64,000 nt of DNA from Deltaproteobacteria bacterium HGW-Deltaproteobacteria-19 (GTDB taxonomy: Bacteria > Desulfobacterota > Syntrophia > Syntrophales > PHBD01), in the NCBI GenBank assembly GCA_002841865.1, contig PHBD01000011.1, forward strand, positions 124,001 through 188,000, written 5' to 3'. Below, piece after piece: positions 1 to 64,000 of this stretch. Every line of letters begins with the position of its first letter. Within the stretch, counting starts at the first letter, position 1. The position numbers and the translations under genes were made by a program. The notes beneath the pieces are model-generated. The model saw only the letters and a program-made list of their open reading frames with translations, ran no database searches and was not told where the DNA came from.

Positions 1-1
1 C

Positions 2-310
2 TCCGGCGTCATCGGCCTGGCCAAGTCCCTCTCCAATGAACTGGCGTCGTTCAACGTCACGGTGAACAGCGTCTGCCCCGGCTACACCCTGACGGAGCGT
101 GTCCGGAGCCTTTCCCGGACCGTTGCCGAAAAGACGGGCACGACGCCTGAGGCGGTCATCGCCAAGTGGGAGGCGGACATCCCCATGAAGCGGCTGGGGA
201 CGCCGGAGGAATTCGCGGCCCTGGTGGCATTCCTGGCCTCCGAGTCCGCCGGCTACATCACCGGCGCCGCTATCCAGATCGACGGCGGCTGGTACAAGGG
301 AGTCATGTAG
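2..310 (+). CDS. SDR family oxidoreductase, C-terminal part (5' truncated by window edge)
   Basis: The reading frame is already open at base 2 and runs to TAG at 308-310, so only the last 102 residues are visible. They show the C-terminal half of a classical short-chain dehydrogenase/reductase. After the active-site helix come the N-S-V-C-P-G-Y strand and turn, a variable lid, the motif MKRLGTPEEFAALVAFLAS, and the family ending YITGAAIQIDGGW. This is the FabG/3-hydroxyacyl-CoA dehydrogenase-like layout, a cytosolic NAD(P)(H)-dependent oxidoreductase. The catalytic Tyr-x3-Lys lies upstream of the window, so the substrate cannot be judged. A perfect palindrome follows the stop and probably terminates transcription. 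Confidence 0.9.
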   Translation, partial: SGVIGLAKSLSNELASFNVTVNSVCPGYTLTERVRSLSRTVAEKTGTTPEAVIAKWEADIPMKRLGTPEEFAALVAFLASESAGYITGAAIQIDGGWYKGVM

Positions 311-350
311 GGGATTTGTATTTCCCGCCTGCCGGGAATTGGTAAACATA

Positions 351-382
351 AGAAGGGGACAGACTTGAGTCTGTCCCCTTCT
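351..382. terminator. Perfect 15-bp inverted repeat, GGGGACAGA-type palindrome, probable bidirectional terminator
   Basis: agaaggggacagact at 351-365 is followed by a 2-base centre and its exact reverse complement at 368-382. It lies between the convergent ends of the SDR gene and the minus-strand lipoprotein gene. Closely related palindromes occur at 51065-51096 and 61455-61482, so it is a dispersed element as well as a likely hairpin terminator. There is no long T-run beside it. Confidence 0.6.
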
Positions 383-419
383 CTGTATCCAGCCAGGTCA
401 GGATGACGGGGTGCGGCAT

Positions 420-1868
420 TCAGTGACCACCGCCACCGCCGCCACCGCCACCGCCGGCCGCTGCCGCCGCCGCCGTATCGGACACGGCTGCCTCCGCGAC
501 GGCCGCCGCGACGCTTTCCGGGCCGGCAACCGCTTCGCCGGACGATGGGGAACTCGCGAGGGCCGCCCCGCAGGGGCCGGTAGGATCGACGTTTACACAG
601 CGCATGAATGCATCGAGCGCCTTGTCCCATTCCCCCTGGTCCTGCCAGTCGAGCCCTTCCCCGTAGAGGAGCAGGCCGTTGAAGGAGCGGGTGGCGTAGC
701 GATTGATCAGCCCTTCTTCCGCCGGCGTGAGCTTGATTCCCAGGTCCTTGAGAATGCCGAAGACAATCGCTTTCTGCATCTTGAAAAACTCGTCCGTTTT
801 GCCGCGGGCATCCTGGTCCCCCAGGTCTTTCCCGGAGGCGACGCTCGTCAGGATCCGGAGGACATGAAGATCATCGCTGCCGGAGCCAAGCATGCTGCCC
901 GAGACGATCTTGCCGGCACCCAGCAACCGGCCCACCCGGGGTGACGTGGCCGGATCGACGATCCCCGACTGGCCAAGCTTCAGCTCGTCGAGAAGCTTCT
1001 GCATCCGGACCCGCTCCACCACCTGTATCCCCTTTGCCTTGCTCAGATCGGTGATGATCATCGCTGCCAGGGCCTTCCGGAGGTGTTGCGTCTTTTCCGT
1101 GTTTCCCTTTTCACCGAAGGGGGACACGGCCAGGGTGTTGTCATTCACGGGGAATATCCTGTCCAGTTTTTCCTTCGGCATCACCTTCGGCATGGCCTTG
1201 GCTTGAACGGGTGCCGGCTGTTTCACCGCGGGCGTCTTCGCCTTGACGGGTTTCTTGGTCTTCCGGCTCACCCGGCTGCGCCTGGTTTTCTTGGAGGGTT
1301 TGGGGGGCGGCGCCTCCTGAACCGTTTCCTGCGGCGCGGGAGCGGAGACAGCGGGCGCATTCTGTCTGTCCGCGACCATGGCACTGGATATCAGGGCCTG
1401 CTCCTGGGCAAGCGCATTCTTTGCCTGTCTGGCGGCGTCCTTGTAAAGCGACAGGGTTCGCTGCTTTCGCACCAAGTTGGCGAAATTGCTGTCGGAGTCC
1501 CGCGACAGGAGTACGTCCCAGGTGGAGATGGCCTTTCCATGATCACCGGCCTCGGCGTAGGCCAGACCGAGGTTGAGGGTGGTCCGCTGGTCGGGGTCGG
1601 CTTTGTAGGCTTTCTCGAGGGCTGCAACGGCCTCGGGGCCTTTTCTCATTCTGAGGTACGTCTCGCCGATTCCCTTGAGAGCCTCCACGTTGGCCGGATC
1701 CGTCTTCAGGATTTCCTGGTAGGCCGCCAGCGCGTCGCCGTAGCGCTTGTCCTGGAGAGCGGAGTTGGCCTTTACCTGGAGCGCCACGGAGCCGCAGCCG
1801 GCAAGGATAAAGACCGCCGCCAGGAGCACGAGGAGCCAGCCCCGCATCGAAAACTGGAAACTGTTCAT
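420..1868 (-). CDS. TPR lipoprotein with C-terminal CsgG/FlgO-like domain and poly-Gly tail
   Basis: This is a predicted outer-membrane or periplasmic lipoprotein of 482 aa. The ATG at 1868 is preferred over a GTG at 1874 because GGAGG sits 5 bases before the ATG. A signal peptide ends in the lipobox L-A-G-C (Cys25). Tetratricopeptide-like repeats occupy about residues 30-140 (KRYGDALAAYQEILKTDP is typical). They are followed by an Ala/Pro linker with a strongly basic stretch rich in KKTRRSR, then a CsgG/FlgO-like domain at about 230-400 containing the VVERVRMQKLLDEL helix, and then another TPR-like pair. The end is low complexity: Ala-rich, then about eleven glycines and His. It is the last gene of a run of three related proteins, 9 bases after its neighbour. 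Function is inferred only: assembly or anchoring of an envelope structure. Confidence 0.8.
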   Translation of the reverse strand: MNSFQFSMRGWLLVLLAAVFILAGCGSVALQVKANSALQDKRYGDALAAYQEILKTDPANVEALKGIGETYLRMRKGPEAVAALEKAYKADPDQRTTLNLGLAYAEAGDHGKAISTWDVLLSRDSDSNFANLVRKQRTLSLYKDAARQAKNALAQEQALISSAMVADRQNAPAVSAPAPQETVQEAPPPKPSKKTRRSRVSRKTKKPVKAKTPAVKQPAPVQAKAMPKVMPKEKLDRIFPVNDNTLAVSPFGEKGNTEKTQHLRKALAAMIITDLSKAKGIQVVERVRMQKLLDELKLGQSGIVDPATSPRVGRLLGAGKIVSGSMLGSGSDDLHVLRILTSVASGKDLGDQDARGKTDEFFKMQKAIVFGILKDLGIKLTPAEEGLINRYATRSFNGLLLYGEGLDWQDQGEWDKALDAFMRCVNVDPTGPCGAALASSPSSGEAVAGPESVAAAVAEAAVSDTAAAAAAGGGGGGGGGGH

Positions 1869-1877
1869 GGTCACCTC

Positions 1878-2405
1878 CTATGGAATCTGGGAATGAAGCC
1901 GGGGAAGAAGCACAGTCATAAGCTTTTCCTCCAGGTCAGGCAGCCTGGAGAATTTCCCGGCGACTTTCCCGGTGGAGAGTATTTCACCCGTTTCCGTCTT
2001 CACAACCCGGACGTTGATCTTCAATGAATCCCCGAATTTGAGGACAGACCCGAGTACCAGGGCGTTTGCACCCAGGAGCCTGCCGGCACGGATGACGCTC
2101 TGCTCATCGGTGAGGCCCGAAGTGCCGAGCTTCAACTCCTCCATAATCTTCTCCAGTCGCGCCCGTTCCACAACTCGGACCTTTCCGGAACGGCCGAATC
2201 CGTCCGTCAGGGTGGCGGCGATCTCTTCCCCGAGTCCCTTCGTATCTTCCGATGCCGCCAGGTTCTCCAGGGGAAAGACGGCGACCAGCCAGCCGCCTTT
2301 CACCGTCGCGGAGGTCTCCTGAGCGGCGTGGCTCGCGGATACCGGGACGGAGAGAGCGATCGCCAGCAGGCACGTCAGAAAAAAGGACATCCGGATTCCC
2401 TTCAA
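1878..2405 (-). CDS. Exported CsgG/FlgO-like domain protein
   Basis: A 175-aa protein with a cleavable signal peptide (hydrophobic stretch ending near SASHAAQ) and one CsgG/FlgO-like domain. The domain shows the strand LVAVFPLENL, the helix motif VVERARLEKIMEELKLGTSGLTD and the strand LVLGSVLKFG, all shared with both neighbours. The TTG start at 2405 overlaps the upstream stop (TTGA) and keeps a Lys/Arg n-region before the hydrophobic core. An ATG at 2390 with a GAAGGGAA upstream is the alternative. It has no TPR part and is the minimal member of the trio. Known CsgG-superfamily proteins form or line outer-membrane secretion channels, and FlgO relatives are flagellar outer-membrane proteins; which applies here is unknown. 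Confidence 0.8.
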   Translation of the reverse strand: MKGIRMSFFLTCLLAIALSVPVSASHAAQETSATVKGGWLVAVFPLENLAASEDTKGLGEEIAATLTDGFGRSGKVRVVERARLEKIMEELKLGTSGLTDEQSVIRAGRLLGANALVLGSVLKFGDSLKINVRVVKTETGEILSTGKVAGKFSRLPDLEEKLMTVLLPRLHSQIP

Positions 2406-3139
2406 GACCGTTTCCTTCCTTTTCTCCGCTCCAGTTCTTTCCGTTTCTGCACTGCCTTCTCAAGGCCCGGATCGATCCTGAGCGCCTCCGCGAAGGCCTC
2501 GTCCGCCTCCCGCCAGCGGCCGCGGTCCATCTCGTCAAGCCCCCGGGAGTATTCCAGGAAGGCTGTAAACGAGCGCCCTCCCGTGCAGGACAAACGAGCC
2601 CGCTCGGCCGTCGTCAGCGGTGCGTCGAGACCGGCGGCGATCTTTTCCACGAGGGTCTCTTCCAGCTGGAAGAAGTCGTCCGTTCGGCCGGTGACTTCTT
2701 CGGCCTTCAGGACAAGGCCGGTTTCCACCTCCACGATCCGGGCGTCGATGCGGATTATGCCGCCGATGGCGGTGTAGCTTCCCATCAGGAGGGCCTGGAC
2801 GCCGAGAACCCTGCCGATCGTGACCGCCGATGCCGGATCCGTCAGGCCCGACTGCTGGAGTTTCATCTCCGACAGGATGGCGTCGAGCCGCTCCCTTTCC
2901 ACGACCTGCAGGCGGCCGAGACGGCCCAGGTCGCCGATGAGCGCGTCGGCGATTCCCTTCTGGAAGGCATCCAGCCGTTCCCGGTCGGTGACGCATTCAT
3001 TATCGAAGTAAAGCACCGCGAGCCGGATTTTCCTGGTATTTGGGAAGTCGCGGTCCGCACCGGACGCCTGAAGGGGCGAGATGAGGACCGCAACGCATAA
3101 TAAGGCCAGGAAAAACGGGAACCGTCTGGAGGGGATCAT
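2402..3139 (-). CDS. Exported CsgG/FlgO-like domain protein with C-terminal TPR
   Basis: A 245-aa protein and first of three tandem CsgG/FlgO-like genes, 34 bases after hflX. The ATG at 3139 opens a clear signal peptide (MIPSRRFPFFLALLCVAVLI ending at ASG). The domain has the strand IRLAVLYFDNE, the helix VVERERLDAILSEMKLQQSG followed by LTDPAS, and GRVLGVQALLMGSY. The C-terminus adds a TPR-like helix pair (GRWREADEAFAEALRIDP) and a basic tail. The domain motif recurs almost unchanged in the two downstream proteins, which indicates duplication. Localisation is predicted as periplasm or outer membrane; no motif identifies a substrate. Confidence 0.8.
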   Translation of the reverse strand: MIPSRRFPFFLALLCVAVLISPLQASGADRDFPNTRKIRLAVLYFDNECVTDRERLDAFQKGIADALIGDLGRLGRLQVVERERLDAILSEMKLQQSGLTDPASAVTIGRVLGVQALLMGSYTAIGGIIRIDARIVEVETGLVLKAEEVTGRTDDFFQLEETLVEKIAAGLDAPLTTAERARLSCTGGRSFTAFLEYSRGLDEMDRGRWREADEAFAEALRIDPGLEKAVQKRKELERRKGRKRS

Positions 3140-3173
3140 TGCAACGACCTTGCCGGTTGAATTTCGGCTTTTC

Positions 3174-4874
3174 TTATAACGGGTTTCCGGTGGAAAGGGA
3201 AGGATCTTCTGGCTCCATCGGCTCCGTCTCCGCTGTGGCCTTATATTCCCGATGGCTGCCGATAACGGATTCGAGGCGGGCCAGGAGAGCGGGGAGGGTC
3301 TCCGGATGGAGGGCCGAGACAACCGGTGCCTCGTAACGCCTGGAAAGGGTTCCGAGCAGGGCGGGGTCGTCGATCCGGTCCGCCTTGTTCAGGACCTTGA
3401 GAAGCGGCTTCCCGGCGATATCGAGTTCCCGGAGGATGTTTTCTACCGCCTCGATCTGTTCCTCGAAGCCCGGGTTGCTCACGTCGATGACGTGAAGGAG
3501 CAGGTCCGCTTCCTGAAGCTCGTCGAGGGTGGCCCGGAAAGCGGCCATCAGCTCCCGGGGCAGGTTCCGGATGAAGCCGACCGTATCGGTGATGATGGCC
3601 TCGGTGTCCCGCGGGAAGCGGAGCCGCGAGCTCTTCGGGTCCAGGGTGGCGAAGAGGCGGTCCTCGGCAAGCACCCGGCTGTGGGTGAGGGCGTTCAGCA
3701 GGGTGGATTTCCCGGCATTTGTGTATCCCACGATCGAGATGATCGGTATTCCCTCCCGTCGCCGCCTCATCCGGCGCTGGCCCCGTGCCTTCTCGATCTC
3801 CTTGAGCTCCCGTTCGAGGCGGTGGATGCGGTCGCGGACGCGGCGCCGGTCGATCTCGAGCTTTTGCTCTCCGGGACCCCGGCCGCCGATTCCCCCGGCC
3901 AGCCTTGAAAACGCGGTGTTCCGCTGGGCCAGGCGCGGGAGCCGGTAATTGAGCTGCGCCAGCTCAACCTGGATCTTGCCTTCCCGGCTGTGGGCCCGCT
4001 GGGCGAAAATGTCCAGGATGACCTGGGTCCTGTCGACGACCTTCAGCTCCGTGAAATCGGCGATGGAACGGGCCTGGGCGGGTGACAGCTCGTGGTCGAA
4101 GAGAAGGCAGTTGGCGCCCATCTGGAGCGCCCGGATGACAACGTCCGCCAGTTTCCCCTTTCCCAGCAGATAGCGGGGATCCGGTTGCGGCCGCTGCTGG
4201 ACGACGGCGTCGAAGACCTCGACGCCGGATGTTCGGCACAGCTCCCTCAGTTCCGTTAGGGACGCCTCCGTGTCCGTCATGGGATTCGTCTCCACCCGAA
4301 CCAGGATGGCCCGGTCGGCGGCGTCCACCCGCCGGGATGTCTGGCGCTTCGCAATGGCGCTCTCCAGGTCGGAGATGAAGGAGGCGAAGTTCAGGTTGAG
4401 GTCGGGGGGCCGGACGGGCTTCAGGAAGGCCCAGTAGGTGCCTTCGGGGTTCTCCGGGACCAGGTGGGCCGTGTGGACGACGCCGGGGAGCCCATCGGGT
4501 CCGGCCAGGACGGCGCAGACCAGGTCCAGGCGAAGGAGGGCCAGATCCGTCAGGTCGTCTTCCGTGAGGCTCTCGCCGTTCAGATGGGAGTGGACGAGGC
4601 GAAGCCCCCTCAAGCGGCTGGCGGCGAACCGGAACCGGTCCAGGCTGGGGATCAGGATGTCCCGGTGGGACCCGACGATCACCGCCTCCACGTCCCCCCT
4701 GCGGTTGACGAGAATCCCGATCTGGCGGTTCAACTCGCGGGACGGCTCCGTGATCTGGCGGGCGATTTCCTGGGTGACGATGCGGTCCGGCGAGATCCGG
4801 CGGCGGTAGAGCTGCTCGATCCGCCGGATCTGTTCCGGCTTCAGGCCCGTGAGGTTGCCGTGAATTTTCTGGAT
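3174..4874 (-). CDS. hflX: Ribosome-associated GTPase HflX, probable ATC start
   Basis: HflX is a ribosome-splitting GTPase of the OBG/HflX group. The protein has the glycine-rich HflX N-domain ending in QKLEIDRRRVRDRI, the P-loop GYTNAGKST, the switch region DTVGFIRNLP, and NKAD. The coding region downstream of the fmdB stop has no ATG, GTG or TTG before the conserved start. The homologous N-terminus (KIHGNLTGLKPEQ) is reached from an ATC at 4874-4872, which has AGGTG five bases upstream. This gives 566 aa, somewhat longer than the roughly 430 aa of E. coli HflX because of an N-terminal extension domain common in this lineage. It lies 8 bases after fmdB, so the two are probably co-transcribed. 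A sequencing error or an upstream overlapping start is the alternative. Confidence 0.9.
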   Translation of the reverse strand: MQKIHGNLTGLKPEQIRRIEQLYRRRISPDRIVTQEIARQITEPSRELNRQIGILVNRRGDVEAVIVGSHRDILIPSLDRFRFAASRLRGLRLVHSHLNGESLTEDDLTDLALLRLDLVCAVLAGPDGLPGVVHTAHLVPENPEGTYWAFLKPVRPPDLNLNFASFISDLESAIAKRQTSRRVDAADRAILVRVETNPMTDTEASLTELRELCRTSGVEVFDAVVQQRPQPDPRYLLGKGKLADVVIRALQMGANCLLFDHELSPAQARSIADFTELKVVDRTQVILDIFAQRAHSREGKIQVELAQLNYRLPRLAQRNTAFSRLAGGIGGRGPGEQKLEIDRRRVRDRIHRLERELKEIEKARGQRRMRRRREGIPIISIVGYTNAGKSTLLNALTHSRVLAEDRLFATLDPKSSRLRFPRDTEAIITDTVGFIRNLPRELMAAFRATLDELQEADLLLHVIDVSNPGFEEQIEAVENILRELDIAGKPLLKVLNKADRIDDPALLGTLSRRYEAPVVSALHPETLPALLARLESVIGSHREYKATAETEPMEPEDPSLSTGNPL

Positions 4875-4882
4875 GGGCGCAC

Positions 4883-5086
4883 CTACTTGAACTTCTCGGG
4901 GCTGACCCTTCGTTCCATCCCGTCCAGGAAGGACGACCAGGAGTTCGTCTTGAACGCCGTCACCCGCTTCCTGGGCTTTGTCGCCCCGCACTGCGGGCAG
5001 GCCAGTTCATCATGAGGCTCCCCGATCTTCAGGAAGTGATCGTAGACGGCCTCGCATTTGCTGCATTCAAACGTATAGATGGGCAT
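4883..5086 (-). CDS. FmdB family zinc-ribbon protein
   Basis: A 67-aa protein beginning MPIYTFECSKCEAVYD, the standard FmdB-type zinc ribbon. Cys8/Cys11 and Cys30/Cys33 are the probable zinc ligands, followed by a basic C-terminal tail. FmdB proteins are small putative regulators of unsettled function. The ATG at 5086 has GGAG about 11 bases upstream. A TATAAT-like -10 on this strand (complement of 5117-5122) with a weak -35 suggests a promoter just upstream for fmdB-hflX and perhaps the CsgG-like genes. Confidence 0.88.
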   Translation of the reverse strand: MPIYTFECSKCEAVYDHFLKIGEPHDELACPQCGATKPRKRVTAFKTNSWSSFLDGMERRVSPEKFK

Positions 5087-5187
5087 GGCGGTTCCTGCTC
5101 CTTAAAATACAAGGGATTATAATGACTTTTGCTGTGGATGGACACGGCCTTTCTATGCGACAGGTGCCGGTTTTTGTCAATAAAAAA

Positions 5188-5213
5188 ACCCCGGAGGGTT
5201 TCCCCTCCGGGGT
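5188..5213 (-). terminator. Rho-independent terminator of the porin gene
   Basis: On the minus strand, CCCCGGAGG pairs with CCTCCGGGG across a short A-rich loop and is followed by seven Ts. It lies about 30 bases past the porin stop codon. Confidence 0.85.
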
Positions 5214-5245
5214 CGTCGGCAAACGGGGGTCAATGAAGGTTGAGC

Positions 5246-6964
5246 CTAGAAGGACAGCTCGAGCCTGTGCATGAGGAGGTAGTTGTTTTTCAGCTCCGGC
5301 GAGGAGTACGCGAGGCCGTTGGCCGCGTAGTACGCCGAGTAGTCGGGGCCCTTGAAGTAGTCGCCCACGAAGTGGTAGGCGCCACCGACCGTATAAGTCA
5401 GGTTGTCGAAGATCTTATACGATGCGGTCAGGTCGACTTCCCATCCGTACTTCTTACCCTCGAAGTAGGGGTTGGGAATGCCGGCGATCGTTCCGATGGC
5501 GTCCGGAACGAGGAATGCGTTGGCCGTCGGTTTCTTGTCGGCGTACGCATAGGTCACGGACAGCTTGACGTCCGTCTTCGGCGTGGGCTTCACACCGAAG
5601 TACAACTGGTACATCCAGACGTTGTCCTCAAAGGTCGTGACGTCGTTCGTAATACCAAAGGCACCCTGTGTATAGCCAGCACCAGTAGCACCGCCGACAT
5701 TCAGGGCGTTGGGCACGGAGGTCGAGCCGTACCAGCTGTTCCACAGGAGCAGGCAGGGCATGTAGTCATCGCCTGCCCTCAGCAGCTTCGTGATCCCGCC
5801 TTCCATGGTGTCCAGCGTGTCGGGATCGTCACCGGAGATGTAGTCGAAGATACCGCCGACGTAGACCATCCCGAAATTGCCCTGCGCCTTCACGTGGAGC
5901 GCCGCGCCCTTCAGGTCGATGTCGCCAAGCGTTCTCGGAACACCAAGGATACCGTACCTGTTGTTCGCGATGATGTTAATGCCGGTGTTCTCATACTCGA
6001 TCTTGCCGAATCCCCAGATCCCTTCCGCCTCGATGTAGACGGGGCCGAAGGTGCCCTTGAAGTAGGGGTCAAAGGCGTTGATCTTGAGCAGGAACCCGCT
6101 GTCTGTTGCGTAGGTGTAACCGCCGTAAGCGACGGCGAGCGTGCCTGCGTTGCGGTTGATTGCCTGGCGGGCGAACTGGTAGAGCAGACCGGCTTCCCAG
6201 GACTGTGCCTTGTAGATGACACCCAAATCATACTCATCGCTATCGGTGTCACCGGCAGAGGTTAAGCTGCCTGCCGGGTTGGCCGCAGCGGAGGTGACGC
6301 CTTCAGAGAGGCGACCGAACTTGGCCACGGTGATCACGGGGCCGAACTTTCCATACCAGCCGATACCCGCGTGGGTCTTGGCTGTGTTGATGAACTCGGG
6401 TCCCCACTGTCCGAAGGGCTGATAGCCGACGTTGAAGCGGCCGATGCCGGTCGTGAAGTCCACGTAGGCGCGCTCGAACTCGATGTTTTCGCCGACTCCG
6501 GCTGCACCCGACGCGCCTAATCCCGTGTTAGTACCACCAGTCGTAGCGCGGGAAGCCGTCTGGCTCGTTCCACCAGCCCAACGAACGTCACCCCACGTCC
6601 TTTCCAGGGCGTCGAAGCGGGTCACGAGGCTGAGTCCCTCGACAACCTTGATCTCGGTCTGGATGCGGAGCCGCTGGTTGTAGTACGCGGTGGATCCGCC
6701 GGCGCCGTAGATCTGGGTGGCCAACGTGCCTGTGTAGCCGTAACGCGTGGTTGTACCGAGTAAGGCTGCCATGGGGTTGGCGGCGGCGCCACCCACGTAC
6801 AGTGCCCTATTTACCTGGGAATCCTGATCGAACAGGGAGGGATTGTGGATGTAATATCCCTGTGCGAAGTAGGACCCGGACACTTTCACGTCCACTGCGG
6901 ACGCCGGCATGGCGAATGCAAAAATCACCATTGCCGATAGCAAAGCAATCCAAAGTTTCTTCAT
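5246..6964 (-). CDS. Porin-like outer-membrane beta-barrel protein
   Basis: A 572-aa predicted outer-membrane protein. The ATG at 6964 has GGAGG five bases upstream and opens a signal peptide (MKKLWIALLSAMVIFAFAMP, cleaved near ASA). The mature part is rich in Gly, Tyr and alternating hydrophobic strands typical of barrels, for example KVSGSYFAQGYY at its start. It ends in a terminal Phe (LHRLELSF-like ending, here MHRLELSF), the usual BAM recognition signal. Deltaproteobacterial genomes carry many such porins without assigned substrates. It is monocistronic, with a strong terminator and an unusually structured leader of about 170 bases. The substrate is unknown. Confidence 0.82.
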   Translation of the reverse strand: MKKLWIALLSAMVIFAFAMPASAVDVKVSGSYFAQGYYIHNPSLFDQDSQVNRALYVGGAAANPMAALLGTTTRYGYTGTLATQIYGAGGSTAYYNQRLRIQTEIKVVEGLSLVTRFDALERTWGDVRWAGGTSQTASRATTGGTNTGLGASGAAGVGENIEFERAYVDFTTGIGRFNVGYQPFGQWGPEFINTAKTHAGIGWYGKFGPVITVAKFGRLSEGVTSAAANPAGSLTSAGDTDSDEYDLGVIYKAQSWEAGLLYQFARQAINRNAGTLAVAYGGYTYATDSGFLLKINAFDPYFKGTFGPVYIEAEGIWGFGKIEYENTGINIIANNRYGILGVPRTLGDIDLKGAALHVKAQGNFGMVYVGGIFDYISGDDPDTLDTMEGGITKLLRAGDDYMPCLLLWNSWYGSTSVPNALNVGGATGAGYTQGAFGITNDVTTFEDNVWMYQLYFGVKPTPKTDVKLSVTYAYADKKPTANAFLVPDAIGTIAGIPNPYFEGKKYGWEVDLTASYKIFDNLTYTVGGAYHFVGDYFKGPDYSAYYAANGLAYSSPELKNNYLLMHRLELSF

Positions 6965-7002
6965 TGTTTCCTCCAAAAAGAGAAAATCCGAGTTTTCAAT
7001 CC

Positions 7003-7073
7003 GGTCCTTCCGGGCAGAAAGGACCCTCTGTTCCGCTCCTCAGTGCATCCCAGCCGCCTGACGGCAGCCGGGA
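7003..7073 (-). promoter_or_regulatory. Structured 5' leader of the porin gene (two stable hairpins)
   Basis: In the minus-strand transcript, a hairpin with an 11-bp stem and GTCA loop (complement of 7048-7073) is followed by one with GGTCCTT/AAGGACC stem (complement of 7003-7025), about 40 bases before the porin start. Upstream of them the transcript contains GGCAAAC. I do not recognise a known riboswitch class with confidence. No T-run follows, so this is not an ordinary terminator. Confidence 0.4.
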
Positions 7074-7136
7074 AGGACCAGCCGGGCGTTTGCCTACCCG
7101 ACCTGTCCTGCTGACCCCCGTGTCACCTCCTTCCTT

Positions 7137-7908
7137 ATGGCAAGGTCGGCGGACGGTATCATCCCCCGCCCCCCTTGTCAAGGCGACTGTCCACATTCGC
7201 TGCGGATGGGCAGCCTTGATGAATGCGGGCTTTGCAAGGGCCGTACCAGTGAAGGCGGTCCTCCGCTGTCCGTTCTCCGGATGTCTTCTCATCTGGCTGA
7301 AAACAAAGCGATATTTAGATTCCCCGGGAGCCCTCCGGAGATATCGTTCGGGACCGGGTACGGATGCAGCCTCCTCGCGGTGTGTCCCTTATGGGATGGA
7401 CATATTGGAGGTGTTGCAAAAAAAACACATCTGCCGGTTGTTCCTCCGATTCACTTTTACGGCCCGGAACTTCCGGAACAGCCCATAGGCCTTCCGGGAT
7501 CCCTCCCGCACGGTCCGATTCCCCGTGGAACTCCCGACGGGCGGGCCGTGGAGGCACATTGCCGGGGCAAAATAACGCTTGACAGAAAGAGGATAATTGA
7601 TATAGGGCAAATCGCGCGTTAGCGTATGACTGGGAGTCAGCGAATGACTGCCGTTCAGAGGCCCCACGCATCTTGCCGCAGGCCATCCCCTTTTGGAATT
7701 CAGGCGGGTTTTATGCTCAGGTCGGATCGCCTCCGACGGTGCCGGCGCGGTCGCCAAATGCAGACTGTGATCTTGACCCGACCGGTACAGCCAGCCTGAA
7801 TCCAGCAAATCAGGAGCGCAAGGAAACGCTCCCTTTTTGGGTCCGGGAAGGGACAGGGCGGGTACGAATCAATTCAAAAACATCAAGCAAGGGAGGTACG
7901 TAGAACAC
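7137..7908. other. Long intergenic region between divergent porin and acs genes
   Basis: About 770 bases without a convincing gene; the open frames here lack ribosome sites and recognisable protein features. It holds a candidate sigma-70 promoter facing acs: TTGACA at 7579-7584, a 16-base spacer and TATAGG at 7601-7606. A near-repeat GCGTATGACTG / GCGAATGACTG lies just downstream. A small hairpin (GGAGCG at 7813-7818, CGCTCC at 7827-7832) followed by five Ts lies 70 bases before acs and could attenuate read-through. Confidence 0.5.
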
Positions 7909-9879
<1,971 letters not shown>

Positions 9880-9895
9880 TCGGCAAGCTGTAACG

Positions 9896-9919
9896 AGAGG
9901 GCGGGACTCCCCGCCCTCT
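9896..9919 (+). terminator. GC-rich hairpin after acs
   Basis: AGAGGGCGGG at 9896-9905 pairs with CCCGCCCTCT at 9910-9919 across a 4-base loop, 16 bases past the acs stop. There is no T-run, so it may be an mRNA-stabilising hairpin or weak terminator. Confidence 0.55.
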
Positions 9920-9950
9920 TGCATAAAGAAACCAATACATACTGGATGAA

Positions 9951-9977
9951 GGATCCGGCCGGATCCGGCCGGATCCC
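9951..9977. repeat. Tandem 10-bp palindromic repeat before etfB
   Basis: The unit GGATCCGGCC is present 2.6 times in direct tandem between the acs hairpin and the etfB ribosome-binding site, ending about 10 bases before the AAGGAGG. Every unit is part of a palindrome (GGATCCGGCCGGATCC), so it can also fold into a hairpin near the start of translation. Confidence 0.8.
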
Positions 9978-9996
9978 ATTCGGGAAGGAGGAGAAC

Positions 9997-10770
9997 GTGA
10001 ATATCATCGCATGTGTAAAGCAGGTTCCGGATACGGAAGCCCAGATCAAGGTCAAGGCCGATGGATCGGGGATCGAAGAGGGCGGCATCAAGTGGGTCAT
10101 GAATCCCTATGACGAGTTTGGTGTTGAGGAAGCTCTGAAGTTGAAGGAGAAGGCCGGCGGCGACGTGACGATCGTGTCCATCGGACCCGCCCGGGCCATG
10201 GAGACCATCCGCACCGCCCTGGCCATGGGTGCAGAGAAGGGCGTCCACATTGACGATCCCGCCCTCAACGCGGCCGATGCGTACACCACGGCGGCGGCTC
10301 TGGCGGCGGCCATCAAGGGCCTGCCCTATGACATCATTTTCTGCGGCCAGCGGGCCATCGACGATGACTCCGCACAGGTCGGAGCCATTCTGGCGGAAAT
10401 CCTCGGCGTTCCCCAGGTGACGTTTGTCACGAAACTGGAGATCGACGGCACGAAGGTGAAGGCCGTACGGCCCATTGAGGGCGCCCAGCTGGTCATCGAG
10501 ACGTCCCTGCCCTGCGTGATTACGGCGACCAAGGGCCTCAACGAGCCCCGCTACGCCTCGCTCCCCGGCATCATGAAGGCCAAGAAGAAGCCGGTGGAGG
10601 CGAAGAATGCCGCCGCCCTCGGCGTATCAACCGATGCAAAGTCGAAAGTGGCGAAGATGATCCCCCCGCCCGCCCGTCCTCCTGGAAAGATTCTCTGCGC
10701 CGACGATACGCCCGAAGGCAAGGCGGCGGAGCTGGCGAAGCTTCTGCGGGAAGAGGCGAAGGTCATCTAA
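9997..10770 (+). CDS. etfB: Electron transfer flavoprotein subunit beta
   Basis: EtfB is the AMP/FAD-binding small subunit of the electron-transfer flavoprotein, which takes electrons from acyl-CoA dehydrogenases. The protein is 257 aa, the normal length. It starts MNIIACVKQVPDTEAQIK and has the conserved segments NPYDEFGVEEALKLKE, GRRAIDDDSAQVG-like (here CGQRAIDDDSAQVG) and the ADP-binding LPCVITATKGLNEPRY. The GTG at 9997 is preceded by AAGGAGG and matches the conserved N-terminus. It pairs with etfA 36 bases downstream. With the EMO-type protein after etfA, this gives a route from acyl-CoA oxidation to the membrane quinone pool. Confidence 0.96.
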   Translation: MNIIACVKQVPDTEAQIKVKADGSGIEEGGIKWVMNPYDEFGVEEALKLKEKAGGDVTIVSIGPARAMETIRTALAMGAEKGVHIDDPALNAADAYTTAAALAAAIKGLPYDIIFCGQRAIDDDSAQVGAILAEILGVPQVTFVTKLEIDGTKVKAVRPIEGAQLVIETSLPCVITATKGLNEPRYASLPGIMKAKKKPVEAKNAAALGVSTDAKSKVAKMIPPPARPPGKILCADDTPEGKAAELAKLLREEAKVI

Positions 10771-10806
10771 TTATAAAAACATACGGAATCACGGAGGATA
10801 TCGATC

Positions 10807-11778
10807 ATGGCAAAAGGTGTATGGATTGTTGCAGAACTGCGTGACGGCGCCTTCCGGAAGGTGACTTTCGAGATGGCCAGCACCGCCCGGAAACTGGCGG
10901 ACCAGCTGGGCGAAGAAGCCTGCGCCGTGGTGTGCGGCTCCGGCGTCGCGGGGATTGCCGGAGAGCTTGGAAAATACGGAATCGACAAGGTTTACGTGGC
11001 CGACAACGCCGCGTTTGAGCCCTATACGACGGATGCCCATGCGGCGGCCGTCGCCAAGGTCGTGAAGGACAACGATGCTGCCATCCTGCTGGTGGCCGCC
11101 TCATTCCAGGGCAAGGACCTGGCCCCCCGGCTGGTTGGCAAGCTGGCCACCGGCATGGCCTCGGACTGCACGGATGTGAAGATCGCCGATGGCAAGCTCC
11201 TGGCGATTCGCCCCATGTACGCCGGCAAGTGCTTCGGCGAGATCGTCGTATCGGCGACGCCGCAGATCGCAGCCCTGCGTCCGAACGTGTTCCCGATTGT
11301 CGAGAGCGCGAAGGCGGGCGCCGTCGAGGCTTTCGACCCGGGTCTGGGTGAGTTGAAGACGAAGGTCCTGGAAGTGCAGAAAGAGCAGGCCGGCAAGATC
11401 GACGTGTCGGAAGCGAACATCATCGTCTCCGGCGGACGCGGAATGAAGGGGCCGGAGAACTTCGCCATCCTGGAAGAGCTGGCGGGCGTCCTCGGAGCCG
11501 CAGTGGGCGCATCGAGAGCCGCCGTGGACGCCGGCTGGAGAGCCCAGTCGGACCAGGTGGGACAGACCGGCAAGGTCGTCTCCCCGAACCTGTACATTGC
11601 CTGCGGTATTTCGGGCGCCATCCAGCATCTCGCCGGGATGAGCTCCTCGAAGTACATCGTGGCCGTCAACAAAGATCCGGAAGCCCCGATCTTCCAGAAG
11701 GCCGATTACGGGCTCGTGGATGACCTCTTCAAGGTCGTGCCCGCCCTGACGCAGGAGTGCAAGAAGCTGCTTGGGTAG
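10807..11778 (+). CDS. etfA: Electron transfer flavoprotein subunit alpha
   Basis: EtfA is the FAD-binding large subunit of the Etf heterodimer. It is 323 aa. The N-terminal Rossmann-like domain is followed by the C-terminal FAD domain with [11 protein letters not shown], the SRAAVDAGW segment, [27 protein letters not shown] and [15 protein letters not shown], all hallmark EtfA motifs. The ATG at 10807 has CGGAGGA upstream. It is cistronic with etfB. The conserved FAD region shows no sign of degeneration, and there is no N-terminal ferredoxin extension, so this is the simple (non-bifurcating-specific) form by length. Bifurcation capacity cannot be excluded from sequence alone. Confidence 0.96.
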
Positions 11779-11807
11779 CAGGTTTTTTCAGTGGTCAGTC
11801 GCAGAGG

Positions 11808-11838
11808 GTAGCCGGCGGCCGTGAGGGTCGCCGGCTAC
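11808..11838 (+). terminator. Hairpin between etfA and the Fe-S oxidoreductase gene
   Basis: GTAGCCGGCG at 11808-11817 pairs with CGCCGGCTAC at 11829-11838, followed shortly by a TTTT. It may reduce read-through or mark a processing point between etfBA and the next gene, which starts about 100 bases later. Confidence 0.5.
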
Positions 11839-11934
11839 CTGCACGTTTTGCATGCGTCCGTCTTAAACCGCTGTCTTTGCTTCCCATTCGCCACCCCTCG
11901 CTGATCACGCAAGAACATATCGCTTGGAGGAGTT

Positions 11935-14136
11935 ATGGCACACGGAATCGCACCAATCGGAATCGGCAACGAAGGCCGGCAGGTATTCTGGAATGCCGAC
12001 AGCTTCGAGCTGTTCCTTTTCCTGTTTACCGGCATCGCCATGGTTATCTTTGCCGTCGGCCTTTTCCGGCGCTGGCAGATGTGGACCGCCATGGGCAAGC
12101 CGGAAATCCGCATGGACAATGTCAACGAACGGCTCAAGTTGCTCTGGAGAAACGGAATTCTGCAGATAAAGACCTGGCAGGATCCGTACCCGGGCGTTAT
12201 GCACGGGATGATCTTCTTCGGGTTTTTCGTTCTCATCTTCGGGGCCGCGTTCGACGCCACCGAGTTTCACATTACCGAACCTTTCGGCATCGCTTTCCTC
12301 AGGGGCAAGTTCTACCTTGTGTTCTCCATGATCATGGATCTCTTCGGTCTCTTCGTCCTCATCGGAGTCCTCATGGCCCTGTGGAGGCGCTATATCCTGA
12401 GGCCCGACCGCCTGACCTACAAGGGACAGCCGGACTCCACGCCTGATGACGCCATTGTCCTGCTTTTGATCCTCGGTATCATCGTAACGGGATTCGTCAT
12501 CGAGGCCCTCCGGATTCACGTCACCTGGCAGCAGGCGCCCTGGGAAGTCTGGTCGTTCGTGGGCTGGAACCTGGCCAAGGCCTTTGCCGGCGTAGAACCG
12601 GGATCGGCGAAGGCGATGCATGCGGCGACCTGGTGGATTCACACCTTTATCGCCCTGGGATTCATTGCTTACATCCCCTACTCACGGCTGATGCACATTA
12701 TCACGACGCCGGCCAACCACTTCATGACCACCCTGAAACCGGTCGGCCAGCTGGAGCCCATCGCCGACTTCGAAAACGCCGAGAGCTTCGGCGTGGGGAC
12801 CCTGGAAGAGTTCACCTGGAAGCAGATCTTCGACTCCGACGCATGCACACGTTGCGGGCGTTGCCAGGACGGCTGTCCGGCCTACCTGACAGGCAAGCAC
12901 CTGTCCCCCAAGAAGCTGGTTCAGGATATAAAGACCTACTGGCTGGAGAAGGCCCCGGCAGCCGTTGCGGCGAAGAACGCCGCCGCCGGCGATGGCAAGC
13001 TAGCCAAGCTGGGAAGAATTCTGGATCTGGTTTCCCTCCTCGGGAAATACAAGATGGCCGGAGAGGGTTACCAGCCGCCGGCGGAGCGGGCTCTCATTGG
13101 CGAGGTGGTTGATCTTCACGAGCTGTGGGACTGCACGAACTGCATGTACTGCATGGAGAACTGCTCGGCTTCCATCGAGCACGTGCCCAAGATCGTCGGC
13201 ATGAGGCAGTATAAAGTCCTGATGGATGCAGATTTTGCTCCCGAGCTCCAGCTCACCTACCGCAACATGGAAAACAACTCCAACCCCTGGGGCGTGGGAT
13301 CCCACCTCCGGGCTGATTGGGCAAAGGAAGTGGGCGTGAAGACGCTGGCCGAGGACGCCAATGTGGAGTACCTCTTCTACGTGGGCTGTGCCGGCTCCTT
13401 CGACGACCGCGGCAAGAAGGTCTCCATCGCGTTCGCAAAGATCCTTCAGGCAGCCGGGATCAGCTTCGGCATCCTTGGAACCGAGGAGAGCTGCTGTGGC
13501 GACTCGGCCATGCGCGGCGGGAACGAGTATCTTTATCAGACTCTCGCCCAGGCGAACATCGAGGTGATGAAAGCCTACGGCGTGAAGAAGATCATCGCGA
13601 CCTGCCCCCATGGTTACAACGCCCTGAAGAAGGATTATCCGAACTTCGATGGCAACTTCGAGGTGTATCACCACACGGAGATTATCGCCGACCTGATCGC
13701 CCAGGGAAAAATCAAGCTGCAGAAGCCCGTGGAGGGTACCTTCACCTACCATGACTCCTGCTTCCTGGGCCGTTACAACAACGTGTACGAGCAGCCACGG
13801 AAGATCCTCGCGGCGGTTCCCGGTGCGAAGACGGTGGAGATGGCCCGGAACCACGGCAAGAGCTTCTGCTGCGGCGCCGGTGGCGCCCGCATGTGGATGG
13901 AGGAGCACGGCGATCGCATCAACGACGCCCGGGCCAAACAGGCCATCGACGTGAATGCGGACACCATCGCCGTCGGTTGTCCCTTCTGCCTCACCATGAT
14001 GAGCGACGGGATCAAGGACCACAGCAAGGAAGAGAGCATGGTGGCCCTCGACTTGGCGGAGATCGTCTGGAAGGCCATGGGCCTCGAGGAAGAGAAGGCA
14101 CCCGTCGAGGTCTGCGCCGCTCCGGCGGAGGAATAG
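11935..14136 (+). CDS. Membrane-bound Fe-S oxidoreductase, EtfAB:quinone oxidoreductase type (EMO-like)
   Basis: A 733-aa fusion. The N-terminal 280 residues hold several membrane helices of the NarI/cytochrome-b type (for example FLFLFTGIAMVIFAVGLF). Two 4Fe-4S cluster motifs follow, beginning at Cys304 (CTRCGRCQDGCP) and Cys400 (CTNCMYCMENC). The C-terminal half carries two CCG domains of the heterodisulfide-reductase type, with a CCG at about 520 and FCCGAGGARMW at about 644. This architecture (often called DUF224 or FixC-like Fe-S oxidoreductase) has been shown in syntrophic fatty-acid oxidisers to pass electrons from reduced Etf to menaquinone. Its place directly after acs-etfBA supports that role. 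The ATG at 11935 has GGAGG upstream. A terminator follows. Confidence 0.9.
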   Translation: MAHGIAPIGIGNEGRQVFWNADSFELFLFLFTGIAMVIFAVGLFRRWQMWTAMGKPEIRMDNVNERLKLLWRNGILQIKTWQDPYPGVMHGMIFFGFFVLIFGAAFDATEFHITEPFGIAFLRGKFYLVFSMIMDLFGLFVLIGVLMALWRRYILRPDRLTYKGQPDSTPDDAIVLLLILGIIVTGFVIEALRIHVTWQQAPWEVWSFVGWNLAKAFAGVEPGSAKAMHAATWWIHTFIALGFIAYIPYSRLMHIITTPANHFMTTLKPVGQLEPIADFENAESFGVGTLEEFTWKQIFDSDACTRCGRCQDGCPAYLTGKHLSPKKLVQDIKTYWLEKAPAAVAAKNAAAGDGKLAKLGRILDLVSLLGKYKMAGEGYQPPAERALIGEVVDLHELWDCTNCMYCMENCSASIEHVPKIVGMRQYKVLMDADFAPELQLTYRNMENNSNPWGVGSHLRADWAKEVGVKTLAEDANVEYLFYVGCAGSFDDRGKKVSIAFAKILQAAGISFGILGTEESCCGDSAMRGGNEYLYQTLAQANIEVMKAYGVKKIIATCPHGYNALKKDYPNFDGNFEVYHHTEIIADLIAQGKIKLQKPVEGTFTYHDSCFLGRYNNVYEQPRKILAAVPGAKTVEMARNHGKSFCCGAGGARMWMEEHGDRINDARAKQAIDVNADTIAVGCPFCLTMMSDGIKDHSKEESMVALDLAEIVWKAMGLEEEKAPVEVCAAPAEE

Positions 14137-14164
14137 AAGAGAGTTTCTGACAGCTTTTTTCATG

Positions 14165-14194
14165 GCCCCGGCCCAAAAAGCCGGGGCTTTTTTT
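14165..14194 (+). terminator. Rho-independent terminator of the etf/EMO gene set
   Basis: GCCCCGGC at 14165-14172 and GCCGGGGC at 14180-14187 form an 8-bp stem with an A-rich loop, followed directly by seven Ts. Confidence 0.9.
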
Positions 14195-14356
14195 GTGGAT
14201 TACGCGGCTCTGATCGATTATAATCCGTCAGTTCCACTTCCGTGTCTCACCGCGCAACCATTACCGGAAAGCAGACCGATCCCCTTGCGTCCGCCCCGGT
14301 GCTGAAAGAAATCGTTATAACCCGGTCAGTTTTCTTTTCTTGAAAGGAGGCTTTTC

Positions 14357-16057
14357 ATGGCAGGAGAGAGCGTCTATGCAAAGAAATTGTGGCTGAAGTC
14401 CTACGAGCAGGGAGTTCCGGAATGCATCCAGTATGAGGATCTCTGCCTTCCGGATATCCTGGAGCGGACGGCCAAGCAGTTTCCGGAACGGCCAGCCCTG
14501 ATCTTCCAGGGCTACACCGTTTCGTTCCGGCAGATGAAGGACATGGTGGACCGGTTTGCCGCCTGCCTGACGGATTTCGGGATTCGGAAGGGCGATGCCG
14601 TGGCCCTTCTCCTGCCGAATGTGATCCCCTGCGTCGTGGCCTATTATGCGATCCTCAATATCGGCGCCATCGCTGTCATGAACAACCCTCTGTACTCGGA
14701 CCCGGAACTGGATCACCAGTTCAACGACTCCGGGGCGAAGGTCCTCGTGACGCTGGACCTCCTGGGGAACCGGATGATCGACCTCCGGCCGCGGACATCG
14801 ATCCGCCAGATCATCTACACATCCATCGGAGACTACCTTCCCTTCCCGAAGAATCTCCTCTTTCCGCTGGTGGCCAAAAAGAAGAAGATGGCCGCCGACG
14901 TAAAGGCCGCGCCGGACGTCTACCGCTGGAAGGACTGCCTGGCCAAGTATGGCGCGACCGCCGCCGCCGCAAAACTCACCTTCGACGACATCGCCATGTA
15001 CCAGTACACCGGAGGGACCACCGGGGTATCGAAAGGCGTCATGCTGACTCACGGAAACTTGAGCAAGCAGGTCCAGCAACTGGCGGCCTGGTTCCCGAAA
15101 TTCACCAAGGGAACGGAGATCATGCTGGGCGCCCTGCCGTATTTCCATGTCTTCGGTCTCTCCGTGTCCATGAATTTCTCCATTCTCATGGGGTGGGCCC
15201 AAGTCCTGGTGCCACGTCCCCAGCCGGAGCCGCTTCTGGAGGCCATCGGGAAATTCCGTCCCACCTTTGCTCCCCTCGTGCCGACCATGTACATCGGGAT
15301 GCTGAATCACCCGAATCTCAAGTCCACAGACATGAGCTGCATCAAAGGGGCTTTCTCCGGAAGCGCGCCGCTGCCTGTGGAGGTCATTCACGATTTCGAG
15401 AAACTGACGGGGGCCGCCATTGTGGAGGGATTCGGGATGACGGAAACAACGCCGGTCACTCACGTCAATCCCTTTCACGGCGGAGCCCGCAAGGTGGGAA
15501 GTGTCGGGGTTCCCATCTCCGACACGGAATGCCGCATCGTAGACCTGGAAGACGGGGTTACGGACATGCCCGTGAACGAGCGGGGCGAACTGATCGTCAA
15601 GGGACCCCAGATCATGCTCGGCTACAAGGGGCGCCCGGAAGAGACGGCGAGTACGCTGAAGGACGGCTGGGTCTACACCGGGGATATCGCCACCATGGAC
15701 GAGGATGGATACTTCTACATCGTAGACCGGAAGAAAGACATGATCATCTCCGGTGGTTACAATGTATATCCCCGCGACATCGACGAGGTGTACTACCAGC
15801 ACTCCAAGATCCAGGAGGTCTGCTCGATCGGCATCCCCGACGCGAAGCGCGGAGAGAACGTGAAGCTGTTCGTCGTACTCAAGGAAGGGGAACAGGCGAC
15901 GGCTGAGGAGCTCATCAACTGGGGCAAGGACCACCTGGCTCCCTATAAGCTGCCCACGGAAGTCGAATTTCGTGCGGAACTGCCGAAGACGAACGTCGGC
16001 AAGATCCTCCGGAAGCAGCTCCGGGCCGAGGAACTGGAGAAGAGAAAGAAAGGCTGA
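14357..16057 (+). CDS. Long-chain-type acyl-CoA synthetase (AMP-forming)
   Basis: A cytosolic or membrane-associated ligase that activates a carboxylic acid with ATP and CoA. The protein is 566 aa, the usual length for bacterial FadD. It has the ATP/AMP motif YTGGTTGVSKGVMLTH (a Gly variant of YTSGTTG), GFGMTETTPVTHVNP, the hinge GDIATMDEDGYFYIVDRKKDMI, and the C-terminal NVGKILRKQLR with the catalytic Lys. AAAGGAGG sits 7 bases before the ATG at 14357. It stands alone between two terminators. The chain length of the substrate cannot be read from the sequence. Benzoate or cyclohexane-carboxylate ligases are related alternatives in this kind of organism, but the overall match is closer to fatty-acyl ligases. 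Confidence 0.9.
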   Translation: MAGESVYAKKLWLKSYEQGVPECIQYEDLCLPDILERTAKQFPERPALIFQGYTVSFRQMKDMVDRFAACLTDFGIRKGDAVALLLPNVIPCVVAYYAILNIGAIAVMNNPLYSDPELDHQFNDSGAKVLVTLDLLGNRMIDLRPRTSIRQIIYTSIGDYLPFPKNLLFPLVAKKKKMAADVKAAPDVYRWKDCLAKYGATAAAAKLTFDDIAMYQYTGGTTGVSKGVMLTHGNLSKQVQQLAAWFPKFTKGTEIMLGALPYFHVFGLSVSMNFSILMGWAQVLVPRPQPEPLLEAIGKFRPTFAPLVPTMYIGMLNHPNLKSTDMSCIKGAFSGSAPLPVEVIHDFEKLTGAAIVEGFGMTETTPVTHVNPFHGGARKVGSVGVPISDTECRIVDLEDGVTDMPVNERGELIVKGPQIMLGYKGRPEETASTLKDGWVYTGDIATMDEDGYFYIVDRKKDMIISGGYNVYPRDIDEVYYQHSKIQEVCSIGIPDAKRGENVKLFVVLKEGEQATAEELINWGKDHLAPYKLPTEVEFRAELPKTNVGKILRKQLRAEELEKRKKG

Positions 16058-16084
16058 TCAAGGATTCTCAACGAGCGGCAACAA

Positions 16085-16114
16085 AAAGGGCGGGTCCGTG
16101 GGGGCCCGCCCTTT
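16085..16114. terminator. Bidirectional terminator between convergent genes
   Basis: AAAGGGCGGG at 16085-16094 and CCCGCCCTTT at 16105-16114 form a perfect 10-bp stem, with A-run on one side and T-rich sequence on the other, between the acyl-CoA ligase gene and the minus-strand phosphoglycerate mutase gene. Confidence 0.85.
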
Positions 16115-16150
16115 CCTGTTTTCCAGGGCGCGGGAGCTGCCGGCAGGGAC

Positions 16151-17359
16151 TCAGGCTCCGAATTTCTCGAGCCGTCCGGCATGCGCCAGGGCGAGAGCCA
16201 TGAGGTTCACCATGGGAAGATGCCCAAGCCCGCCCAGGATGCAATCCTGCTCTCCGAAGCGTTCCACCCGATCGGGCCGGCAGGTTTTTGCCGCCAGGAC
16301 AACCGGGACGGGATGCCAGCTGTGACCGCTCAGGGCTGCCGGTGTGGAGTGGTCACCCGTCACGACCAGCACATCCGGCTGCAGATCCAGAATGTGCGGG
16401 AACAGGGCATCGACCTCTTCGATCACCTTCACCTTGGCGTCGAAGTTGCCGTCCTCCCCGCGCGAGTCCGTCGGCTTGATATGGACGAAGAAGAAATCGT
16501 GGCGGTCATAGGCAGCCCGGAGGGCCTCGAACTCTGCAGTTACGGTCTCCGTCGGCGGATGAACCGTCATCCCCAGCAGGCGGGCGATTCCCCGGTACAT
16601 CGGGTAGGAGGCGATGGCCAGGGGATTCAGTTTGAATCGTTCCGTGAGGCTCGGGAATTTGCGGTATTTAGCATAACCGCGGAGAAGGATCATGTTTGCC
16701 TTCTCCTCATCCGCGAGGACTCGCCCGGCCTCCTTCACCAGTTCCATGAGGACCGCTTCGGTACCTTTCGCCTCTGCCATCGTTGCCCGCGGCGGGAGCG
16801 GCCGCTTCCCCGTCTTCTGGGGATCCGTCTCTTCAATGTCATCCCGGAGATGTTCATCCCGAAGGACGAGGAGGGCCCGATGTTCCTTCACGGGCTCAAA
16901 GAAGAACGGCACGTTTGATTGGAGGCGGATTCCCTCCTGGAGTTTCCGGCACACGCGACGGTTTGTATCGTTGTCGATCCGCCCAGCTCGCCGGTCCGTC
17001 ACAAGGCCGTCCCGATCCACCGTTGCGAAATTGACCCGGATGAGCAGGTCCTTCTCCGTCATGGGATAGTCAATGCCGGCCCCTTCCAGGATTCCGCGGC
17101 CGATGTTGTTCTTTACCGGGTCATAACCGAAAAGGGCGAAATGGGCGGGGCCGCTGCCCGGTGTGATCCCGGGGCCGACGGGGTCCAGGAGGCCGCACAC
17201 TCCGTCCCTTGCGAGCGCGTCCAGGTTTGGAGTCCGCGCCGTCTCCAGTTCCGTATCCCTGCCGCCGGGGGTGGGCAACCCTCCCAGGCCGTCCATGATG
17301 AGGAAGACGATTTTTGTGGTGCCCGGCTGTGCAAGGCGATCGATCAACTCCGTATCCAT
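16151..17359 (-). CDS. apgM: 2,3-bisphosphoglycerate-independent phosphoglycerate mutase, archaeal (ApgM) type
   Basis: The enzyme interconverts 3- and 2-phosphoglycerate in glycolysis and gluconeogenesis. It belongs to the alkaline-phosphatase superfamily. The 402-aa length and motif order fit ApgM rather than the longer GpmI. The metal-binding N-terminus reads IVFLIMDGLGG, followed by TPNLDALA with the catalytic nucleophile region, GSGPAHFALFGYDP, HIKPTDSRGEDGN, and the metal-binding TGDHSTPAALSGHSWHP. The ATG at 17359 matches the conserved N-terminus and has AAAGGAAA upstream. It is the third gene of a minus-strand run with the UDP-sugar genes, 19 bases after the dehydrogenase. Enolase, the next pathway step, is elsewhere in the window (38.0 kb). 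Confidence 0.92.
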   Translation of the reverse strand: MDTELIDRLAQPGTTKIVFLIMDGLGGLPTPGGRDTELETARTPNLDALARDGVCGLLDPVGPGITPGSGPAHFALFGYDPVKNNIGRGILEGAGIDYPMTEKDLLIRVNFATVDRDGLVTDRRAGRIDNDTNRRVCRKLQEGIRLQSNVPFFFEPVKEHRALLVLRDEHLRDDIEETDPQKTGKRPLPPRATMAEAKGTEAVLMELVKEAGRVLADEEKANMILLRGYAKYRKFPSLTERFKLNPLAIASYPMYRGIARLLGMTVHPPTETVTAEFEALRAAYDRHDFFFVHIKPTDSRGEDGNFDAKVKVIEEVDALFPHILDLQPDVLVVTGDHSTPAALSGHSWHPVPVVLAAKTCRPDRVERFGEQDCILGGLGHLPMVNLMALALAHAGRLEKFGA

Positions 17360-17378
17360 GGTGTTTCCTTTTCCGTGA

Positions 17379-18755
17379 TCAGAAATGCTTGAGCGGCGGT
17401 TTCCCCAGGGGGAACACATTGAAGCCAAGATCGAAACATCCCTGATGATCGAGGATGTTCCGGCCGTCAAAGAGGAAGGCCGGCTGCTCCATGCTTTCGT
17501 AGATCCGCCGGTAGTCCAGTTTCCGATACAGGTCCCACTCGGTCAGGACGGCGATGGCATGGCATCCCGCCGCCGCTTCATAAGGGTCGGCAACGTACCG
17601 GACGTTCCCGGCGGTGTCGTTCAGGTCCACCCGGGCGTTCTTGAGGGCCTGCGGATCCGTGATGACCACCTCCGCCTTTTCCTCCATCAACCTCCGGGCG
17701 ATGAAGATCGCGGGACTCTCCCGTGTATCTCCCGTGTTGGCCTTGAAGGCGAAGCCGAACAGGCAGATCCGTTTTCCCGCCAGGGTATTGAACATGGCCG
17801 TCAGCATCGTGCCCATGAAACGTTCCTGCTGGTACTCGTTGATGCGTACGACGCTTTCCCAGTAGGCCGCCACGTCGTCAAGCCCATAATGGCGGCAGAG
17901 GTACACGAGGTTGAGGATGTCCTTTTTGAAGCAGGATCCCCCGAACCCGATGCTCGCGTTGAGGAACTTGGGACCGATCCGGCTGTCCATTCCGACGGCG
18001 CGGGCCACTTCCTCGACGTCGGCCTCGGTCTTTTCACAGAGGGCGGAAATGGCATTGATGGAGGATATCCTCTGGGCGAGAAACGCGTTCGATACGAGCT
18101 TGGACAGCTCGCTGCTCCAGATGTTGGAAGTGAGGATCCTTTCCCGTGGAACCCAGGAGGCGTAAATGTCGACGAGGATCTGGCGGGCCAGCAGGCCTGA
18201 TTTCGTTTCCCGCGATCCGATGAGGACACGGTCCGGGTTCGTGAGATCGCGGATGGCGGATCCCTCCGCCAGGAACTCTGGATTCGACAGGACCTCAAAC
18301 CAGATCCCGTTCCCGGTGTGGCGGAGAATGCTTTCCATAGCCTGGGCCGTTTTCACCGGCAGGGTGCTCTTCTCGATGACGATCTTGGGGGTCTGAGCGT
18401 ACTGCAGGATCTGGCGGGCCGTCTTCTCCCAGTACTGGAGGTCCGCGGCCATGCCGGCGCCGACGCCGAATGTCTTCGTGGGAGTATTGACACTCACGAA
18501 AATGATGTCGTTCTCCCGGATCCCCTGTTCGACGTCGGTGCTGAAAAAGAGGTTTTTCCCCCGGACGGCCCGGACGATCTCATCCAGGCCCGGCTCATAG
18601 ATGGGCAATTCATCCGAATTCCAGGCGGCGATCCGTTCGGGGTTGATATCCACTACGGTAACTCTGTAATCAGGGCACTGGTGAGCGATCATGGCCATCG
18701 TGGGACCACCCACGTAACCGGCGCCGATACAGAGGATATTTCGATTGTAAGGCAT
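17379..18755 (-). CDS. UDP-glucose 6-dehydrogenase, eukaryote-like form
   Basis: It oxidises UDP-glucose to UDP-glucuronate with two NAD+. The 458-aa protein has the N-terminal NAD site CIGAGYVGGPTMAMIA, the linker helix, and the catalytic segment GFGGSCFKKD with Cys275, close to the position of the human enzyme's Cys276. The C-terminal UDP-binding part reads FAFKANTGDTRESPAI. Length and motifs (STLPVKTA, NPEFLAEGSAI, NAFLAQRISSINA) match the metazoan/plant-like clade rather than the shorter bacterial Ugd. The gene lies 14 bases after a UDP-glucuronate decarboxylase, so the pair would make UDP-xylose for a surface polysaccharide. Confidence 0.93.
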   Translation of the reverse strand: MPYNRNILCIGAGYVGGPTMAMIAHQCPDYRVTVVDINPERIAAWNSDELPIYEPGLDEIVRAVRGKNLFFSTDVEQGIRENDIIFVSVNTPTKTFGVGAGMAADLQYWEKTARQILQYAQTPKIVIEKSTLPVKTAQAMESILRHTGNGIWFEVLSNPEFLAEGSAIRDLTNPDRVLIGSRETKSGLLARQILVDIYASWVPRERILTSNIWSSELSKLVSNAFLAQRISSINAISALCEKTEADVEEVARAVGMDSRIGPKFLNASIGFGGSCFKKDILNLVYLCRHYGLDDVAAYWESVVRINEYQQERFMGTMLTAMFNTLAGKRICLFGFAFKANTGDTRESPAIFIARRLMEEKAEVVITDPQALKNARVDLNDTAGNVRYVADPYEAAAGCHAIAVLTEWDLYRKLDYRRIYESMEQPAFLFDGRNILDHQGCFDLGFNVFPLGKPPLKHF

Positions 18756-18769
18756 GGATTCTCCAGTGC

Positions 18770-19714
18770 TTATGATAGCGTGTTTTGGAAATACTCGATG
18801 GTTCTCCGGAGTCCTTCCTCAAGGGGGATGGAAGGGTTCCATTTCAGGCGATTCCGCGCCTGTGTGATGTCGGGTTTCCGCTGGACCGGGTCATCCTGGG
18901 GCAGGGGATGGTGAACGATCCTCGATTTGGATCCTGTCAGGCGAAGGACCTCCTCCGCCAGGGCAAGGATCGTGAATTCAACCGGGTTCCCGATGTTCAT
19001 CGGGCCGATGCAGTCGTCGGGGGTATTCATCAGTTGCGCCAGGCCTGCAATCATGTCTTCGACGTAGCAGAAGGATCGCGTCTGGGAGCCGTCGCCGTAG
19101 ATCGTAAGGTCTTCGCCCCGGAGCGCCTGGAGGATGAGATTGCTCACCACCCGGCCGTCGTTGAGGGCCATCCTCGGGCCATAGGTGTTGAAGATCCTCG
19201 CGATCTTGATTCGAACCCCGTTCTGCCGGTGGTAATCCATCATCAGGCACTCGGCTGCCCGCTTCCCCTCGTCGTAGCAACTCCGGATTCCGACCGGATT
19301 GACGCGGCCCCAGTAACTCTCACCCTGGGGGTGTTCCTCCGGGTCGCCATAGACCTCCGAGGTGGAGGCCAGGAGGATCTTGGCCCGGACGCGCTTCGCG
19401 ATGCCCAGGGTGTGGATCGTCCCGAGGATGCTCGTCTTGATTGTCTTGATGGGATTGTACTGGTAATGGACCGGAGACGCCGGGCAGGCGAGGCTGTAGA
19501 TCTCGTCTACCTCCAGATAAATCGGATTGATGATATCATGGCGGATCAGTTCGAATCTTTCGTGGGAAAGAAGATGACGGATGTTGTCTTTGCTGCCGGT
19601 GAAGAAGTTGTCCAGGCAGATCACTTCCTCACCTTGTGCAATCAGGAAATCGCAGAGGTGGGAACCGAGAAATCCGGCGCCGCCGGTAACAAGAACCCGT
19701 TTTTTCATGGCCAT
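18770..19714 (-). CDS. UDP-glucuronate decarboxylase (UDP-xylose synthase)
   Basis: An NAD-dependent extended SDR of 314 aa that converts UDP-glucuronate to UDP-xylose. It shows [18 protein letters not shown] at the NAD site, [11 protein letters not shown], the [15 protein letters not shown] strand with the catalytic Ser/Thr region, and [11 protein letters not shown] with the Tyr-x3-Lys pair; these are specific for UXS. The start at 19714 (MAMKKRV) has ACGGAG upstream; an ATG two codons later is possible. It is first in the operon with the dehydrogenase that makes its substrate. dTDP-glucose dehydratase is a less likely alternative because DEGKR and the PEEHPQ segment are UXS-like. Confidence 0.92.
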
Positions 19715-19957
19715 GCCGCAAACACTCCGTAGCTCTTTGATGTTGGCTTTTCTCGACGAGGTTGTTATGAGTGTGCTCCGCCTACCCGGCAACGACCCTC
19801 GTCCGTGGGGCGCGGTTCACGGGCGTCAGGGTGTACCCGGCCGGCTGCATGCCGCAACAGGTGGTGACGGGTTGCAGGACCGCATCCGGATGCTTTCGGG
19901 GCGGTCGGTTTTAACCATAAAACACATTGATATGTCAATCGAAAAGGGGATGCGGCC

Positions 19958-20809
19958 ATGCCGACGGCCAGGCTTTACATTGTGGCGACTCCCATCGGGA
20001 ACCTGGAGGACGTAACCCTGAGGGCGCTCCGGATCCTGAAAGAAGTGCGCTTTATCGCGGCGGAGGATACACGCCGGACGAAAAAGCTTCTGAATGCCTA
20101 TGGGATCCGAACGCCTCTGGTCAGCCTTTACGACCAGACGGAACGAAGCCGTACGCCGTCGCTGATCCGGCGCCTTCTGGACGGACAGGACGTTGCCTAC
20201 GTGGCAGACGCCGGTACGCCGGGAATCTCCGATCCCGGCTACATTCTCGTCAACGGTGCCATCGAAGCGGGGATCTCCGTCGTTCCCATTCCGGGACCGA
20301 CCGCGTCGATCGCCGCCCTGAGTGTGTCCGGGCTGCCCATGCACCGATTCCTGTTTGCGGGATTTCTTCCCAACCGATCATCCGCTCGTCGACGGTTTCT
20401 GGAATCGCTGAAGGAGGAAGCGGGAACGCTCCTGTTTTACGAGTCCCCGGGCCGCCTGCAGGAATCCGTCCGTGACATGGCGGTTGTCTTGGGAAACAGG
20501 ATGGCTGTGGTAGCCAGGGAATTAACGAAACTTCACGAAGAGATACTCCGGGGGACCCTGGACGCGCTGCTGGAGCAGCTATCCGGACGAGAAGTGAAAG
20601 GCGAGGTTGTCGTGCTGGTCGGCGGGCATCCGGGGGCAGGCAGGGATGTGTCGGACGAGTCGATTCTCCTGGCTCTTGAAGAGGCGCGGCGGGGAGGGCT
20701 TCTTTCAAGCCGTGACCTGGCCGCAGAGGTGTCCCGACGGCTGGGGGTGCCGAAGAAGAAGGCCTATGAGCTGATCGTTCGCACGGCGGATGAGAGCGAC
20801 CTGTCCTGA
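19958..20809 (+). CDS. rsmI: 16S rRNA (cytidine-1402-2'-O)-methyltransferase
   Basis: It methylates the 2'-O of C1402 in the decoding centre of 16S rRNA with SAM. The 283-aa protein has the tetrapyrrole-methylase fold signatures [47 protein letters not shown] and [19 protein letters not shown], then FYESPGRL and [10 protein letters not shown]. The C-terminal extension ends in a helix-turn-helix-like segment ([20 protein letters not shown]). The ATG at 19958 has an AAAAGGGG upstream. It stands alone in front of a different set of genes. Confidence 0.96.
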
Positions 20810-20959
20810 AGAGAATCGGTCATCTCTCGCTTCGAATCTCCTTGCACGGATTGGGTTATCCCCTTGATGCTCATGGGAAGTTATGATACCGTTTGCGCCG
20901 TTGTCCAGCCGGGAAGATCATTGTGACCGGGCAATGAGATGCGGACATGGAGGAAGACT

Positions 20960-21283
20960 ATGACGGGAGCAGGATTGCCGGAGAGCCGCAGGATCATCGA
21001 TCTGGTGGATGTCCTGGATGAGGGTGCGGTCGTTGCTTCAGGCCATGAAGCTCCTTCCCTTCACGAGAGGGCGTCCGCCGTCGAACCGCGGAAGATCCAC
21101 GATCTAACGGATGTGGTGAAGGATGTCCCCGTCCGGGCTGTTGCCGATCCGGCTCTCCGGGAAATGGTGCTCCAGAATGTCTCCGAAATTACGGAGCGCC
21201 TGGCCAGGGAAATGATTCCACCCATCGTGGAACGGGTGATCCGGGAGGAAATTGAAAAGCTCAAAGCGGTCGACAACCCGTAA
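20960..21283 (+). CDS. Small acidic protein with repeated DLxDV motifs and PopZ/DUF2497-like C-terminus
   Basis: A 107-aa protein with no confident family call. The ATG at 20960 follows GGAGG by 5-6 bases; an ATG at 20939 lacks a ribosome site. The N-terminal part holds two similar short motifs, IIDLVDVLDEG and IHDLTDVVKDV, separated by an unstructured acidic/His stretch. The C-terminus is a predicted amphipathic helix, REMIPPIVERVIREEIEKLK, which resembles the C-terminal helix of PopZ/DUF2497 proteins and of some deltaproteobacterial response-regulator tails. It overlaps nothing and lies 4 bases before an exported FlgT-like protein. A scaffold or adaptor role is inference. Confidence 0.65.
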   Translation: MTGAGLPESRRIIDLVDVLDEGAVVASGHEAPSLHERASAVEPRKIHDLTDVVKDVPVRAVADPALREMVLQNVSEITERLAREMIPPIVERVIREEIEKLKAVDNP

Positions 21284-21287
21284 GGCC

Positions 21288-21989
21288 ATGTCCCGCTCGG
21301 GTAAAGGGAAATTGAAGTCTCGCGGGCCGGCTGTGTTGTTCGCACTTCTTTTTCTTGCGCTGTTTCTGACATCGGTCCCCGCCTATCCGCAAGATGACGC
21401 TGCCATCGTCAGCATCGACATGCGGGGGTCAGCCCAGATACGGGGGGGGGATCAGGCGAAGGCTCGGGAAGGTGCCATTCGTGATGCACAGAGGAAAGCG
21501 GTCCGGCAGGTCCTCCTGGAGACCCTGAAGGCTGACGATCCGGCGAGGCTTCCCCGTGGCATGGATCGACTCCTTGCCCACCATGAACGCTATGTAGATA
21601 CCTTTTCCGTTCTGGATGAGGGGTTGGAAGGAGGGATCTACAATGTTCATCTGCGGGTCGCCGTCATATCCGACTTTCTGGCCCATGATCTGAAGAAGAT
21701 GGGGATTCGGCAGCAAGGTACCACCGAAGCCCCGCGACACCATATTCCCGTTCGAGTCAGGAATGTTCGAAGATTTGAACGCTTCGTACGGATCCGGGAG
21801 GCGTTGTCGGTCATCCCGGGTGTCAGGCAGGTTCTACCCAGGAAGATTGCTCAAGGAGAGGTCTGGCTGGATATAGAGTCGGCTGAACCGCTGGCCTTAT
21901 TTGCAAAACATCTTGAATCGTCAGGCCTTTTTCAGGTCCGGGAGGATCCGGGAACACCCGGCTGCCTTGACCTTGAATTCCGGCCTTGA
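21288..21989 (+). CDS. Exported FlgT N-terminal-like domain protein
   Basis: A 233-aa protein. The basic n-region and hydrophobic core (VLFALLFLALFLTSVPAYP) form a signal peptide. The segment after it, MRGSAQIRGGDQAKAREGAI followed by RDAQRKAVRQVL, is the pattern of the flagellar assembly protein T N-terminal domain: a small strand, then a helix of Arg/Ala repeats. The C-terminal half (IREALSVIPGVRQVLPRKIA) resembles a second small alpha/beta domain. No flagellar genes are nearby. The ATG at 21288 follows the preceding stop by 4 bases and has AAGG upstream. It is followed by a lipoprotein 12 bases on, so the two are probably co-expressed envelope proteins. Confidence 0.7.
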   Translation: MSRSGKGKLKSRGPAVLFALLFLALFLTSVPAYPQDDAAIVSIDMRGSAQIRGGDQAKAREGAIRDAQRKAVRQVLLETLKADDPARLPRGMDRLLAHHERYVDTFSVLDEGLEGGIYNVHLRVAVISDFLAHDLKKMGIRQQGTTEAPRHHIPVRVRNVRRFERFVRIREALSVIPGVRQVLPRKIAQGEVWLDIESAEPLALFAKHLESSGLFQVREDPGTPGCLDLEFRP

Positions 21990-22001
21990 AAGGGAGTGCT
22001 G

Positions 22002-22589
22002 ATGAGACGGACAATCCGGTTTTTGCTCCTGCTGACGGCTCTGATCGTGCTGGTGGGATGTGGCTCGAAGGCGCCTTACATGCTCGTTGAAGACTTTTCC
22101 AAAAAGGGTACTCGGCTGGTTGCCGTAATGCCGCCCATTCAGGCCACGAAAGGAATTGACCTGGCAGGAGGCAAGATCCTGCGGGACAAGGCGATCGAAG
22201 AGCTTTATTTCAAAGGATATCCAAGACTCCCGTTCGCGGGCATCGACGAGCGGCTGGCCCTGGCAAGAGTGGAAATCCGGGATGGTGAAGATTCAGCCCG
22301 ATCTCTGGGCCGTGTCCTGGGAGTCGATGCAATCTTGTTTATCACCATGGAAATGTGCGGCACCTCCTATTTCCTGAATACCGCCAAAACCACGGCGGCG
22401 GCGCAATTTATACTTCGCAGCGCCCGGAGCGGAGAGATTCTCTGGCAAATGAGAGTGGTGAGGTCGAAACGGACGTTTCATGTGACCCGGAAGTGGCTTG
22501 AGCAGGACGTGATCGGGGTTTATGAGCCCCTTCTGAGGGACGTGGTGAGTACGGCCCTGGCCACGTTGCCGGACGGGCCGGATGCATAA
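22002..22589 (+). CDS. DUF799/GNA1162-like putative lipoprotein
   Basis: A 195-aa protein with a lipoprotein signal (LLLTALIVLVGCGS, lipobox V-G-C). The body shows RLVAVMPPIQATKGIDLAGG, a helix containing DKAIEELYFKGYPRLPF, then GVDAILFITMEMCGTS and a strand-rich end. This matches the DUF799 family that includes GNA1162, whose members often sit with CsgG-like and DUF4810 proteins. Here a FlgT-like protein precedes it and a FecR-domain protein follows. The CsgG-like genes of this window are 19 kb away. The ATG at 22002 is preferred over an in-frame GTG two codons earlier because AAAGGGAG precedes it. Confidence 0.75.
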   Translation: MRRTIRFLLLLTALIVLVGCGSKAPYMLVEDFSKKGTRLVAVMPPIQATKGIDLAGGKILRDKAIEELYFKGYPRLPFAGIDERLALARVEIRDGEDSARSLGRVLGVDAILFITMEMCGTSYFLNTAKTTAAAQFILRSARSGEILWQMRVVRSKRTFHVTRKWLEQDVIGVYEPLLRDVVSTALATLPDGPDA

Positions 22590-22679
22590 TTGCCCGCCAG
22601 CGGGCCTGTCCAGAGAACCGGCTTGGCAATCCGGAACGGTCGGCGAGCCGGATGTTATCCGATGCAAAGGGAGGTCGAT

Positions 22680-23447
22680 ATGAAAAAATATTTATGGATT
22701 ACCGGTTTATTGGCCATCTGTGTCGGGTTGGTGCTTTCGGATCCGGTACGCGCCGCCCGAGCGACCTTTCTGAAGATGGGACCTGGTCAGGCGGTTGTGA
22801 GTATTCTTCAGGGGTCGGCAACGGTGACGACGCCCGGGAAAAAGGGAATCCGATCCCTGAAAGCGGGTGATCTCCTGAGCGGCGGAGACGAGGTTGTGAC
22901 GGGCCGTCGTTCGCGATTGGAACTGACGCTGCCGGACCGATCATCCGTGCGCTTTGCCGACAACACGCGATTCAAGATTCTGCAGATCAGTGCGGCGGAA
23001 GCAAGCAAGAGTCGTGACGTCCGGATCCATATGTCCATTGGACGATCCTGGGCCAAGGTCAGCAAAACATTCACCGGGAGAAGCCGTTTCGACATGTCGT
23101 GCGATAATGCCGTGGCAGGTGTTCGGGGGACCGTATGGCGTATGAATGTGGATGCCGATCAGTCCGCAATGGTCCGGGTCTACGATGGCGAAGTCAATGT
23201 GGCGGGTGGCAAGAAGACCATGGACGAGGTCAAATCCCAGGTGGGACCATCCATGCGGCTGACAGCACCCAAACCGATTCCCGGACCCACGAAAGTGACT
23301 ATGGAAGAGTGGACCTACATCGTTCGTTCCCTGCAGGAGATCCGCATCGACAAGACCGGTGTGGCGTCGAAACCGTTCTCGTTCTCACCGGAAGCAGACC
23401 GGGATGAATGGGTGGATTGGAACAAGGAGCGGGATCAGGAAAGCTGA
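22680..23447 (+). CDS. Exported FecR-domain protein
   Basis: A 255-aa periplasmic protein. The ATG at 22680 has GGGAGG upstream and opens a signal peptide (ITGLLAICVGLVL, cleaved after VRA). The FecR domain spans about residues 45-190. It has GSATVTTPGKKGIRSLKAGD, the glycine-rich turn, LELTLPDRSSVRFADNTRF, and SCDNAVAGVRGTVWRM with VYDGEVNV. There is no TonB-dependent receptor or FecI sigma factor beside it, so it is probably a structural or sensory FecR of the deltaproteobacterial type. The preceding 90 bases have no gene. Confidence 0.85.
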   Translation: MKKYLWITGLLAICVGLVLSDPVRAARATFLKMGPGQAVVSILQGSATVTTPGKKGIRSLKAGDLLSGGDEVVTGRRSRLELTLPDRSSVRFADNTRFKILQISAAEASKSRDVRIHMSIGRSWAKVSKTFTGRSRFDMSCDNAVAGVRGTVWRMNVDADQSAMVRVYDGEVNVAGGKKTMDEVKSQVGPSMRLTAPKPIPGPTKVTMEEWTYIVRSLQEIRIDKTGVASKPFSFSPEADRDEWVDWNKERDQES

Positions 23448-23462
23448 TAGGTTGAAAGACGC

Positions 23463-24044
23463 ATGGCGGTTCCGGACAAGACGGAGCGGATGAATATTCC
23501 CAACAGCCTGACCCTCCTGCGCATCATCCTGGTGCCAGCCATTGTCATCCTGTTGATGCAGGGATCCTTCAAGGTCGCGATCCTGGTGTTTCTTATCTCG
23601 GGCCTCACGGATGTCCTGGACGGATACCTGGCCCGGGTGCTTCACCAGCAGACCGTTCTGGGGTCCTACCTCGACCCCATCGCCGACAAGGCCCTCATGA
23701 TCAGTTGTTACGTAACCCTCGCTGTGAAAAAGATCCTTCCGGGATGGCTCTCCGTGGTCGTAATCAGCAGGGACTGCATCATCCTGATTGGCGTGGCCGT
23801 TCTCACAATCATGTCCGTGTCCCATAAAATCCAACCGGCCCCCATCGGCAAACTGACGACGGCCGTGCAGATTCTGACCGTCTTCGTCTTCCTGGTTTCC
23901 CGTGCGGTTCCCGGTGCCATCGCCGAGTCCTTCATGGAAGGACTGGTCTGGGTTACCGCGTTTTTTACCGTTGTCTCCGGTTTCTACTATATCATGATCG
24001 GTGTGCAGCATATCAATCAGCAGCAAAAGCCCCGGTCTGTTTAA
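23463..24044 (+). CDS. pgsA: CDP-diacylglycerol-glycerol-3-phosphate 3-phosphatidyltransferase-like protein
   Basis: A 193-aa integral membrane enzyme of the CDP-alcohol phosphatidyltransferase family, which would make phosphatidylglycerol-phosphate from CDP-diacylglycerol and glycerol-3-phosphate. It has the full catalytic signature D-x2-D-G-x2-A-R-x8-G-x3-D-x3-D in TDVLDGYLARVLHQQTVLGS, then YLDPIADK. About five membrane helices follow or surround it. The start at 23463 has no clear ribosome site; an internal ATG at 23490 (MNIPNSLTLLR, the conserved N-terminus) after GGAGCGG is a good alternative. It is 15 bases after the FecR gene. Confidence 0.85.
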   Translation: MAVPDKTERMNIPNSLTLLRIILVPAIVILLMQGSFKVAILVFLISGLTDVLDGYLARVLHQQTVLGSYLDPIADKALMISCYVTLAVKKILPGWLSVVVISRDCIILIGVAVLTIMSVSHKIQPAPIGKLTTAVQILTVFVFLVSRAVPGAIAESFMEGLVWVTAFFTVVSGFYYIMIGVQHINQQQKPRSV

Positions 24045-24063
24045 TTTTGTTTTATATTATGCC

Positions 24064-24092
24064 TTGACTTTGAAAAATCGAATTGGTAAAAG
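24064..24092 (+). promoter_or_regulatory. Candidate promoter of tRNA-Val
   Basis: TTGACT at 24064-24069, a 17-base AT-rich spacer, and TAAAAG at 24087-24092, about 30 bases before the mature tRNA 5' end. Confidence 0.6.
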
Positions 24093-24120
24093 TACCAGCC
24101 TTCGAATCAGGGAATCCCAT

Positions 24121-24195
24121 AGGCACGTAGCTCAGGGGGAGAGCGCCATCCTGACGCGGTGGATGTCCAGGGTTCAAATCCCTGCGTGCCTACCA
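24121..24195 (+). tRNA. tRNA-Val (GAC)
   Basis: A complete cloverleaf: acceptor AGGCACG pairs with CGTGCCT, D stem GCTC/GAGC, anticodon stem CCATC/GGTGG with loop CTGACGC (anticodon GAC, reading GUC/GUU), T stem CAGGG/CCCTG with loop TTCAAAT, discriminator A and a genome-encoded CCA at 24193-24195. Confidence 0.95.
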
Positions 24196-24243
24196 TGAAA
24201 ATACACCGGTACAGCTCTTATCCCGTGCCGGTTGGGTTCAGGG

Positions 24244-24277
24244 AAAGGGCATCAGCATTTTCTTGATGATGCCCTTT
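24244..24277 (+). terminator. Terminator between tRNA-Val and thrS
   Basis: AAAGGGCATCA at 24244-24254 and TGATGCCCTTT at 24267-24277 form a perfect 11-bp stem followed by CTTTAATT. A weaker hairpin (ACCGGTAC/GTGCCGGT) precedes it. It ends the tRNA transcript and, lying 60 bases before thrS, could also act as a leader attenuator. The 12-bp palindrome AGAGAATTCTCT at 24289-24300 lies just after it. Confidence 0.8.
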
Positions 24278-24337
24278 CTTTAATTCGCAGAGAATTCTCT
24301 ACGAGTGGCGTGTTTGCCCGATGAAATGGACAAAGAG

Positions 24338-26254
24338 ATGAGCGAAATCCGAGTTAGCCTGCCTGACGGATCGGTGAAGACGTACCCGGCAGGTGTGACG
24401 GCGCGGCAGGTGCTGGCCTCCTGGCGGGAAGACTTGGTGCCGTCGGCAGTGGCCGTTCGGTTCGGGGGAAATGCCCTGGATTTGAGCCGTTCTCTCCATG
24501 AAGACGGAGCCCTGGAGGTGATCGGAATCGCCTCGCGGGAAGGGCTCGGGATCCTTCGCCACAGCATTTCCCACGTCATGGCCCAGGCCGTTCAGGACAG
24601 CTTCCAGGGTGTTCAGGTCAGCATCGGTCCCTCCATCGAGGACGGATTCTACTACGATTTCGACTACGCCGAAACCTTCACGCCGGAAGACCTCGCGAAG
24701 GTAGAAGCGCGCATGGCAGAAATCGTCCGATCCGATAAATCCTTTGAGCGCCGGGAAATAAGCAGGGAAGAGGCAATCACGCTGTTCCAGAAGAAGGGCG
24801 AGAACTACAAGGTGGAACTGATCCAGGACCTTCCACCGGACGTGAAGACGGTCAGCCTCTACAGCCAGGGCGACTATGTTGATCTCTGCCGAGGTCCCCA
24901 CATCCCATCCACAGGCATGATCGGGGCCTTCAAGCTGCTGAACGTGGCGGGCGCCTACTGGCGGGGCGACGAGCACAACAAGATGCTTCAGAGGATCTAC
25001 GGGACCGGGTTCGCTACGCAGGAGGAGTTGGACGAGCACCTGCGCGTCCTCGAAGAGGCGCGCAAGCGGGACCATCGGCGTTTGGGCCGGGAGCTCGATC
25101 TGTTCCAAGTCAACGAGGAAGCAGGTGCGGGGCTTGCCATTTTCCACCCGAAAGGCATGCTTCTCCGAACCATCATCGAGGACTGGGAACGCAAGGAGCA
25201 TCTTAAACGTGGTTACGACATGGTCATGGGACCCCAGATCCTCAAGGCGGATCTCTGGCGGCGGTCCGGCCATTTTGATCACTACCGCGAGAACATGTAC
25301 TTCACGGAAGTGGAGAACCAGCTTTACGGCATCAAGCCAATGAACTGCCTGGCCCACATGCTTATCTACAAATCGAAGGTACGGAGTTACCGCGACCTTC
25401 CCCTGCGCTATTTCGAGTTGGGGACCGTGCACCGCCACGAGAAAGCGGGAGTTCTCCACGGACTGATGCGGGTCCGCCAGTTCACCCAGGATGACGCCCA
25501 CATCCTGTGCACGCCGGAACAGTTGAACTCAGAGATTCGGGACATCGCCGATTTCGTGGCCTACGCCATGAAAATCTTCGGCTTCGATTACGAGGTTGAA
25601 CTGAGTACACGCCCGGCGGACTCCATCGGTTCCGACGCCGATTGGGAGATGGCGACGAACGCCCTGGAACAGGCCCTCAAGGACAACCGGATGACCTATG
25701 ACGTCAACCCGGGAGACGGGGCCTTCTACGGGCCCAAAATCGACTTCAAACTGAAGGACGCCCTCAAGCGGAAGTGGCAGTGCGCCACCATCCAGTGCGA
25801 TTTCACCCTGCCGGACCGTTTCGACCTGACCTATGTCGGGCCTGATGGGGAACGTCACCGCCCGGTCATGCTGCATCGGGTGATCCTCGGCGCCATCGAG
25901 CGGTTCATGGGGGTTCTGATCGAACATTATGCCGGCGCCTTCCCGGTCTGGCTGTCGCCCGTTCAGGCGGTCATCCAGACGGTGACGGACAAGCAGATCC
26001 CCTTTGGGGAGGAAGTATTCCGGAGGTTGGTGGAAGCTGACATCCGGGTGGAAAAGGATTTCCGGAACGAGAAACTGGGATACAAGGTTCGAGAGGCACA
26101 GAGCCAGAAGATCCCGTTCATGCTCGTTATCGGGGACCGGGAAGTAGAAGGGCGGAAGGTTTCACCCCGCCAGAGGGACGGGAAGAATCTGGGTCCCATG
26201 GACGTGGACGCCTTCATCGGCCAGGTGAAGGATCTGTGCGCCCGGTATCAGTAA
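24338..26254 (+). CDS. thrS: Threonine-tRNA ligase
   Basis: It charges tRNA-Thr in the cytosol. From the ATG at 24338 the protein is 638 aa (E. coli 642). The TGS domain ([16 protein letters not shown]) opens the protein, followed by the editing domain with [12 protein letters not shown], and the class II core with motif 2 in [23 protein letters not shown] (split here as [16 protein letters not shown]), zinc ligands including MNCLAHM, and motif 3 [11 protein letters not shown]. The anticodon-binding domain ends it. None of the possible starts (GTG 24305, ATG 24326, ATG 24338) has a strong ribosome site, so the exact N-terminus is uncertain. It heads the thrS-infC-rpmI-rplT-pheST cluster. Confidence 0.96.
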
Positions 26255-26284
26255 ACAAGGGCTGACAAAACAGGGAGGTGGCCT

Positions 26285-26821
26285 ATCCAAAAGGATTGGA
26301 GAATCAACCGGGAGATCCGCTCCGCATCGGTTCGGGTGATTGATGCCGAGGGGAAGCAACTGGGAATCCTGACGCTGGCGGAGGCTCTGGACGTTGCCGC
26401 AAAGGCCGGGCTGGACTTGGTAGAAGTGGCCCCCCAGGGAGATCCGCCGGTCTGTAAAGTAATGGATTACGGGAAGTTTCGATATCAGCAGAGCAAGAAA
26501 CTTCATACCGCCAAAAAAGGCGCGAGCGTGGTCCAGGTCAAGGAAATGCGGCTGCGGCCGAAGACGGAGGAGCATGATCTTCAGGTCAAGATCCGCCATA
26601 TCCGAAAATTTCTGGAGGAGCAGAACAAGGTAAAAATCACAATGATGTTCCGCGGCCGTGAAATCGCTTATGCCGACCATGCCCGCCGGACCATGGAACA
26701 AATACGAAACTCCCTGGCGGAAATCGGTACTGTGGAGCAGTTCCCGAGGCTGGAAGGACGGAGTATGACCATGTACTTGGCCCCGAAGAAGCAGGGCGGA
26801 GCGGTCGAAAAGGGAAAATGA
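26285..26821 (+). CDS. infC: Translation initiation factor IF-3, starting at ATC
   Basis: IF-3 keeps 30S subunits apart and checks the start codon. The first ATG/GTG in this frame (GTG 26336) would remove the conserved N-terminus. Reading upstream gives (M)[19 protein letters not shown], the true IF-3 start, from an ATC at 26285 with GGGAGGTG four bases before it. Non-AUG starts (AUU, AUC, AUA) are known for infC and serve autoregulation, because IF-3 itself discriminates against them. The 178-aa product has [23 protein letters not shown]-type N-domain and the [16 protein letters not shown]-domain. It lies 30 bases after thrS. Confidence 0.95.
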
Positions 26822-26843
26822 ACGGAAAAGGGGTGAGAGAGAC

Positions 26844-27041
26844 ATGAGCAAACTCAAGACGCACCGAGGAGCGGCCAAGCGTTTCCGTTTCACCGGGACG
26901 GGAAGGATCAAGCGAAACAAGGCCTATTCCAGTCACATACTGACGACGAAGAGCACCAAACGGAAGAGAAACTTGAGAAAATCCGGAATGGTGGACAAAA
27001 CCAACGAAAGGGCGATCAAGGCGCTCCTGCCCTATCTGTAA
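26844..27041 (+). CDS. rpmI: 50S ribosomal protein L35
   Basis: A 65-aa basic protein, normal for L35, with [18 protein letters not shown] near the N-terminus and [12 protein letters not shown] toward the end. GGGGTGAGAGAG precedes the ATG. It sits between infC and rplT as in most bacteria. Confidence 0.97.
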
Positions 27042-27133
27042 ACCCGGATTCGTCGATTCACTTCACGGATTCCCCAGCCGGGGCATCTGTTCCCACGATG
27101 GAATATGCGAGCAGCATCAGGAGAAGGGAGATT

Positions 27134-27493
27134 ATGTCAAGAGTCAAACGCAGCCTGACGGCAAAGAAGAAGAGAAGAAAGATATTCAAGATGGCGAAGG
27201 GCTATTTCGGTGCCCGGAGCCGTCTCCTCAGAACCGCCACCGAGGCGGTGAACCGGGCCATGAAGTATGCCTTCCGGGACAGGCGGGTACGGAAAAGAGA
27301 GTTCCGGATGCTCTGGATCGCCCGGATCAGCGCGGCGGCGCGCATGAACGGCATCACGTACAGCCGGCTCATGGAGGGAGTCCGAAAGGCAGGGATCGCC
27401 CTGGATCGTAAGATTCTTTCCGATCTGGCCATTCACGATCCCGGCGCCTTCTCCCGGATCGTCACCACGGTTAAAGGTACTCCGGCGGCATGA
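27134..27493 (+). CDS. rplT: 50S ribosomal protein L20
   Basis: A 119-aa protein, the standard length, starting [19 protein letters not shown] and containing [20 protein letters not shown], the L20 signature. The ATG at 27134 has AAGGGAG upstream; an upstream in-frame ATG at 27098 would add a non-conserved segment. Its stop overlaps the pheS start (ATGA). Confidence 0.97.
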
Positions 27494-28509
27494 CGAGCGA
27501 CCTGGAGGAGATCAGAAAGCAGGCGGAAGCGGAGATCGCAGGAGCCGCATCGGAAGAGTCGCTTCTGGAGATCCGTACCCGTTACCTGGGGCGGAAAGGA
27601 CTGCTTACAGGTCTCTTGCGGACCATCTCAACCGTTCCACAGGCGGAGCGGCCTGCCTTCGGACAGCGTCTGAACGAGGTGAAGGATGCCCTGGACGAGC
27701 GAATCGAAGACGCTCTCCAGAGAGTCCTCTCCACCGATCGCGATCAGGCGCTCCTCAAGGAACAAATCGATGTCACGCTGCCGGGAAGGGCGGTTCTGCC
27801 GGGTCGGCTGCACCCCATCACCCGGGTCCGGCAGGAAATCTACTCAATTTTTTCGGGGCTTGGTTTCTCGATCGTGGAAGGACCGGAGGTCGAGACGGAC
27901 TACTACAACTTCGAGGCCCTGAACATCCCGAAGGACCATCCCGCCAGGGATATGCAGGACACCTTCTACGTCGAAGGGAACGTCGTCCTGAGGACCCATA
28001 CATCACCCGTGCAGGTCCGGACCATGGAGCGGATGAAGCCGCCTGTCCGGATTCTCTCGCCCGGCCGCGTCTATCGCCCCGATTCGGATGTATCCCATAC
28101 GCCGATGTTCCACCAGGTCGAAGGCCTGCTGGTGGACCGCCATATTACGCTGGGAGACCTCAAAGGAGTGCTGACGTCGTTTCTGACCCAGTTTTTCGGC
28201 GAGGATACGGCTCTTCGGTTTCGTCCCAGTTTCTTTCCCTTCACCGAGCCCAGCGCCGAAGTGGACATCCGTTGCGTCATGTGCCGTGGTGCGGGATGCC
28301 GCGTCTGCGGCCAGAGCGGCTGGCTGGAGATCCTGGGATCGGGAATGGTCGATCCGGAAGTCTTCAAGAACGTCGGCTATGATCCCGAGGAAGTGACGGG
28401 ATTCGCGTTCGGTCTCGGGGTGGAGCGAATGACCATGCTCAAGTATGGCATCAGCGACATCCGCCTCTTCTTCGAAAACGACTGGCGCTTCCTGGAGCAG
28501 TTCCGATGA
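27490..28509 (+). CDS. pheS: Phenylalanine-tRNA ligase alpha subunit
   Basis: The catalytic alpha subunit of the (alpha-beta)2 enzyme, 339 aa. Conserved segments are [24 protein letters not shown] (motif 2 region), [11 protein letters not shown] and, near the end, [16 protein letters not shown] followed by [12 protein letters not shown] cysteine-rich insertion, [12 protein letters not shown] followed by GQSGWLEI, interrupts the usual strand; this small Cys cluster is seen in many bacterial PheS proteins. It overlaps rplT and pheT by four bases each (ATGA), which indicates translational coupling. Confidence 0.97.
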
Positions 28510-30920
28510 AGGTTTCCCTCAAGTGGCTGAAAGATTACGTGGATGTTGAGATTCCGGCGCAGGAGCTCGCCGACCGTCTGACTATGGCGGGTCTTGAAGT
28601 CGAGGCCGTGGAGGAGAAGCGGGCCGATTTCAGTGGGGTCGTGGTGGCGCGGATCGTCTCCGCGAAACGCCATCCGGATGCCGATAAACTGTCTCTCTGC
28701 GAGGTGAGCATCGGAGAGCAAACGCTGCCTATCGTCTGCGGCGCACCAAATGTCCGGGAGGGGATACTCGTCCCGCTGGCCACCGTGGGTGCCGTTATTC
28801 CCGGCGGATACACGATCAAGCTGACGAAAATCCGGGGAGAGGTCTCCGAAGGCATGCTCTGTTCCGAAGAGGAATTGGGCATCGGGTCCGACAACACGGG
28901 CATCATGATTCTTCCTGGCGATCTGATACCGGGGACGCCTCTGGAGGAGGCTCTGGACCTGACGGACGCCGTCCTGGACGTGGGCGTGACGCCCAACCGC
29001 TCCGACTGCCTGAGCATCGTCGGAATCGCCCGGGAGGTGGCGGCCATCACCGGCAAGCCAATGCGCCATCCGTCCATGAAGGTTCCGGAGAGCGATGAGA
29101 AGGTCTCCGACGTCACCTCCGTCACGATCCTGGACCCCGATCTCTGCCCCGAGTACACGGCCCGCATCGTCCGCAACGTCGCGATCCGGCCTTCCCCCCT
29201 CTGGATGCGCCAGCGCCTGGAGGCCGTCGGCCTGAGGGCCATCAACAACGTCGTGGACATCACCAATTTCGTCATGCTGGAACTCGGGCAACCCCTTCAC
29301 GCCTTCGATTTCCGTTTCCTGGAAGAGGGCCGCATCGTTGTCCGGAAGGCCCGGGAAGGCGAAATCTTCGTTTCCCTCGATGAGAAGGAGCGAGTCCTGA
29401 AAGACGGGACTCTCCTGATCTGCGACGGCGTCAAACCCGTGGCCATCGCCGGGATCATGGGCGGTCTCAACTCGGAGGTCAAGGAAGACACGTCCGTGGT
29501 CCTCCTCGAAAGCGCCTATTTTCAGCCGGGCTCGATCCGCCGTTCGTCCCGCTTCCTCGGAATGGGAACGGATGCTGCGTTCCGCTTCGAACGGGGAATC
29601 GACCCGCAGGGAGTCGTGCGGGCCCTTGATCGGGCGGCCGGACTGATGGCGGAAATGGCGGACGGCGTATCCTGCCGGGGCTATATCGACGCCCACCCTC
29701 TGCAGGTCGAGACCGCGAGAGACATTCCCCTGCGGGTCACGCGGGTCAACGACATCCTGGGAACGTCCCTGACGAAGAATGAGATCCTGCCGATTCTCGA
29801 ATCCCTGGAAATGAAGGTGAGCCCCGAAAACGGCGTTGACGGGGTTTATCAAGTGACGCCGCCGTCCTGCCGGGTCGATATCGCCAGGGAGATCGATCTC
29901 ATCGAGGAGGTGGCAAGGCTTCATGGGTATGACCGGATTCCCGTGACGATGCCCGCCATCGCTGTCGCGCCGTCTGCTCCGGATCCCCGCCGGTTGGTCG
30001 AGGACAGGGTCAGAACCCTCCTGAACGGTTACGGGTACTCGGAAATAATCACCTACAGTTTCGTTTCACCCCGCTCGGCTGATATTCTGGGGCTTCAACC
30101 GGATGATTACCGGCGCCGGATGCTGCGAATCATGAATCCCCTGACGGACGACCAATCGGTCATGAGAACGGGCCTGGTGCCGAGCCTGCTCAAGACCATG
30201 CAGGACAACGCCAATGCTGGGACACTGGACCTGAAGATCTTCGAGATCGGGAAGGTGTTTCATCCCCGGGACGGCTATGAGCTCCCCGAGGAGAGAGATC
30301 GCATCGGTGCCCTTCTCACGGGCCGGCGATTTGAGGACCGCTGGCATTTTACGTCCACCCAGTCCGATTTTTACGACCTGAAGGGATGCCTCGAGGGAAT
30401 GCTGGAGGGACTGGGAATCCGGGAAGGGGATTTCCGGGTTCGCTCGCCCGAGCCGTTCCTTCACCCGGGACGTTCCTGCGATCTGTTCCACGGAGACCTT
30501 CGACTTGGTTTCCTTGGTGAAGTGCATCCCGATGTGTTGAGTCGCCTGGATCTGAAAAACAGGGCGATGGTGTTCGAACTGGATGTTGACGCCCTGTCCA
30601 AGGTTGCCTCGCGGGAGTTGAAGTTCCGGGGCGTTCCACGGTATCCCTCCAGTTCGCGCGATGTAGCTTTCCTGGTTGCCGACGGGATAACCAGCGGGGA
30701 CATGATCCGATGGGCTGCCTCCGATGAAGAAGAATTGCTTGAAAAGATATATGTTTTTGATGTATACGCCGGCCAGGGAATCCCCGAGGGAATGAAAAGC
30801 CTCGGTCTTCGATTTTCCTACCGCGCCTCGGATCGGACATTGACCGATCAGGAGATTCACGAAGTTCACAGCCGGATCGTGGAGAGGATCATGGCGGCCA
30901 GTGGCGCCAGGATTCGGTAA
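28506..30920 (+). CDS. pheT: Phenylalanine-tRNA ligase beta subunit
   Basis: An 804-aa beta subunit, close to the usual 795-800. The N-terminal tRNA-binding EMAP-like domain (VARIVSAKRHPDADKLSLCE) is followed by the B3/B4 editing domain, the B5 DNA-binding-like domain and the class II-like core. The FDX-ACB anticodon domain closes the protein (RYPSSSRDVAFLV and FSYRASDRTLTDQEI). It overlaps pheS by ATGA and is followed by ihfA at 35 bases. Confidence 0.97.
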   Translation: MKVSLKWLKDYVDVEIPAQELADRLTMAGLEVEAVEEKRADFSGVVVARIVSAKRHPDADKLSLCEVSIGEQTLPIVCGAPNVREGILVPLATVGAVIPGGYTIKLTKIRGEVSEGMLCSEEELGIGSDNTGIMILPGDLIPGTPLEEALDLTDAVLDVGVTPNRSDCLSIVGIAREVAAITGKPMRHPSMKVPESDEKVSDVTSVTILDPDLCPEYTARIVRNVAIRPSPLWMRQRLEAVGLRAINNVVDITNFVMLELGQPLHAFDFRFLEEGRIVVRKAREGEIFVSLDEKERVLKDGTLLICDGVKPVAIAGIMGGLNSEVKEDTSVVLLESAYFQPGSIRRSSRFLGMGTDAAFRFERGIDPQGVVRALDRAAGLMAEMADGVSCRGYIDAHPLQVETARDIPLRVTRVNDILGTSLTKNEILPILESLEMKVSPENGVDGVYQVTPPSCRVDIAREIDLIEEVARLHGYDRIPVTMPAIAVAPSAPDPRRLVEDRVRTLLNGYGYSEIITYSFVSPRSADILGLQPDDYRRRMLRIMNPLTDDQSVMRTGLVPSLLKTMQDNANAGTLDLKIFEIGKVFHPRDGYELPEERDRIGALLTGRRFEDRWHFTSTQSDFYDLKGCLEGMLEGLGIREGDFRVRSPEPFLHPGRSCDLFHGDLRLGFLGEVHPDVLSRLDLKNRAMVFELDVDALSKVASRELKFRGVPRYPSSSRDVAFLVADGITSGDMIRWAASDEEELLEKIYVFDVYAGQGIPEGMKSLGLRFSYRASDRTLTDQEIHEVHSRIVERIMAASGARIR

Positions 30921-30955
30921 GCCATCATTCTTGGTTACAGGGTAGGAGGGCAGAA

Positions 30956-31231
30956 ATGACGAAAATCGACATCATTCAGGAAGTTTACGAGAAGCTCGGG
31001 TTTTCCAAGAAGGATTCTGCCAGTATTGTCGAATCCGTCTTTGAAATCATGAAGGAAACCCTGGCCAAAGGAGAGAAGATCAAGATTTCGGGATTTGGAA
31101 ATTTCATGGTGAAGGAAAAGAAGTCCCGCCGGGGGAGGAATCCCCAGACGGGAACGGAGATCACCATTACCGCCCGGAGGGTCCTGACCTTCAAATCCAG
31201 CCAGGTCCTGAGGAAGGCGCTTAACAACTGA
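30956..31231 (+). CDS. ihfA: Integration host factor alpha subunit
   Basis: A 91-aa HU/IHF-family DNA-bending protein. The sequence has KISGFGNFMVKEKKSRRGRN followed by PQTGTEI, the IHF-type arm with the Pro that intercalates in bent DNA. The pheT-ihfA-merR order is conserved in proteobacteria and supports IHF alpha over plain HU. GGAGGGCAG lies just before the ATG. It would form a heterodimer with IHF beta encoded elsewhere. Confidence 0.93.
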   Translation: MTKIDIIQEVYEKLGFSKKDSASIVESVFEIMKETLAKGEKIKISGFGNFMVKEKKSRRGRNPQTGTEITITARRVLTFKSSQVLRKALNN

Positions 31232-31283
31232 TCGCGGGTATCCGGGGCTCCCTGCCTGTGATGCAGCGCCCTGTCTGCCGGAT

Positions 31284-31658
31284 ATGCACAAGATGATTCC
31301 CGACAAGGCCTACTTCCGAATCGGAGAGGTCAGCCGGATCCTGGACGTAGAGCCCTATGTGATCCGCTACTGGGAGTCGGTGTTCAAAACGGTCAGGCCG
31401 GAGCGAACGAGATCGGATCAAAGGCGATACCGAAGGAAGGACGTGCAGGAGCTTCTGGTCATCAAAGATCTCCTGTACGGAAAACGGTTCACCATTGCCG
31501 GGGCAAAGAAAGAACTGCGGCGGATGAAGCAGGGTGCTTTGCAGGACGGGGAAGACTCCGAAAGGCCTGACGGGCCTGACAGGATGAGCGATCAGAAAAA
31601 CGATCGGCTGGCCGTTGTCAAGGAGGGGCTGACCCAGATCCGCGATATGTTGAATTGA
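31284..31658 (+). CDS. MerR family transcriptional regulator
   Basis: A 124-aa protein with an N-terminal MerR winged helix: YFRIGEVSRILDVEPYVIRY then WESVF and RRYRRKDVQELLVIKDLL. The C-terminal part is short and has no ligand-binding domain, the usual form of the regulator encoded after ihfA in deltaproteobacteria. Neither the ATG at 31284 nor the one at 31293 has a good ribosome site; translation may be coupled to ihfA. Its regulon is unknown. A strong bidirectional terminator follows. Confidence 0.88.
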   Translation: MHKMIPDKAYFRIGEVSRILDVEPYVIRYWESVFKTVRPERTRSDQRRYRRKDVQELLVIKDLLYGKRFTIAGAKKELRRMKQGALQDGEDSERPDGPDRMSDQKNDRLAVVKEGLTQIRDMLN

Positions 31659-31691
31659 AGGGCTGTGCATTTCTCCCACCAGCAGAAATGC

Positions 31692-31732
31692 AAAAGGCCG
31701 ATCCGAACATTCATAGTCCGGATCGGCCTTTT
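31692..31732. terminator. Bidirectional terminator between merR and the PxxKW gene
   Basis: AAAAGGCCGATCCG at 31692-31705 and CGGATCGGCCTTTT at 31719-31732 form a perfect 14-bp stem, with A-run on the left and T-run on the right, between convergent genes. Confidence 0.95.
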
Positions 31733-31755
31733 TATTGCCTTGGATGAGGGCCGCC

Positions 31756-32037
31756 CTATTTCTTCTTGGACCGCTTGGAGGCCTTCAGAGGATTTAGCTT
31801 CTGCACCACTTCCTTGACTTCCTTTTTGACATGGGAAGCCATCGGGCAGATTCCGTATGCCCATCGGGTAGCCGGCTCCGGGTAAATCCGGCAGTAAGTG
31901 CCGCCGTTAACCTCGATCACCTTGCTGCAGCCGTTGCACTGTTCGGCGATGACCAGGCAGCTGCCGCCTGTGAAACTGCAGCCCTTTTTGGACATGAAGG
32001 AACACTCGGTGCCCGCCTTGATGGTCTGACAGATCAC
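31756..32037 (-). CDS. PxxKW-type cysteine-rich protein
   Basis: A 93-aa protein with nine cysteines in the pattern of the deltaproteobacterial PxxKW cysteine-rich family: MICQTIKAGTECSFMSKKGC, then FTGGSCLVI, CNGCSKV, and YCRIYPEPATRWAYGICPMA. The name-giving motif appears here as P-A-T-R-W, with Arg for Lys. The C-terminus is a Lys-rich tail. The Cys pattern suggests metal or Fe-S binding, but no function is established for the family. It stands alone between a terminator and the PTS genes. Confidence 0.8.
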   Translation of the reverse strand: MICQTIKAGTECSFMSKKGCSFTGGSCLVIAEQCNGCSKVIEVNGGTYCRIYPEPATRWAYGICPMASHVKKEVKEVVQKLNPLKASKRSKKK

Positions 32038-32289
32038 GGTCGAGACTCCTTTCTTTTGCCTTTGATTTCCGCGGCCGGCCCGAATGGATGGGCCGTGATG
32101 ATTGATTTCCGCGAGGCTGGGTTTGCTAACAAATAAACAGGGGGGCTGTCAAGGAAAAATTCCCTGTCCGGGCGGGAAACATGATTGCTTTACCTTGAAT
32201 AACCCTTTGAATGGTTTGACTTTCAAGGTCGATCATGGTAGATACGGCGCCGATTGATCCGACAGGGAAACGACGAGGCCCAAACGTTC

Positions 32290-33033
32290 ATGACCCGCCC
32301 CTCCTTGATCCAGGTTTTTGTCCGATCCTTTCTCATCCAGGCGTCGTTTAATTACTGGCGGATGCAAAACCTGGGATTTGCCTTTTCCATGATCCCCGTG
32401 ATCCGCCATTTGAGCCATGGGCAAAGGGAGGTATCGGAACATGTGGACCGTCACTTGAGGCGGTTTCATACGCATCCCTGCATGGCGCCCTCGATCCTTG
32501 GATCGGTCGTCCGTATCGAGGAAACCGGGGGATCGTCCGCCGGACCGGATGCGATTGCTTTGAAGGAGAGCCTTATGGGGCCGTATGCGGCCCTGGGGGA
32601 CCCGCTGTTCTGGGGCGGGCTGCGGCCGTTGTCCTCTGTCTCGGGCGTTCTCCTCGTTGCCTTGGGGATGATGGCAGCTCCCTGGTGCCTCCTGGGGTTG
32701 TACAATGTTCCGTCCCTGTGGATCCGATGGAAAGGATTCCAGGAGGGATACAAGCGAGGGCGCTGGGCATTTGAGTTTTTCCAGACGCTGGATTTGACCC
32801 GCTGGACGGCCTGGATACGGTGGGTCGTGCTGGCTGTCCTGGCCATGCTCGGGGCCATTCTGGCAAAGGCCTCCCTGCATCATGAAGGGATGTTTTCCTT
32901 GCCCGCAGGATACGTTTCAGTACTGGCCTTCCTGCTGGCTGTATTCTGGTTTATGCGCCGGGGAGTGCCCCGGTTTTGGATTCCTTACGGCATGTTCGTT
33001 CTGTTCCTGTTCGTGCAAGCAGTAGTGTCATGA
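32290..33033 (+). CDS. PTS mannose-family IID component
   Basis: A 247-aa membrane protein, slightly shorter than the usual 270-280 for EIID. The N-terminal cytosolic part (RSFLIQASFNYWRMQNLGFAF) and the signature GDPLFWGGLRPL are typical of mannose-class IID, and several C-terminal hydrophobic helices follow. No IIA, IIB or IIC genes are adjacent. The ATG at 32290 is chosen because translation upstream is not conserved; no strong ribosome site is visible. Its stop overlaps the HPr start (ATGA). Whether it transports a sugar or only regulates cannot be judged here. Confidence 0.82.
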   Translation: MTRPSLIQVFVRSFLIQASFNYWRMQNLGFAFSMIPVIRHLSHGQREVSEHVDRHLRRFHTHPCMAPSILGSVVRIEETGGSSAGPDAIALKESLMGPYAALGDPLFWGGLRPLSSVSGVLLVALGMMAAPWCLLGLYNVPSLWIRWKGFQEGYKRGRWAFEFFQTLDLTRWTAWIRWVVLAVLAMLGAILAKASLHHEGMFSLPAGYVSVLAFLLAVFWFMRRGVPRFWIPYGMFVLFLFVQAVVS

Positions 33034-33299
33034 CCATGATCCGGACCTTTGAGGTCAGAAATAAACTGGGCATCCATGCCCGGGTAGCCGCCAAACTGGT
33101 TTCCGTGGCCGTTCGTTTCCGGTCGGGGATTTTTTTCGAGAAGGACGGCAGTGAGGTGAATGCCAAGAGCCTCCTTGGAATTCTTACCATGGCGTGCCCG
33201 CAGGGAAGTTTTCTCACGGTCCGGGCGGATGGAGACGACGCGGCGGAAGCGATGGAGCAGATCGCACGCCTTTTCGAGGAGAAATTCGGCGAAGAGTGA
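33030..33299 (+). CDS. ptsH: Phosphocarrier protein HPr
   Basis: An 89-aa HPr. The active-site His16 lies in NKLGIHARVAAKLV. Ser47 in NAKSLLGILTMA is at the position phosphorylated by HPr kinase in other bacteria. The ATG at 33030 overlaps the IID stop by four bases and restores the normal HPr length. ptsI follows 4 bases later. Confidence 0.93.
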   Translation: MTMIRTFEVRNKLGIHARVAAKLVSVAVRFRSGIFFEKDGSEVNAKSLLGILTMACPQGSFLTVRADGDDAAEAMEQIARLFEEKFGEE

Positions 33300-33303
33300 C
33301 CCG

Positions 33304-35085
33304 ATGAAATCCCAGCAGGATAAACACACAGCCGTCCTGAGAGGGGTCGCTGTATCTCCGGGCATTGCGATCGGCAAGGCCTTTCATTTCGACCGCCTGG
33401 AGTCCCAGGTGTCTCTCTACAAGCTCCGCGACAAGGGGCTTATCTCTCATGAAATCAAGAGGTTTCGTGACTCCGTCGCGGCTTCGGTCAGGCAGCTCCG
33501 GGAGATCCGCCGCAAACTGGGCCGGCTGGAGGGCATGGATCCCCTGTATATTCTGGATGTGCACATCATGCTCCTGAAGGACCGGTCGTTCCTCACCCAG
33601 GTTACGACCTTCATACGGACCATGGGTGTCAATGCCGAGTGGGCCGTCCGGATGGCCATCGACAAGTACCGGGAAATTTTTGACAAGGTAGAGGATGAAT
33701 ACATCCGGGGCCGTTTCAGCGACATTCAGTATGCCGGCCAGCAGATTCTCCGGAACCTGGGTGGGCGCCAGAAAGAAGCTCTGCCGGCCATGGACGAGGG
33801 GGTCATCGTCATCGCAGCGGATCTTTCCCCCGCGGATACGGCCCAGATGAAGATCGACCGGGTCCAGGGCTTTGCCATCGACATGGGAGGAAAGACGTCC
33901 CATACGGCGATCGTGGCCCGCTCCCTGGAGATTCCGGCTGTGCTTGGTTTGGAGCGGATCTCCCGTTCCGTGAAGACCAACGACGATGTGATCATCGACG
34001 GCTCGGCGGGGCTGGTCATTGTCAATCCCGATCCGGAGATGCTTCTCCGCTTCGAGAGAAAAAAGAGAGACTACGCCGAGACGCGGCGGGAACTCCTGGC
34101 CGATGCCCGCCTGCCCGCCGTTACGGGGGACGGGCATGCCGTCGACATCGGCTGCAACATTGAATTCATCGAGGAAATCCCTTCCGCCGTGACTCACGGG
34201 GCCGACGGTATCGGCCTGTACAGGACCGAATTTCTCTACATCAACCGGGAGCAGCTTCCGACGGAAGAGGACCATCTGGCCAATTACCGCCGGGTGCTTA
34301 CGGCGGAGAGCCTTCGGTGGGCCACCATCCGGACTCTCGACCTGGGAGGGGACAAGTTCTTCTCCGATCCGAAACTGGCCAAGGAAATGAACCCCCAGAT
34401 GGGCCTCCGGGCGATCCGCCTGTGCCTTCGGGAAGAAGAGTTGTTCAAGGTCCAGTTGCGGGCCATCCTGCGTGCCGGGGCCGGTGGAAACGTCAGGATC
34501 CTGATCCCCATGGTGTCCGGGATCGAGGAAATCAGGGAAGCGAAGCGCATCCTGGCGGAGCTGCAAGAGGACCTGGCGCGGGAAGCGATTCCCGCCGGGC
34601 AGGACATGCCCGTCGGCATCATGATCGAGGTTCCGTCCGCTGTCGTGATTGCCGACGCCCTGGCCCGGGAAGTGGACTTTTTCAGTATCGGCACAAACGA
34701 CCTGATTCAGTATGCCCTGGCCATCGACCGGATCAACGAGCGGGTGTCCTACCTCTACGAGCCGCTTCATCCCGCCGTTCTCCGCCTCATCAGACAGGTG
34801 GTGGACGCCGGGCACCGGGCGGGAATCCCCGTTGCCATGTGCGGCGAGATGGCGGGTGATCCCCTCTACACGCTCGTCCTCCTGGGGTTTGGCATCGATG
34901 AGTTGAGCATGAATCCCCTGGCGATCCCGCGGGTCAAGCGAATCATCCGCGCCTCCACGCAGAAAGAGGCCCGGAAGCTCCTGAAACGGGTTTTTTCCTA
35001 TTCGTCCGCCTCGGAAATCCGCCCTTATGTCGAGGATTATATGCGCAAGCGGTTTCCGGAGGCATTCCCCGTAGCGGAATCATAA
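33304..35085 (+). CDS. ptsI: PTS enzyme I (phosphoenolpyruvate-protein phosphotransferase)
   Basis: It transfers phosphate from PEP to HPr. The protein is 593 aa, a little longer than E. coli EI (575). It starts RGVAVSPGIAIGKAFHFD. The phosphorylated His200 lies in GGKTSHTAIVARSLEIPAVLG. The PEP-binding C-domain has DGIGLYRTEFLY, LRAIRLCL, the metal site GIMIEVPSAVVIAD, FSIGTNDLIQYALAIDR and AMCGEMAGDP. It is coupled to HPr and IID, giving a phosphorelay without local sugar-specific IIA, IIB and IIC components. Confidence 0.95.
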   Translation: MKSQQDKHTAVLRGVAVSPGIAIGKAFHFDRLESQVSLYKLRDKGLISHEIKRFRDSVAASVRQLREIRRKLGRLEGMDPLYILDVHIMLLKDRSFLTQVTTFIRTMGVNAEWAVRMAIDKYREIFDKVEDEYIRGRFSDIQYAGQQILRNLGGRQKEALPAMDEGVIVIAADLSPADTAQMKIDRVQGFAIDMGGKTSHTAIVARSLEIPAVLGLERISRSVKTNDDVIIDGSAGLVIVNPDPEMLLRFERKKRDYAETRRELLADARLPAVTGDGHAVDIGCNIEFIEEIPSAVTHGADGIGLYRTEFLYINREQLPTEEDHLANYRRVLTAESLRWATIRTLDLGGDKFFSDPKLAKEMNPQMGLRAIRLCLREEELFKVQLRAILRAGAGGNVRILIPMVSGIEEIREAKRILAELQEDLAREAIPAGQDMPVGIMIEVPSAVVIADALAREVDFFSIGTNDLIQYALAIDRINERVSYLYEPLHPAVLRLIRQVVDAGHRAGIPVAMCGEMAGDPLYTLVLLGFGIDELSMNPLAIPRVKRIIRASTQKEARKLLKRVFSYSSASEIRPYVEDYMRKRFPEAFPVAES

Positions 35086-35152
35086 ATCGAATCGGGGAGC
35101 CGGCTTCGTCCGACCTCCCGCATTTCCAGCGAATCTTCAGGAGGCACCGGCC

Positions 35153-37789
35153 TTGTCTTTCTCTCAGATGCTCAAATCCTGGCTCTCCGGTCTTGAAGAA
35201 CAGTACAGCGGCTGCCTGTACGCGAAAGACAGCATCCCTCTGCTTCTCCTGCTGAAAAAAGTTCTTTCCAAGGTTCACGTTCCCGAAGAAACGGAGAAAA
35301 AGATCGCCAAGGCTGCTTCTGAAGGTGTGGTTGTCTATGCCATCAAGCAACAGAGCCAGTTGAATGCGCTGATCATCCGGGAGTCTGCCGCCGCCCGCGG
35401 ATTTCCCCGGCCTTCTTTTGCCCACGATACAAACATGCTCTTCTGGCAGCCTTTCGGAAAGGCCATCCGGACGATTCTGGCCCTCCTCTTGCTCCCGCTT
35501 TTCCGGCGTCAGAGCCCCGAGCCCCACCCCCGCGCCTTTGTCCGCAAGTCCGTCCGCCGGGGCGATGCCGTCATCGTCCACCTCGGCATGTCTGAATTGA
35601 CCCCGAACAAACAGGTGGAAGACAGCCTGTCCCAGCTTCTCTATGCACAATGGGAGATGGATCGGCCGGTCCTCGTCGTTCCCACGCTGGTCAGCTACGG
35701 GCGACGGCGGGACATAGAGCGGGAGAGCCTGATCAACATCCTTTTCGGCCAAACGGAGGGAACAGGCACCATGAGGCGGGTGATCACCTTCTTCCGTTAT
35801 TCCAACAAAGCCTCGCTTCTCTGCGCGGGGCCGGTGAATCTCCGGGAGTTTCTGGCGGAGAACAAGGATCTGTCCCGGGAAGAAATGATCGACCGCCTCC
35901 GGGGAGAGCTCATCGAGCGGATCGACGAGGAAAAGACCGCCACGGTGGGTCCGATCCTGAAGTCCCGGCAGGAATTGATTTCCATGGTCTTGAAGGACGA
36001 GCAGGTTCAGCGGGCCATTGAACAGCGGGGATCCGGGAACCGCAAGGGATATGAGGCGGCCCTCAAGGAGGCGAAACGGTACCTGAATGAGATCGCCTCC
36101 GATTACAGCGAGATGTACATTGAGCTGTGGGACAAGGTGCTCGGCTGGCTGTGGAACAACATCTACGACGGCGTCGTCGTGGACCGCGACGGCATGACGA
36201 AGATCAGGAATCTTTCCAAGAAGATGCCCTTCGTGGTCGTACCGTGCCACCGGAGCCACATCGACTACCTGCTCCTGTCGTATGTCTTCTACAAGCACAA
36301 CATCCAGATGCCCTTCATCGCCGCCGGGACCAACATGCTCTTCTGGCCCCTCGGCGCCGTTTTCCGCAAATCCGGCGCCTTCTTCCTGCGCCGCAGCTTC
36401 CGGGGGAATGAGCTCTATGGCGAGGTGTTCAACGGCTATCTCAACATCCTCCTCCAGGAGGGGCTCCCCATCGAGTTCTTCATCGAGGGAGGGCGCAGTC
36501 GCACCGGGAAGATGATCATGCCCCGCTACGGGCTCCTGTCCATGATCATCCAGGCCTACGCCGGCGGTGCCTGCGAGGACCTGGCGATCATTCCCGTCTA
36601 TCTCGGCTATGACCGGATCATCGAGGAAAAAGCCTACCTGAAGGAACTGGGGGGCGAACAGAAGAAGGACGAGAAGGCCACCGACGTGATCAAGAGCGGG
36701 AAGGTTCTCCGGAAGCGCTACGGCCACGTCTATGTGAACATCGGCGAGCCCATCCTCATGAAGCAATACCTGGAGAGTCAGGATAAGACGTACGCCGAAA
36801 TGTCGACGGAAGAGCGGCAGCGGCTGTACCGGAAGACCGGCTACGAGATCGTACTGAACATCGACAAGGTCTCCGTGGTGACCCCGTTTTCACTTCTCTC
36901 GGCGGGATTCCTGTGGTCCGACCGCCGCGGCATCTCTGTGGACGACCTGATGGAGGTCCTGGGACATTTCCGGGACTACCTTCAGGCCCGGAAAGTCCGG
37001 TTCTCCGAGACCTTCGGTGACATGGACAAGGCCGTGACGAGCGCCCTGGGCCTGTTCGAGGAGTCCAATCTCATCTCCCGGGTCGGGGAAGACGAGGACC
37101 TTCCGGACGAGGGGGAGGAGGTGGTTTACTCCCTGCCCGAGGAAAACCGACTGAATCTCGAGTACTACAAGAACAACATCCTCCACTACTTCGTCCCTGT
37201 ATGTTTCCTGGCCGCATCCGTGGCGCTCCACCGCGAGGATGTCCTCTCCCTCCAGGAGATCATGGAGGACTACCGGTTCTTCAAGAAGATGTTCCGCCAC
37301 GAGTTCATCTTCGACGACCGCGTGGACGATCTGGAGGAGATCCGGGAAGTCCTTCTGTACCTGTCCCAGAAAGGCATGGTTGCCATCAGCGGGGGCGAAG
37401 CGGGAAAATTTGCATCCATCGAAGTGAAGGGGAAGGGGAAGAGGAACCTCGTGCCCTTTGCGGGCCTGATCCGGAACTACATCGAGTCCTACTGGGTGGT
37501 CGTCCGGTCGTGTGCCTATCTCGTCCATGGGCGCTTGCCGGACAGGGAATTCACCAAGAAGATCCGAGGGCTCGGAGAACGGATGTACCAGAAGGGCGAA
37601 ATCCGCCGCTCCGAGTCGCTCACCCAGTCGAACTATGCCAACGCGCTCCGGTTCCTGGAGGACATGGGCATCGTCAGTGCAACGGAAGAGGCCGAGAAAG
37701 GGGAGAAGCGCCCCGTCCGCTACTGGAGCATCTCCGAAAACAGAACCGCCCTGGAGGGCCTGCGAAGGCGGCTGTTCCGGTTCCTGTAG
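35153..37789 (+). CDS. plsB: Glycerol-3-phosphate acyltransferase
   Basis: It makes lysophosphatidate from glycerol-3-phosphate and acyl-CoA or acyl-ACP at the inner membrane. The 878-aa length fits PlsB (E. coli 807) with extensions. The acyltransferase motifs are in order: H-x4-D as CHRSHID from Cys365, GAFFLRRSF, FFIEGGRSRTGK, and the IPVYLGYDRI strand. The long C-terminal part has winged-helix-like segments. The TTG start at 35153 is supported by AGGAGG 8 bases upstream; an ATG five codons later (MLKSWL) is the alternative. Having both PlsB and many acyl-CoA ligases suggests acyl-CoA can be used for phospholipid. Confidence 0.93.
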   Translation: MSFSQMLKSWLSGLEEQYSGCLYAKDSIPLLLLLKKVLSKVHVPEETEKKIAKAASEGVVVYAIKQQSQLNALIIRESAAARGFPRPSFAHDTNMLFWQPFGKAIRTILALLLLPLFRRQSPEPHPRAFVRKSVRRGDAVIVHLGMSELTPNKQVEDSLSQLLYAQWEMDRPVLVVPTLVSYGRRRDIERESLINILFGQTEGTGTMRRVITFFRYSNKASLLCAGPVNLREFLAENKDLSREEMIDRLRGELIERIDEEKTATVGPILKSRQELISMVLKDEQVQRAIEQRGSGNRKGYEAALKEAKRYLNEIASDYSEMYIELWDKVLGWLWNNIYDGVVVDRDGMTKIRNLSKKMPFVVVPCHRSHIDYLLLSYVFYKHNIQMPFIAAGTNMLFWPLGAVFRKSGAFFLRRSFRGNELYGEVFNGYLNILLQEGLPIEFFIEGGRSRTGKMIMPRYGLLSMIIQAYAGGACEDLAIIPVYLGYDRIIEEKAYLKELGGEQKKDEKATDVIKSGKVLRKRYGHVYVNIGEPILMKQYLESQDKTYAEMSTEERQRLYRKTGYEIVLNIDKVSVVTPFSLLSAGFLWSDRRGISVDDLMEVLGHFRDYLQARKVRFSETFGDMDKAVTSALGLFEESNLISRVGEDEDLPDEGEEVVYSLPEENRLNLEYYKNNILHYFVPVCFLAASVALHREDVLSLQEIMEDYRFFKKMFRHEFIFDDRVDDLEEIREVLLYLSQKGMVAISGGEAGKFASIEVKGKGKRNLVPFAGLIRNYIESYWVVVRSCAYLVHGRLPDREFTKKIRGLGERMYQKGEIRRSESLTQSNYANALRFLEDMGIVSATEEAEKGEKRPVRYWSISENRTALEGLRRRLFRFL

Positions 37790-37901
37790 AATCCGGGGAC
37801 CCTGTCGGGGTTCCCGCAGCTACAACCATCATTATCCGGCCCACGACCCTTCCTGAGGTTCAGGAACGGTTTCGTCGTTCTCTCGGACATCTTATAAGAA
37901 A

Positions 37902-37935
37902 GGCCCCGGACGCGTTATACGGCGCTCCCGGAGCC
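37902..37935 (-). terminator. Terminator of enolase gene
   Basis: On the minus strand, GGCTCCGG (complement of 37928-37935) pairs, with one G-T, with CCGGGGCC (complement of 37902-37909), followed by TTTCTTAT. It is about 50 bases past the eno stop, between converging plsB and eno. Confidence 0.7.
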
Positions 37936-37983
37936 TCTCGGTTCAATTCATTTATCCCTGTCAAACAATACGCAGGAGGTCAA

Positions 37984-39369
<1,386 letters not shown>

Positions 39370-39524
39370 TCATTATCTACCCGAATCGGCGCCGGTTATC
39401 AAGGAATGATGCGGCATCCGGGGCTACGGACTTGATTCGGATGCCCATCTGGGATAGAGGGAGGACTCCGGTCGGCCTCGCGATGCCGGGGCGGCCGGGC
39501 GAATTGACGAAATCGGATCGAAGC

Positions 39525-40298
39525 ATGATGAGAGAGCAGAAAAGAACGCGGCTGTTTCTCCACCTGAAAAAGTGGCTGGAGCGGGCCGTCCTGGAATACG
39601 GCATGATCGACGAGGGCGACCGGGTTCTCGTCGGGGTATCCGGCGGGGCCGACAGCCTCGTGCTCCTGGATCTCCTGGATTCGCCCATGGTCTTCACGCC
39701 ACCCTTCGCGCTTACGGCGGTCCATATCGACCTGGGCTTCGATCCGGGCGGAGAGGATGTCCGGGCCGTGGAGCAGTGGCTCCAGGGCACGGGCTGCGCA
39801 TACGTCATCGATAAAACCGATTATGGGCCCGTGGCCCACAGCGACGTCAACCGGAAGAATCCCTGCTTCCTCTGCTCGCGGTTGCGGCGGAAACGGATCT
39901 TTGAGATCGCCGAAGAGCGCGGCTGCAACAAGATCGCCTTTGCCCACCACCGGGACGACATCATCGAGACGCTCCTCATCAACCTGTTTTACGGGCGCGA
40001 GATCAGCACCATGATGCCGATGCAGGAATTCTTCGGCGGGAAGCTCCACATCATCCGCCCGCTGGCCTACCTCGAAGAGGGGCTGGTGAAGAAGTACGCC
40101 CGCGAGCAGGGGATTCCCGCCGTGAAAAACCGCTGCCCCACGAGCGACACCTCCAAGCGGAAGTATATTAAAGATCTCCTGACCCGACTGGAGCGAGAAA
40201 ACCCACAGATCCGGCACAACATCAACCTGGCCATGCGGCACGTAAAGCCCGACTACCTTCCCGGTGCGGGCCTGCGGCAGGCATCCGGCCGGCCCTGA
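39525..40298 (+). CDS. tRNA 2-thiocytidine biosynthesis protein TtcA-like ATPase
   Basis: A 257-aa PP-loop ATPase. It has the PP-loop [13 protein letters not shown], the Cys pair in [36 protein letters not shown], and the closing [11 protein letters not shown]. These match the TtcA family, which thiolates C32 of tRNA using an Fe-S cluster; related TtuA-type enzymes thiolate other positions. The cysteines expected to hold the cluster are present. Two consecutive ATGs at 39525 and 39528 are possible starts; the ribosome site is weak. smpB follows 14 bases later. Confidence 0.88.
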
Positions 40299-40312
40299 GG
40301 AGCAGAGAAGCC

Positions 40313-40789
40313 ATGGCCAAGAAAAGCGAAGCCGCGGAAAAAAGCATCTGCTCCAACAAGCAGGCGCGACGGAACTATTTCATCGATGAAACCTATGAAG
40401 CCGGGATCGCGCTCGTGGGGACGGAAGTCAAGTCCCTGCGGGAAGGCCGGGCCAACCTGAAGGACAGCTTTGCCTCCGTGAACAACGGGGAGGTGATTCT
40501 CCACGAACTGCACATCAGCCCGTATACCTTTGGAAACCGCTGGAACCACGATCCGCTGCGACCCCGGAAGCTCCTCCTCCACAAACAGGAGATCCGCCGC
40601 CTCTACGGCAAGGCCCGTGAGAGGGGGCTCGCCCTCGTGCCCCTGCGGATGTACTTCAAGAAGGGCAAGGTGAAGGTGGAACTGGGTGTCGGCAGGGGCA
40701 AGAAGCTTTACGACAAGCGGGAAGATCTCCGAGCCCGGGAGGACAAGCGGGACATGGAGCGGGGATTCCGGGATAAGGGCCGGGATTGA
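40313..40789 (+). CDS. smpB: SsrA-binding protein SmpB
   Basis: A 158-aa protein that binds tmRNA and brings it to stalled ribosomes. It starts with a basic, disordered tail, then [20 protein letters not shown] and the OB-fold core [44 protein letters not shown] and [20 protein letters not shown], ending in the KKLYDKRE basic C-terminus. AGGAGCAGAG lies before the ATG. The tmRNA gene is 220 bases downstream, a common arrangement. Confidence 0.97.
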
Positions 40790-40952
40790 GCCCGGACCGC
40801 CGCACTCACGGCGTCCCCGGAGGTCGGTGCGTGATTCATGATGCGGCTCGTCGTCTCCATCGGGCCTGCCGATTTCAGACCTGATCGACGTGATGGCCGC
40901 CCCGCTTCGGCCGATCCCGCGTGCCCATCACCGGGGTGGATCGGGATTCTGC

Positions 40953-40980
40953 TTGACGCTGGCCGGATAAAGACTATATT
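40953..40980 (+). promoter_or_regulatory. Promoter of ssrA
   Basis: TTGACG at 40953-40958, a 16-base spacer, and TATATT at 40975-40980, about 30 bases before the mature tmRNA 5' end. Both boxes are close to the sigma-70 consensus. Confidence 0.75.
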
Positions 40981-41009
40981 AACAGTCCGTTCTTTCCACA
41001 TTCAAATAT

Positions 41010-41363
41010 GGGGGCGTCACGGTTTCGACGGGGATCGTTGAAGCTATCAGAAGCGTGCCGAGGTTCCTGCAGGCCTCGTTAAACAGGCAGGAAAACACTT
41101 AGTCGCCAATAACTACGACTACGCACTAGCCGCATAGGCTAGCGTCCTCCCGACCTCGCCTGCTGGGTCGGATGAGGGCGTCATAAAGGCAGGATAACCG
41201 ACTTCCTCTGCCTGGGGGGAAGGGGGCGAAAATCTAAACAGGCTAGCCCGCACCCATCCTGCCTCTGGGAGGGGTGACGGTCGAAACCAAATCAGAGGAT
41301 GCGCACGGAGAAACTGAAGTGGAAGGTTTCCGGACGCGGGTTCGACTCCCGCCGCCTCCACCA
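41010..41363 (+). ncRNA. ssrA: Transfer-messenger RNA (tmRNA)
   Basis: The 354-base RNA starts GGGGGCG and ends CGCCTCCACCA, which pair as a tRNA acceptor with one G-T. The T-arm reads GCGGGTTCGACTCCCGC, and the CCA is encoded. The 5' part GGTTTCGACGGG is typical of bacterial tmRNA. The open frame after the resume codon runs 41105-41137: GCC AAT AAC TAC GAC TAC, then GCA CTA GCC GCA TAG. It encodes the tag ANNYDYALAA, a normal degradation tag. It is in one piece, not permuted. Confidence 0.97.
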
Positions 41364-41369
41364 TAAATT

Positions 41370-41440
41370 CAAGCACTTAGATCGTTTTCCCCGCTGTCAG
41401 CTCCTTTTCGTTTTGTCGAGAGAAACGATCTTTGTGCTTG
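41370..41440. repeat. Long imperfect inverted repeat directly after ssrA
   Basis: The 18-base arm at 41370-41387 (caagcacttagatcgttt) matches the reverse complement of 41423-41440 with two mismatches. The loop is 35 bases and partly T-rich. It begins 7 bases after the tmRNA CCA. It could be the ssrA terminator/processing structure or the end of an inserted element. Confidence 0.8.
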
Positions 41441-41517
41441 TCCGTAAACCGAACTCAAATCGTCATTCAAATCGCATATCTATTCTTAACGCAATTATTG
41501 AAAGGAAGGGAACATCC

Positions 41518-42075
41518 ATGAAGAAAGAGGATACGATTGTCTTTAGCGGCGGTGCAAAGGGAGCGGAAGCGGAATTTGGGGCAAATGCCGAAAAATATGG
41601 AATCGAAGAGGTGAACTTCACCTTTGACGGACACACCATCGCACGGACCAGAGGCCTGCGATTCCTGAATCACGAGGAATTGAAAAACGGCGACGTCTCC
41701 CTCGAATACGTCTCCAAGCTGATGAATCGCCGTTACACGGATAACACGACAATCCGCAAGATTTTGCAGACCATCTGGTATCAGGTCAATAACGGACAGG
41801 AAATATTTGTCATCGGAGAAATACTGGAAGACAACACGGTAAAGGGCGGTACCGGATGGGGTGCGGAATTCAGCAAACTCTGCAACAAGCCTCTGCATGT
41901 ATTTGATCAGAAACGTAATGCATGGTTTACCTGGGCTAAGACGGAATGGGTCAAGCGGGAAAAAGGCGACGAGCCCGTCATCGACAACATTCATTTCGCT
42001 GGTACCGGAACGCGCTTTTTGGAGGAAAACGGAAAGAAGGCAATTGCAGAGTTATTCGCCAGAACATTCTGCTGA
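41518..42075 (+). CDS. Uncharacterised protein, possible SLOG/YpsA-like Rossmann fold
   Basis: A 185-aa protein, AT-richer than the rest of the window. The ATG at 41518 follows GAAAGGAAGGGAA. I do not recognise the family with certainty. Near the N-terminus, IVFSGGAKGAEAEFG looks like the glycine-rich loop of SLOG/YpsA-type nucleotide-binding proteins. Toward the end, GGTGWGAEFSKLCNKPLHVF, followed by a Trp/Phe-rich strand, resembles their second conserved segment. SLOG proteins bind nucleotides or derivatives and occur in conflict systems. It lies immediately after ssrA, a common integration site, with a helicase remnant downstream. No functional call is justified. Confidence 0.65.
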   Translation: MKKEDTIVFSGGAKGAEAEFGANAEKYGIEEVNFTFDGHTIARTRGLRFLNHEELKNGDVSLEYVSKLMNRRYTDNTTIRKILQTIWYQVNNGQEIFVIGEILEDNTVKGGTGWGAEFSKLCNKPLHVFDQKRNAWFTWAKTEWVKREKGDEPVIDNIHFAGTGTRFLEENGKKAIAELFARTFC

Positions 42076-42262
42076 AAAGGGATCCCGGCAGCAATGGACG
42101 TTTTTCAAAAGCCGATCATCTTGAATCCTTCATCCAAGGCTATCAGGAACGGTCGACAAGCGTGGTTTTGGAGCGATTCCTCTACCATGATTTCAAGAAG
42201 TCAATTACATCCCGAATTTTCAATTCATTGTCAAAAGCAGCAACTTTGCCCGCCTCGCAGGG

Positions 42263-42291
42263 GGTGGGGGCAGCGATTGTCTGCCCCCACC
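42263..42291. repeat. 11-bp perfect inverted repeat, GTGGGGGCAG type
   Basis: GGTGGGGGCAG at 42263-42273 pairs with CTGCCCCCACC at 42281-42291 across a 7-base loop. It sits between the SLOG-like gene and the helicase remnant. There is no T-run, so it is more likely a mobile-element or repeat hairpin than a terminator. Confidence 0.75.
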
Positions 42292-42465
42292 TTGCCAGAT
42301 GAGGAAATCGATCACTGCTTTGTCCTGCATGGGCGGTTATCCAGAAAACAAAGGACAACGATTCTTACCAGGCTCGAGGAAATGGACAGCTCTGCTCCTC
42401 AGCAAGGGCTCGTTTCCTTTGGCCGCCGCTACCCTGCTTCACCAGCTCATGGACGAGTTTGAGAA
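42292..42465 (+). pseudogene. Helicase-like remnant
   Basis: This short open stretch encodes DHCFVLHGRLSRKQR, close to the LHG-x4-KQR segment in the C-terminal RecA domain of SF2 helicases of the restriction/TOTE type. The next expected motif (an ATG/GEGFD segment) is missing. A similar reading continues in another frame as ALLLSKGSF, which suggests a frameshift. There is no upstream helicase core. I read this as a decayed fragment; it could also be chance similarity. Confidence 0.4.
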
Positions 42466-42535
42466 GAAGATCCTTCGCATTTGACAAACCAAACCGTGTC
42501 TTTTATGTTTCGATGAGAGTGAAGGGGAGAGAATT

Positions 42536-43264
42536 ATGGGCAATTCTACGAATGGACACATAGCAACGCTCACCCGCAGGCTCTTCATTAAGGCATCAGC
42601 ATTCTTCTGGCTTGTCATTGCCACTCCTAAAACCGTCTGGTCTTTCTTCATAAGGGGAATGCAGACCAGGACTGTTGAAGGCGGCACTTTTCTGTTTGAT
42701 CCGGGCAGCGGAACCATACGGTGGAGCAACAACCCCGCTGTTAAAGAGCCTTACTGGTTGGTCGTGGAGGGTTTGGTGGAGAAACCGAAACGTTTTTCCT
42801 ACAAAGACCTTCAGGCCTTCCCGCAGGTTGTTCAAACGTCTGATTTCCATTGCGTTGAGGGCTGGTCAGTCAAGAATATCCGCTGGGGAGGTATCCGTTT
42901 TGCAGAGATTGGAAAGATCGTGTTGCCGAAACCGGAGGCACGTTACGCGATCATCCATTCGCTGGGCAAAACATCAGAGCCCGCTCAGGGAATCGACCAT
43001 TATATCGAGTGCCTTCCTCTTGAAAAACTTCTCGACCCCGGGAAAAAGTGTCTATTGGCCTTGACCATGGATGGCAAACCCCTGACATTTGACCGGGGCA
43101 GTCCGCTTCGCGTCATCTCACCGTATGATCTTGGTTACAAGGGCTCGAAATATGTGAACCGAATTGTATTCTCCTCGAAACAGACATCGGGCTGGTGGAC
43201 TCTTGCAAATCCGATCTATCCGGTGGAGGCGCCAGTTCCTGCGGAACGGCTCAAAAGCGGTTAG
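42536..43264 (+). CDS. Tat-exported sulfite-oxidase-type molybdopterin protein
   Basis: A 242-aa periplasmic protein. TRRLFIKASAFFW at the N-terminus is a twin-arginine signal. The body has the sulfite oxidase/YedY fold. The molybdenum ligand Cys106 lies in DFHCVEGWSVKNIRWGG, followed by YIECLPLEKLLDP and GSPLRVISPYDLGYKGSKYV, the standard Moco-binding surface. GGGGAGAG lies before the ATG. YedY-type enzymes usually pair with a membrane cytochrome (YedZ) or reduce methionine sulfoxide; no partner is visible here, and its substrate is unknown. Confidence 0.85.
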   Translation: MGNSTNGHIATLTRRLFIKASAFFWLVIATPKTVWSFFIRGMQTRTVEGGTFLFDPGSGTIRWSNNPAVKEPYWLVVEGLVEKPKRFSYKDLQAFPQVVQTSDFHCVEGWSVKNIRWGGIRFAEIGKIVLPKPEARYAIIHSLGKTSEPAQGIDHYIECLPLEKLLDPGKKCLLALTMDGKPLTFDRGSPLRVISPYDLGYKGSKYVNRIVFSSKQTSGWWTLANPIYPVEAPVPAERLKSG

Positions 43265-43299
43265 GGTTAGGGTTTCCTCATTTCATACTTTCGTATCCG

Positions 43300-43935
43300 C
43301 TATTGTTGGCGTATCTGAGGTTTCACGACGTCCATCCCCTCGACAAACGCCTTCAGGTTGACCTCCAGTTTGTCTCCCGAAAGGGTCTGCTCCATGACCG
43401 CCTTGAAATTGTCAAGGGTGAGGGGAAGGGCGCCGGTGCCCGCCAAGGCGCCGATCATGACGATGTTCGCAAGAATGGGGTTCCCCAGCCGGATGGCCAT
43501 GTCGGTGGCGTCGATCAGCCGGACTTGCGCCGACAGCTCCTCCAGCGACGTTCTGATTTCATCCAGGGAGGGGTAACTCAGTTCTCCCGTGATGACGCCA
43601 ACCGGATAAACCGGCCGGGTGTTTGACAGAACGATCACGCCGGGATGTCCGTATGCCGCCAACACACGGACGGCCTCCGCCGGCTCCAGAGCGACCACGA
43701 CGTCGGCTTTCCCTCTCGGGATCTGGGGGCTCCACGTCCCCTGCGCGGAAACGCGAATGTGGCTCATCACGGAGCCGCCCCGCTGGGAGGCGCCGAAGGT
43801 CTCGCCGATCGTCACCGTCAGGCCCCTGTTCACCAGCATGCCCGACAAGACACGGGAGGCCATGACGTTTCCCTGGCCGCCGACTCCGGTGATGATGAGA
43901 TTGTAAGGATCCCGTGGCAGTTGCAGAGTTCCCAT
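43300..43935 (-). CDS. iorB: Indolepyruvate:ferredoxin oxidoreductase subunit beta
   Basis: The gamma-domain subunit of a 2-oxoacid:ferredoxin oxidoreductase that oxidises aryl-pyruvates to the acyl-CoA with CoA and ferredoxin. It is 211 aa. Conserved segments are IITGVGGQGNVMASRVLSGM, GETFGASQRGGSVMSHIR, PRGKADVVVALEPAEAVRVL and NIVMIGALAGTGALPL. The ATG at 43935 (GTG at 43941 is also possible) follows AAGGAGGTGG and overlaps the iorA stop, so the two are coupled. Confidence 0.92.
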   Translation of the reverse strand: MGTLQLPRDPYNLIITGVGGQGNVMASRVLSGMLVNRGLTVTIGETFGASQRGGSVMSHIRVSAQGTWSPQIPRGKADVVVALEPAEAVRVLAAYGHPGVIVLSNTRPVYPVGVITGELSYPSLDEIRTSLEELSAQVRLIDATDMAIRLGNPILANIVMIGALAGTGALPLTLDNFKAVMEQTLSGDKLEVNLKAFVEGMDVVKPQIRQQ

Positions 43936-43937
43936 GA

Positions 43938-45872
43938 TCACGCCACCTCCTTCCGGATGGCCGATTGCGGGCAGACCTGCGTGCAGACGCCGCAGCCGGC
44001 GCACAGGACTTCGTCCACGCGGGCCCGCCGGTTCTCCGTGTCCCACACCAGGGCTGGGCAGCGGAAAATACGGGTGCACAGGCGGTTGCAGCCGCAGTCT
44101 TCCCCGATGCAGAGGGCCTCGTCCACGCGGACGTTGTATTGCCTGATCCCTCTCTTCTCCGGAGAGAGTGCGCATTTCTGCCTCAGGATCAGGACCTTGA
44201 CCCCCTCTTCATCCTCCATCAGCCGGTTCAGCGTTTCCCTGGTCTCGGCAAAGTCGAAGGGATCGCCGATTTCGACCTTGGCGCCGATAGCGGCGCAGAT
44301 CTTCGCGATGTCCACGTCCGGTGCCTCCTGGCCCATGGCGTTGACGCAGAGGCCCGGGTGGGACTGGAATCCAGTCATGGCCGTGCCGCTGTTGTCGAGG
44401 ATGATCATCGTGATGTTAGACCGGTGGTGAACGGCGTTGACCAGGGCGGGCATGGCGGCGTGGAAGAAAGTGGAATCCCCGCACACCGACAGGACCGGCC
44501 TGTTCAGGCCGAAGGGGCCGAGCTTCCCGAAACCGCTGGCCACGCCCGTTCCGGACCCCATGGAATGGAGGGTCTTGAGCGTGCCCGCGCCGCCGGGAAA
44601 GACATCCAGGGTGTAGCAGCCGATGTCCCCGCAGACGAAGCCGTCCCGGTCGTCCATCTTCAGGGCCGTGCGGATGTTCCAGTAGGAGGCGCGGTGGGGG
44701 CACCCGGGGCAGAAGGCCAGACCACGCTGGGGCGCATTGGCCAATGCCGCTGCCTGTGCCTTTTTCTCATACTCCGGGTCGGCGGCCTGGTAGGGGACAT
44801 CCAGGATCCGGCTTAGCGCCCCGATCACAAGGTCCGGCGAAAGCTCGCCCCGCATGGGGATCGTCCCGTCGTTCTTCCCGTAGAAGGTCTTGATCCCGAT
44901 TTCCTTTGCCTCTTCGGCGGCGATGACCTTAACGTTCTCCTCCAGGAAGGTCAGCACCTCCTCCACGATCAGGATCCTGTCCGACCGTACGAGGTATTTT
45001 TTCAGCAGGTTCGGCGGCAGGGGCCAGGTCGTTCCCAGCTTCAGAAGCCCGACCCGGCCCTGGAGATTCAGCGCCTGGACGGCCTCGCGACTATAGAGGG
45101 TGCAGGCGCTGCTGGTGACGATCAGGACCTCCGGCCTGTCCGGCCCTTCGTACGTGTTGAAGGGGCTCCGCTCGAACAGATCCCGGGCCTTCGCGATTCT
45201 TTCCTGCTGCAGGCCGTGCTTGACGGCAACGGGCATGCTCAGGACGGGGCCTTCGTTGGGATCCAGCATGGACCCGTCGGCCTTGAATTCGGCACGCGGG
45301 GTCCCTTCCGGAAGCGCTCCCAGGCGGACATTGCCGCTGGCGTGGGACATCCTGGTGACGCTGCGCAGCATGACCAGAGTCCCGAGATCCTCGGAGAGAT
45401 CGAAGGCCCACTTCGTCATGTCTTTGGCTTCCTGGAAGTCCCCCGGCTCCAGGAGAGGAATCTCGATCATGCGGGCGAAATGCCGCGACTCCCCCTCGTT
45501 CACACTGGAGAGGGCGCCCGGATCGTCGCAGGTGACCAGGATCATCCCGCCCCGGGTGCCGGAGCCGGCGAGGTGGAGCAGGAAATCGGAGGCCACGTTC
45601 ACGCCGTTCTGCTTCATGACACAGAGGGTGCGGAGGCCGGCAAAGGAAGCGGCGGCGGCGACCTCCAGGGCCACCTTTTCGTTGGTCGACCATTCCACGT
45701 ACAGGTTTCGCTCCTCGGCAACCCGGGCCAGATTCTCCAGGATTTCCGAGGACGGTGTTCCGGGATAGCCCGCCGCCACGCTCATCCCCGCCTCCAGGGC
45801 GCCCCGGGCGATGGCCTCGTTTCCCATCAAGAGATGGCTGCTGCCTTCTGCCGCCTCCAGCAATACAGACAT
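43938..45872 (-). CDS. iorA: Indolepyruvate:ferredoxin oxidoreductase subunit alpha
   Basis: A 644-aa catalytic subunit. It has the pyrimidine-binding region near the N-terminus, the TPP-binding region in the second half with GDIGCYTLDVFPGGAGTLKT, VCGDSTFFHAAMPALVNAVH and TMIILDNSGTAMTGFQ, and C-terminal ferredoxin-type clusters (CIGEDCGCNRLC and CAGCGVCTQVCPQSAI). AGGAGG lies before the ATG at 45872. Coupled to iorB, it would give reduced ferredoxin from amino-acid-derived oxoacids, or run in the synthetic direction. The gene just upstream, an F420-hydrogenase-beta homologue, is broken. Confidence 0.94.
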   Translation of the reverse strand: MSVLLEAAEGSSHLLMGNEAIARGALEAGMSVAAGYPGTPSSEILENLARVAEERNLYVEWSTNEKVALEVAAAASFAGLRTLCVMKQNGVNVASDFLLHLAGSGTRGGMILVTCDDPGALSSVNEGESRHFARMIEIPLLEPGDFQEAKDMTKWAFDLSEDLGTLVMLRSVTRMSHASGNVRLGALPEGTPRAEFKADGSMLDPNEGPVLSMPVAVKHGLQQERIAKARDLFERSPFNTYEGPDRPEVLIVTSSACTLYSREAVQALNLQGRVGLLKLGTTWPLPPNLLKKYLVRSDRILIVEEVLTFLEENVKVIAAEEAKEIGIKTFYGKNDGTIPMRGELSPDLVIGALSRILDVPYQAADPEYEKKAQAAALANAPQRGLAFCPGCPHRASYWNIRTALKMDDRDGFVCGDIGCYTLDVFPGGAGTLKTLHSMGSGTGVASGFGKLGPFGLNRPVLSVCGDSTFFHAAMPALVNAVHHRSNITMIILDNSGTAMTGFQSHPGLCVNAMGQEAPDVDIAKICAAIGAKVEIGDPFDFAETRETLNRLMEDEEGVKVLILRQKCALSPEKRGIRQYNVRVDEALCIGEDCGCNRLCTRIFRCPALVWDTENRRARVDEVLCAGCGVCTQVCPQSAIRKEVA

Positions 45873-45880
45873 GTTTCCTC

Positions 45881-46971
45881 CTAAGAACAGAGCGTGGCAA
45901 GCACGCGGTCCTGCGCGTCCAGGTAGAGCAGGTCGCCGGAGCAGCCGCTTTTCTCCGCCAGGTTTTTCAGGGCCTCTTTCTTCTTGGTCCGCGCGGCCTC
46001 TTTCAGCATCTCCAGGTTTCCCGCAGGGACGTCGTGAAATTCGAGGACGCCCCTTTTTCTCGCCAGATCAAGGAGAGCCGCTCCGGCAGCGGTCCGGACG
46101 ATGACCTGGTTCCAGGATCGCGTTTCCTCCCAGCTTCCGCCCAGGCGTGCCGAGCCGACGGAAAGATCCGCATACTCGGCCGTCGTATCGATGCAGTACC
46201 GGCAGGACTCCCGGATGCAGTCCCGGATTTCCTCCATCGGAAACGTCCTCTTGCCATCGTCGAGATACACCTCGAGGACGCCTTCGCCCGGAGGAATCTC
46301 CATACCCCGGATTCGGTCGAGCCCAACGCTCTTTTGCAGCAGGCCGGTCAGCTTCGACCAGGAAAGGGTGAATCCGCAGTACAGGCCGATCACGAGCTTC
46401 AGCTTGTCGATCGGGTTTGAGCCGCTGTCCAGTTTCGGCTTGAGGCGCATTTTGGCCAGGGCGAAGGCCTGGCAGGGCGTGGCGACGACGCCGATCTTCT
46501 CGCTCATACCCCGTGCCGTTCGATTGAATTCGGCCACCGTCGGGGAGACAATGAACTTGCTTTTTGACCGCTTCCAGACCTCCGTGGGTTCGTGAACGGC
46601 GGTGCCGGAGTGGAGGAATCGCTCCCGGCCCTCGGCGACGACGGCGGCGAAGCGTTTCCAGACGAGGCCTGCTCGCGAAGCCGGGCGTCGGCGGCGCGGA
46701 CGATGTGGAAGGCCCTGACCGGTCCTATTTCCGGGGTGAGCTCGGCCTCCTGGAACAGCAGCCTTCGCATCTCCTCGAGATCCGCCGGTGTCCGGGGGCA
46801 GAAGGCATAGCAGCGGCCCGCCTTGATATCGCAAGGATTCAGGACGATCGTCCGGTCATGGTAGTAGGTCTGATAAGGGCAGAGATTGACGCAGGCCCCG
46901 CATCCCGTGCAGAGCCCGGCGTCCCGGACCTGCTCCCCGAGTTCCTTCTGTCCCCTGATCTCGCGTGCCAT
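45881..46971 (-). pseudogene. Coenzyme F420 hydrogenase/dehydrogenase beta-subunit family gene, frameshifted
   Basis: Two parts of one protein are in different frames. The N-terminal part (start ATG 46971, GGAGG upstream) has the ferredoxin clusters LCTGCGACVNLCPYQ and CYAFCPRTPADLEEM, and runs to about DARLREQASSG. The C-terminal part is read in another frame: AAVVAEGRERF, SKSKFIVSPTVAEFNRTARG, GVVATPCQAFALAKMRL and so on to 45881. Homologues have a GG-x-VTALL segment at the join near 46650-46672; it is missing here. A deletion of a non-multiple of three would explain both the loss and the frame change. It is 8 bases from iorA and reads as the first gene of that operon. Confidence 0.8.
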
Positions 46972-47099
46972 CGCTGCGGTCCTCCCCTGTTTTGTACGTT
47001 CCCTGATATTTCGGCAGTCGTTTCGATATCACACTCGGCGGAATGGGAACAACGAGCAAAGTGCGATCTTAAAGGGTTCGGATTGGAAAGAAATAAGGC

Positions 47100-48704
47100 T
47101 CAGGATTGCGGAAGACTCCGGGGCAGCGAAAGGGTGAAGGATATCAGGTTGCCAGAATCGGCGTCGAGGCGGAGGGAGCCCTTGTGGGCATGGATAATTT
47201 CCCGGGCGAGGCTCAGGCCGAGGCCGGATCCGGGGACGGCGCGGCTGCGCGACTTGTCGACCCGGTAGAAACGGTCGAATATCTTTCCTCGGTCCACCTC
47301 CGGAATCGGAGCGCCGGTATTGGAAATCGTGAAGATCACCCTGTCCCCCTGTTCCTTGAGCCGGAATCGGATCAGGCCGCCTTCCGTGTTGTGCTTGACG
47401 GCATTGGACGTGAGGTTCTGGATCACCTGCTTGAAAAGATCCGGATCCGCCTGCACCGTGACATGAGGGGTGATCTCCTGCTCCAGGCGCAGGTTCGGTG
47501 CAATGGCGCCGACGTCCTCGATGGCCGACTCGATGACAGCGCTGACGTCGACGGGCTCCAGGTTCAGGGCCAGCTGCCCCGCGTCGGCGTGGGAGAGGAT
47601 CAGGAGCTTCTGCACGATCGCTTTCAGCCGCTGGACCTCTTCGATGAGTGCGCCGTAGGAACGCTGCTCGTCGGAGCCCGTGGCCGCGTGCTGCACGGCG
47701 TCGTCGAGCATTCCCTGCAGGATCGTCAGCGGCGTCTTCAGCTCATGAGCCGCATCGGCGCTGAACCGCACTGCCTGTTTGAAGCTCTTCTCCAGCCGAT
47801 CCAGCATGTCGTTGATCACGTCCACCAGCCTCGAAAACTCGTCGTTGGCTCCGGATGACACGGGGATCCGCCTGTCCAGGCCCTGCGCCGTGATGGATTC
47901 CGCTGTCCGGGTGATGTCCGCGACGGGTCGGAGCGCCCTTCGGGTGATGAGCCACCCTCCCGCGGCAAGCAGGAGCAGCGCGATCGGCACGGCGATGAAG
48001 AATGTCTTTCTGTAGCGTGCTTCGTCCGAATAGAACCCCGCCATGTTCATGCCGATCAGGATCGTGACGAACGGGTCGCCCATGATCCCGACCCGCCATG
48101 TCTTTCCGTCGGCCTTCAGGGTCTTGAAGAAATGCTGTTTCATACGGAACGGTTCGGGCGGAGCGGGCAACGGCGACGGTGGAGAGACACGATCCGCAGG
48201 AGGACCCGCCGGCCTGTCCGGCGGGACGCCGGATCGGAGGGGCATGGGGGGCCTGTTTCCCGCGCCCGGGGTTGTCTGGCCCATCGGGCCGACCGCGCCG
48301 GCATTGCGGCCGGAACGTTCCGGGTGTTGCCTGCCCTCCGGAAAGAAGGCGGGAAGGGGCGGAGGGGTTTCCATCCTCCGGTCATACTCGGGGAAGGAGT
48401 CTTCGGAAATCGCCGCGGGCCAGTGGGGGGACTGGTACAGGACCTCGTTCCTTCCGGTCCTGACCTGAACGATGATGTCTTTCCAGCGCTCGGTCCCGTA
48501 AATGGACTGAAGCCGCCGATCCAGCTCCTCCCCGCTCCTCGCGAGCCGCCAGATGTGGATGGGACGCGGTCCCAGGGAACGGAGCTCCAGGTCGATCCGG
48601 TCGAGGCTTACGTTATGGATCACGGTGAGGAAATACAGGCCGAAGGCGACGAGGACGGAGCCCGAGATCAGGATGGAGAGCAGGATGATCTTGATGCGGA
48701 ACAA
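47100..48704 (-). CDS. Two-component sensor histidine kinase with Pro-rich periplasmic region
   Basis: A 534-aa inner-membrane kinase. Two membrane helices (about 5-27 and 235-255) enclose a periplasmic region that includes about 80 residues rich in Pro, Gly and Arg (EGRQHPERSGRNAGAV and PPDRPAGPPADRVSPP), which is unlike a PAS or Cache domain. Then come HAMP, the phosphoacceptor helix with His in FSADAAHELKTPLTIL, and the HATPase with NLTSNAVKHNTEGG and GSGLGLSLAREI. The order matches the CusS/heavy-metal sensor group. The TTG start at 48704 has GGAG upstream and lies 6 bases after the response-regulator stop. It shares a promoter region with the Pro/Cys-rich protein transcribed the other way. 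Confidence 0.9.
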   Translation of the reverse strand: MFRIKIILLSILISGSVLVAFGLYFLTVIHNVSLDRIDLELRSLGPRPIHIWRLARSGEELDRRLQSIYGTERWKDIIVQVRTGRNEVLYQSPHWPAAISEDSFPEYDRRMETPPPLPAFFPEGRQHPERSGRNAGAVGPMGQTTPGAGNRPPMPLRSGVPPDRPAGPPADRVSPPSPLPAPPEPFRMKQHFFKTLKADGKTWRVGIMGDPFVTILIGMNMAGFYSDEARYRKTFFIAVPIALLLLAAGGWLITRRALRPVADITRTAESITAQGLDRRIPVSSGANDEFSRLVDVINDMLDRLEKSFKQAVRFSADAAHELKTPLTILQGMLDDAVQHAATGSDEQRSYGALIEEVQRLKAIVQKLLILSHADAGQLALNLEPVDVSAVIESAIEDVGAIAPNLRLEQEITPHVTVQADPDLFKQVIQNLTSNAVKHNTEGGLIRFRLKEQGDRVIFTISNTGAPIPEVDRGKIFDRFYRVDKSRSRAVPGSGLGLSLAREIIHAHKGSLRLDADSGNLISFTLSLPRSLPQS

Positions 48705-48710
48705 TCGCGC

Positions 48711-49391
48711 CTACTCCTTGGAGATCTTGTTGAACCGATATCCGACCCCCCTGACCGTTTCGATGCGCAGGCGCCCGGGGTCGGTATCCATCTTGCTGCG
48801 GAGCCGCCGGATGTAGACATCCACAACATTGGTCTGCGGGTCGAAGAAATAGCCCCAGACGTGCTCCAGGATCTGCGTCCTGGTGTACACCCGTCCGGGA
48901 GAGCGCATCAGCAGTGCCAGCAGGTTGAATTCACGGGCCGTCAGCTCGACGTTCCCCCTGTCCGTCCTGACCTCCCGCGTGATCAGGTTGACGACCATGT
49001 CGCCATCCTGGAGCAGGCTGAGCTGCTGGCCCGTTCCCCTCCTGGTGACGGCGTGGATCCGCGCAAAGAGCTCCTCAATGTAAAACGGCTTGCTCAGGTA
49101 ATCGTCCGCACCCAGGTTCAGGCCCTCGACCCGCTCGCTCAACGCCGAGCGGGCCGTCAGCAGGATCACCGGGACCGTGTTCTTCATGTCCCGAAGCTGG
49201 CGCAGGATCGTCAGCCCGTCGCGGCCGGGGAGCATGATGTCCAGCAGGATCACGTCATACGCCTGCCCGACGGCCAGGGCATAGCCCTCGTCGCCGTCCT
49301 CGCAGACGTCCACGACGAAACCCTGCTCTTTGAGCCCCTTTTTCACAAAGGAGATGATCTTCCTGTCGTCCTCTACGAAAAGCACGCGCAT
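48711..49391 (-). CDS. OmpR-family response regulator
   Basis: A 226-aa transcription factor. The receiver begins MRVLFVEDDRKIISFVKKGL with the acidic pair, the phosphorylated Asp in DVILLDIMLPGRDGLTIL, and the Lys in LSKPFY. The winged-helix DNA-binding domain (VELTAREFNLLALLMRSPGR, VDVYIRRLRSKMD, TVRGVGYRF) follows. The ATG at 49391 has no clear ribosome site. It is co-transcribed with the kinase. Its closest role by class is envelope or metal stress control; the divergent exported proteins are likely targets. Confidence 0.92.
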   Translation of the reverse strand: MRVLFVEDDRKIISFVKKGLKEQGFVVDVCEDGDEGYALAVGQAYDVILLDIMLPGRDGLTILRQLRDMKNTVPVILLTARSALSERVEGLNLGADDYLSKPFYIEELFARIHAVTRRGTGQQLSLLQDGDMVVNLITREVRTDRGNVELTAREFNLLALLMRSPGRVYTRTQILEHVWGYFFDPQTNVVDVYIRRLRSKMDTDPGRLRIETVRGVGYRFNKISKE

Positions 49392-49660
49392 GGCGCTACT
49401 GTACCCATAATCGGATTTATTGCAACGGGTCTTGAGATTACAAAACAGTAACCTTCCACTCTCGACCCCGTCGGCTGATTTCAGACGGGGCCGGTTTGCC
49501 GGCGTCCTTGACGAAAACCTCCCCATCCGTTTGTCGCGTTGTCCGGGCCATGACAATCTTTTCATGATTCCCTGCGGCAATCTGTCATCTGGCGGGCGTA
49601 TTGATCCTGTCAGCCCGCGAAACGCGGTCAGGGCTTGGAAATCCTCTTGAGGGAGTGAAG

Positions 49661-50146
49661 ATGAAGAAAGAAATGGAGAGAGATATCTTGTCGGATGCCG
49701 CGATGTTGAGCGTCATCGTATCGCTGATCCTGCTGTTTGTGTTCGAGATTGCTTATGGGCAGCCCCCCGGTTTGCAGGGATCGGCCGGCCTCGATGGGCA
49801 GAGCGGCCTGCATTCCAGCGCGGCCCATGCTGAAGGTCCCTGTGAACCGCAGGCCGTCCCTCCGCCGGAGGCCTATCGGGCCTGCAGGGACAGGGACCCC
49901 GGGAGCACTGCCCGGTTTACGGCTCCGTCGGGAGAAGAGATCACGGGCACATGCCGCGAGGAAGAAGGAGGCCAACTTGTGCTGATCCCGGAGCCGCCGG
50001 GAGACATGGAATTGGCCGGAGGTCCGCATCCGCCCGCTTGCTGCGGGGATGAGCCGTTTCCGATGCCCGGGGAATGCGGGGATCCGTTCCCATTTTCTTT
50101 TCCGTGGGAGTGGGAGGATTTCGGCCGAATGGGTTTCATGGATTGA
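49661..50146 (+). CDS. Small exported Pro/Cys-rich protein with PPEAYxAC motif
   Basis: A 161-aa protein. The ATG at 49661 follows GAGGGAGTG. A hydrophobic segment (MLSVIVSLILLFVFEIAYG) is a signal peptide or anchor. The middle contains PPPEAYRACRDRDPGSTARF, TAPSGEEITGTCREEEGGQ and LVLIPE. I recognise this as a small secreted motif, PPPEA-x-x-AC followed by a G-T-C turn, that recurs in deltaproteobacteria near metal-sensing kinases. The end has more Cys and acidic/aromatic residues (HPPACCGDEPF, FPWEWEDF). It is divergent from the response-regulator gene, with about 270 bases between them. It may bind metal; this is inference. Confidence 0.7.
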   Translation: MKKEMERDILSDAAMLSVIVSLILLFVFEIAYGQPPGLQGSAGLDGQSGLHSSAAHAEGPCEPQAVPPPEAYRACRDRDPGSTARFTAPSGEEITGTCREEEGGQLVLIPEPPGDMELAGGPHPPACCGDEPFPMPGECGDPFPFSFPWEWEDFGRMGFMD

Positions 50147-50231
50147 GGCTCGGCGAATGGGAGCCGTTACACCGGCCTGACGCCTGAGCGCCCGCACCGG
50201 GCGCGGAGATCGATAATCAGAGGGAGAGGCG

Positions 50232-51062
50232 ATGAAAAACATCAGGATGCCCTTTCTTGCCACAGTTGCCCTGCTGGCTTTCTCAGCAGGGCTCATTGGA
50301 TGCGGCATGAAAGAGCTGTACAGTGCGTGGCATGATCGACCGGCCACTGTCAACGGGGCGGATGAGTGGCTGGAATGGAATCGGGCGCTTCACTGGCTGC
50401 CCGGGGAAGAGGTTACGGTCGGGCTTCTGAACGACGACAGGATGCTGTATCTGCGCCTTTCTACGCGGAACAAGGCCATCCAGCGGCAGGTTCTGACCGC
50501 CGGCCTGACGGTGTGGTTCGATGAGACGGGGGGCCGGAATGAGGCCTACGGGATTCGATTTCCGCTTCCGAACCGCGGGATGGAGCCGGGGGTCGAACGC
50601 CGGCCCTCCATGGAAAGAGACGGTGAAGCACCGATGGATCCCTCCGACGGTCCCGATCCGTTCCGGAAGGTGTCGCAAGGGGACATGGAAATCACACGTC
50701 CCGGGAAAAACGAGTACAGCGTGATCCTGGCGGGCAATTCCGCCCCGAACGGCATCCGGTGCCGGATCAGGAACGTACAGGGCTCCCTCGTGTACGAACT
50801 TCGGGTGCCCCTGATCCGGGATGAAACTTCACCCCTCGGTATTGCAGCACACAAACCGAAAACGATCGGCATCGGCCTGATGGCCGGAGAGAAAACGCGG
50901 TCTTCGCAGAGCTGGGGTGGAGACGGGGGCGGCGGTCGCGGCGGAAGAGGGCCGGGTGGGGGAGGGCCGGAAGGAAGGGGAGGCGGGATGGGCGGCGGAG
51001 GGCGGGAGAAACCGCAGTCGATCGACCTGTGGCTGAAGGTTCATCTGGCAGAGCGTCCATAG
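50232..51062 (+). CDS. Lipoprotein with Gly-rich C-terminus, possible carbohydrate-binding (DOMON-like) fold
   Basis: A 276-aa protein. The signal ends in LIGC, a lipobox. After it, DEWLEWNRALHWLPGEEVTV and the strand-rich region to about residue 200 (LYLRLSTRNKAIQRQVLTAG, LTVWFDETGG) look like a beta-sandwich of the DOMON/CBM9-like type, as in proteins near envelope stress regulators. Residues about 218-262 are a low-complexity Gly/Arg stretch (GGGRGGRGPGGGGPEGRGGG). It lies 85 bases after the Pro/Cys-rich gene and is probably in the same regulated set. AGGGAGAGGCG lies before the ATG. Function unknown. Confidence 0.7.
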   Translation: MKNIRMPFLATVALLAFSAGLIGCGMKELYSAWHDRPATVNGADEWLEWNRALHWLPGEEVTVGLLNDDRMLYLRLSTRNKAIQRQVLTAGLTVWFDETGGRNEAYGIRFPLPNRGMEPGVERRPSMERDGEAPMDPSDGPDPFRKVSQGDMEITRPGKNEYSVILAGNSAPNGIRCRIRNVQGSLVYELRVPLIRDETSPLGIAAHKPKTIGIGLMAGEKTRSSQSWGGDGGGGRGGRGPGGGGPEGRGGGMGGGGREKPQSIDLWLKVHLAERP

Positions 51063-51064
51063 CG

Positions 51065-51096
51065 GAAGGGGGGCGGATCTGAATCTGTCCCCCTTC
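51065..51096 (+). terminator. GGGGACAGA-type hairpin, probable terminator
   Basis: gaaggggggcggat at 51065-51078 pairs with atctgtcccccttc at 51083-51096, with two G-T wobbles, followed by TCTCTCTTTT. It is the second copy of the palindrome seen at 351-382 and ends the lipoprotein transcript. Confidence 0.75.
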
Positions 51097-51220
51097 TCTC
51101 TTTTAAACTTTACAACCCGCCGCGTCTTCCTTTAACGATTTCTTGACCGAGGCCTTCCCCCGGCTTTTTTCTGTCACAAATCGCGACCCGGAATCGTCTA
51201 ACAGGAGAGAGGTGGAGCGG

Positions 51221-52090
51221 ATGACAACGAAAATCCACGCTGTGCAGACATCGATTGAGGACCTGGTCGAACGGGCCAGCAAGGGAAACCGGGAGGTCCT
51301 CGAAGAAATCGTCCGGCGGATCCAGGACCGTGTTTACGGGCTGGCGATCCGGATGCTCTACATCCCCGCCGACGCGGAAGACGCCACCCAGGAGATCCTC
51401 GTCAAGGTCATCACCCACTTGAGCACATTCAAAGGGGAGAGCCGTTTTGAGACGTGGGTCTACCGCATCGCCTCCAATCACCTGCTGACCGAGTGCAGGG
51501 GGCGGGCCGAGCGCTGGCGCATGACCTTCGATGTCTGCCGGCAGGCCATCGAGGAATCGGGACCGGCGGGATTGCACGACCCGTCCGCGGGTGCCGAGCA
51601 GAGCCTCATCTGTGAGAAGATGAAGCGGGCCTGCGTCCATTATCTCCTCCTGTGCCTCAACCGGGATCTCCGCCTGGCCTTCATCCTCGGTGAAATCATT
51701 GGTGTCGACAGCGCGGAGGGGGCCCATATCCTGGGGCTGACGCCGGCGGCATACCGCCAGAGAGTGTCCCGCGGGAAAAGGCAGGTCCTGGGTTTCCTGG
51801 CCCGGCAGTGCGGCCTGGCCGATGCGGACAATCCCTGCCGGTGCGCTACGCTGGCCGCCTATCACGTGCAGAAGGGGTACCTCGATCCTGAAAATCTGCG
51901 CTTCGCCACCCACGCCTGCCGTCCCCGGTGCGACAGCGACACGAAGGGGCTGGTGCGGGAGATGGACCAGATGGCGAAGGCGGCCAGGGTCATCCGGAAT
52001 CACCCGGACTACGCGGCCCCGGGCGCCTTTGTGGAGTCCATGAAACGGATGATCGAATCAAACCGGTTTCGTCTGCTGGAGCATTCGTAG
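51221..52090 (+). CDS. ECF-type sigma factor with Cys-rich C-terminal extension
   Basis: A 289-aa sigma factor. Region 2 has DRVYGLAIRMLYIPADAEDA and TQEILVKVITHLSTFKGESR with FETWVYRIASNHLLTE. Region 4 is SAEGAHILGLTPAAYRQRVS followed by RGKRQV. After region 4 the protein has CGLADADNPCRC and HACRPRC (Cys197, 206, 208, 233 and 237), an extension seen in a subgroup of ECF-like sigma factors and probably metal-binding. GGAGAGAGG lies upstream of the ATG at 51221. No anti-sigma gene is adjacent, so the extension may replace it. Confidence 0.88.
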   Translation: MTTKIHAVQTSIEDLVERASKGNREVLEEIVRRIQDRVYGLAIRMLYIPADAEDATQEILVKVITHLSTFKGESRFETWVYRIASNHLLTECRGRAERWRMTFDVCRQAIEESGPAGLHDPSAGAEQSLICEKMKRACVHYLLLCLNRDLRLAFILGEIIGVDSAEGAHILGLTPAAYRQRVSRGKRQVLGFLARQCGLADADNPCRCATLAAYHVQKGYLDPENLRFATHACRPRCDSDTKGLVREMDQMAKAARVIRNHPDYAAPGAFVESMKRMIESNRFRLLEHS

Positions 52091-52140
52091 GCGGCTGCGT
52101 TCCGATCCGGTCCGGGAAACCATAAACAGGGAGGCCTTTC

Positions 52141-53283
52141 ATGTCACGGACGGAAGAAATCAGGAACTACGCCCTGGACCTCGGCTACAGCCGTGTGGGA
52201 ATCACGACGGCGGAACCGTTCCCTCTTTACGCCCAGGCCCTGGAGGAGCGCTTGCCGGACTACGACTGGGCGGCCGACAGCGGCCTTCGCCTCCGGCGCG
52301 CTGTCAATCCGCAGGACCGCCTGCCGGGAGCCCGATCCATCATTGTTGCGGTGTACGATTATTTCCGGGAGCGCTTTCCGGAGAACCTGGTGGGCAGGAT
52401 CGGGCGTCTCTATCAGTCGCGCTCGTACATCGAGCCGCCGACGCGGCTCGGGGGTGCCCGGGTGGAACTCATGCGCCGGTTCCTGGAGTCGAAGGGGATG
52501 CAGGTCGGGCGCTGGTACATGATCTCCTCCGGTGTCCCTGACCGCCTCGCCGCCGTCCGCGCCGGGCTCGGACAGATCGGCCGCAATACCTTCTTCTGCG
52601 CCCCGGGCATCGGAACCTTCTTGATTGTCCATACCTTCATCGTGGACGTCGAGCTGGAATACGATTCGCCTGCCGAGGGGACGCACTGTCCGCCTGACTG
52701 CCGGCTGTGCATCGAAGCCTGTCCGACGGGAGCCATCGTCGCCGATTATCGCCTGAACCCGCGCCGGTGCCTCACCTTCAGCCACGTTGTCAACGTCCAC
52801 GGCTTTCAGAACACCTCCCCGTACATCGATCCGGAGATCCGGCCGAAGATGGGAAGCTGGATCCACGGCTGCGATCTCTGCCAGGAGGCCTGCCCGCGCA
52901 ACCGGGACAAGCTGAAGGCGAAGCTGCCGGAGAACGCCTTCCTGGAAGAGGCGGCAAAGCACTTCAGTCTGACGGGACTGCTCAAGATGGACGGGGAGTT
53001 CGAAAAGAAGGCCGTTGCCCCCTTCCTTTACACGTATATGAGGGACCGGAAGTTCTTTCAGCGAAATGCTGCGGTGGCGATTGGCAACAGCGGCGACCCG
53101 GACATGGTTCCCTGTCTGGCACAGGCCCTGGAGGATCCGGAGGAACTGGTGAGGGCGCACGCCGCCTGGGCGCTCGGTCGGCTGGGAAGCGCCGAGGCGC
53201 GGCGCGTTCTGGAAGCCGGCCTTCCCCGCGAAACAGGATCACAGGCGGCTGTAGAAATCCGCGCGGCCCTGGAAATGGTTTGA
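52141..53283 (+). CDS. QueG-like Fe-S reductase with C-terminal HEAT repeats
   Basis: A 380-aa cytosolic protein. The N-terminal part resembles epoxyqueuosine reductase/corrinoid reductive-dehalogenase-like proteins (MSRTEEIRNYALDLGYSRVG, VGITTAEPF; the loop GRNTFFCAPGIGTF). Two 4Fe-4S clusters are served by Cys183, 187, 190, 194 (HCPPDCRLCIEACPTGA) and by Cys244, 247, 251 plus Cys210. From about residue 300 the chain has HEAT-like repeats (RNAAVAIGNSGDPDMVPCLA, AHAAWALGRLGSAEARRVLE). That fits QueG, whose C-terminus also has HEAT repeats, but the N-terminus differs enough that a paralogue with another substrate is possible. Confidence 0.8.
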   Translation: MSRTEEIRNYALDLGYSRVGITTAEPFPLYAQALEERLPDYDWAADSGLRLRRAVNPQDRLPGARSIIVAVYDYFRERFPENLVGRIGRLYQSRSYIEPPTRLGGARVELMRRFLESKGMQVGRWYMISSGVPDRLAAVRAGLGQIGRNTFFCAPGIGTFLIVHTFIVDVELEYDSPAEGTHCPPDCRLCIEACPTGAIVADYRLNPRRCLTFSHVVNVHGFQNTSPYIDPEIRPKMGSWIHGCDLCQEACPRNRDKLKAKLPENAFLEEAAKHFSLTGLLKMDGEFEKKAVAPFLYTYMRDRKFFQRNAAVAIGNSGDPDMVPCLAQALEDPEELVRAHAAWALGRLGSAEARRVLEAGLPRETGSQAAVEIRAALEMV

Positions 53284-53783
53284 TGGCCTTCCGGTCGCAG
53301 CGGGCATCCGGTCTTCAGGAACCTGGAACTTGACGGCCGGCGATGGGGCCGGACGCCGACTCACGTCAATTTTCAGGGACAATGCGGCGGGCCTCTTCCA
53401 ACCATCCGGGATAGCAAGGGATCATGCCGTCATCTGCCCCCGTTGTTCGTTGACACAACCGGCCACCCACAATATAGGTCTTCCTCTGGTGTCACTGCTG
53501 GCATTGTTCTTGTCATTCTTCGTTGCCGAATGGAGTGCTCTCTCATTCCTGCTCATTCCTGTTTTCTACTCCTGGGAACGCGTACCCGCCTGAAATCGTC
53601 CTTTCCCGCCACAATGAAAAACATGCCTTGACACCGCCCATGTATCCGCCTATATTCCCAGGAAAACGAAAACGATACGCAGAGTACAAATAATGGTATT
53701 AACATGTTGAAATAATTGATTGTAAAATAATGATTTGTGTTGAAACACGATGACGGTTCAAATCGCCTGAAAGGAGGCTCACA
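53284..53783. other. 500-base intergenic region upstream of the TetR gene
   Basis: No gene is supported. One open frame at 53330-53593 has a hydrophobic C-terminal stretch but no ribosome site or recognisable fold. The last 140 bases are clearly AT-rich, unlike the surroundings, and probably hold the TetR promoter and operator; I see no strict palindrome to name as the operator. Confidence 0.5.
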
Positions 53784-54377
53784 ATGAAACCGGACAACCT
53801 GGAAGCCATATTGACAACGGCCAGGAAGATGTTTGCCCGATACGGTCTCAAGAAGACAAGCCTGGACGAGATCGCCCGGACGGCAAGGGTGGCAAAGGGA
53901 ACCATCTATAATTATTTCGGGAGCAAAGATCAGGTGTACCTGGGGGTTCTGCGGGGGGAGGCGGAAGAGATTGTAAGAAACGTATTGTCGGCCATGGAAA
54001 AGGTGGCTGCGCCGGAAGAGAAGCTGGCCGCCTTCGTGCGCGCGAAATTTCGCTTTATGCGGCAGGCGATCAACATCCTGAATCTGGACCGGGAGGGAAT
54101 CGAGAAATACCTGCCGGCAGCCGAGGGCATCCGGAACGAATTTTTTGAACAGGAGGTAAAGATCATCGACGCCATCCTGAGGCAGGGAGCGGAGAAAGGG
54201 GTCTTCCGCCTGGGCGACGCCTTTCTCACCGCCAAGGCCATCGGTTACGCCTTGCGAGGGTTCGAGCTGAACTGGCTCATCCAGGAGAGCGAGGAACGAA
54301 TCGAGCAGTATCTTGCCGAGCTCATGAACCTTCTCTTTTTCGGGATCATGGCCCAGCCTCGCGCCGGGGAGCGATAG
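53784..54377 (+). CDS. TetR family transcriptional regulator
   Basis: A 197-aa protein. The N-terminal HTH is standard: MFARYGLKKTSLDEIARTAR followed by VAKGTIYNYFGSKDQVYLGV. The C-terminal ligand domain is helical and gives no ligand clue. AAAGGAGG lies before the ATG. A glycosyltransferase-papain fusion follows 6 bases after its stop, so they are probably one operon, and the regulator may control it. Confidence 0.93.
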   Translation: MKPDNLEAILTTARKMFARYGLKKTSLDEIARTARVAKGTIYNYFGSKDQVYLGVLRGEAEEIVRNVLSAMEKVAAPEEKLAAFVRAKFRFMRQAINILNLDREGIEKYLPAAEGIRNEFFEQEVKIIDAILRQGAEKGVFRLGDAFLTAKAIGYALRGFELNWLIQESEERIEQYLAELMNLLFFGIMAQPRAGER

Positions 54378-54383
54378 GAAATC

Positions 54384-56891
54384 ATGGACAGCCGAATTGC
54401 ACCTGTTGCCGATACGGAGATTCAGAGCATCTCTGCCGTTTCGGCCGATCGATGGCTCCAGGACTGGTTGATACCCGTCCCCCTTGCGGCAGTGGGGTCC
54501 TGCCGGGGCCGGAAGAGGAAAATCGTCCTTTTCTATTCGTCCATCGGCCAGGGGCATATCAGTGCGGCCCGCTCCATCGAGCAGGAGATTCTCAAGCAGG
54601 ACCCCTCGGCCATCGTTCTGGTGAAGGACATCCGCGAGTTCATGGACCCCGTCCGGCGCATGCTCGATGAAAAACTCTATTGGTTTGTCGCGAAAAACCT
54701 GCCGGGATTTTTTGACGGCATGTTCCGCTCCCTCCAGGAGCAGGGGAATCACGCCGGTTCACTGGCGTGGCTGCCGAACGATTACCCGGAAACGAAGGTC
54801 CTCGATTTCCTTCGGGACGAGGCGCCCGATGCCGTCCTGGCCACCCACTACGGCTCTGCGCAGGTGCTCGGGACGCTCAGGGAGAAGGGATTTCTCCCGG
54901 GTGTCAGGATCGGCTGGCTCCACACCGACTATTTCGAGGGTTATTTCCCCCGGATCTCCAAGCGCATCGACCGGACGTTCCTGGCCCATCCCGAACTGGA
55001 AAAGCGCTGGCTGTCGGCGGGTGTCCCGCCCGAGCTGATTGAAATCACGGGAATGCCCGTGAACGTTACAACCGGCGATTCGCAGGGTCGCATGGAATGC
55101 CTCGCGCGGATCGGCTTCGATCCGGGCACGAATACAATCGCGATCGCCAGCGGGAAAGAAGGCGCAGGGGACTTTGCCGGGGTCGTCATGAGCCTTGCCT
55201 GGGAAACGCGGGGACCTCTGCAGATCATTGCCGTCTGCGGCCGCAACGAGAGGCAGCGACGCGCCCTGCAGGGCATCCGGGATCGGATTCCGGAACGGGT
55301 GAAGCTGGAGATCCTTGGCTACATTCCCCAGGCGGACCTGGTTGCTTTCATCCAGGCCTCCGATCTGTTCATCACCAAGGCAGGCGGCCTGTCCCCGGCG
55401 GAGGCATTCACGCTGGGGAAGCCGACCATCCTGCTCGACGTGATCGGCGGCCACGAACGGGAAAATGCGGAGCTGTTTTCAAGGCTGGGAATGGCCGAGT
55501 TCAATCGGGATGTAAAAGATGTGGGCGCCCAGGCCATGGCCGTTCTCTCCGATCCGAAGAAGCAGGCCTCGATGCTGGCGGCTCAGCGGGAGTTCCGGGC
55601 CAACATGGACATCGGAAAAATCGCGCGCTTCGCGCTGGATCCGGACGCCCGGGAACGACGCGTGAGGCGGGGGTATGGAATCGAAAAGGGCATCCCCGCC
55701 GGCGAAGTCCGGAGCGCCCTGGCGCGGCTCGAATCCGACGCCCCTGCCGATTTGGAGGTCCTGCTTTCCTATTCGTCCTCGACCGTCGATGAACGCATCG
55801 TCCGGGAAAATCCGTTCGGCCACATCGCGATCCGTGTCGGCGACACAGTATACAGCTCCAACCACATTGCCCCTCCGGACCGGAATCCCCCTCTGCTTCA
55901 GCACCTGAACCTGGAACAGTACCTTTTCGGGGTCGAACCGCCTTCGGACAGCCAGGTCCACACGAGCACCTATGGCATGTCGTACGGGCGGGAAACGCTG
56001 GGTTTCCGCATCAGCGGGGTGACGCCCCTGTCGCGAGAGCGGATGCATGCCGAGGCTGCGAGGATCGAGCAGGAGTTCCGGTCGGGGAAGTGCCGATGGG
56101 ACAGGAGCAGATCGAATTGCGCCGATTTCGTGGTGCGGATCCTTCGCGCCGGTGGATTTGACGCCCAGTCCATGGAGGGGCCGGCCGGCATCGTTACGAT
56201 GCCTCTCGATGTCTTTGACAGGGTTCGCACCGAATTCGAGGGCGATCCGTACGTGCGGACGGAACTCGTGGCCTACCGGCGTCTCCCCGGGTCGCAGGCC
56301 TCCTACCGCTTCTCGCGATTTCCCCTATCCCTGGGACAGCCGGTCCGGGCCCTGGCGCAGGTCCTCTCGCGCGATGCCCCGGACAGGATCGAAAAGGCCG
56401 TCGGGAGACAGCTGACCGGATACATGGGGGACGAGCGGGTCTTTTATGAAGATCTGAGCGCCCGCCTGTCCGCTTCGGCCCTCGACGATCTCGGTCGTTC
56501 CGGGCATCGTGCCCCGGGCATGGAGCGAATCCTGTTCGAGGAAGCCATGCGGCTGCTGGTCGAGCAGAAGAGCCTGCAAATCGATGCCTTCAGGAGAAAG
56601 TATACGGAGCATGCGGAAAGAGAGCTTCGCTATTGGATCGAGCGGGGCTGCGAGGTGTCGAGAATCGCGACGGAGCACGCCGAAGGAATCCTGGCAGGCG
56701 GTGGCGCGAAGAAACTTCGGAAGTCTCGTAGAGATCAGCGCCAATCCGTTGCGGGCTTTGGATACAAAGAGGGGCAGGCGGATGAATCGCCCTCACGAAC
56801 ATCGACGTTCCGGGCAAACTCCGAATCATCGGCGCGGGAAGGCGGGGGCAACGGCAACGGCAGTTGGCTGCGAAAAACGGGGAGCCCCTGA
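54384..56891 (+). CDS. MGDG synthase/MurG-like glycosyltransferase fused to a permuted papain-fold domain
   Basis: An 835-aa protein with two recognisable parts. Residues about 45-425 are a GT28-type glycosyltransferase as in diacylglycerol glycosyltransferases: KIVLFYSSIGQGHISAARSI at the N-domain, LIEITGMPVNV, and the nucleotide-sugar site AGGLSPAEAFTLGKPTILLD followed by GHERENAELF. Residues about 450-620 carry NPFGHIAIRVGDTVYSSNH with His480 and SNCADFVVRILRAGGF with Cys579. That His-before-Cys order is the permuted papain (LRAT/NlpC-like) arrangement. The last 200 residues are helical and of unknown fold. No signal peptide is seen. A glycolipid-making role for the first part is family knowledge; what the second part acts on is unknown. 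Confidence 0.8.
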   Translation: MDSRIAPVADTEIQSISAVSADRWLQDWLIPVPLAAVGSCRGRKRKIVLFYSSIGQGHISAARSIEQEILKQDPSAIVLVKDIREFMDPVRRMLDEKLYWFVAKNLPGFFDGMFRSLQEQGNHAGSLAWLPNDYPETKVLDFLRDEAPDAVLATHYGSAQVLGTLREKGFLPGVRIGWLHTDYFEGYFPRISKRIDRTFLAHPELEKRWLSAGVPPELIEITGMPVNVTTGDSQGRMECLARIGFDPGTNTIAIASGKEGAGDFAGVVMSLAWETRGPLQIIAVCGRNERQRRALQGIRDRIPERVKLEILGYIPQADLVAFIQASDLFITKAGGLSPAEAFTLGKPTILLDVIGGHERENAELFSRLGMAEFNRDVKDVGAQAMAVLSDPKKQASMLAAQREFRANMDIGKIARFALDPDARERRVRRGYGIEKGIPAGEVRSALARLESDAPADLEVLLSYSSSTVDERIVRENPFGHIAIRVGDTVYSSNHIAPPDRNPPLLQHLNLEQYLFGVEPPSDSQVHTSTYGMSYGRETLGFRISGVTPLSRERMHAEAARIEQEFRSGKCRWDRSRSNCADFVVRILRAGGFDAQSMEGPAGIVTMPLDVFDRVRTEFEGDPYVRTELVAYRRLPGSQASYRFSRFPLSLGQPVRALAQVLSRDAPDRIEKAVGRQLTGYMGDERVFYEDLSARLSASALDDLGRSGHRAPGMERILFEEAMRLLVEQKSLQIDAFRRKYTEHAERELRYWIERGCEVSRIATEHAEGILAGGGAKKLRKSRRDQRQSVAGFGYKEGQADESPSRTSTFRANSESSAREGGGNGNGSWLRKTGSP

Positions 56892-56894
56892 GCC

Positions 56895-57491
56895 ATGATG
56901 GATGTTGGAATGATCGTGTCCCACATCGGCACTGTGGGCGGCATCTTCCTGGCCTGCGCGCTGGGAATGCCGGTCCCGGAGGAAATCACCCTGCTTTCGG
57001 CCGGTGTCCTGGTATCCGCAAAGCAGCTCCCGCTCTGTCTTGCCGTAATCCCGGGCCTGGCGGGGATTTTCATGAGCGATACGATCTTGTTTTTCCTGGG
57101 GCGGCGCCTCGGCCCGCGGGTCTTTCGACTGCCTCTCCTGCGATCCGTCCTGACGGCGGAGCGGGTCCGATGGGCCGAGTCGCGCATTCACAGGAACGGT
57201 CCGCTCGCCTGCTTCGTCGGGCGCTTCCTTCCCGGCCTGCGCGTCGTCATCTTCACCACGTCCGGTGCCCTCGGAATCAAACCCCGCGTCTTCCTGGCCG
57301 TCGACGCCGCGGCGGCGGTGATCGTCGTTTCGCTGTGGGTTGCCGCCGGCCTCTGGATGGGATCGAATTTCATCGATGCCACCCGGCATGCCGAAGAAAT
57401 CAAGACCGTCATGATTTTCGTTGCAGTCCTGATCCTTGTGATCAACGGCAGCCGGCGTCTCCTGACCCGGAACGGGAGGGAGCGGTCGTAG
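56895..57491 (+). CDS. DedA family membrane protein
   Basis: A 198-aa inner-membrane protein of the DedA/VTT class. It has FLACALGMPVPEEITLLSAG in the first re-entrant segment, then MSDTILFFLGRRLGPRVFRL, and the characteristic FVGRFLPGLRVVIFTTSGAL with the conserved Arg and Gly-x-Arg, followed by a last membrane helix. DedA proteins are proposed lipid scramblases/flippases. Placed 4 bases after the glycosyltransferase fusion, it may move the glycolipid made by it. Confidence 0.88.
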   Translation: MMDVGMIVSHIGTVGGIFLACALGMPVPEEITLLSAGVLVSAKQLPLCLAVIPGLAGIFMSDTILFFLGRRLGPRVFRLPLLRSVLTAERVRWAESRIHRNGPLACFVGRFLPGLRVVIFTTSGALGIKPRVFLAVDAAAAVIVVSLWVAAGLWMGSNFIDATRHAEEIKTVMIFVAVLILVINGSRRLLTRNGRERS

Positions 57492-57670
57492 AGTCGTTCC
57501 CCTTCGGCCTGCGACGGCGATCCCGCAGGGGGCCGGAGGGTGTGGCACTGCTCCATCCCCCGCCGAGGGCCGCCGGCCGCTTCATGCCGGCTCGCATCCC
57601 ACCCGCATCACCCTTCATGCTGTTGAAATCATTGCAATCATGATGAATCGCCTGGCACAGCCGGCAGGGG

Positions 57671-57713
57671 GGCCGGAAAAAGGATTGACAGATTTTTTTT
57701 TCCGGCCTAGATT
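57671..57713 (+). promoter_or_regulatory. Promoter with -35 box nested in a perfect inverted repeat, upstream of merR
   Basis: GGCCGGAAAAA at 57671-57681 and its exact complement TTTTTCCGGCC at 57697-57707 enclose the -35 TTGACA at 57685-57690. TAGATT at 57708-57713 lies 17 bases after that box. A second, weaker palindromic stretch (GTATAAC...GTTTAC) precedes the start. This is a probable autoregulated promoter; the repeat may be an operator or a terminator-like hairpin. Confidence 0.65.
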
Positions 57714-57744
57714 AAAGTATAACTTCAATGTTTACTTGGAGCAC

Positions 57745-58488
57745 ATGAACGTAAAAATCGGCGACATATCGAAACAGAGCGGTGTTCCCGCCTCCACCAT
57801 CCGCTATTACGTCCGGGAAGGACTGCTTCCCGCTCCGGTAAAAATCAACAAGAAGATGTCCCATTATGACGACGTCTGTGTCGAACGCCTGAAGGTCATT
57901 CAGTATCTTCAGGAAAGACGCTACTTTCCCCTGTATCTCATCAAGAATATTCTGCGCAGGATGGACGAGGGCCTGAGCCTGCAGGAGGCTGAGGCCGTCG
58001 AGAACGCCGTTTTCAATCCCGCGGAAGGCAAGGCCGGGAATCTCGTGGAGCGGGGCATCCTCATGGCCGAGACGGGATTGACCGACGCCGAAGTGAAGCA
58101 GGCTGAAAAAATCGGGATCCTGATCCCTTTTGCCGTCAAGGGAGGGAAGCCCCTTTACAATGAAGACGACGTCCGGTTCTGCCGGGATGTCCTGAAAAGA
58201 ATTGTCGATTTCGGCCTGGATCTTCAGTCGTTGGCCTTTTACGTGGATCTGGGCAAGTCCATCGTGACGCGGGAAATGGACCTCCGCCGGAAGATCGTTT
58301 CCGACAAAACCGCCCGGGAAAACATCCGGATCACGGTGGAGCTGTCCAAAGTGGGTGATTTCCTCCGCGACTACGTCATGCAGAGACTCTTCCGGCAGCA
58401 GGTCCAGGAGAATATCCGGAAAAGCCTCACCAAGCGCAAGAGCGTGAATTCAGGACGCCGCACAATAAAAAAACAGCAGGAGGTGTAG
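57745..58488 (+). CDS. MerR family transcriptional regulator
   Basis: A 247-aa protein. The MerR winged helix is N-terminal: KIGDISKQSGVPASTIRYYV followed by REGLLPAPVKINKKM and YDDVCVERLKVIQYLQERR. The 150-residue C-terminal domain is helical. TTGGAGC lies 4 bases before the ATG at 57745; an upstream in-frame ATG at 57640 would place the promoter inside the gene and is rejected. It lies 1 base before a FabK-like gene, so it probably controls that fatty-acid cluster. Confidence 0.92.
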   Translation: MNVKIGDISKQSGVPASTIRYYVREGLLPAPVKINKKMSHYDDVCVERLKVIQYLQERRYFPLYLIKNILRRMDEGLSLQEAEAVENAVFNPAEGKAGNLVERGILMAETGLTDAEVKQAEKIGILIPFAVKGGKPLYNEDDVRFCRDVLKRIVDFGLDLQSLAFYVDLGKSIVTREMDLRRKIVSDKTARENIRITVELSKVGDFLRDYVMQRLFRQQVQENIRKSLTKRKSVNSGRRTIKKQQEV

Positions 58489-58489
58489 G

Positions 58490-59479
58490 ATGTTCAAGAC
58501 AGCGATTACGGAGATGTTCGGGGTGAAGTATCCGATTATCTGCGGGGCGATGATGTGGCTCTGCAAGCCGAAGTTCTGCGCCGCCATTTCCAACGCCGGC
58601 GGCCTGGGCAACCTGACGGCGGGCAACTACGACACGGACGAGGCCTTTCGGGATGCCATCCGGGAGACGCGGAAGCTGACGGACAAGCCCTTCATGGTGA
58701 ACATCACGATGCTCCCGTCCGTCCGGATCACCGCCGATCACCACAAGATGTACATCCGCGTCTGTGCGGAGGAGAAGGTGGACGGCATCGAATTCTCCGG
58801 CACGCCTGCAGACAAGGCAGCGGGTATGGAATACATCGAGATGCTGAAGAAGGCCGGCGTGAAGATCTTTCACAAGGTCGGCTCGGTCCGCCACGCGGTC
58901 CACGCGGAGAAGGTCGGCTACGACGGGATCTACGCGGCGGGGATCGAGGAGGGCGGACATCCCCTCAACGACGACGTGACGACGATGGTCCTGACGCCCC
59001 GGATTGTGGAGAGCGTTAAGATTCCCGTCGTGACGGTGGGAGGGATTGCGGACGGGCGCGGGCTGGCCGCGGCGCTGGCCCTCGGGGCCTCGGGCGTGAT
59101 GATGGCGAGCCGCTTCGTGGCAACGAAGGAGTGCGAGGTTCACGAGAACATCAAGCAGGAGCTGGTGCGGCGCCAGGAATTCGAGACGGTCATCTACGGG
59201 AAGTCCATCGGGCTCCAGGGCCGGGGCCTGAACACCAAGATCCTCCAGGAAGTGCTCGCCATCGAGGAGCGGGGAGGCGCCTTCGAGGAGTTGATCCCGC
59301 TTCTGTCGGGTCAGAAGGTGAAGGAGGCCTGGGAAACGGGCAAGGTCGATTATGCGCCTCTCATGGTGGGCCAGTCCATCGGCCTGATCAACGACGTGCC
59401 GACCTGCGCCGAGCTTCTGGACGGGATGGCGAAACAGGCCCGAGAGCATGCCCGAAGGGCTCTTGCGTGCTGCGGGTGA
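58490..59479 (+). CDS. FabK/2-nitropropane-dioxygenase-like flavin oxidoreductase
   Basis: A 329-aa FMN TIM-barrel enzyme. Conserved segments are YPIICGAMMWLCKPKFCAAI, SNAGGLGNLTAG, the middle VGYDGIYAAGIEEGGHPLND, and the phosphate site TVGGIADGRGLAAALALGAS with GVMMASRFVATKE. The family includes enoyl-ACP reductase FabK and nitronate monooxygenase; I cannot tell which from motifs alone. It directly follows a MerR regulator and precedes an acyl-CoA ligase and a thioesterase, which favours an enoyl-thioester substrate. AGGAGGTG lies before the ATG. Confidence 0.87.
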   Translation: MFKTAITEMFGVKYPIICGAMMWLCKPKFCAAISNAGGLGNLTAGNYDTDEAFRDAIRETRKLTDKPFMVNITMLPSVRITADHHKMYIRVCAEEKVDGIEFSGTPADKAAGMEYIEMLKKAGVKIFHKVGSVRHAVHAEKVGYDGIYAAGIEEGGHPLNDDVTTMVLTPRIVESVKIPVVTVGGIADGRGLAAALALGASGVMMASRFVATKECEVHENIKQELVRRQEFETVIYGKSIGLQGRGLNTKILQEVLAIEERGGAFEELIPLLSGQKVKEAWETGKVDYAPLMVGQSIGLINDVPTCAELLDGMAKQAREHARRALACCG

Positions 59480-59607
59480 GAGGGGTTCCCGATGACTTGG
59501 AAATGACAGGGAAGACCCCCGAACACGGGATTCGAGGAGCCTTCCGATATGGAATGCCGCCTGGGTCGAGCGACCGGCGGCCGGATCGGTAAGGAGGTTT
59601 CAGCAGC

Positions 59608-61392
59608 ATGGTTCAACAGGAACAGATCGACAATCTCGCTTTACTCTGGGAAAAAGCTGCCTCGCGGCATGCCGACAAGCCATATATAGGAACGCGAAAT
59701 CCCTCCGGCACGTATGACTGGGTCACCTTCAGGGAAGTGGATCAGCGGATCCGCAATCTCCGCGGGGGGCTCAGCAAAATCGGAGTCGGCCGGGGAGACG
59801 CGGTCGGAATCATAGCCAACAACCGTCTGGAATGGGTCATCGCGGCCTTTGCGACGTACAGCCTCGGCGCCCGCTACGTGACCATGTACGAGTCGGAGTT
59901 GATCCAGACCTGCCGGTACATTGTCAACGACGCATCCGTAAAGGTCCTGCTGGTCTCCAAACAGGATATTTTCGAAAAGGTGAAGGACTTCCCGAGCGGG
60001 ATTCCGAGCCTGCAGAAGATCATCCTCATCGAGGGCCAGGGGAAGGGAACGATGGCGGAACTGGAGCGGACCGGCGCCTCGAATCCCGTGAAAGCCGTTC
60101 ATCCGGACCGGGATGAAATCGCCGGGCTCATCTACACATCGGGAACGACCGGAGACCCCAAGGGCGTTCTCATCTCCCACTGGAATTTCTGCAGCAACGT
60201 CATGGCCTGCCTGGACCGGTACCCCCATCTGTCCGCCGAGGACCGATGCATGAATATTCTTCCCTGGGCCCATTCCTACGCCCAGACCGTCGAACTCTAC
60301 GTGTTCACGATCAATGGGGGATCCATCGGCATCATGGGGAGCACGGCGACGATCGTCCAGGACATGGCCCAGATCCGGCCGACGTTTGTCGTGGCGGTGC
60401 CCCGGGTGTTCAATAAGATTTTTGAAAATCTCCACGCGGCCATGAACGAAAAGGGGGGCCTGGCGAAATCGCTATTCTTCGCGGGACTGAAAAGCGCCAA
60501 GGCCCGCCGCAACGGCGGGTCCGGGATCATGGACGGGATCGTCTATGCTATCGCCGACCGGATCGTCTTCCAGAAAATCAGGGACCGCTTCGGAGGCCGC
60601 CTGAGAGAGGCCCTCACGGGGGCCGCGGCCATCAGTCCGGAGATTTCCTATTTCTTTGACGATATCGGCATCAATCTCTATGAGTCATACGGCATGACGG
60701 AACTGTCACCGGGTATCACGGCCAATGCCCCGACGGCCAACAAGAAGGGAAGTGTGGGACGCCCCCTCATGGGAGTCAAGGTGGTCATCGACCAATCCGT
60801 TGTCGAGGAAGGCGCCCGGGACGGCGAGATCGTCGTTTACGGGCCGAATGTCATGCGGGGATATCACAACAAGCCCGAATTGACGCAGGCGGCAATGACG
60901 CCGGACGGTGGAATCCGGACGGGCGACCGGGGCCGCCTCGATGAGGACGGCTTCCTCTACATCACGGGCCGGATCAAGGAGCAATTCAAGCTGGAGAACG
61001 CAAAGTTCGTCTTTCCCGCCGCCATGGAGGAAGACATCACCCTGAACCCCCTGATTCAGAACGCCCTGATCTACGGAGACAACCGGCCGTACACCGTGTG
61101 CCTGGTGGTACCCGATCCGATCGCCCTGAAAAAGTACGCCGAGGCGCACAATCTGTCCGGCGATCCCGGAACGCTTTCCAGGAACAGGGACGTGCAGGGA
61201 ATGATCGGGAAGGAAATCAGCCGCTCCCTGGCGGGGAAATACGGCGGCTATGAAATCCCGAAGAAATTCGTCTTTATCCATGAACCCTTCTCGGTGGACA
61301 ACGGCATGATCACCCAGACGATGAAGATGAAGCGGAAGGTGATTCTGGACAAACACATGCCCGAGATCGAGGCGCTGTACAGCGAGGCGTGA
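59608..61392 (+). CDS. Long-chain-type acyl-CoA synthetase (AMP-forming)
   Basis: A 594-aa ligase, the second long-chain type in the window. It has the ATP motif LIYTSGTTGDPKGVLISH, YESYGMTELSPGITANAP, GDRGRLDEDGFLYITGRIKE and a C-terminal segment with Lys in the MITQTMKMKRK region. It is closer to the eukaryote-like/ACSL group (FAA-type) than the ligase at 14.4 kb, so the two probably prefer different acids. AAGGAGGTTT lies before the ATG. It sits in the MerR-led cluster with the FabK-like enzyme and a thioesterase. Confidence 0.9.
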   Translation: MVQQEQIDNLALLWEKAASRHADKPYIGTRNPSGTYDWVTFREVDQRIRNLRGGLSKIGVGRGDAVGIIANNRLEWVIAAFATYSLGARYVTMYESELIQTCRYIVNDASVKVLLVSKQDIFEKVKDFPSGIPSLQKIILIEGQGKGTMAELERTGASNPVKAVHPDRDEIAGLIYTSGTTGDPKGVLISHWNFCSNVMACLDRYPHLSAEDRCMNILPWAHSYAQTVELYVFTINGGSIGIMGSTATIVQDMAQIRPTFVVAVPRVFNKIFENLHAAMNEKGGLAKSLFFAGLKSAKARRNGGSGIMDGIVYAIADRIVFQKIRDRFGGRLREALTGAAAISPEISYFFDDIGINLYESYGMTELSPGITANAPTANKKGSVGRPLMGVKVVIDQSVVEEGARDGEIVVYGPNVMRGYHNKPELTQAAMTPDGGIRTGDRGRLDEDGFLYITGRIKEQFKLENAKFVFPAAMEEDITLNPLIQNALIYGDNRPYTVCLVVPDPIALKKYAEAHNLSGDPGTLSRNRDVQGMIGKEISRSLAGKYGGYEIPKKFVFIHEPFSVDNGMITQTMKMKRKVILDKHMPEIEALYSEA

Positions 61393-61454
61393 GCCCGGCG
61401 AGGCTTCGATTTCAGGGAAAATGGGACGGCTTGGGTCCGTCCTCGGGAAACGGC

Positions 61455-61482
61455 AGGGGGACAGACGAAAATCTGTCCCCCT
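61455..61482 (+). terminator. GGGGACAGA-type hairpin, third copy
   Basis: AGGGGGACAGA at 61455-61465 pairs with TCTGTCCCCCT at 61472-61482 across a 6-base loop, followed by TTGCTTTC. It is the third palindrome of this kind and lies between the acyl-CoA ligase and the thioesterase gene. Confidence 0.65.
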
Positions 61483-61676
61483 TTGCTTTCCGGGGTGCGG
61501 GGTTGAAATTTACCGAAACGGACTCCCGGGACGTTCATCCATGTCGGCGGCAGTGCAGCCGGGGAGGCAACGAAGCGGGTTTTCTCTTGCCCTGATCCCG
61601 GCCCTCTGGCAGATAGAATGGCGATGCCGGGGAAGTCTCATCGCTTGCCGGAAAAACCAATTCGAAAGGAGCGTTC

Positions 61677-62138
61677 ATGGCCGACGTCCTGAAAGGTTAT
61701 CCCGTCAGTCTGGAAGTGCCCGTTGCCTGGGGCGAGATGGACGCCATGGGACACGTCAACAACGTTGTATACTTCCGCTATTTTGAGAGTGCGCGGATCG
61801 CCTACTTCGAAAAGATGGGGTTGATCGACTTCATGAAGAAAACCGGCATCGGCCCGATTCTCGCCACGACGTCATGCCAGTTCCGGATCCCCCTGACCTA
61901 TCCGGACAGCGTCCTGATCGGGGCGAAGGTCGTTTCCGTCGAAGACGATCGGTTCGTCATGCACTACATCGTTGTGAGCAAGAAACACCGGAAGCCCGCC
62001 GCGGTAGGGGAGGGTGTGATCATGGCCTTCGACTACCGGGGAGGAAAGAAGGTGCCCGTCCCGGAGGAGTTGAAACAGCGGGTTCTGGAAATCGAGCGGT
62101 CGGGAAGAGCCGAACCGGTACGCCGGCTCAACAGCTGA
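61677..62138 (+). CDS. Acyl-CoA thioesterase, 4HBT (hotdog) family
   Basis: A 153-aa hotdog-fold protein. WGEMDAMGHVNNVVYFRYFE is the catalytic helix and loop with the conserved Asp and the GHVNN turn. The rest has the hotdog strands (CQFRIPLTYPDSVLIGAKVV). AAAGGAGCG lies before the ATG. It is separated from the acyl-CoA ligase by the terminator-like hairpin and about 285 bases, so it may have its own promoter. Confidence 0.9.
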   Translation: MADVLKGYPVSLEVPVAWGEMDAMGHVNNVVYFRYFESARIAYFEKMGLIDFMKKTGIGPILATTSCQFRIPLTYPDSVLIGAKVVSVEDDRFVMHYIVVSKKHRKPAAVGEGVIMAFDYRGGKKVPVPEELKQRVLEIERSGRAEPVRRLNS

Positions 62139-62179
62139 TCCTTGAGAAGGAGGGTGTCCGAGCCGTGGGATGACCCGGA

Positions 62180-62407
62180 TCAGGCCAGCAGGAGGCTGAG
62201 GCAGAAGGGTATGAAGTAAAGAAGCGAAAGGCCGATGACTCCCCAGCAGGCCGGTCCGGCGGCTCGCTCAAGTCGAGACAGCTCCCTGTCCCAGTCGGTT
62301 GTCTCGACAAGATGATTGAACCTCTTCCGGAGGTTTCCCTCCGCGTCACGCGTGCGAAGCCGGAACAATTCCTCGGCTCTCAGACAATCCGGAACGTACA
62401 CTTGCAT
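62180..62407 (-). CDS. Small membrane protein downstream of lexA
   Basis: A 75-aa protein with no recognised family. The ATG at 62407 has GAAGGAG 9 bases upstream; an ATG at 62416 and a TTG at 62425 are less well placed. The first 50 residues are charged (LFRLRTRDAEGNLRKRFNHL), and the last 25 are hydrophobic with few charges (WGVIGLSLLYFIPFCLSLLL), a single tail-anchor-like helix. It starts 33 bases after the lexA stop on the same strand and is therefore likely SOS-induced. Small tail-anchored SOS proteins are known as division inhibitors or toxins elsewhere; applying that here is inference. Confidence 0.6.
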   Translation of the reverse strand: MQVYVPDCLRAEELFRLRTRDAEGNLRKRFNHLVETTDWDRELSRLERAAGPACWGVIGLSLLYFIPFCLSLLLA

Positions 62408-62440
62408 TCTGAACATCTCCTTCAATCTGAAACGACTGTC

Positions 62441-63028
62441 CTATGAACTGTATTTCCTGACCACCGCCGTCACGACGCCCCCCAGCCTCAGTTCGTTCCG
62501 CGGTGCAATCGGCGGGTATTTCGGGTTGGCAGCCTCCAGGAAGACCCGCTTCCCCTGCCGGCGGAAGTGTTTGAGCGTCCAGTCCCCGTCCACCTCCGCG
62601 ACGACGATGTCGCCGTTGCGGGGCTCCCTGCCTTTCTCGACGACAACCATGTCTCCCTCCATGATCCCGGCGCCGGTCATCGAGTCTCCGCTTACCTGGA
62701 GCAGGAAAGAGGATTCCGGGCGCGCGACCAGGTATTCGTCGAGGGAAACGATGTCGCAGAGGCCCTCTTCTTCCGGTGTGGGGAAGCCCGCCTGGACGGA
62801 ACCGGCCATGGGGACGCCGAAGGTCATTCGGGTGGGCTTCAGGAAGCCCTTGCCGTCCTTCTCCAGAAAGCCGCTCTGGATGAGCTTGTTCACCCAGAAA
62901 TGGACGACGCTCTTGGAACGGACCTCCAGGATCTCGATCATCTCGGTGTAGGTGGGCATCCGCCGGTGCTGGCGGAAGAAGGAGCCGATGGTCTGTTCGA
63001 CGCTTTGAATCGTTCGTTTGGCGGCCAT
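62441..63028 (-). CDS. lexA: LexA repressor
   Basis: A 195-aa SOS repressor and self-cleaving S24 peptidase. The N-terminal winged helix is RRMPTYTEMIEILEVRSKSV. The cleavage site is Ala80-Gly81 (SVQAGFP). Ser116 in SGDSMTGAGI and Lys153 in DWTLKHF form the catalytic dyad. It is a little shorter than E. coli LexA (202). The ATG at 63028 lies just downstream of an operator-promoter in which the SOS box separates -35 and -10. It is probably autoregulated. Confidence 0.95.
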   Translation of the reverse strand: MAAKRTIQSVEQTIGSFFRQHRRMPTYTEMIEILEVRSKSVVHFWVNKLIQSGFLEKDGKGFLKPTRMTFGVPMAGSVQAGFPTPEEEGLCDIVSLDEYLVARPESSFLLQVSGDSMTGAGIMEGDMVVVEKGREPRNGDIVVAEVDGDWTLKHFRRQGKRVFLEAANPKYPPIAPRNELRLGGVVTAVVRKYSS

Positions 63029-63034
63029 GGGGCG

Positions 63035-63063
63035 ACCATATAGAACGAGCGTTCTATTGTCAA
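63035..63063 (-). promoter_or_regulatory. lexA promoter with SOS box in the spacer
   Basis: On the minus strand, TTGACA (complement of 63058-63063) and TATGGT (complement of 63035-63040) are separated by 17 bases. Those bases contain the perfect palindrome tagaacgagcgttcta at 63041-63056, a GAAC-N4-GTTC type SOS box. LexA bound there would block RNA polymerase directly. Confidence 0.85.
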
Positions 63064-63587
63064 GAGGAAAATACGGGCAGAGATCCGCAGGACTTCCCGG
63101 AGTGTGAAAACGGAAATGCCGCTGCCCGCCAGGTGCCGGTGTTTCCTCGGGCAGGAACAGGGCGGGCGGCGGAGAGTGGTGTTTTCTTTTCCACGGTCCT
63201 TATGATACCATGCTGCACAGAAGTAACAGCTCGATAAAATACCCTGTTGCCCGGACTGCGCCATGGCTTTCGCCGCTCTACCGGATTCATGGGGAACCGT
63301 GAATGCCCCAATCCTCCCGCATTCTTGACAAACCGGGGCGGGATGGTCAAATTGATTCGACAGTCAGGGGAGACGGGCGATCCGTCTCGCCATGGCACAG
63401 TGCTTATCCATTATGATCCGGGTTTTCCCCCGACAGGGAATGCCGGGACCATCCCGATTCCTGAAAAAGCAACATCGGAACGCAATGGCGGACGGTTGTC
63501 CGCATCCGGATCTCGCAATCGTCGTTATCCCGGCGTCCCGAGGCACGGGCATCCAAGAGAAAAACTAACCACAAGGAGGTTGATCAA
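63064..63587. other. Intergenic region between divergent lexA and rubrerythrin genes
   Basis: About 520 bases with no supported gene; the open frames lack ribosome sites. A TTGACA at about 63326-63331 facing rubrerythrin is a candidate -35 without a clear -10. I see no other structure. Confidence 0.4.
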
Positions 63588-64000
63588 ATGGCAAAATCGT
63601 TGAAGGGATCCAAGACGGAGAAGAACCTGCTGGCCGCCTTTGCCGGCGAGTCCCAGGCAAGGAACCGATACACCTACTTTGCCAGTGCGGCCCGGAAGGA
63701 GGGCTTCGAGCAGATCGCCAACATCTTCATGGAGACGGCGGAGAACGAAAAGGAGCACGCCAAGGTGTTCTTCAAGCACCTGGAGGGCGGAGATGTCGAG
63801 ATCACGGCCATGTACCCCGCCGGCGTCGTCGGCAATACGAAAGCCAACCTGGAGGCCGCCGCTGCCGGTGAAAACATGGAGTGGACCACCCTTTACCAGG
63901 ACTTCGCCAAAACCGCCAAGGACGAGGGCTTCCCGGAGGTTTTCCGTTCCTTCGACCAGATTGCCAAGGTGGAGCGTTTCCATGAAGCCCGCTACCGGAA
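63588..64000 (+). CDS. rbr: Rubrerythrin, N-terminal part (3' truncated by window edge)
   Basis: An oxygen/peroxide-defence di-iron protein typical of anaerobes. The first 137 residues are visible. The frame starts [20 protein letters not shown], and the di-iron helices show [11 protein letters not shown] and E-N-E-K-E-H-A-K, the two Glu-rich helix pairs of the ferritin-like bundle. AAGGAGG lies 8 bases before the ATG. The C-terminal rubredoxin-like zinc/iron site is outside the window, so whether it is full-length cannot be seen. Confidence 0.93.

Follow-up and report, generated by a model that had tools for sequence, protein, structure and literature searches.

A rare, horizontally mobile gene fusing an MGDG-type glycosyltransferase to a predicted permuted papain-like, Lnb-related domain

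The gene under study lies in a contiguous stretch of 64,000 nucleotides, referred to as the window. As the sequence-only reading had described, its open reading frame contains the motifs SIGQGHISAA and GGLSPAEAF and is flanked by a TetR regulator gene and a DedA gene. The features of the locus are as follows.

53685-53724, no strand: imperfect palindrome 5' of the TetR gene (22-nt arms, 73% complementary), candidate operator
53784-54377, + strand: TetR-family regulator gene (Pfam TetR_N, 55.8 bits)
54384-56891, + strand: fusion gene, 835 aa, ATG start; same architecture in 36 further records
54510-55655, + strand: residues 43-424, GT28 MGDG-synthase/UgtP-type GT-B glycosyltransferase (GT) domain (Pfam and structural match)
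54555-54557, + strand: His58 of SIGQGHISAA, candidate catalytic base, aligned by phmmer with the GGGH histidine of MGD1 (4wyi)
55401-55403, + strand: Glu340 of the nucleotide-sugar motif GGLSPAEAF, matching the E of the corresponding MGD1 motif in the alignment and conserved in 34/34 sequences
55671-56303, + strand: residues 430-640, permuted papain-like, Lnb/DUF4105-related, putative lipid acyltransferase/hydrolase domain (AF2 model, profile)
55821-55823, + strand: His480 of NPFGHIAIRV, candidate catalytic His, invariant (34/34), at the start of strand 478-485 in the model
55860-55862, + strand: Asn493, candidate third catalytic residue, invariant (34/34), just after strand 488-492 in the model
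56118-56120, + strand: Cys579 of SNCADFV, candidate nucleophile, invariant (34/34), at the N-terminus of helix 579-589 in the model
56304-56888, + strand: residues 641-835, tail with a conserved YRFSRFPLSLGQPxR stretch followed by long helices (alignment, model)
56895-57491, + strand: DedA/VTT-family membrane protein gene (Pfam VTT_dom, 59.5 bits, cut-off 33.9)

The TetR gene ends 6 bp before the fusion gene, and the DedA/VTT gene starts 3 bp after it. The NCBIfam model nearest to the regulator was Bacillus FadR (72.7 bits, under the cut-off of 200), and the TetR protein preceding the fusion in locus L028 was 59% identical to that of the window. The DedA/VTT protein was UptA-like in NCBIfam, with a score under the UptA cut-off. 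The palindrome is AT-rich and overlaps a promoter-like site, promoter-like matches being found at 53628-53656 and 53699-53728. It is a candidate auto-regulatory operator of the TetR-fusion-DedA operon; the operator and promoter calls at 53628-53728 are consensus matches, and their function is putative. The fusion protein was the single MGDG_synth match in the source genome. Further upstream, the window encodes a QueG-like iron-sulfur protein with C-terminal HEAT repeats (52141-53283; Fer4_16 and HEAT_2 matches, with a weak match to the QueG DUF1730) and a 276-aa protein with a lipoprotein-like N-terminus, a Gly/Arg-rich tail and no Pfam family (50232-51062). A defence-system reading was dropped, as PADLOC gave a single trivial match, to the TetR gene.

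The first half of the protein had been read as an MGDG synthase-type glycosyltransferase, and this was borne out. Pfam MGDG_synth matched residues 58-226 with 55.4 bits (cut-off 25), and both Glyco_tran_28_C (30.4 bits, cut-off 22) and Glycos_transf_1 were above their cut-offs over residues 252-401; PF06925 and PF04101, the pair used to assign the GT28 family, passed their Pfam gathering scores. The full-length AlphaFold model (pLDDT 75.6) aligned with Arabidopsis MGD1 (4wyi) at a Z of 30.8 and an rmsd of 2.9 over 321 residues, and the next unrelated family reached a Z of 25.9. The motifs aligned with those of MGD1, and His58 was conserved in all 31 sequences covering that position. The score against the NCBIfam equivalog for UgtP (NF010135, diglucosyl diacylglycerol synthase) was 118.4 of the 500 bits at the cut-off, and we classify the domain by its sequence as UgtP-like, not UgtP. 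The domain is an MGDG-type glycosyltransferase, and its family suggests that it glycosylates diacylglycerol.

The second domain (residues 430-640) had been proposed to carry His480 and Cys579 in the order of permuted papain folds. Searches with this domain in Pfam, NCBIfam, PADLOC and the PDB sequences gave nothing beyond chance. None of the 31 aligned sequences matched a relevant Pfam family, with E values allowed up to 10; the PDB profile search returned designed proteins and haemagglutinin over about 30 residues, at chance level. An AlphaFold (AF2) model of residues 425-775 had a moderate pLDDT of 72.4. Its core elements reached about 80-96, but the loops were weak, and the loop 466-476, just before His480, was below 50. 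When the domain model was compared with the PDB by Foldseek, no match was obtained at E <= 0.001. The top four rows of VIA-align were all permuted papain folds, with Z values of 8.1-9.4 and each spanning 135-150 domain residues. They were TseH (6v98; Z 9.4, 145 aligned, rmsd 3.6), Escherichia coli YiiX (2if6; Z 8.8), a Bacillus cereus protein (3kw0; Z 8.6) and the RID domain (5xn7; Z 8.1). From row 5 down, the rows with Z >= 3 covered the long C-terminal helix alone, except row 24 (rmsd 22.6). The model matched permuted papain-like structures and not a non-enzymatic fold: the strand of His480 precedes the helix that begins with Cys579, and a third polar residue is offered by Asn493 through its conservation and its position in the predicted strand order. 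N578 and A580, which flank Cys579, were also invariant in 34 sequences from several phyla. Residues 430-640 are predicted to adopt a permuted papain-like fold.

To place the domain among the known papain-like families, 18 PF13387 and 18 PF05708 sequences were collected from genomes for profile comparison. With the 351-aa query, hhalign against Lnb_N (PF13387) gave a score of 26.9 and an E value of 0.0049, and trimming to residues 430-640 gave an E value of 0.0027 over 130 columns, the scores ranging from 26.4 to 26.9 overall. The match score was attained by 0/100 column shuffles (best 21.2) and by 0/32 control profiles (maximum 20.9), the latter being 30 profiles of neighbour families plus one each for the GT part and the tail of the fusion protein. 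This alignment pairs His480 with the histidine of FGH, Asn493 with the N/S of YaiNfgA in the next strand, Cys579 with the cysteine of the NC motif, and Pro607/Asp609 with PxD. In hmmscan, none of the 31 members matched PF13387 at E up to 10. Against the Peptidase_C92 (PF05708, YiiX) profile the score was 16.5, which was attained by 17 of the 100 column shuffles. DUF4105 has been counted among the newly recognised papain-like families (PMC10318531) and is Lnb, the lipoprotein N-acyltransferase of Bacteroides (PMC12994826); the permuted group of LRAT, YiiX and Tox-Act1 likewise acts on lipid acyl groups (PMC12994826). The label LRAT/NlpC-like, which the domain had been given, was right as to the predicted permuted papain fold, but the GD motif on the first strand, which marks the NlpC/P60 cluster (PF00877, C92, C97 core) (PMC10318531), was absent from the alignment, where ELLLSYS stands instead, and the best profile relative was DUF4105/Lnb. 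Since the core GD motif is missing and the domain falls below the PF13387 cut-off, we regard it as a new permuted papain family that is related to Lnb but belongs neither to the NlpC/P60 core nor to PF13387. The link of this previously unclassified family to Lnb comes from one weak-to-moderate profile match with controls.

The third segment, from residue 640 to 835, is probably native only in part. In the window copy, the final ~55 residues (window 56720-56891) diverged from every relative, and stretches resembling the expected helical tail were seen by eye in the other two frames of the same interval. This end is probably frame-shifted and not native, through decay or a MAG assembly error, and the divergence leaves both catalytic domains of the window copy untouched.

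A scan of 84,980 species genomes yielded 33 loci, all of which encode the fusion, with those of L029 and L052 cut by contig ends. Together with the window, G253 and two plasmids, the fusion records numbered 37, in which the pairs G008/L030, G143/L028 and G471/L057 were each counted once; the fusion is accordingly not restricted to the source genome, an outcome that the sequence-only reading had left to be checked. Where aligned over the full length, the relatives were 43-69% identical to the window protein. Their taxon labels included Thermodesulfobacteriota, Pseudomonadota, Acidobacteriota, Myxococcota, Elusimicrobiota, Verrucomicrobiota and Bacteroidota, as well as Bacillota and Synergistota, which are MAG labels and possibly mis-binned. 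The fusion was found in 3 of 155 genomes of the class, in 3 of 395 genomes of the phylum sample (two besides the source genome) and in 1 of 369 of the Gammaproteobacteria sample, namely the centre genome, and it was absent from the sister species. A stand-alone second domain was found neither in the 369 Gammaproteobacterial genomes (E <= 0.01) nor in the class or phylum samples, which held full-length fusions only, and the viral contigs searched contained no relatives of the fusion. In the Rhodoferax OTU1 assembly (L041:6829-9047) the fusion has a frame break within the GT domain, and in the Zoogloea oleivorans genome (L074, G535:C84) the C-terminal domain occurs a second time, as a partial copy at a contig edge.

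In the tree of the fusion protein, orders and classes were intermixed. Halomonas and Sulfuricella share the protein at 96.7% identity, Zoogloea oleivorans and Aromatoleum toluolicum at 99%. At the DNA level, the Halomonas and Pseudomonas loci were 92.6% identical across 16.8 kb, and Zoogloea dura and Aromatoleum tolulyticum (loci L049 and L050) shared 16,789 bp at 100% identity, which may mean that the transfer was very recent or that one of the assemblies is contaminated. Moreover, two copies reside on conjugative plasmids, those of Polaromonas naphthalenivorans CJ2 and Polaromonas sp. JS666, where NCBI labels them 'UDP-N-acetylglucosamine--LPS N-acetylglucosamine transferase'. The fusion is rare and horizontally mobile, and we found no description of a GT/papain-fold fusion in the literature.

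The pairing with DedA, which had been taken as part of the unit, is real in the window but does not hold as a general partnership. DedA lies 3' of the fusion in L027, L028, L030 and L059 (4/33 genome loci plus the window), whereas most often the fusion stands with a tripartite RND pump. By tblastn of 35 loci, the neighbours were TetR (24), RND components (23), UbiB (20), patatin (15), a polyprenyl-synthetase-like protein (12) and DedA (4). TetR-fusion-DedA is the Syntrophales arrangement, and elsewhere the usual neighbours are the RND pump, TetR, UbiB, patatin and the polyprenyl-synthetase-like protein. The Polaromonas plasmid cluster is ordered TetR, hypothetical, DUF883, DUF6781, AarF/UbiB, fusion, patatin, polyprenyl-synthetase-like, RND adaptor, RND permease and TolC, with several genes overlapping by a few bases. 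Since RND genes adjoin the fusion also in Acidobacteriota (L044, L047) and Alphaproteobacteria (L058), their link to the fusion is not that of one recent island.

The polyprenyl-synthetase-like protein of the RND clusters (L060:18442-19248, L036:5873-6670; ~266-269 aa) barely passed the Pfam cut-off, had no clear DDxxD motifs by eye and is encoded beside the UbiB-type atypical kinase; it may be a non-catalytic isoprenoid-binding protein. Directly 5' of the fusion in one locus (L027:418-1533) is a gene for a 371-aa 'EWWYFNGHL' protein that looks CrtC/AttH lipocalin-like by eye. Many of the host organisms are named as, or known to be, hydrocarbon degraders; Hydrogenophaga aromaticivorans and Zoogloea oleivorans are two examples (PMC8993774). 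The gene context suggests a role in solvent or hydrocarbon stress. In members of the Comamonadaceae type, the N-terminus contains a single hydrophobic segment with arginines after it. Since the GT domain uses a UDP-sugar, this arrangement suggests that both domains are cytosolic, on the cytoplasmic side of the membrane.

Our preferred reading, at roughly even chances, is a bifunctional membrane-lipid enzyme of the cytoplasmic face, which would glycosylate diacylglycerol and either transfer or remove an acyl chain, as part of a stress-induced unit for membrane remodelling. The GT domain would use a UDP-sugar to place a hexose on diacylglycerol. With His480 activating it and Asn493 orienting it, Cys579 would then take an acyl chain from a phospholipid; this chain might be passed to the new glycolipid, giving an acylated glycosyl-diacylglycerol and a lysophospholipid, or might be hydrolysed. 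The product would change the packing and permeability of the membrane once the TetR regulator senses an amphiphile or hydrocarbon, and outward movement of lipid or solvent would be left to DedA in Syntrophales and to the RND pump elsewhere. The hypothesis of the sequence-only reading, that the unit may make, edit or cleave and then move a glycolipid, would agree with all of these findings. Acyl transfer or hydrolysis by such a Cys-His-Asn set is what the predicted fold and its relatives point to. Because of the fusion to the GT, we favour the glycolipid head group as acceptor; this choice is a guess, since the characterised Lnb works on exported lipoproteins and not on glycolipids. A more specific version, which we advance only tentatively, is a single-chain acyl-glycolipid synthase that glycosylates diacylglycerol and then acylates its head group, or swaps chains, via a Cys-His-Asn acyltransferase of the Lnb lineage, and that forms the core of a mobile TetR-controlled remodelling and efflux island exchanged to survive hydrocarbons.

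Several other explanations were weighed against these proposals. The second domain might be an A-type phospholipase that trims phospholipids or the glycolipid and leaves the lysolipids to the pump, DedA and patatin. This would suit the patatin-type lipase of 15/35 loci, but it seems rather unlikely, as the best profile relative, Lnb, is a transferase and a phospholipase residing in the same chain as a lipid synthase would have to be tightly controlled. Papain-like folds include non-enzymes, and the poorly modelled loop preceding His480 would agree with a catalytically dead module that binds lipid or regulates the GT. Nevertheless, the invariance of His480, Asn493, Cys579, N578 and A580 over 34 sequences from several phyla argues for retained catalysis and makes a dead module improbable.

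It is similarly hard to believe that the domain acylates a protein, in the manner of Lnb with lipoproteins and of RID with GTPases, and that the GT fusion is merely a means of membrane targeting. RID (5xn7), a protein-acylating domain, is among the top fold rows. Lnb does act on lipoproteins (PMC12994826); however, fusion to a UDP-sugar enzyme implies the cytosol, which lacks mature lipoprotein N-termini, and no conserved protein partner would suit as acceptor. Finally, the 3' end of the window copy looks frame-shifted relative to its relatives, as might be expected of a chimeric ORF or an annotation artefact. This explanation is barely credible and was rejected, since the architecture recurs and more than 30 other records keep the two-domain frame open.

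The fusion adds an unannotated domain family, for which Pfam and NCBIfam have no model, to the permuted papain group that acts on lipids, and it predicts that bacteria couple glycolipid synthesis to a step of head-group acylation or deacylation. In BTEX and oil degraders, the mobile cluster and its RND pump are a concrete candidate for membrane adaptation, and the fusion and its efflux neighbours suggest an undescribed membrane remodelling under chemical stress.

Compared with known systems, the first half of the fusion has the Pfam domain, GT-B fold, catalytic His and GGxxPxE motif in common with MGD1 and with UgtP/YpfP, the processive diacylglycerol glucosyltransferase of GT28. However, MGD1 is 21-22% identical to the GT of the fusion, and neither MGD1 nor UgtP/YpfP has a papain-like C-terminal domain. 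Lnb/DUF4105 (PF13387) shares the collinear motifs FGHxxxR, Y.xN, NC and PxD with the second domain; it acts at the periplasmic side on exported lipoproteins, whereas the fusion carries a cytosolic-type GT and no export signal was seen in it. YiiX/YaeF (Peptidase_C92), TseH (DUF6695), LRAT/HRASLS and Tox-Act1 form the permuted NlpC/P60 group, in which His precedes Cys as in the fusion. YiiX, 3kw0 and TseH resemble the fusion domain in fold by VIA-align (Z 8.6-9.4), but the domain's profile score against C92 lay within the range of column shuffles, and it has no GD motif. We know of no YiiX/YaeF, TseH, LRAT/HRASLS or Tox-Act1 protein that is fused to a GT. Solvent efflux operons of the TtgABC/SrpABC type resemble the fusion clusters in combining a TetR regulator with a tripartite RND pump in hydrocarbon degraders, but they are not known to include the lipid-enzyme set of fusion, UbiB, patatin and polyprenyl-like protein. 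In plants, AGAP1 and AGAP2 transfer acyl groups to the head group of glycosyl-diacylglycerol, as is proposed for the fusion, although AGAP1 is a separate patatin-type protein and not a papain-fold domain fused to the synthase. The proposed product would thus have a precedent, since stress-induced acylation of galactolipid head groups by AGAP1/AGAP2 is known in plants (PMC7956594).
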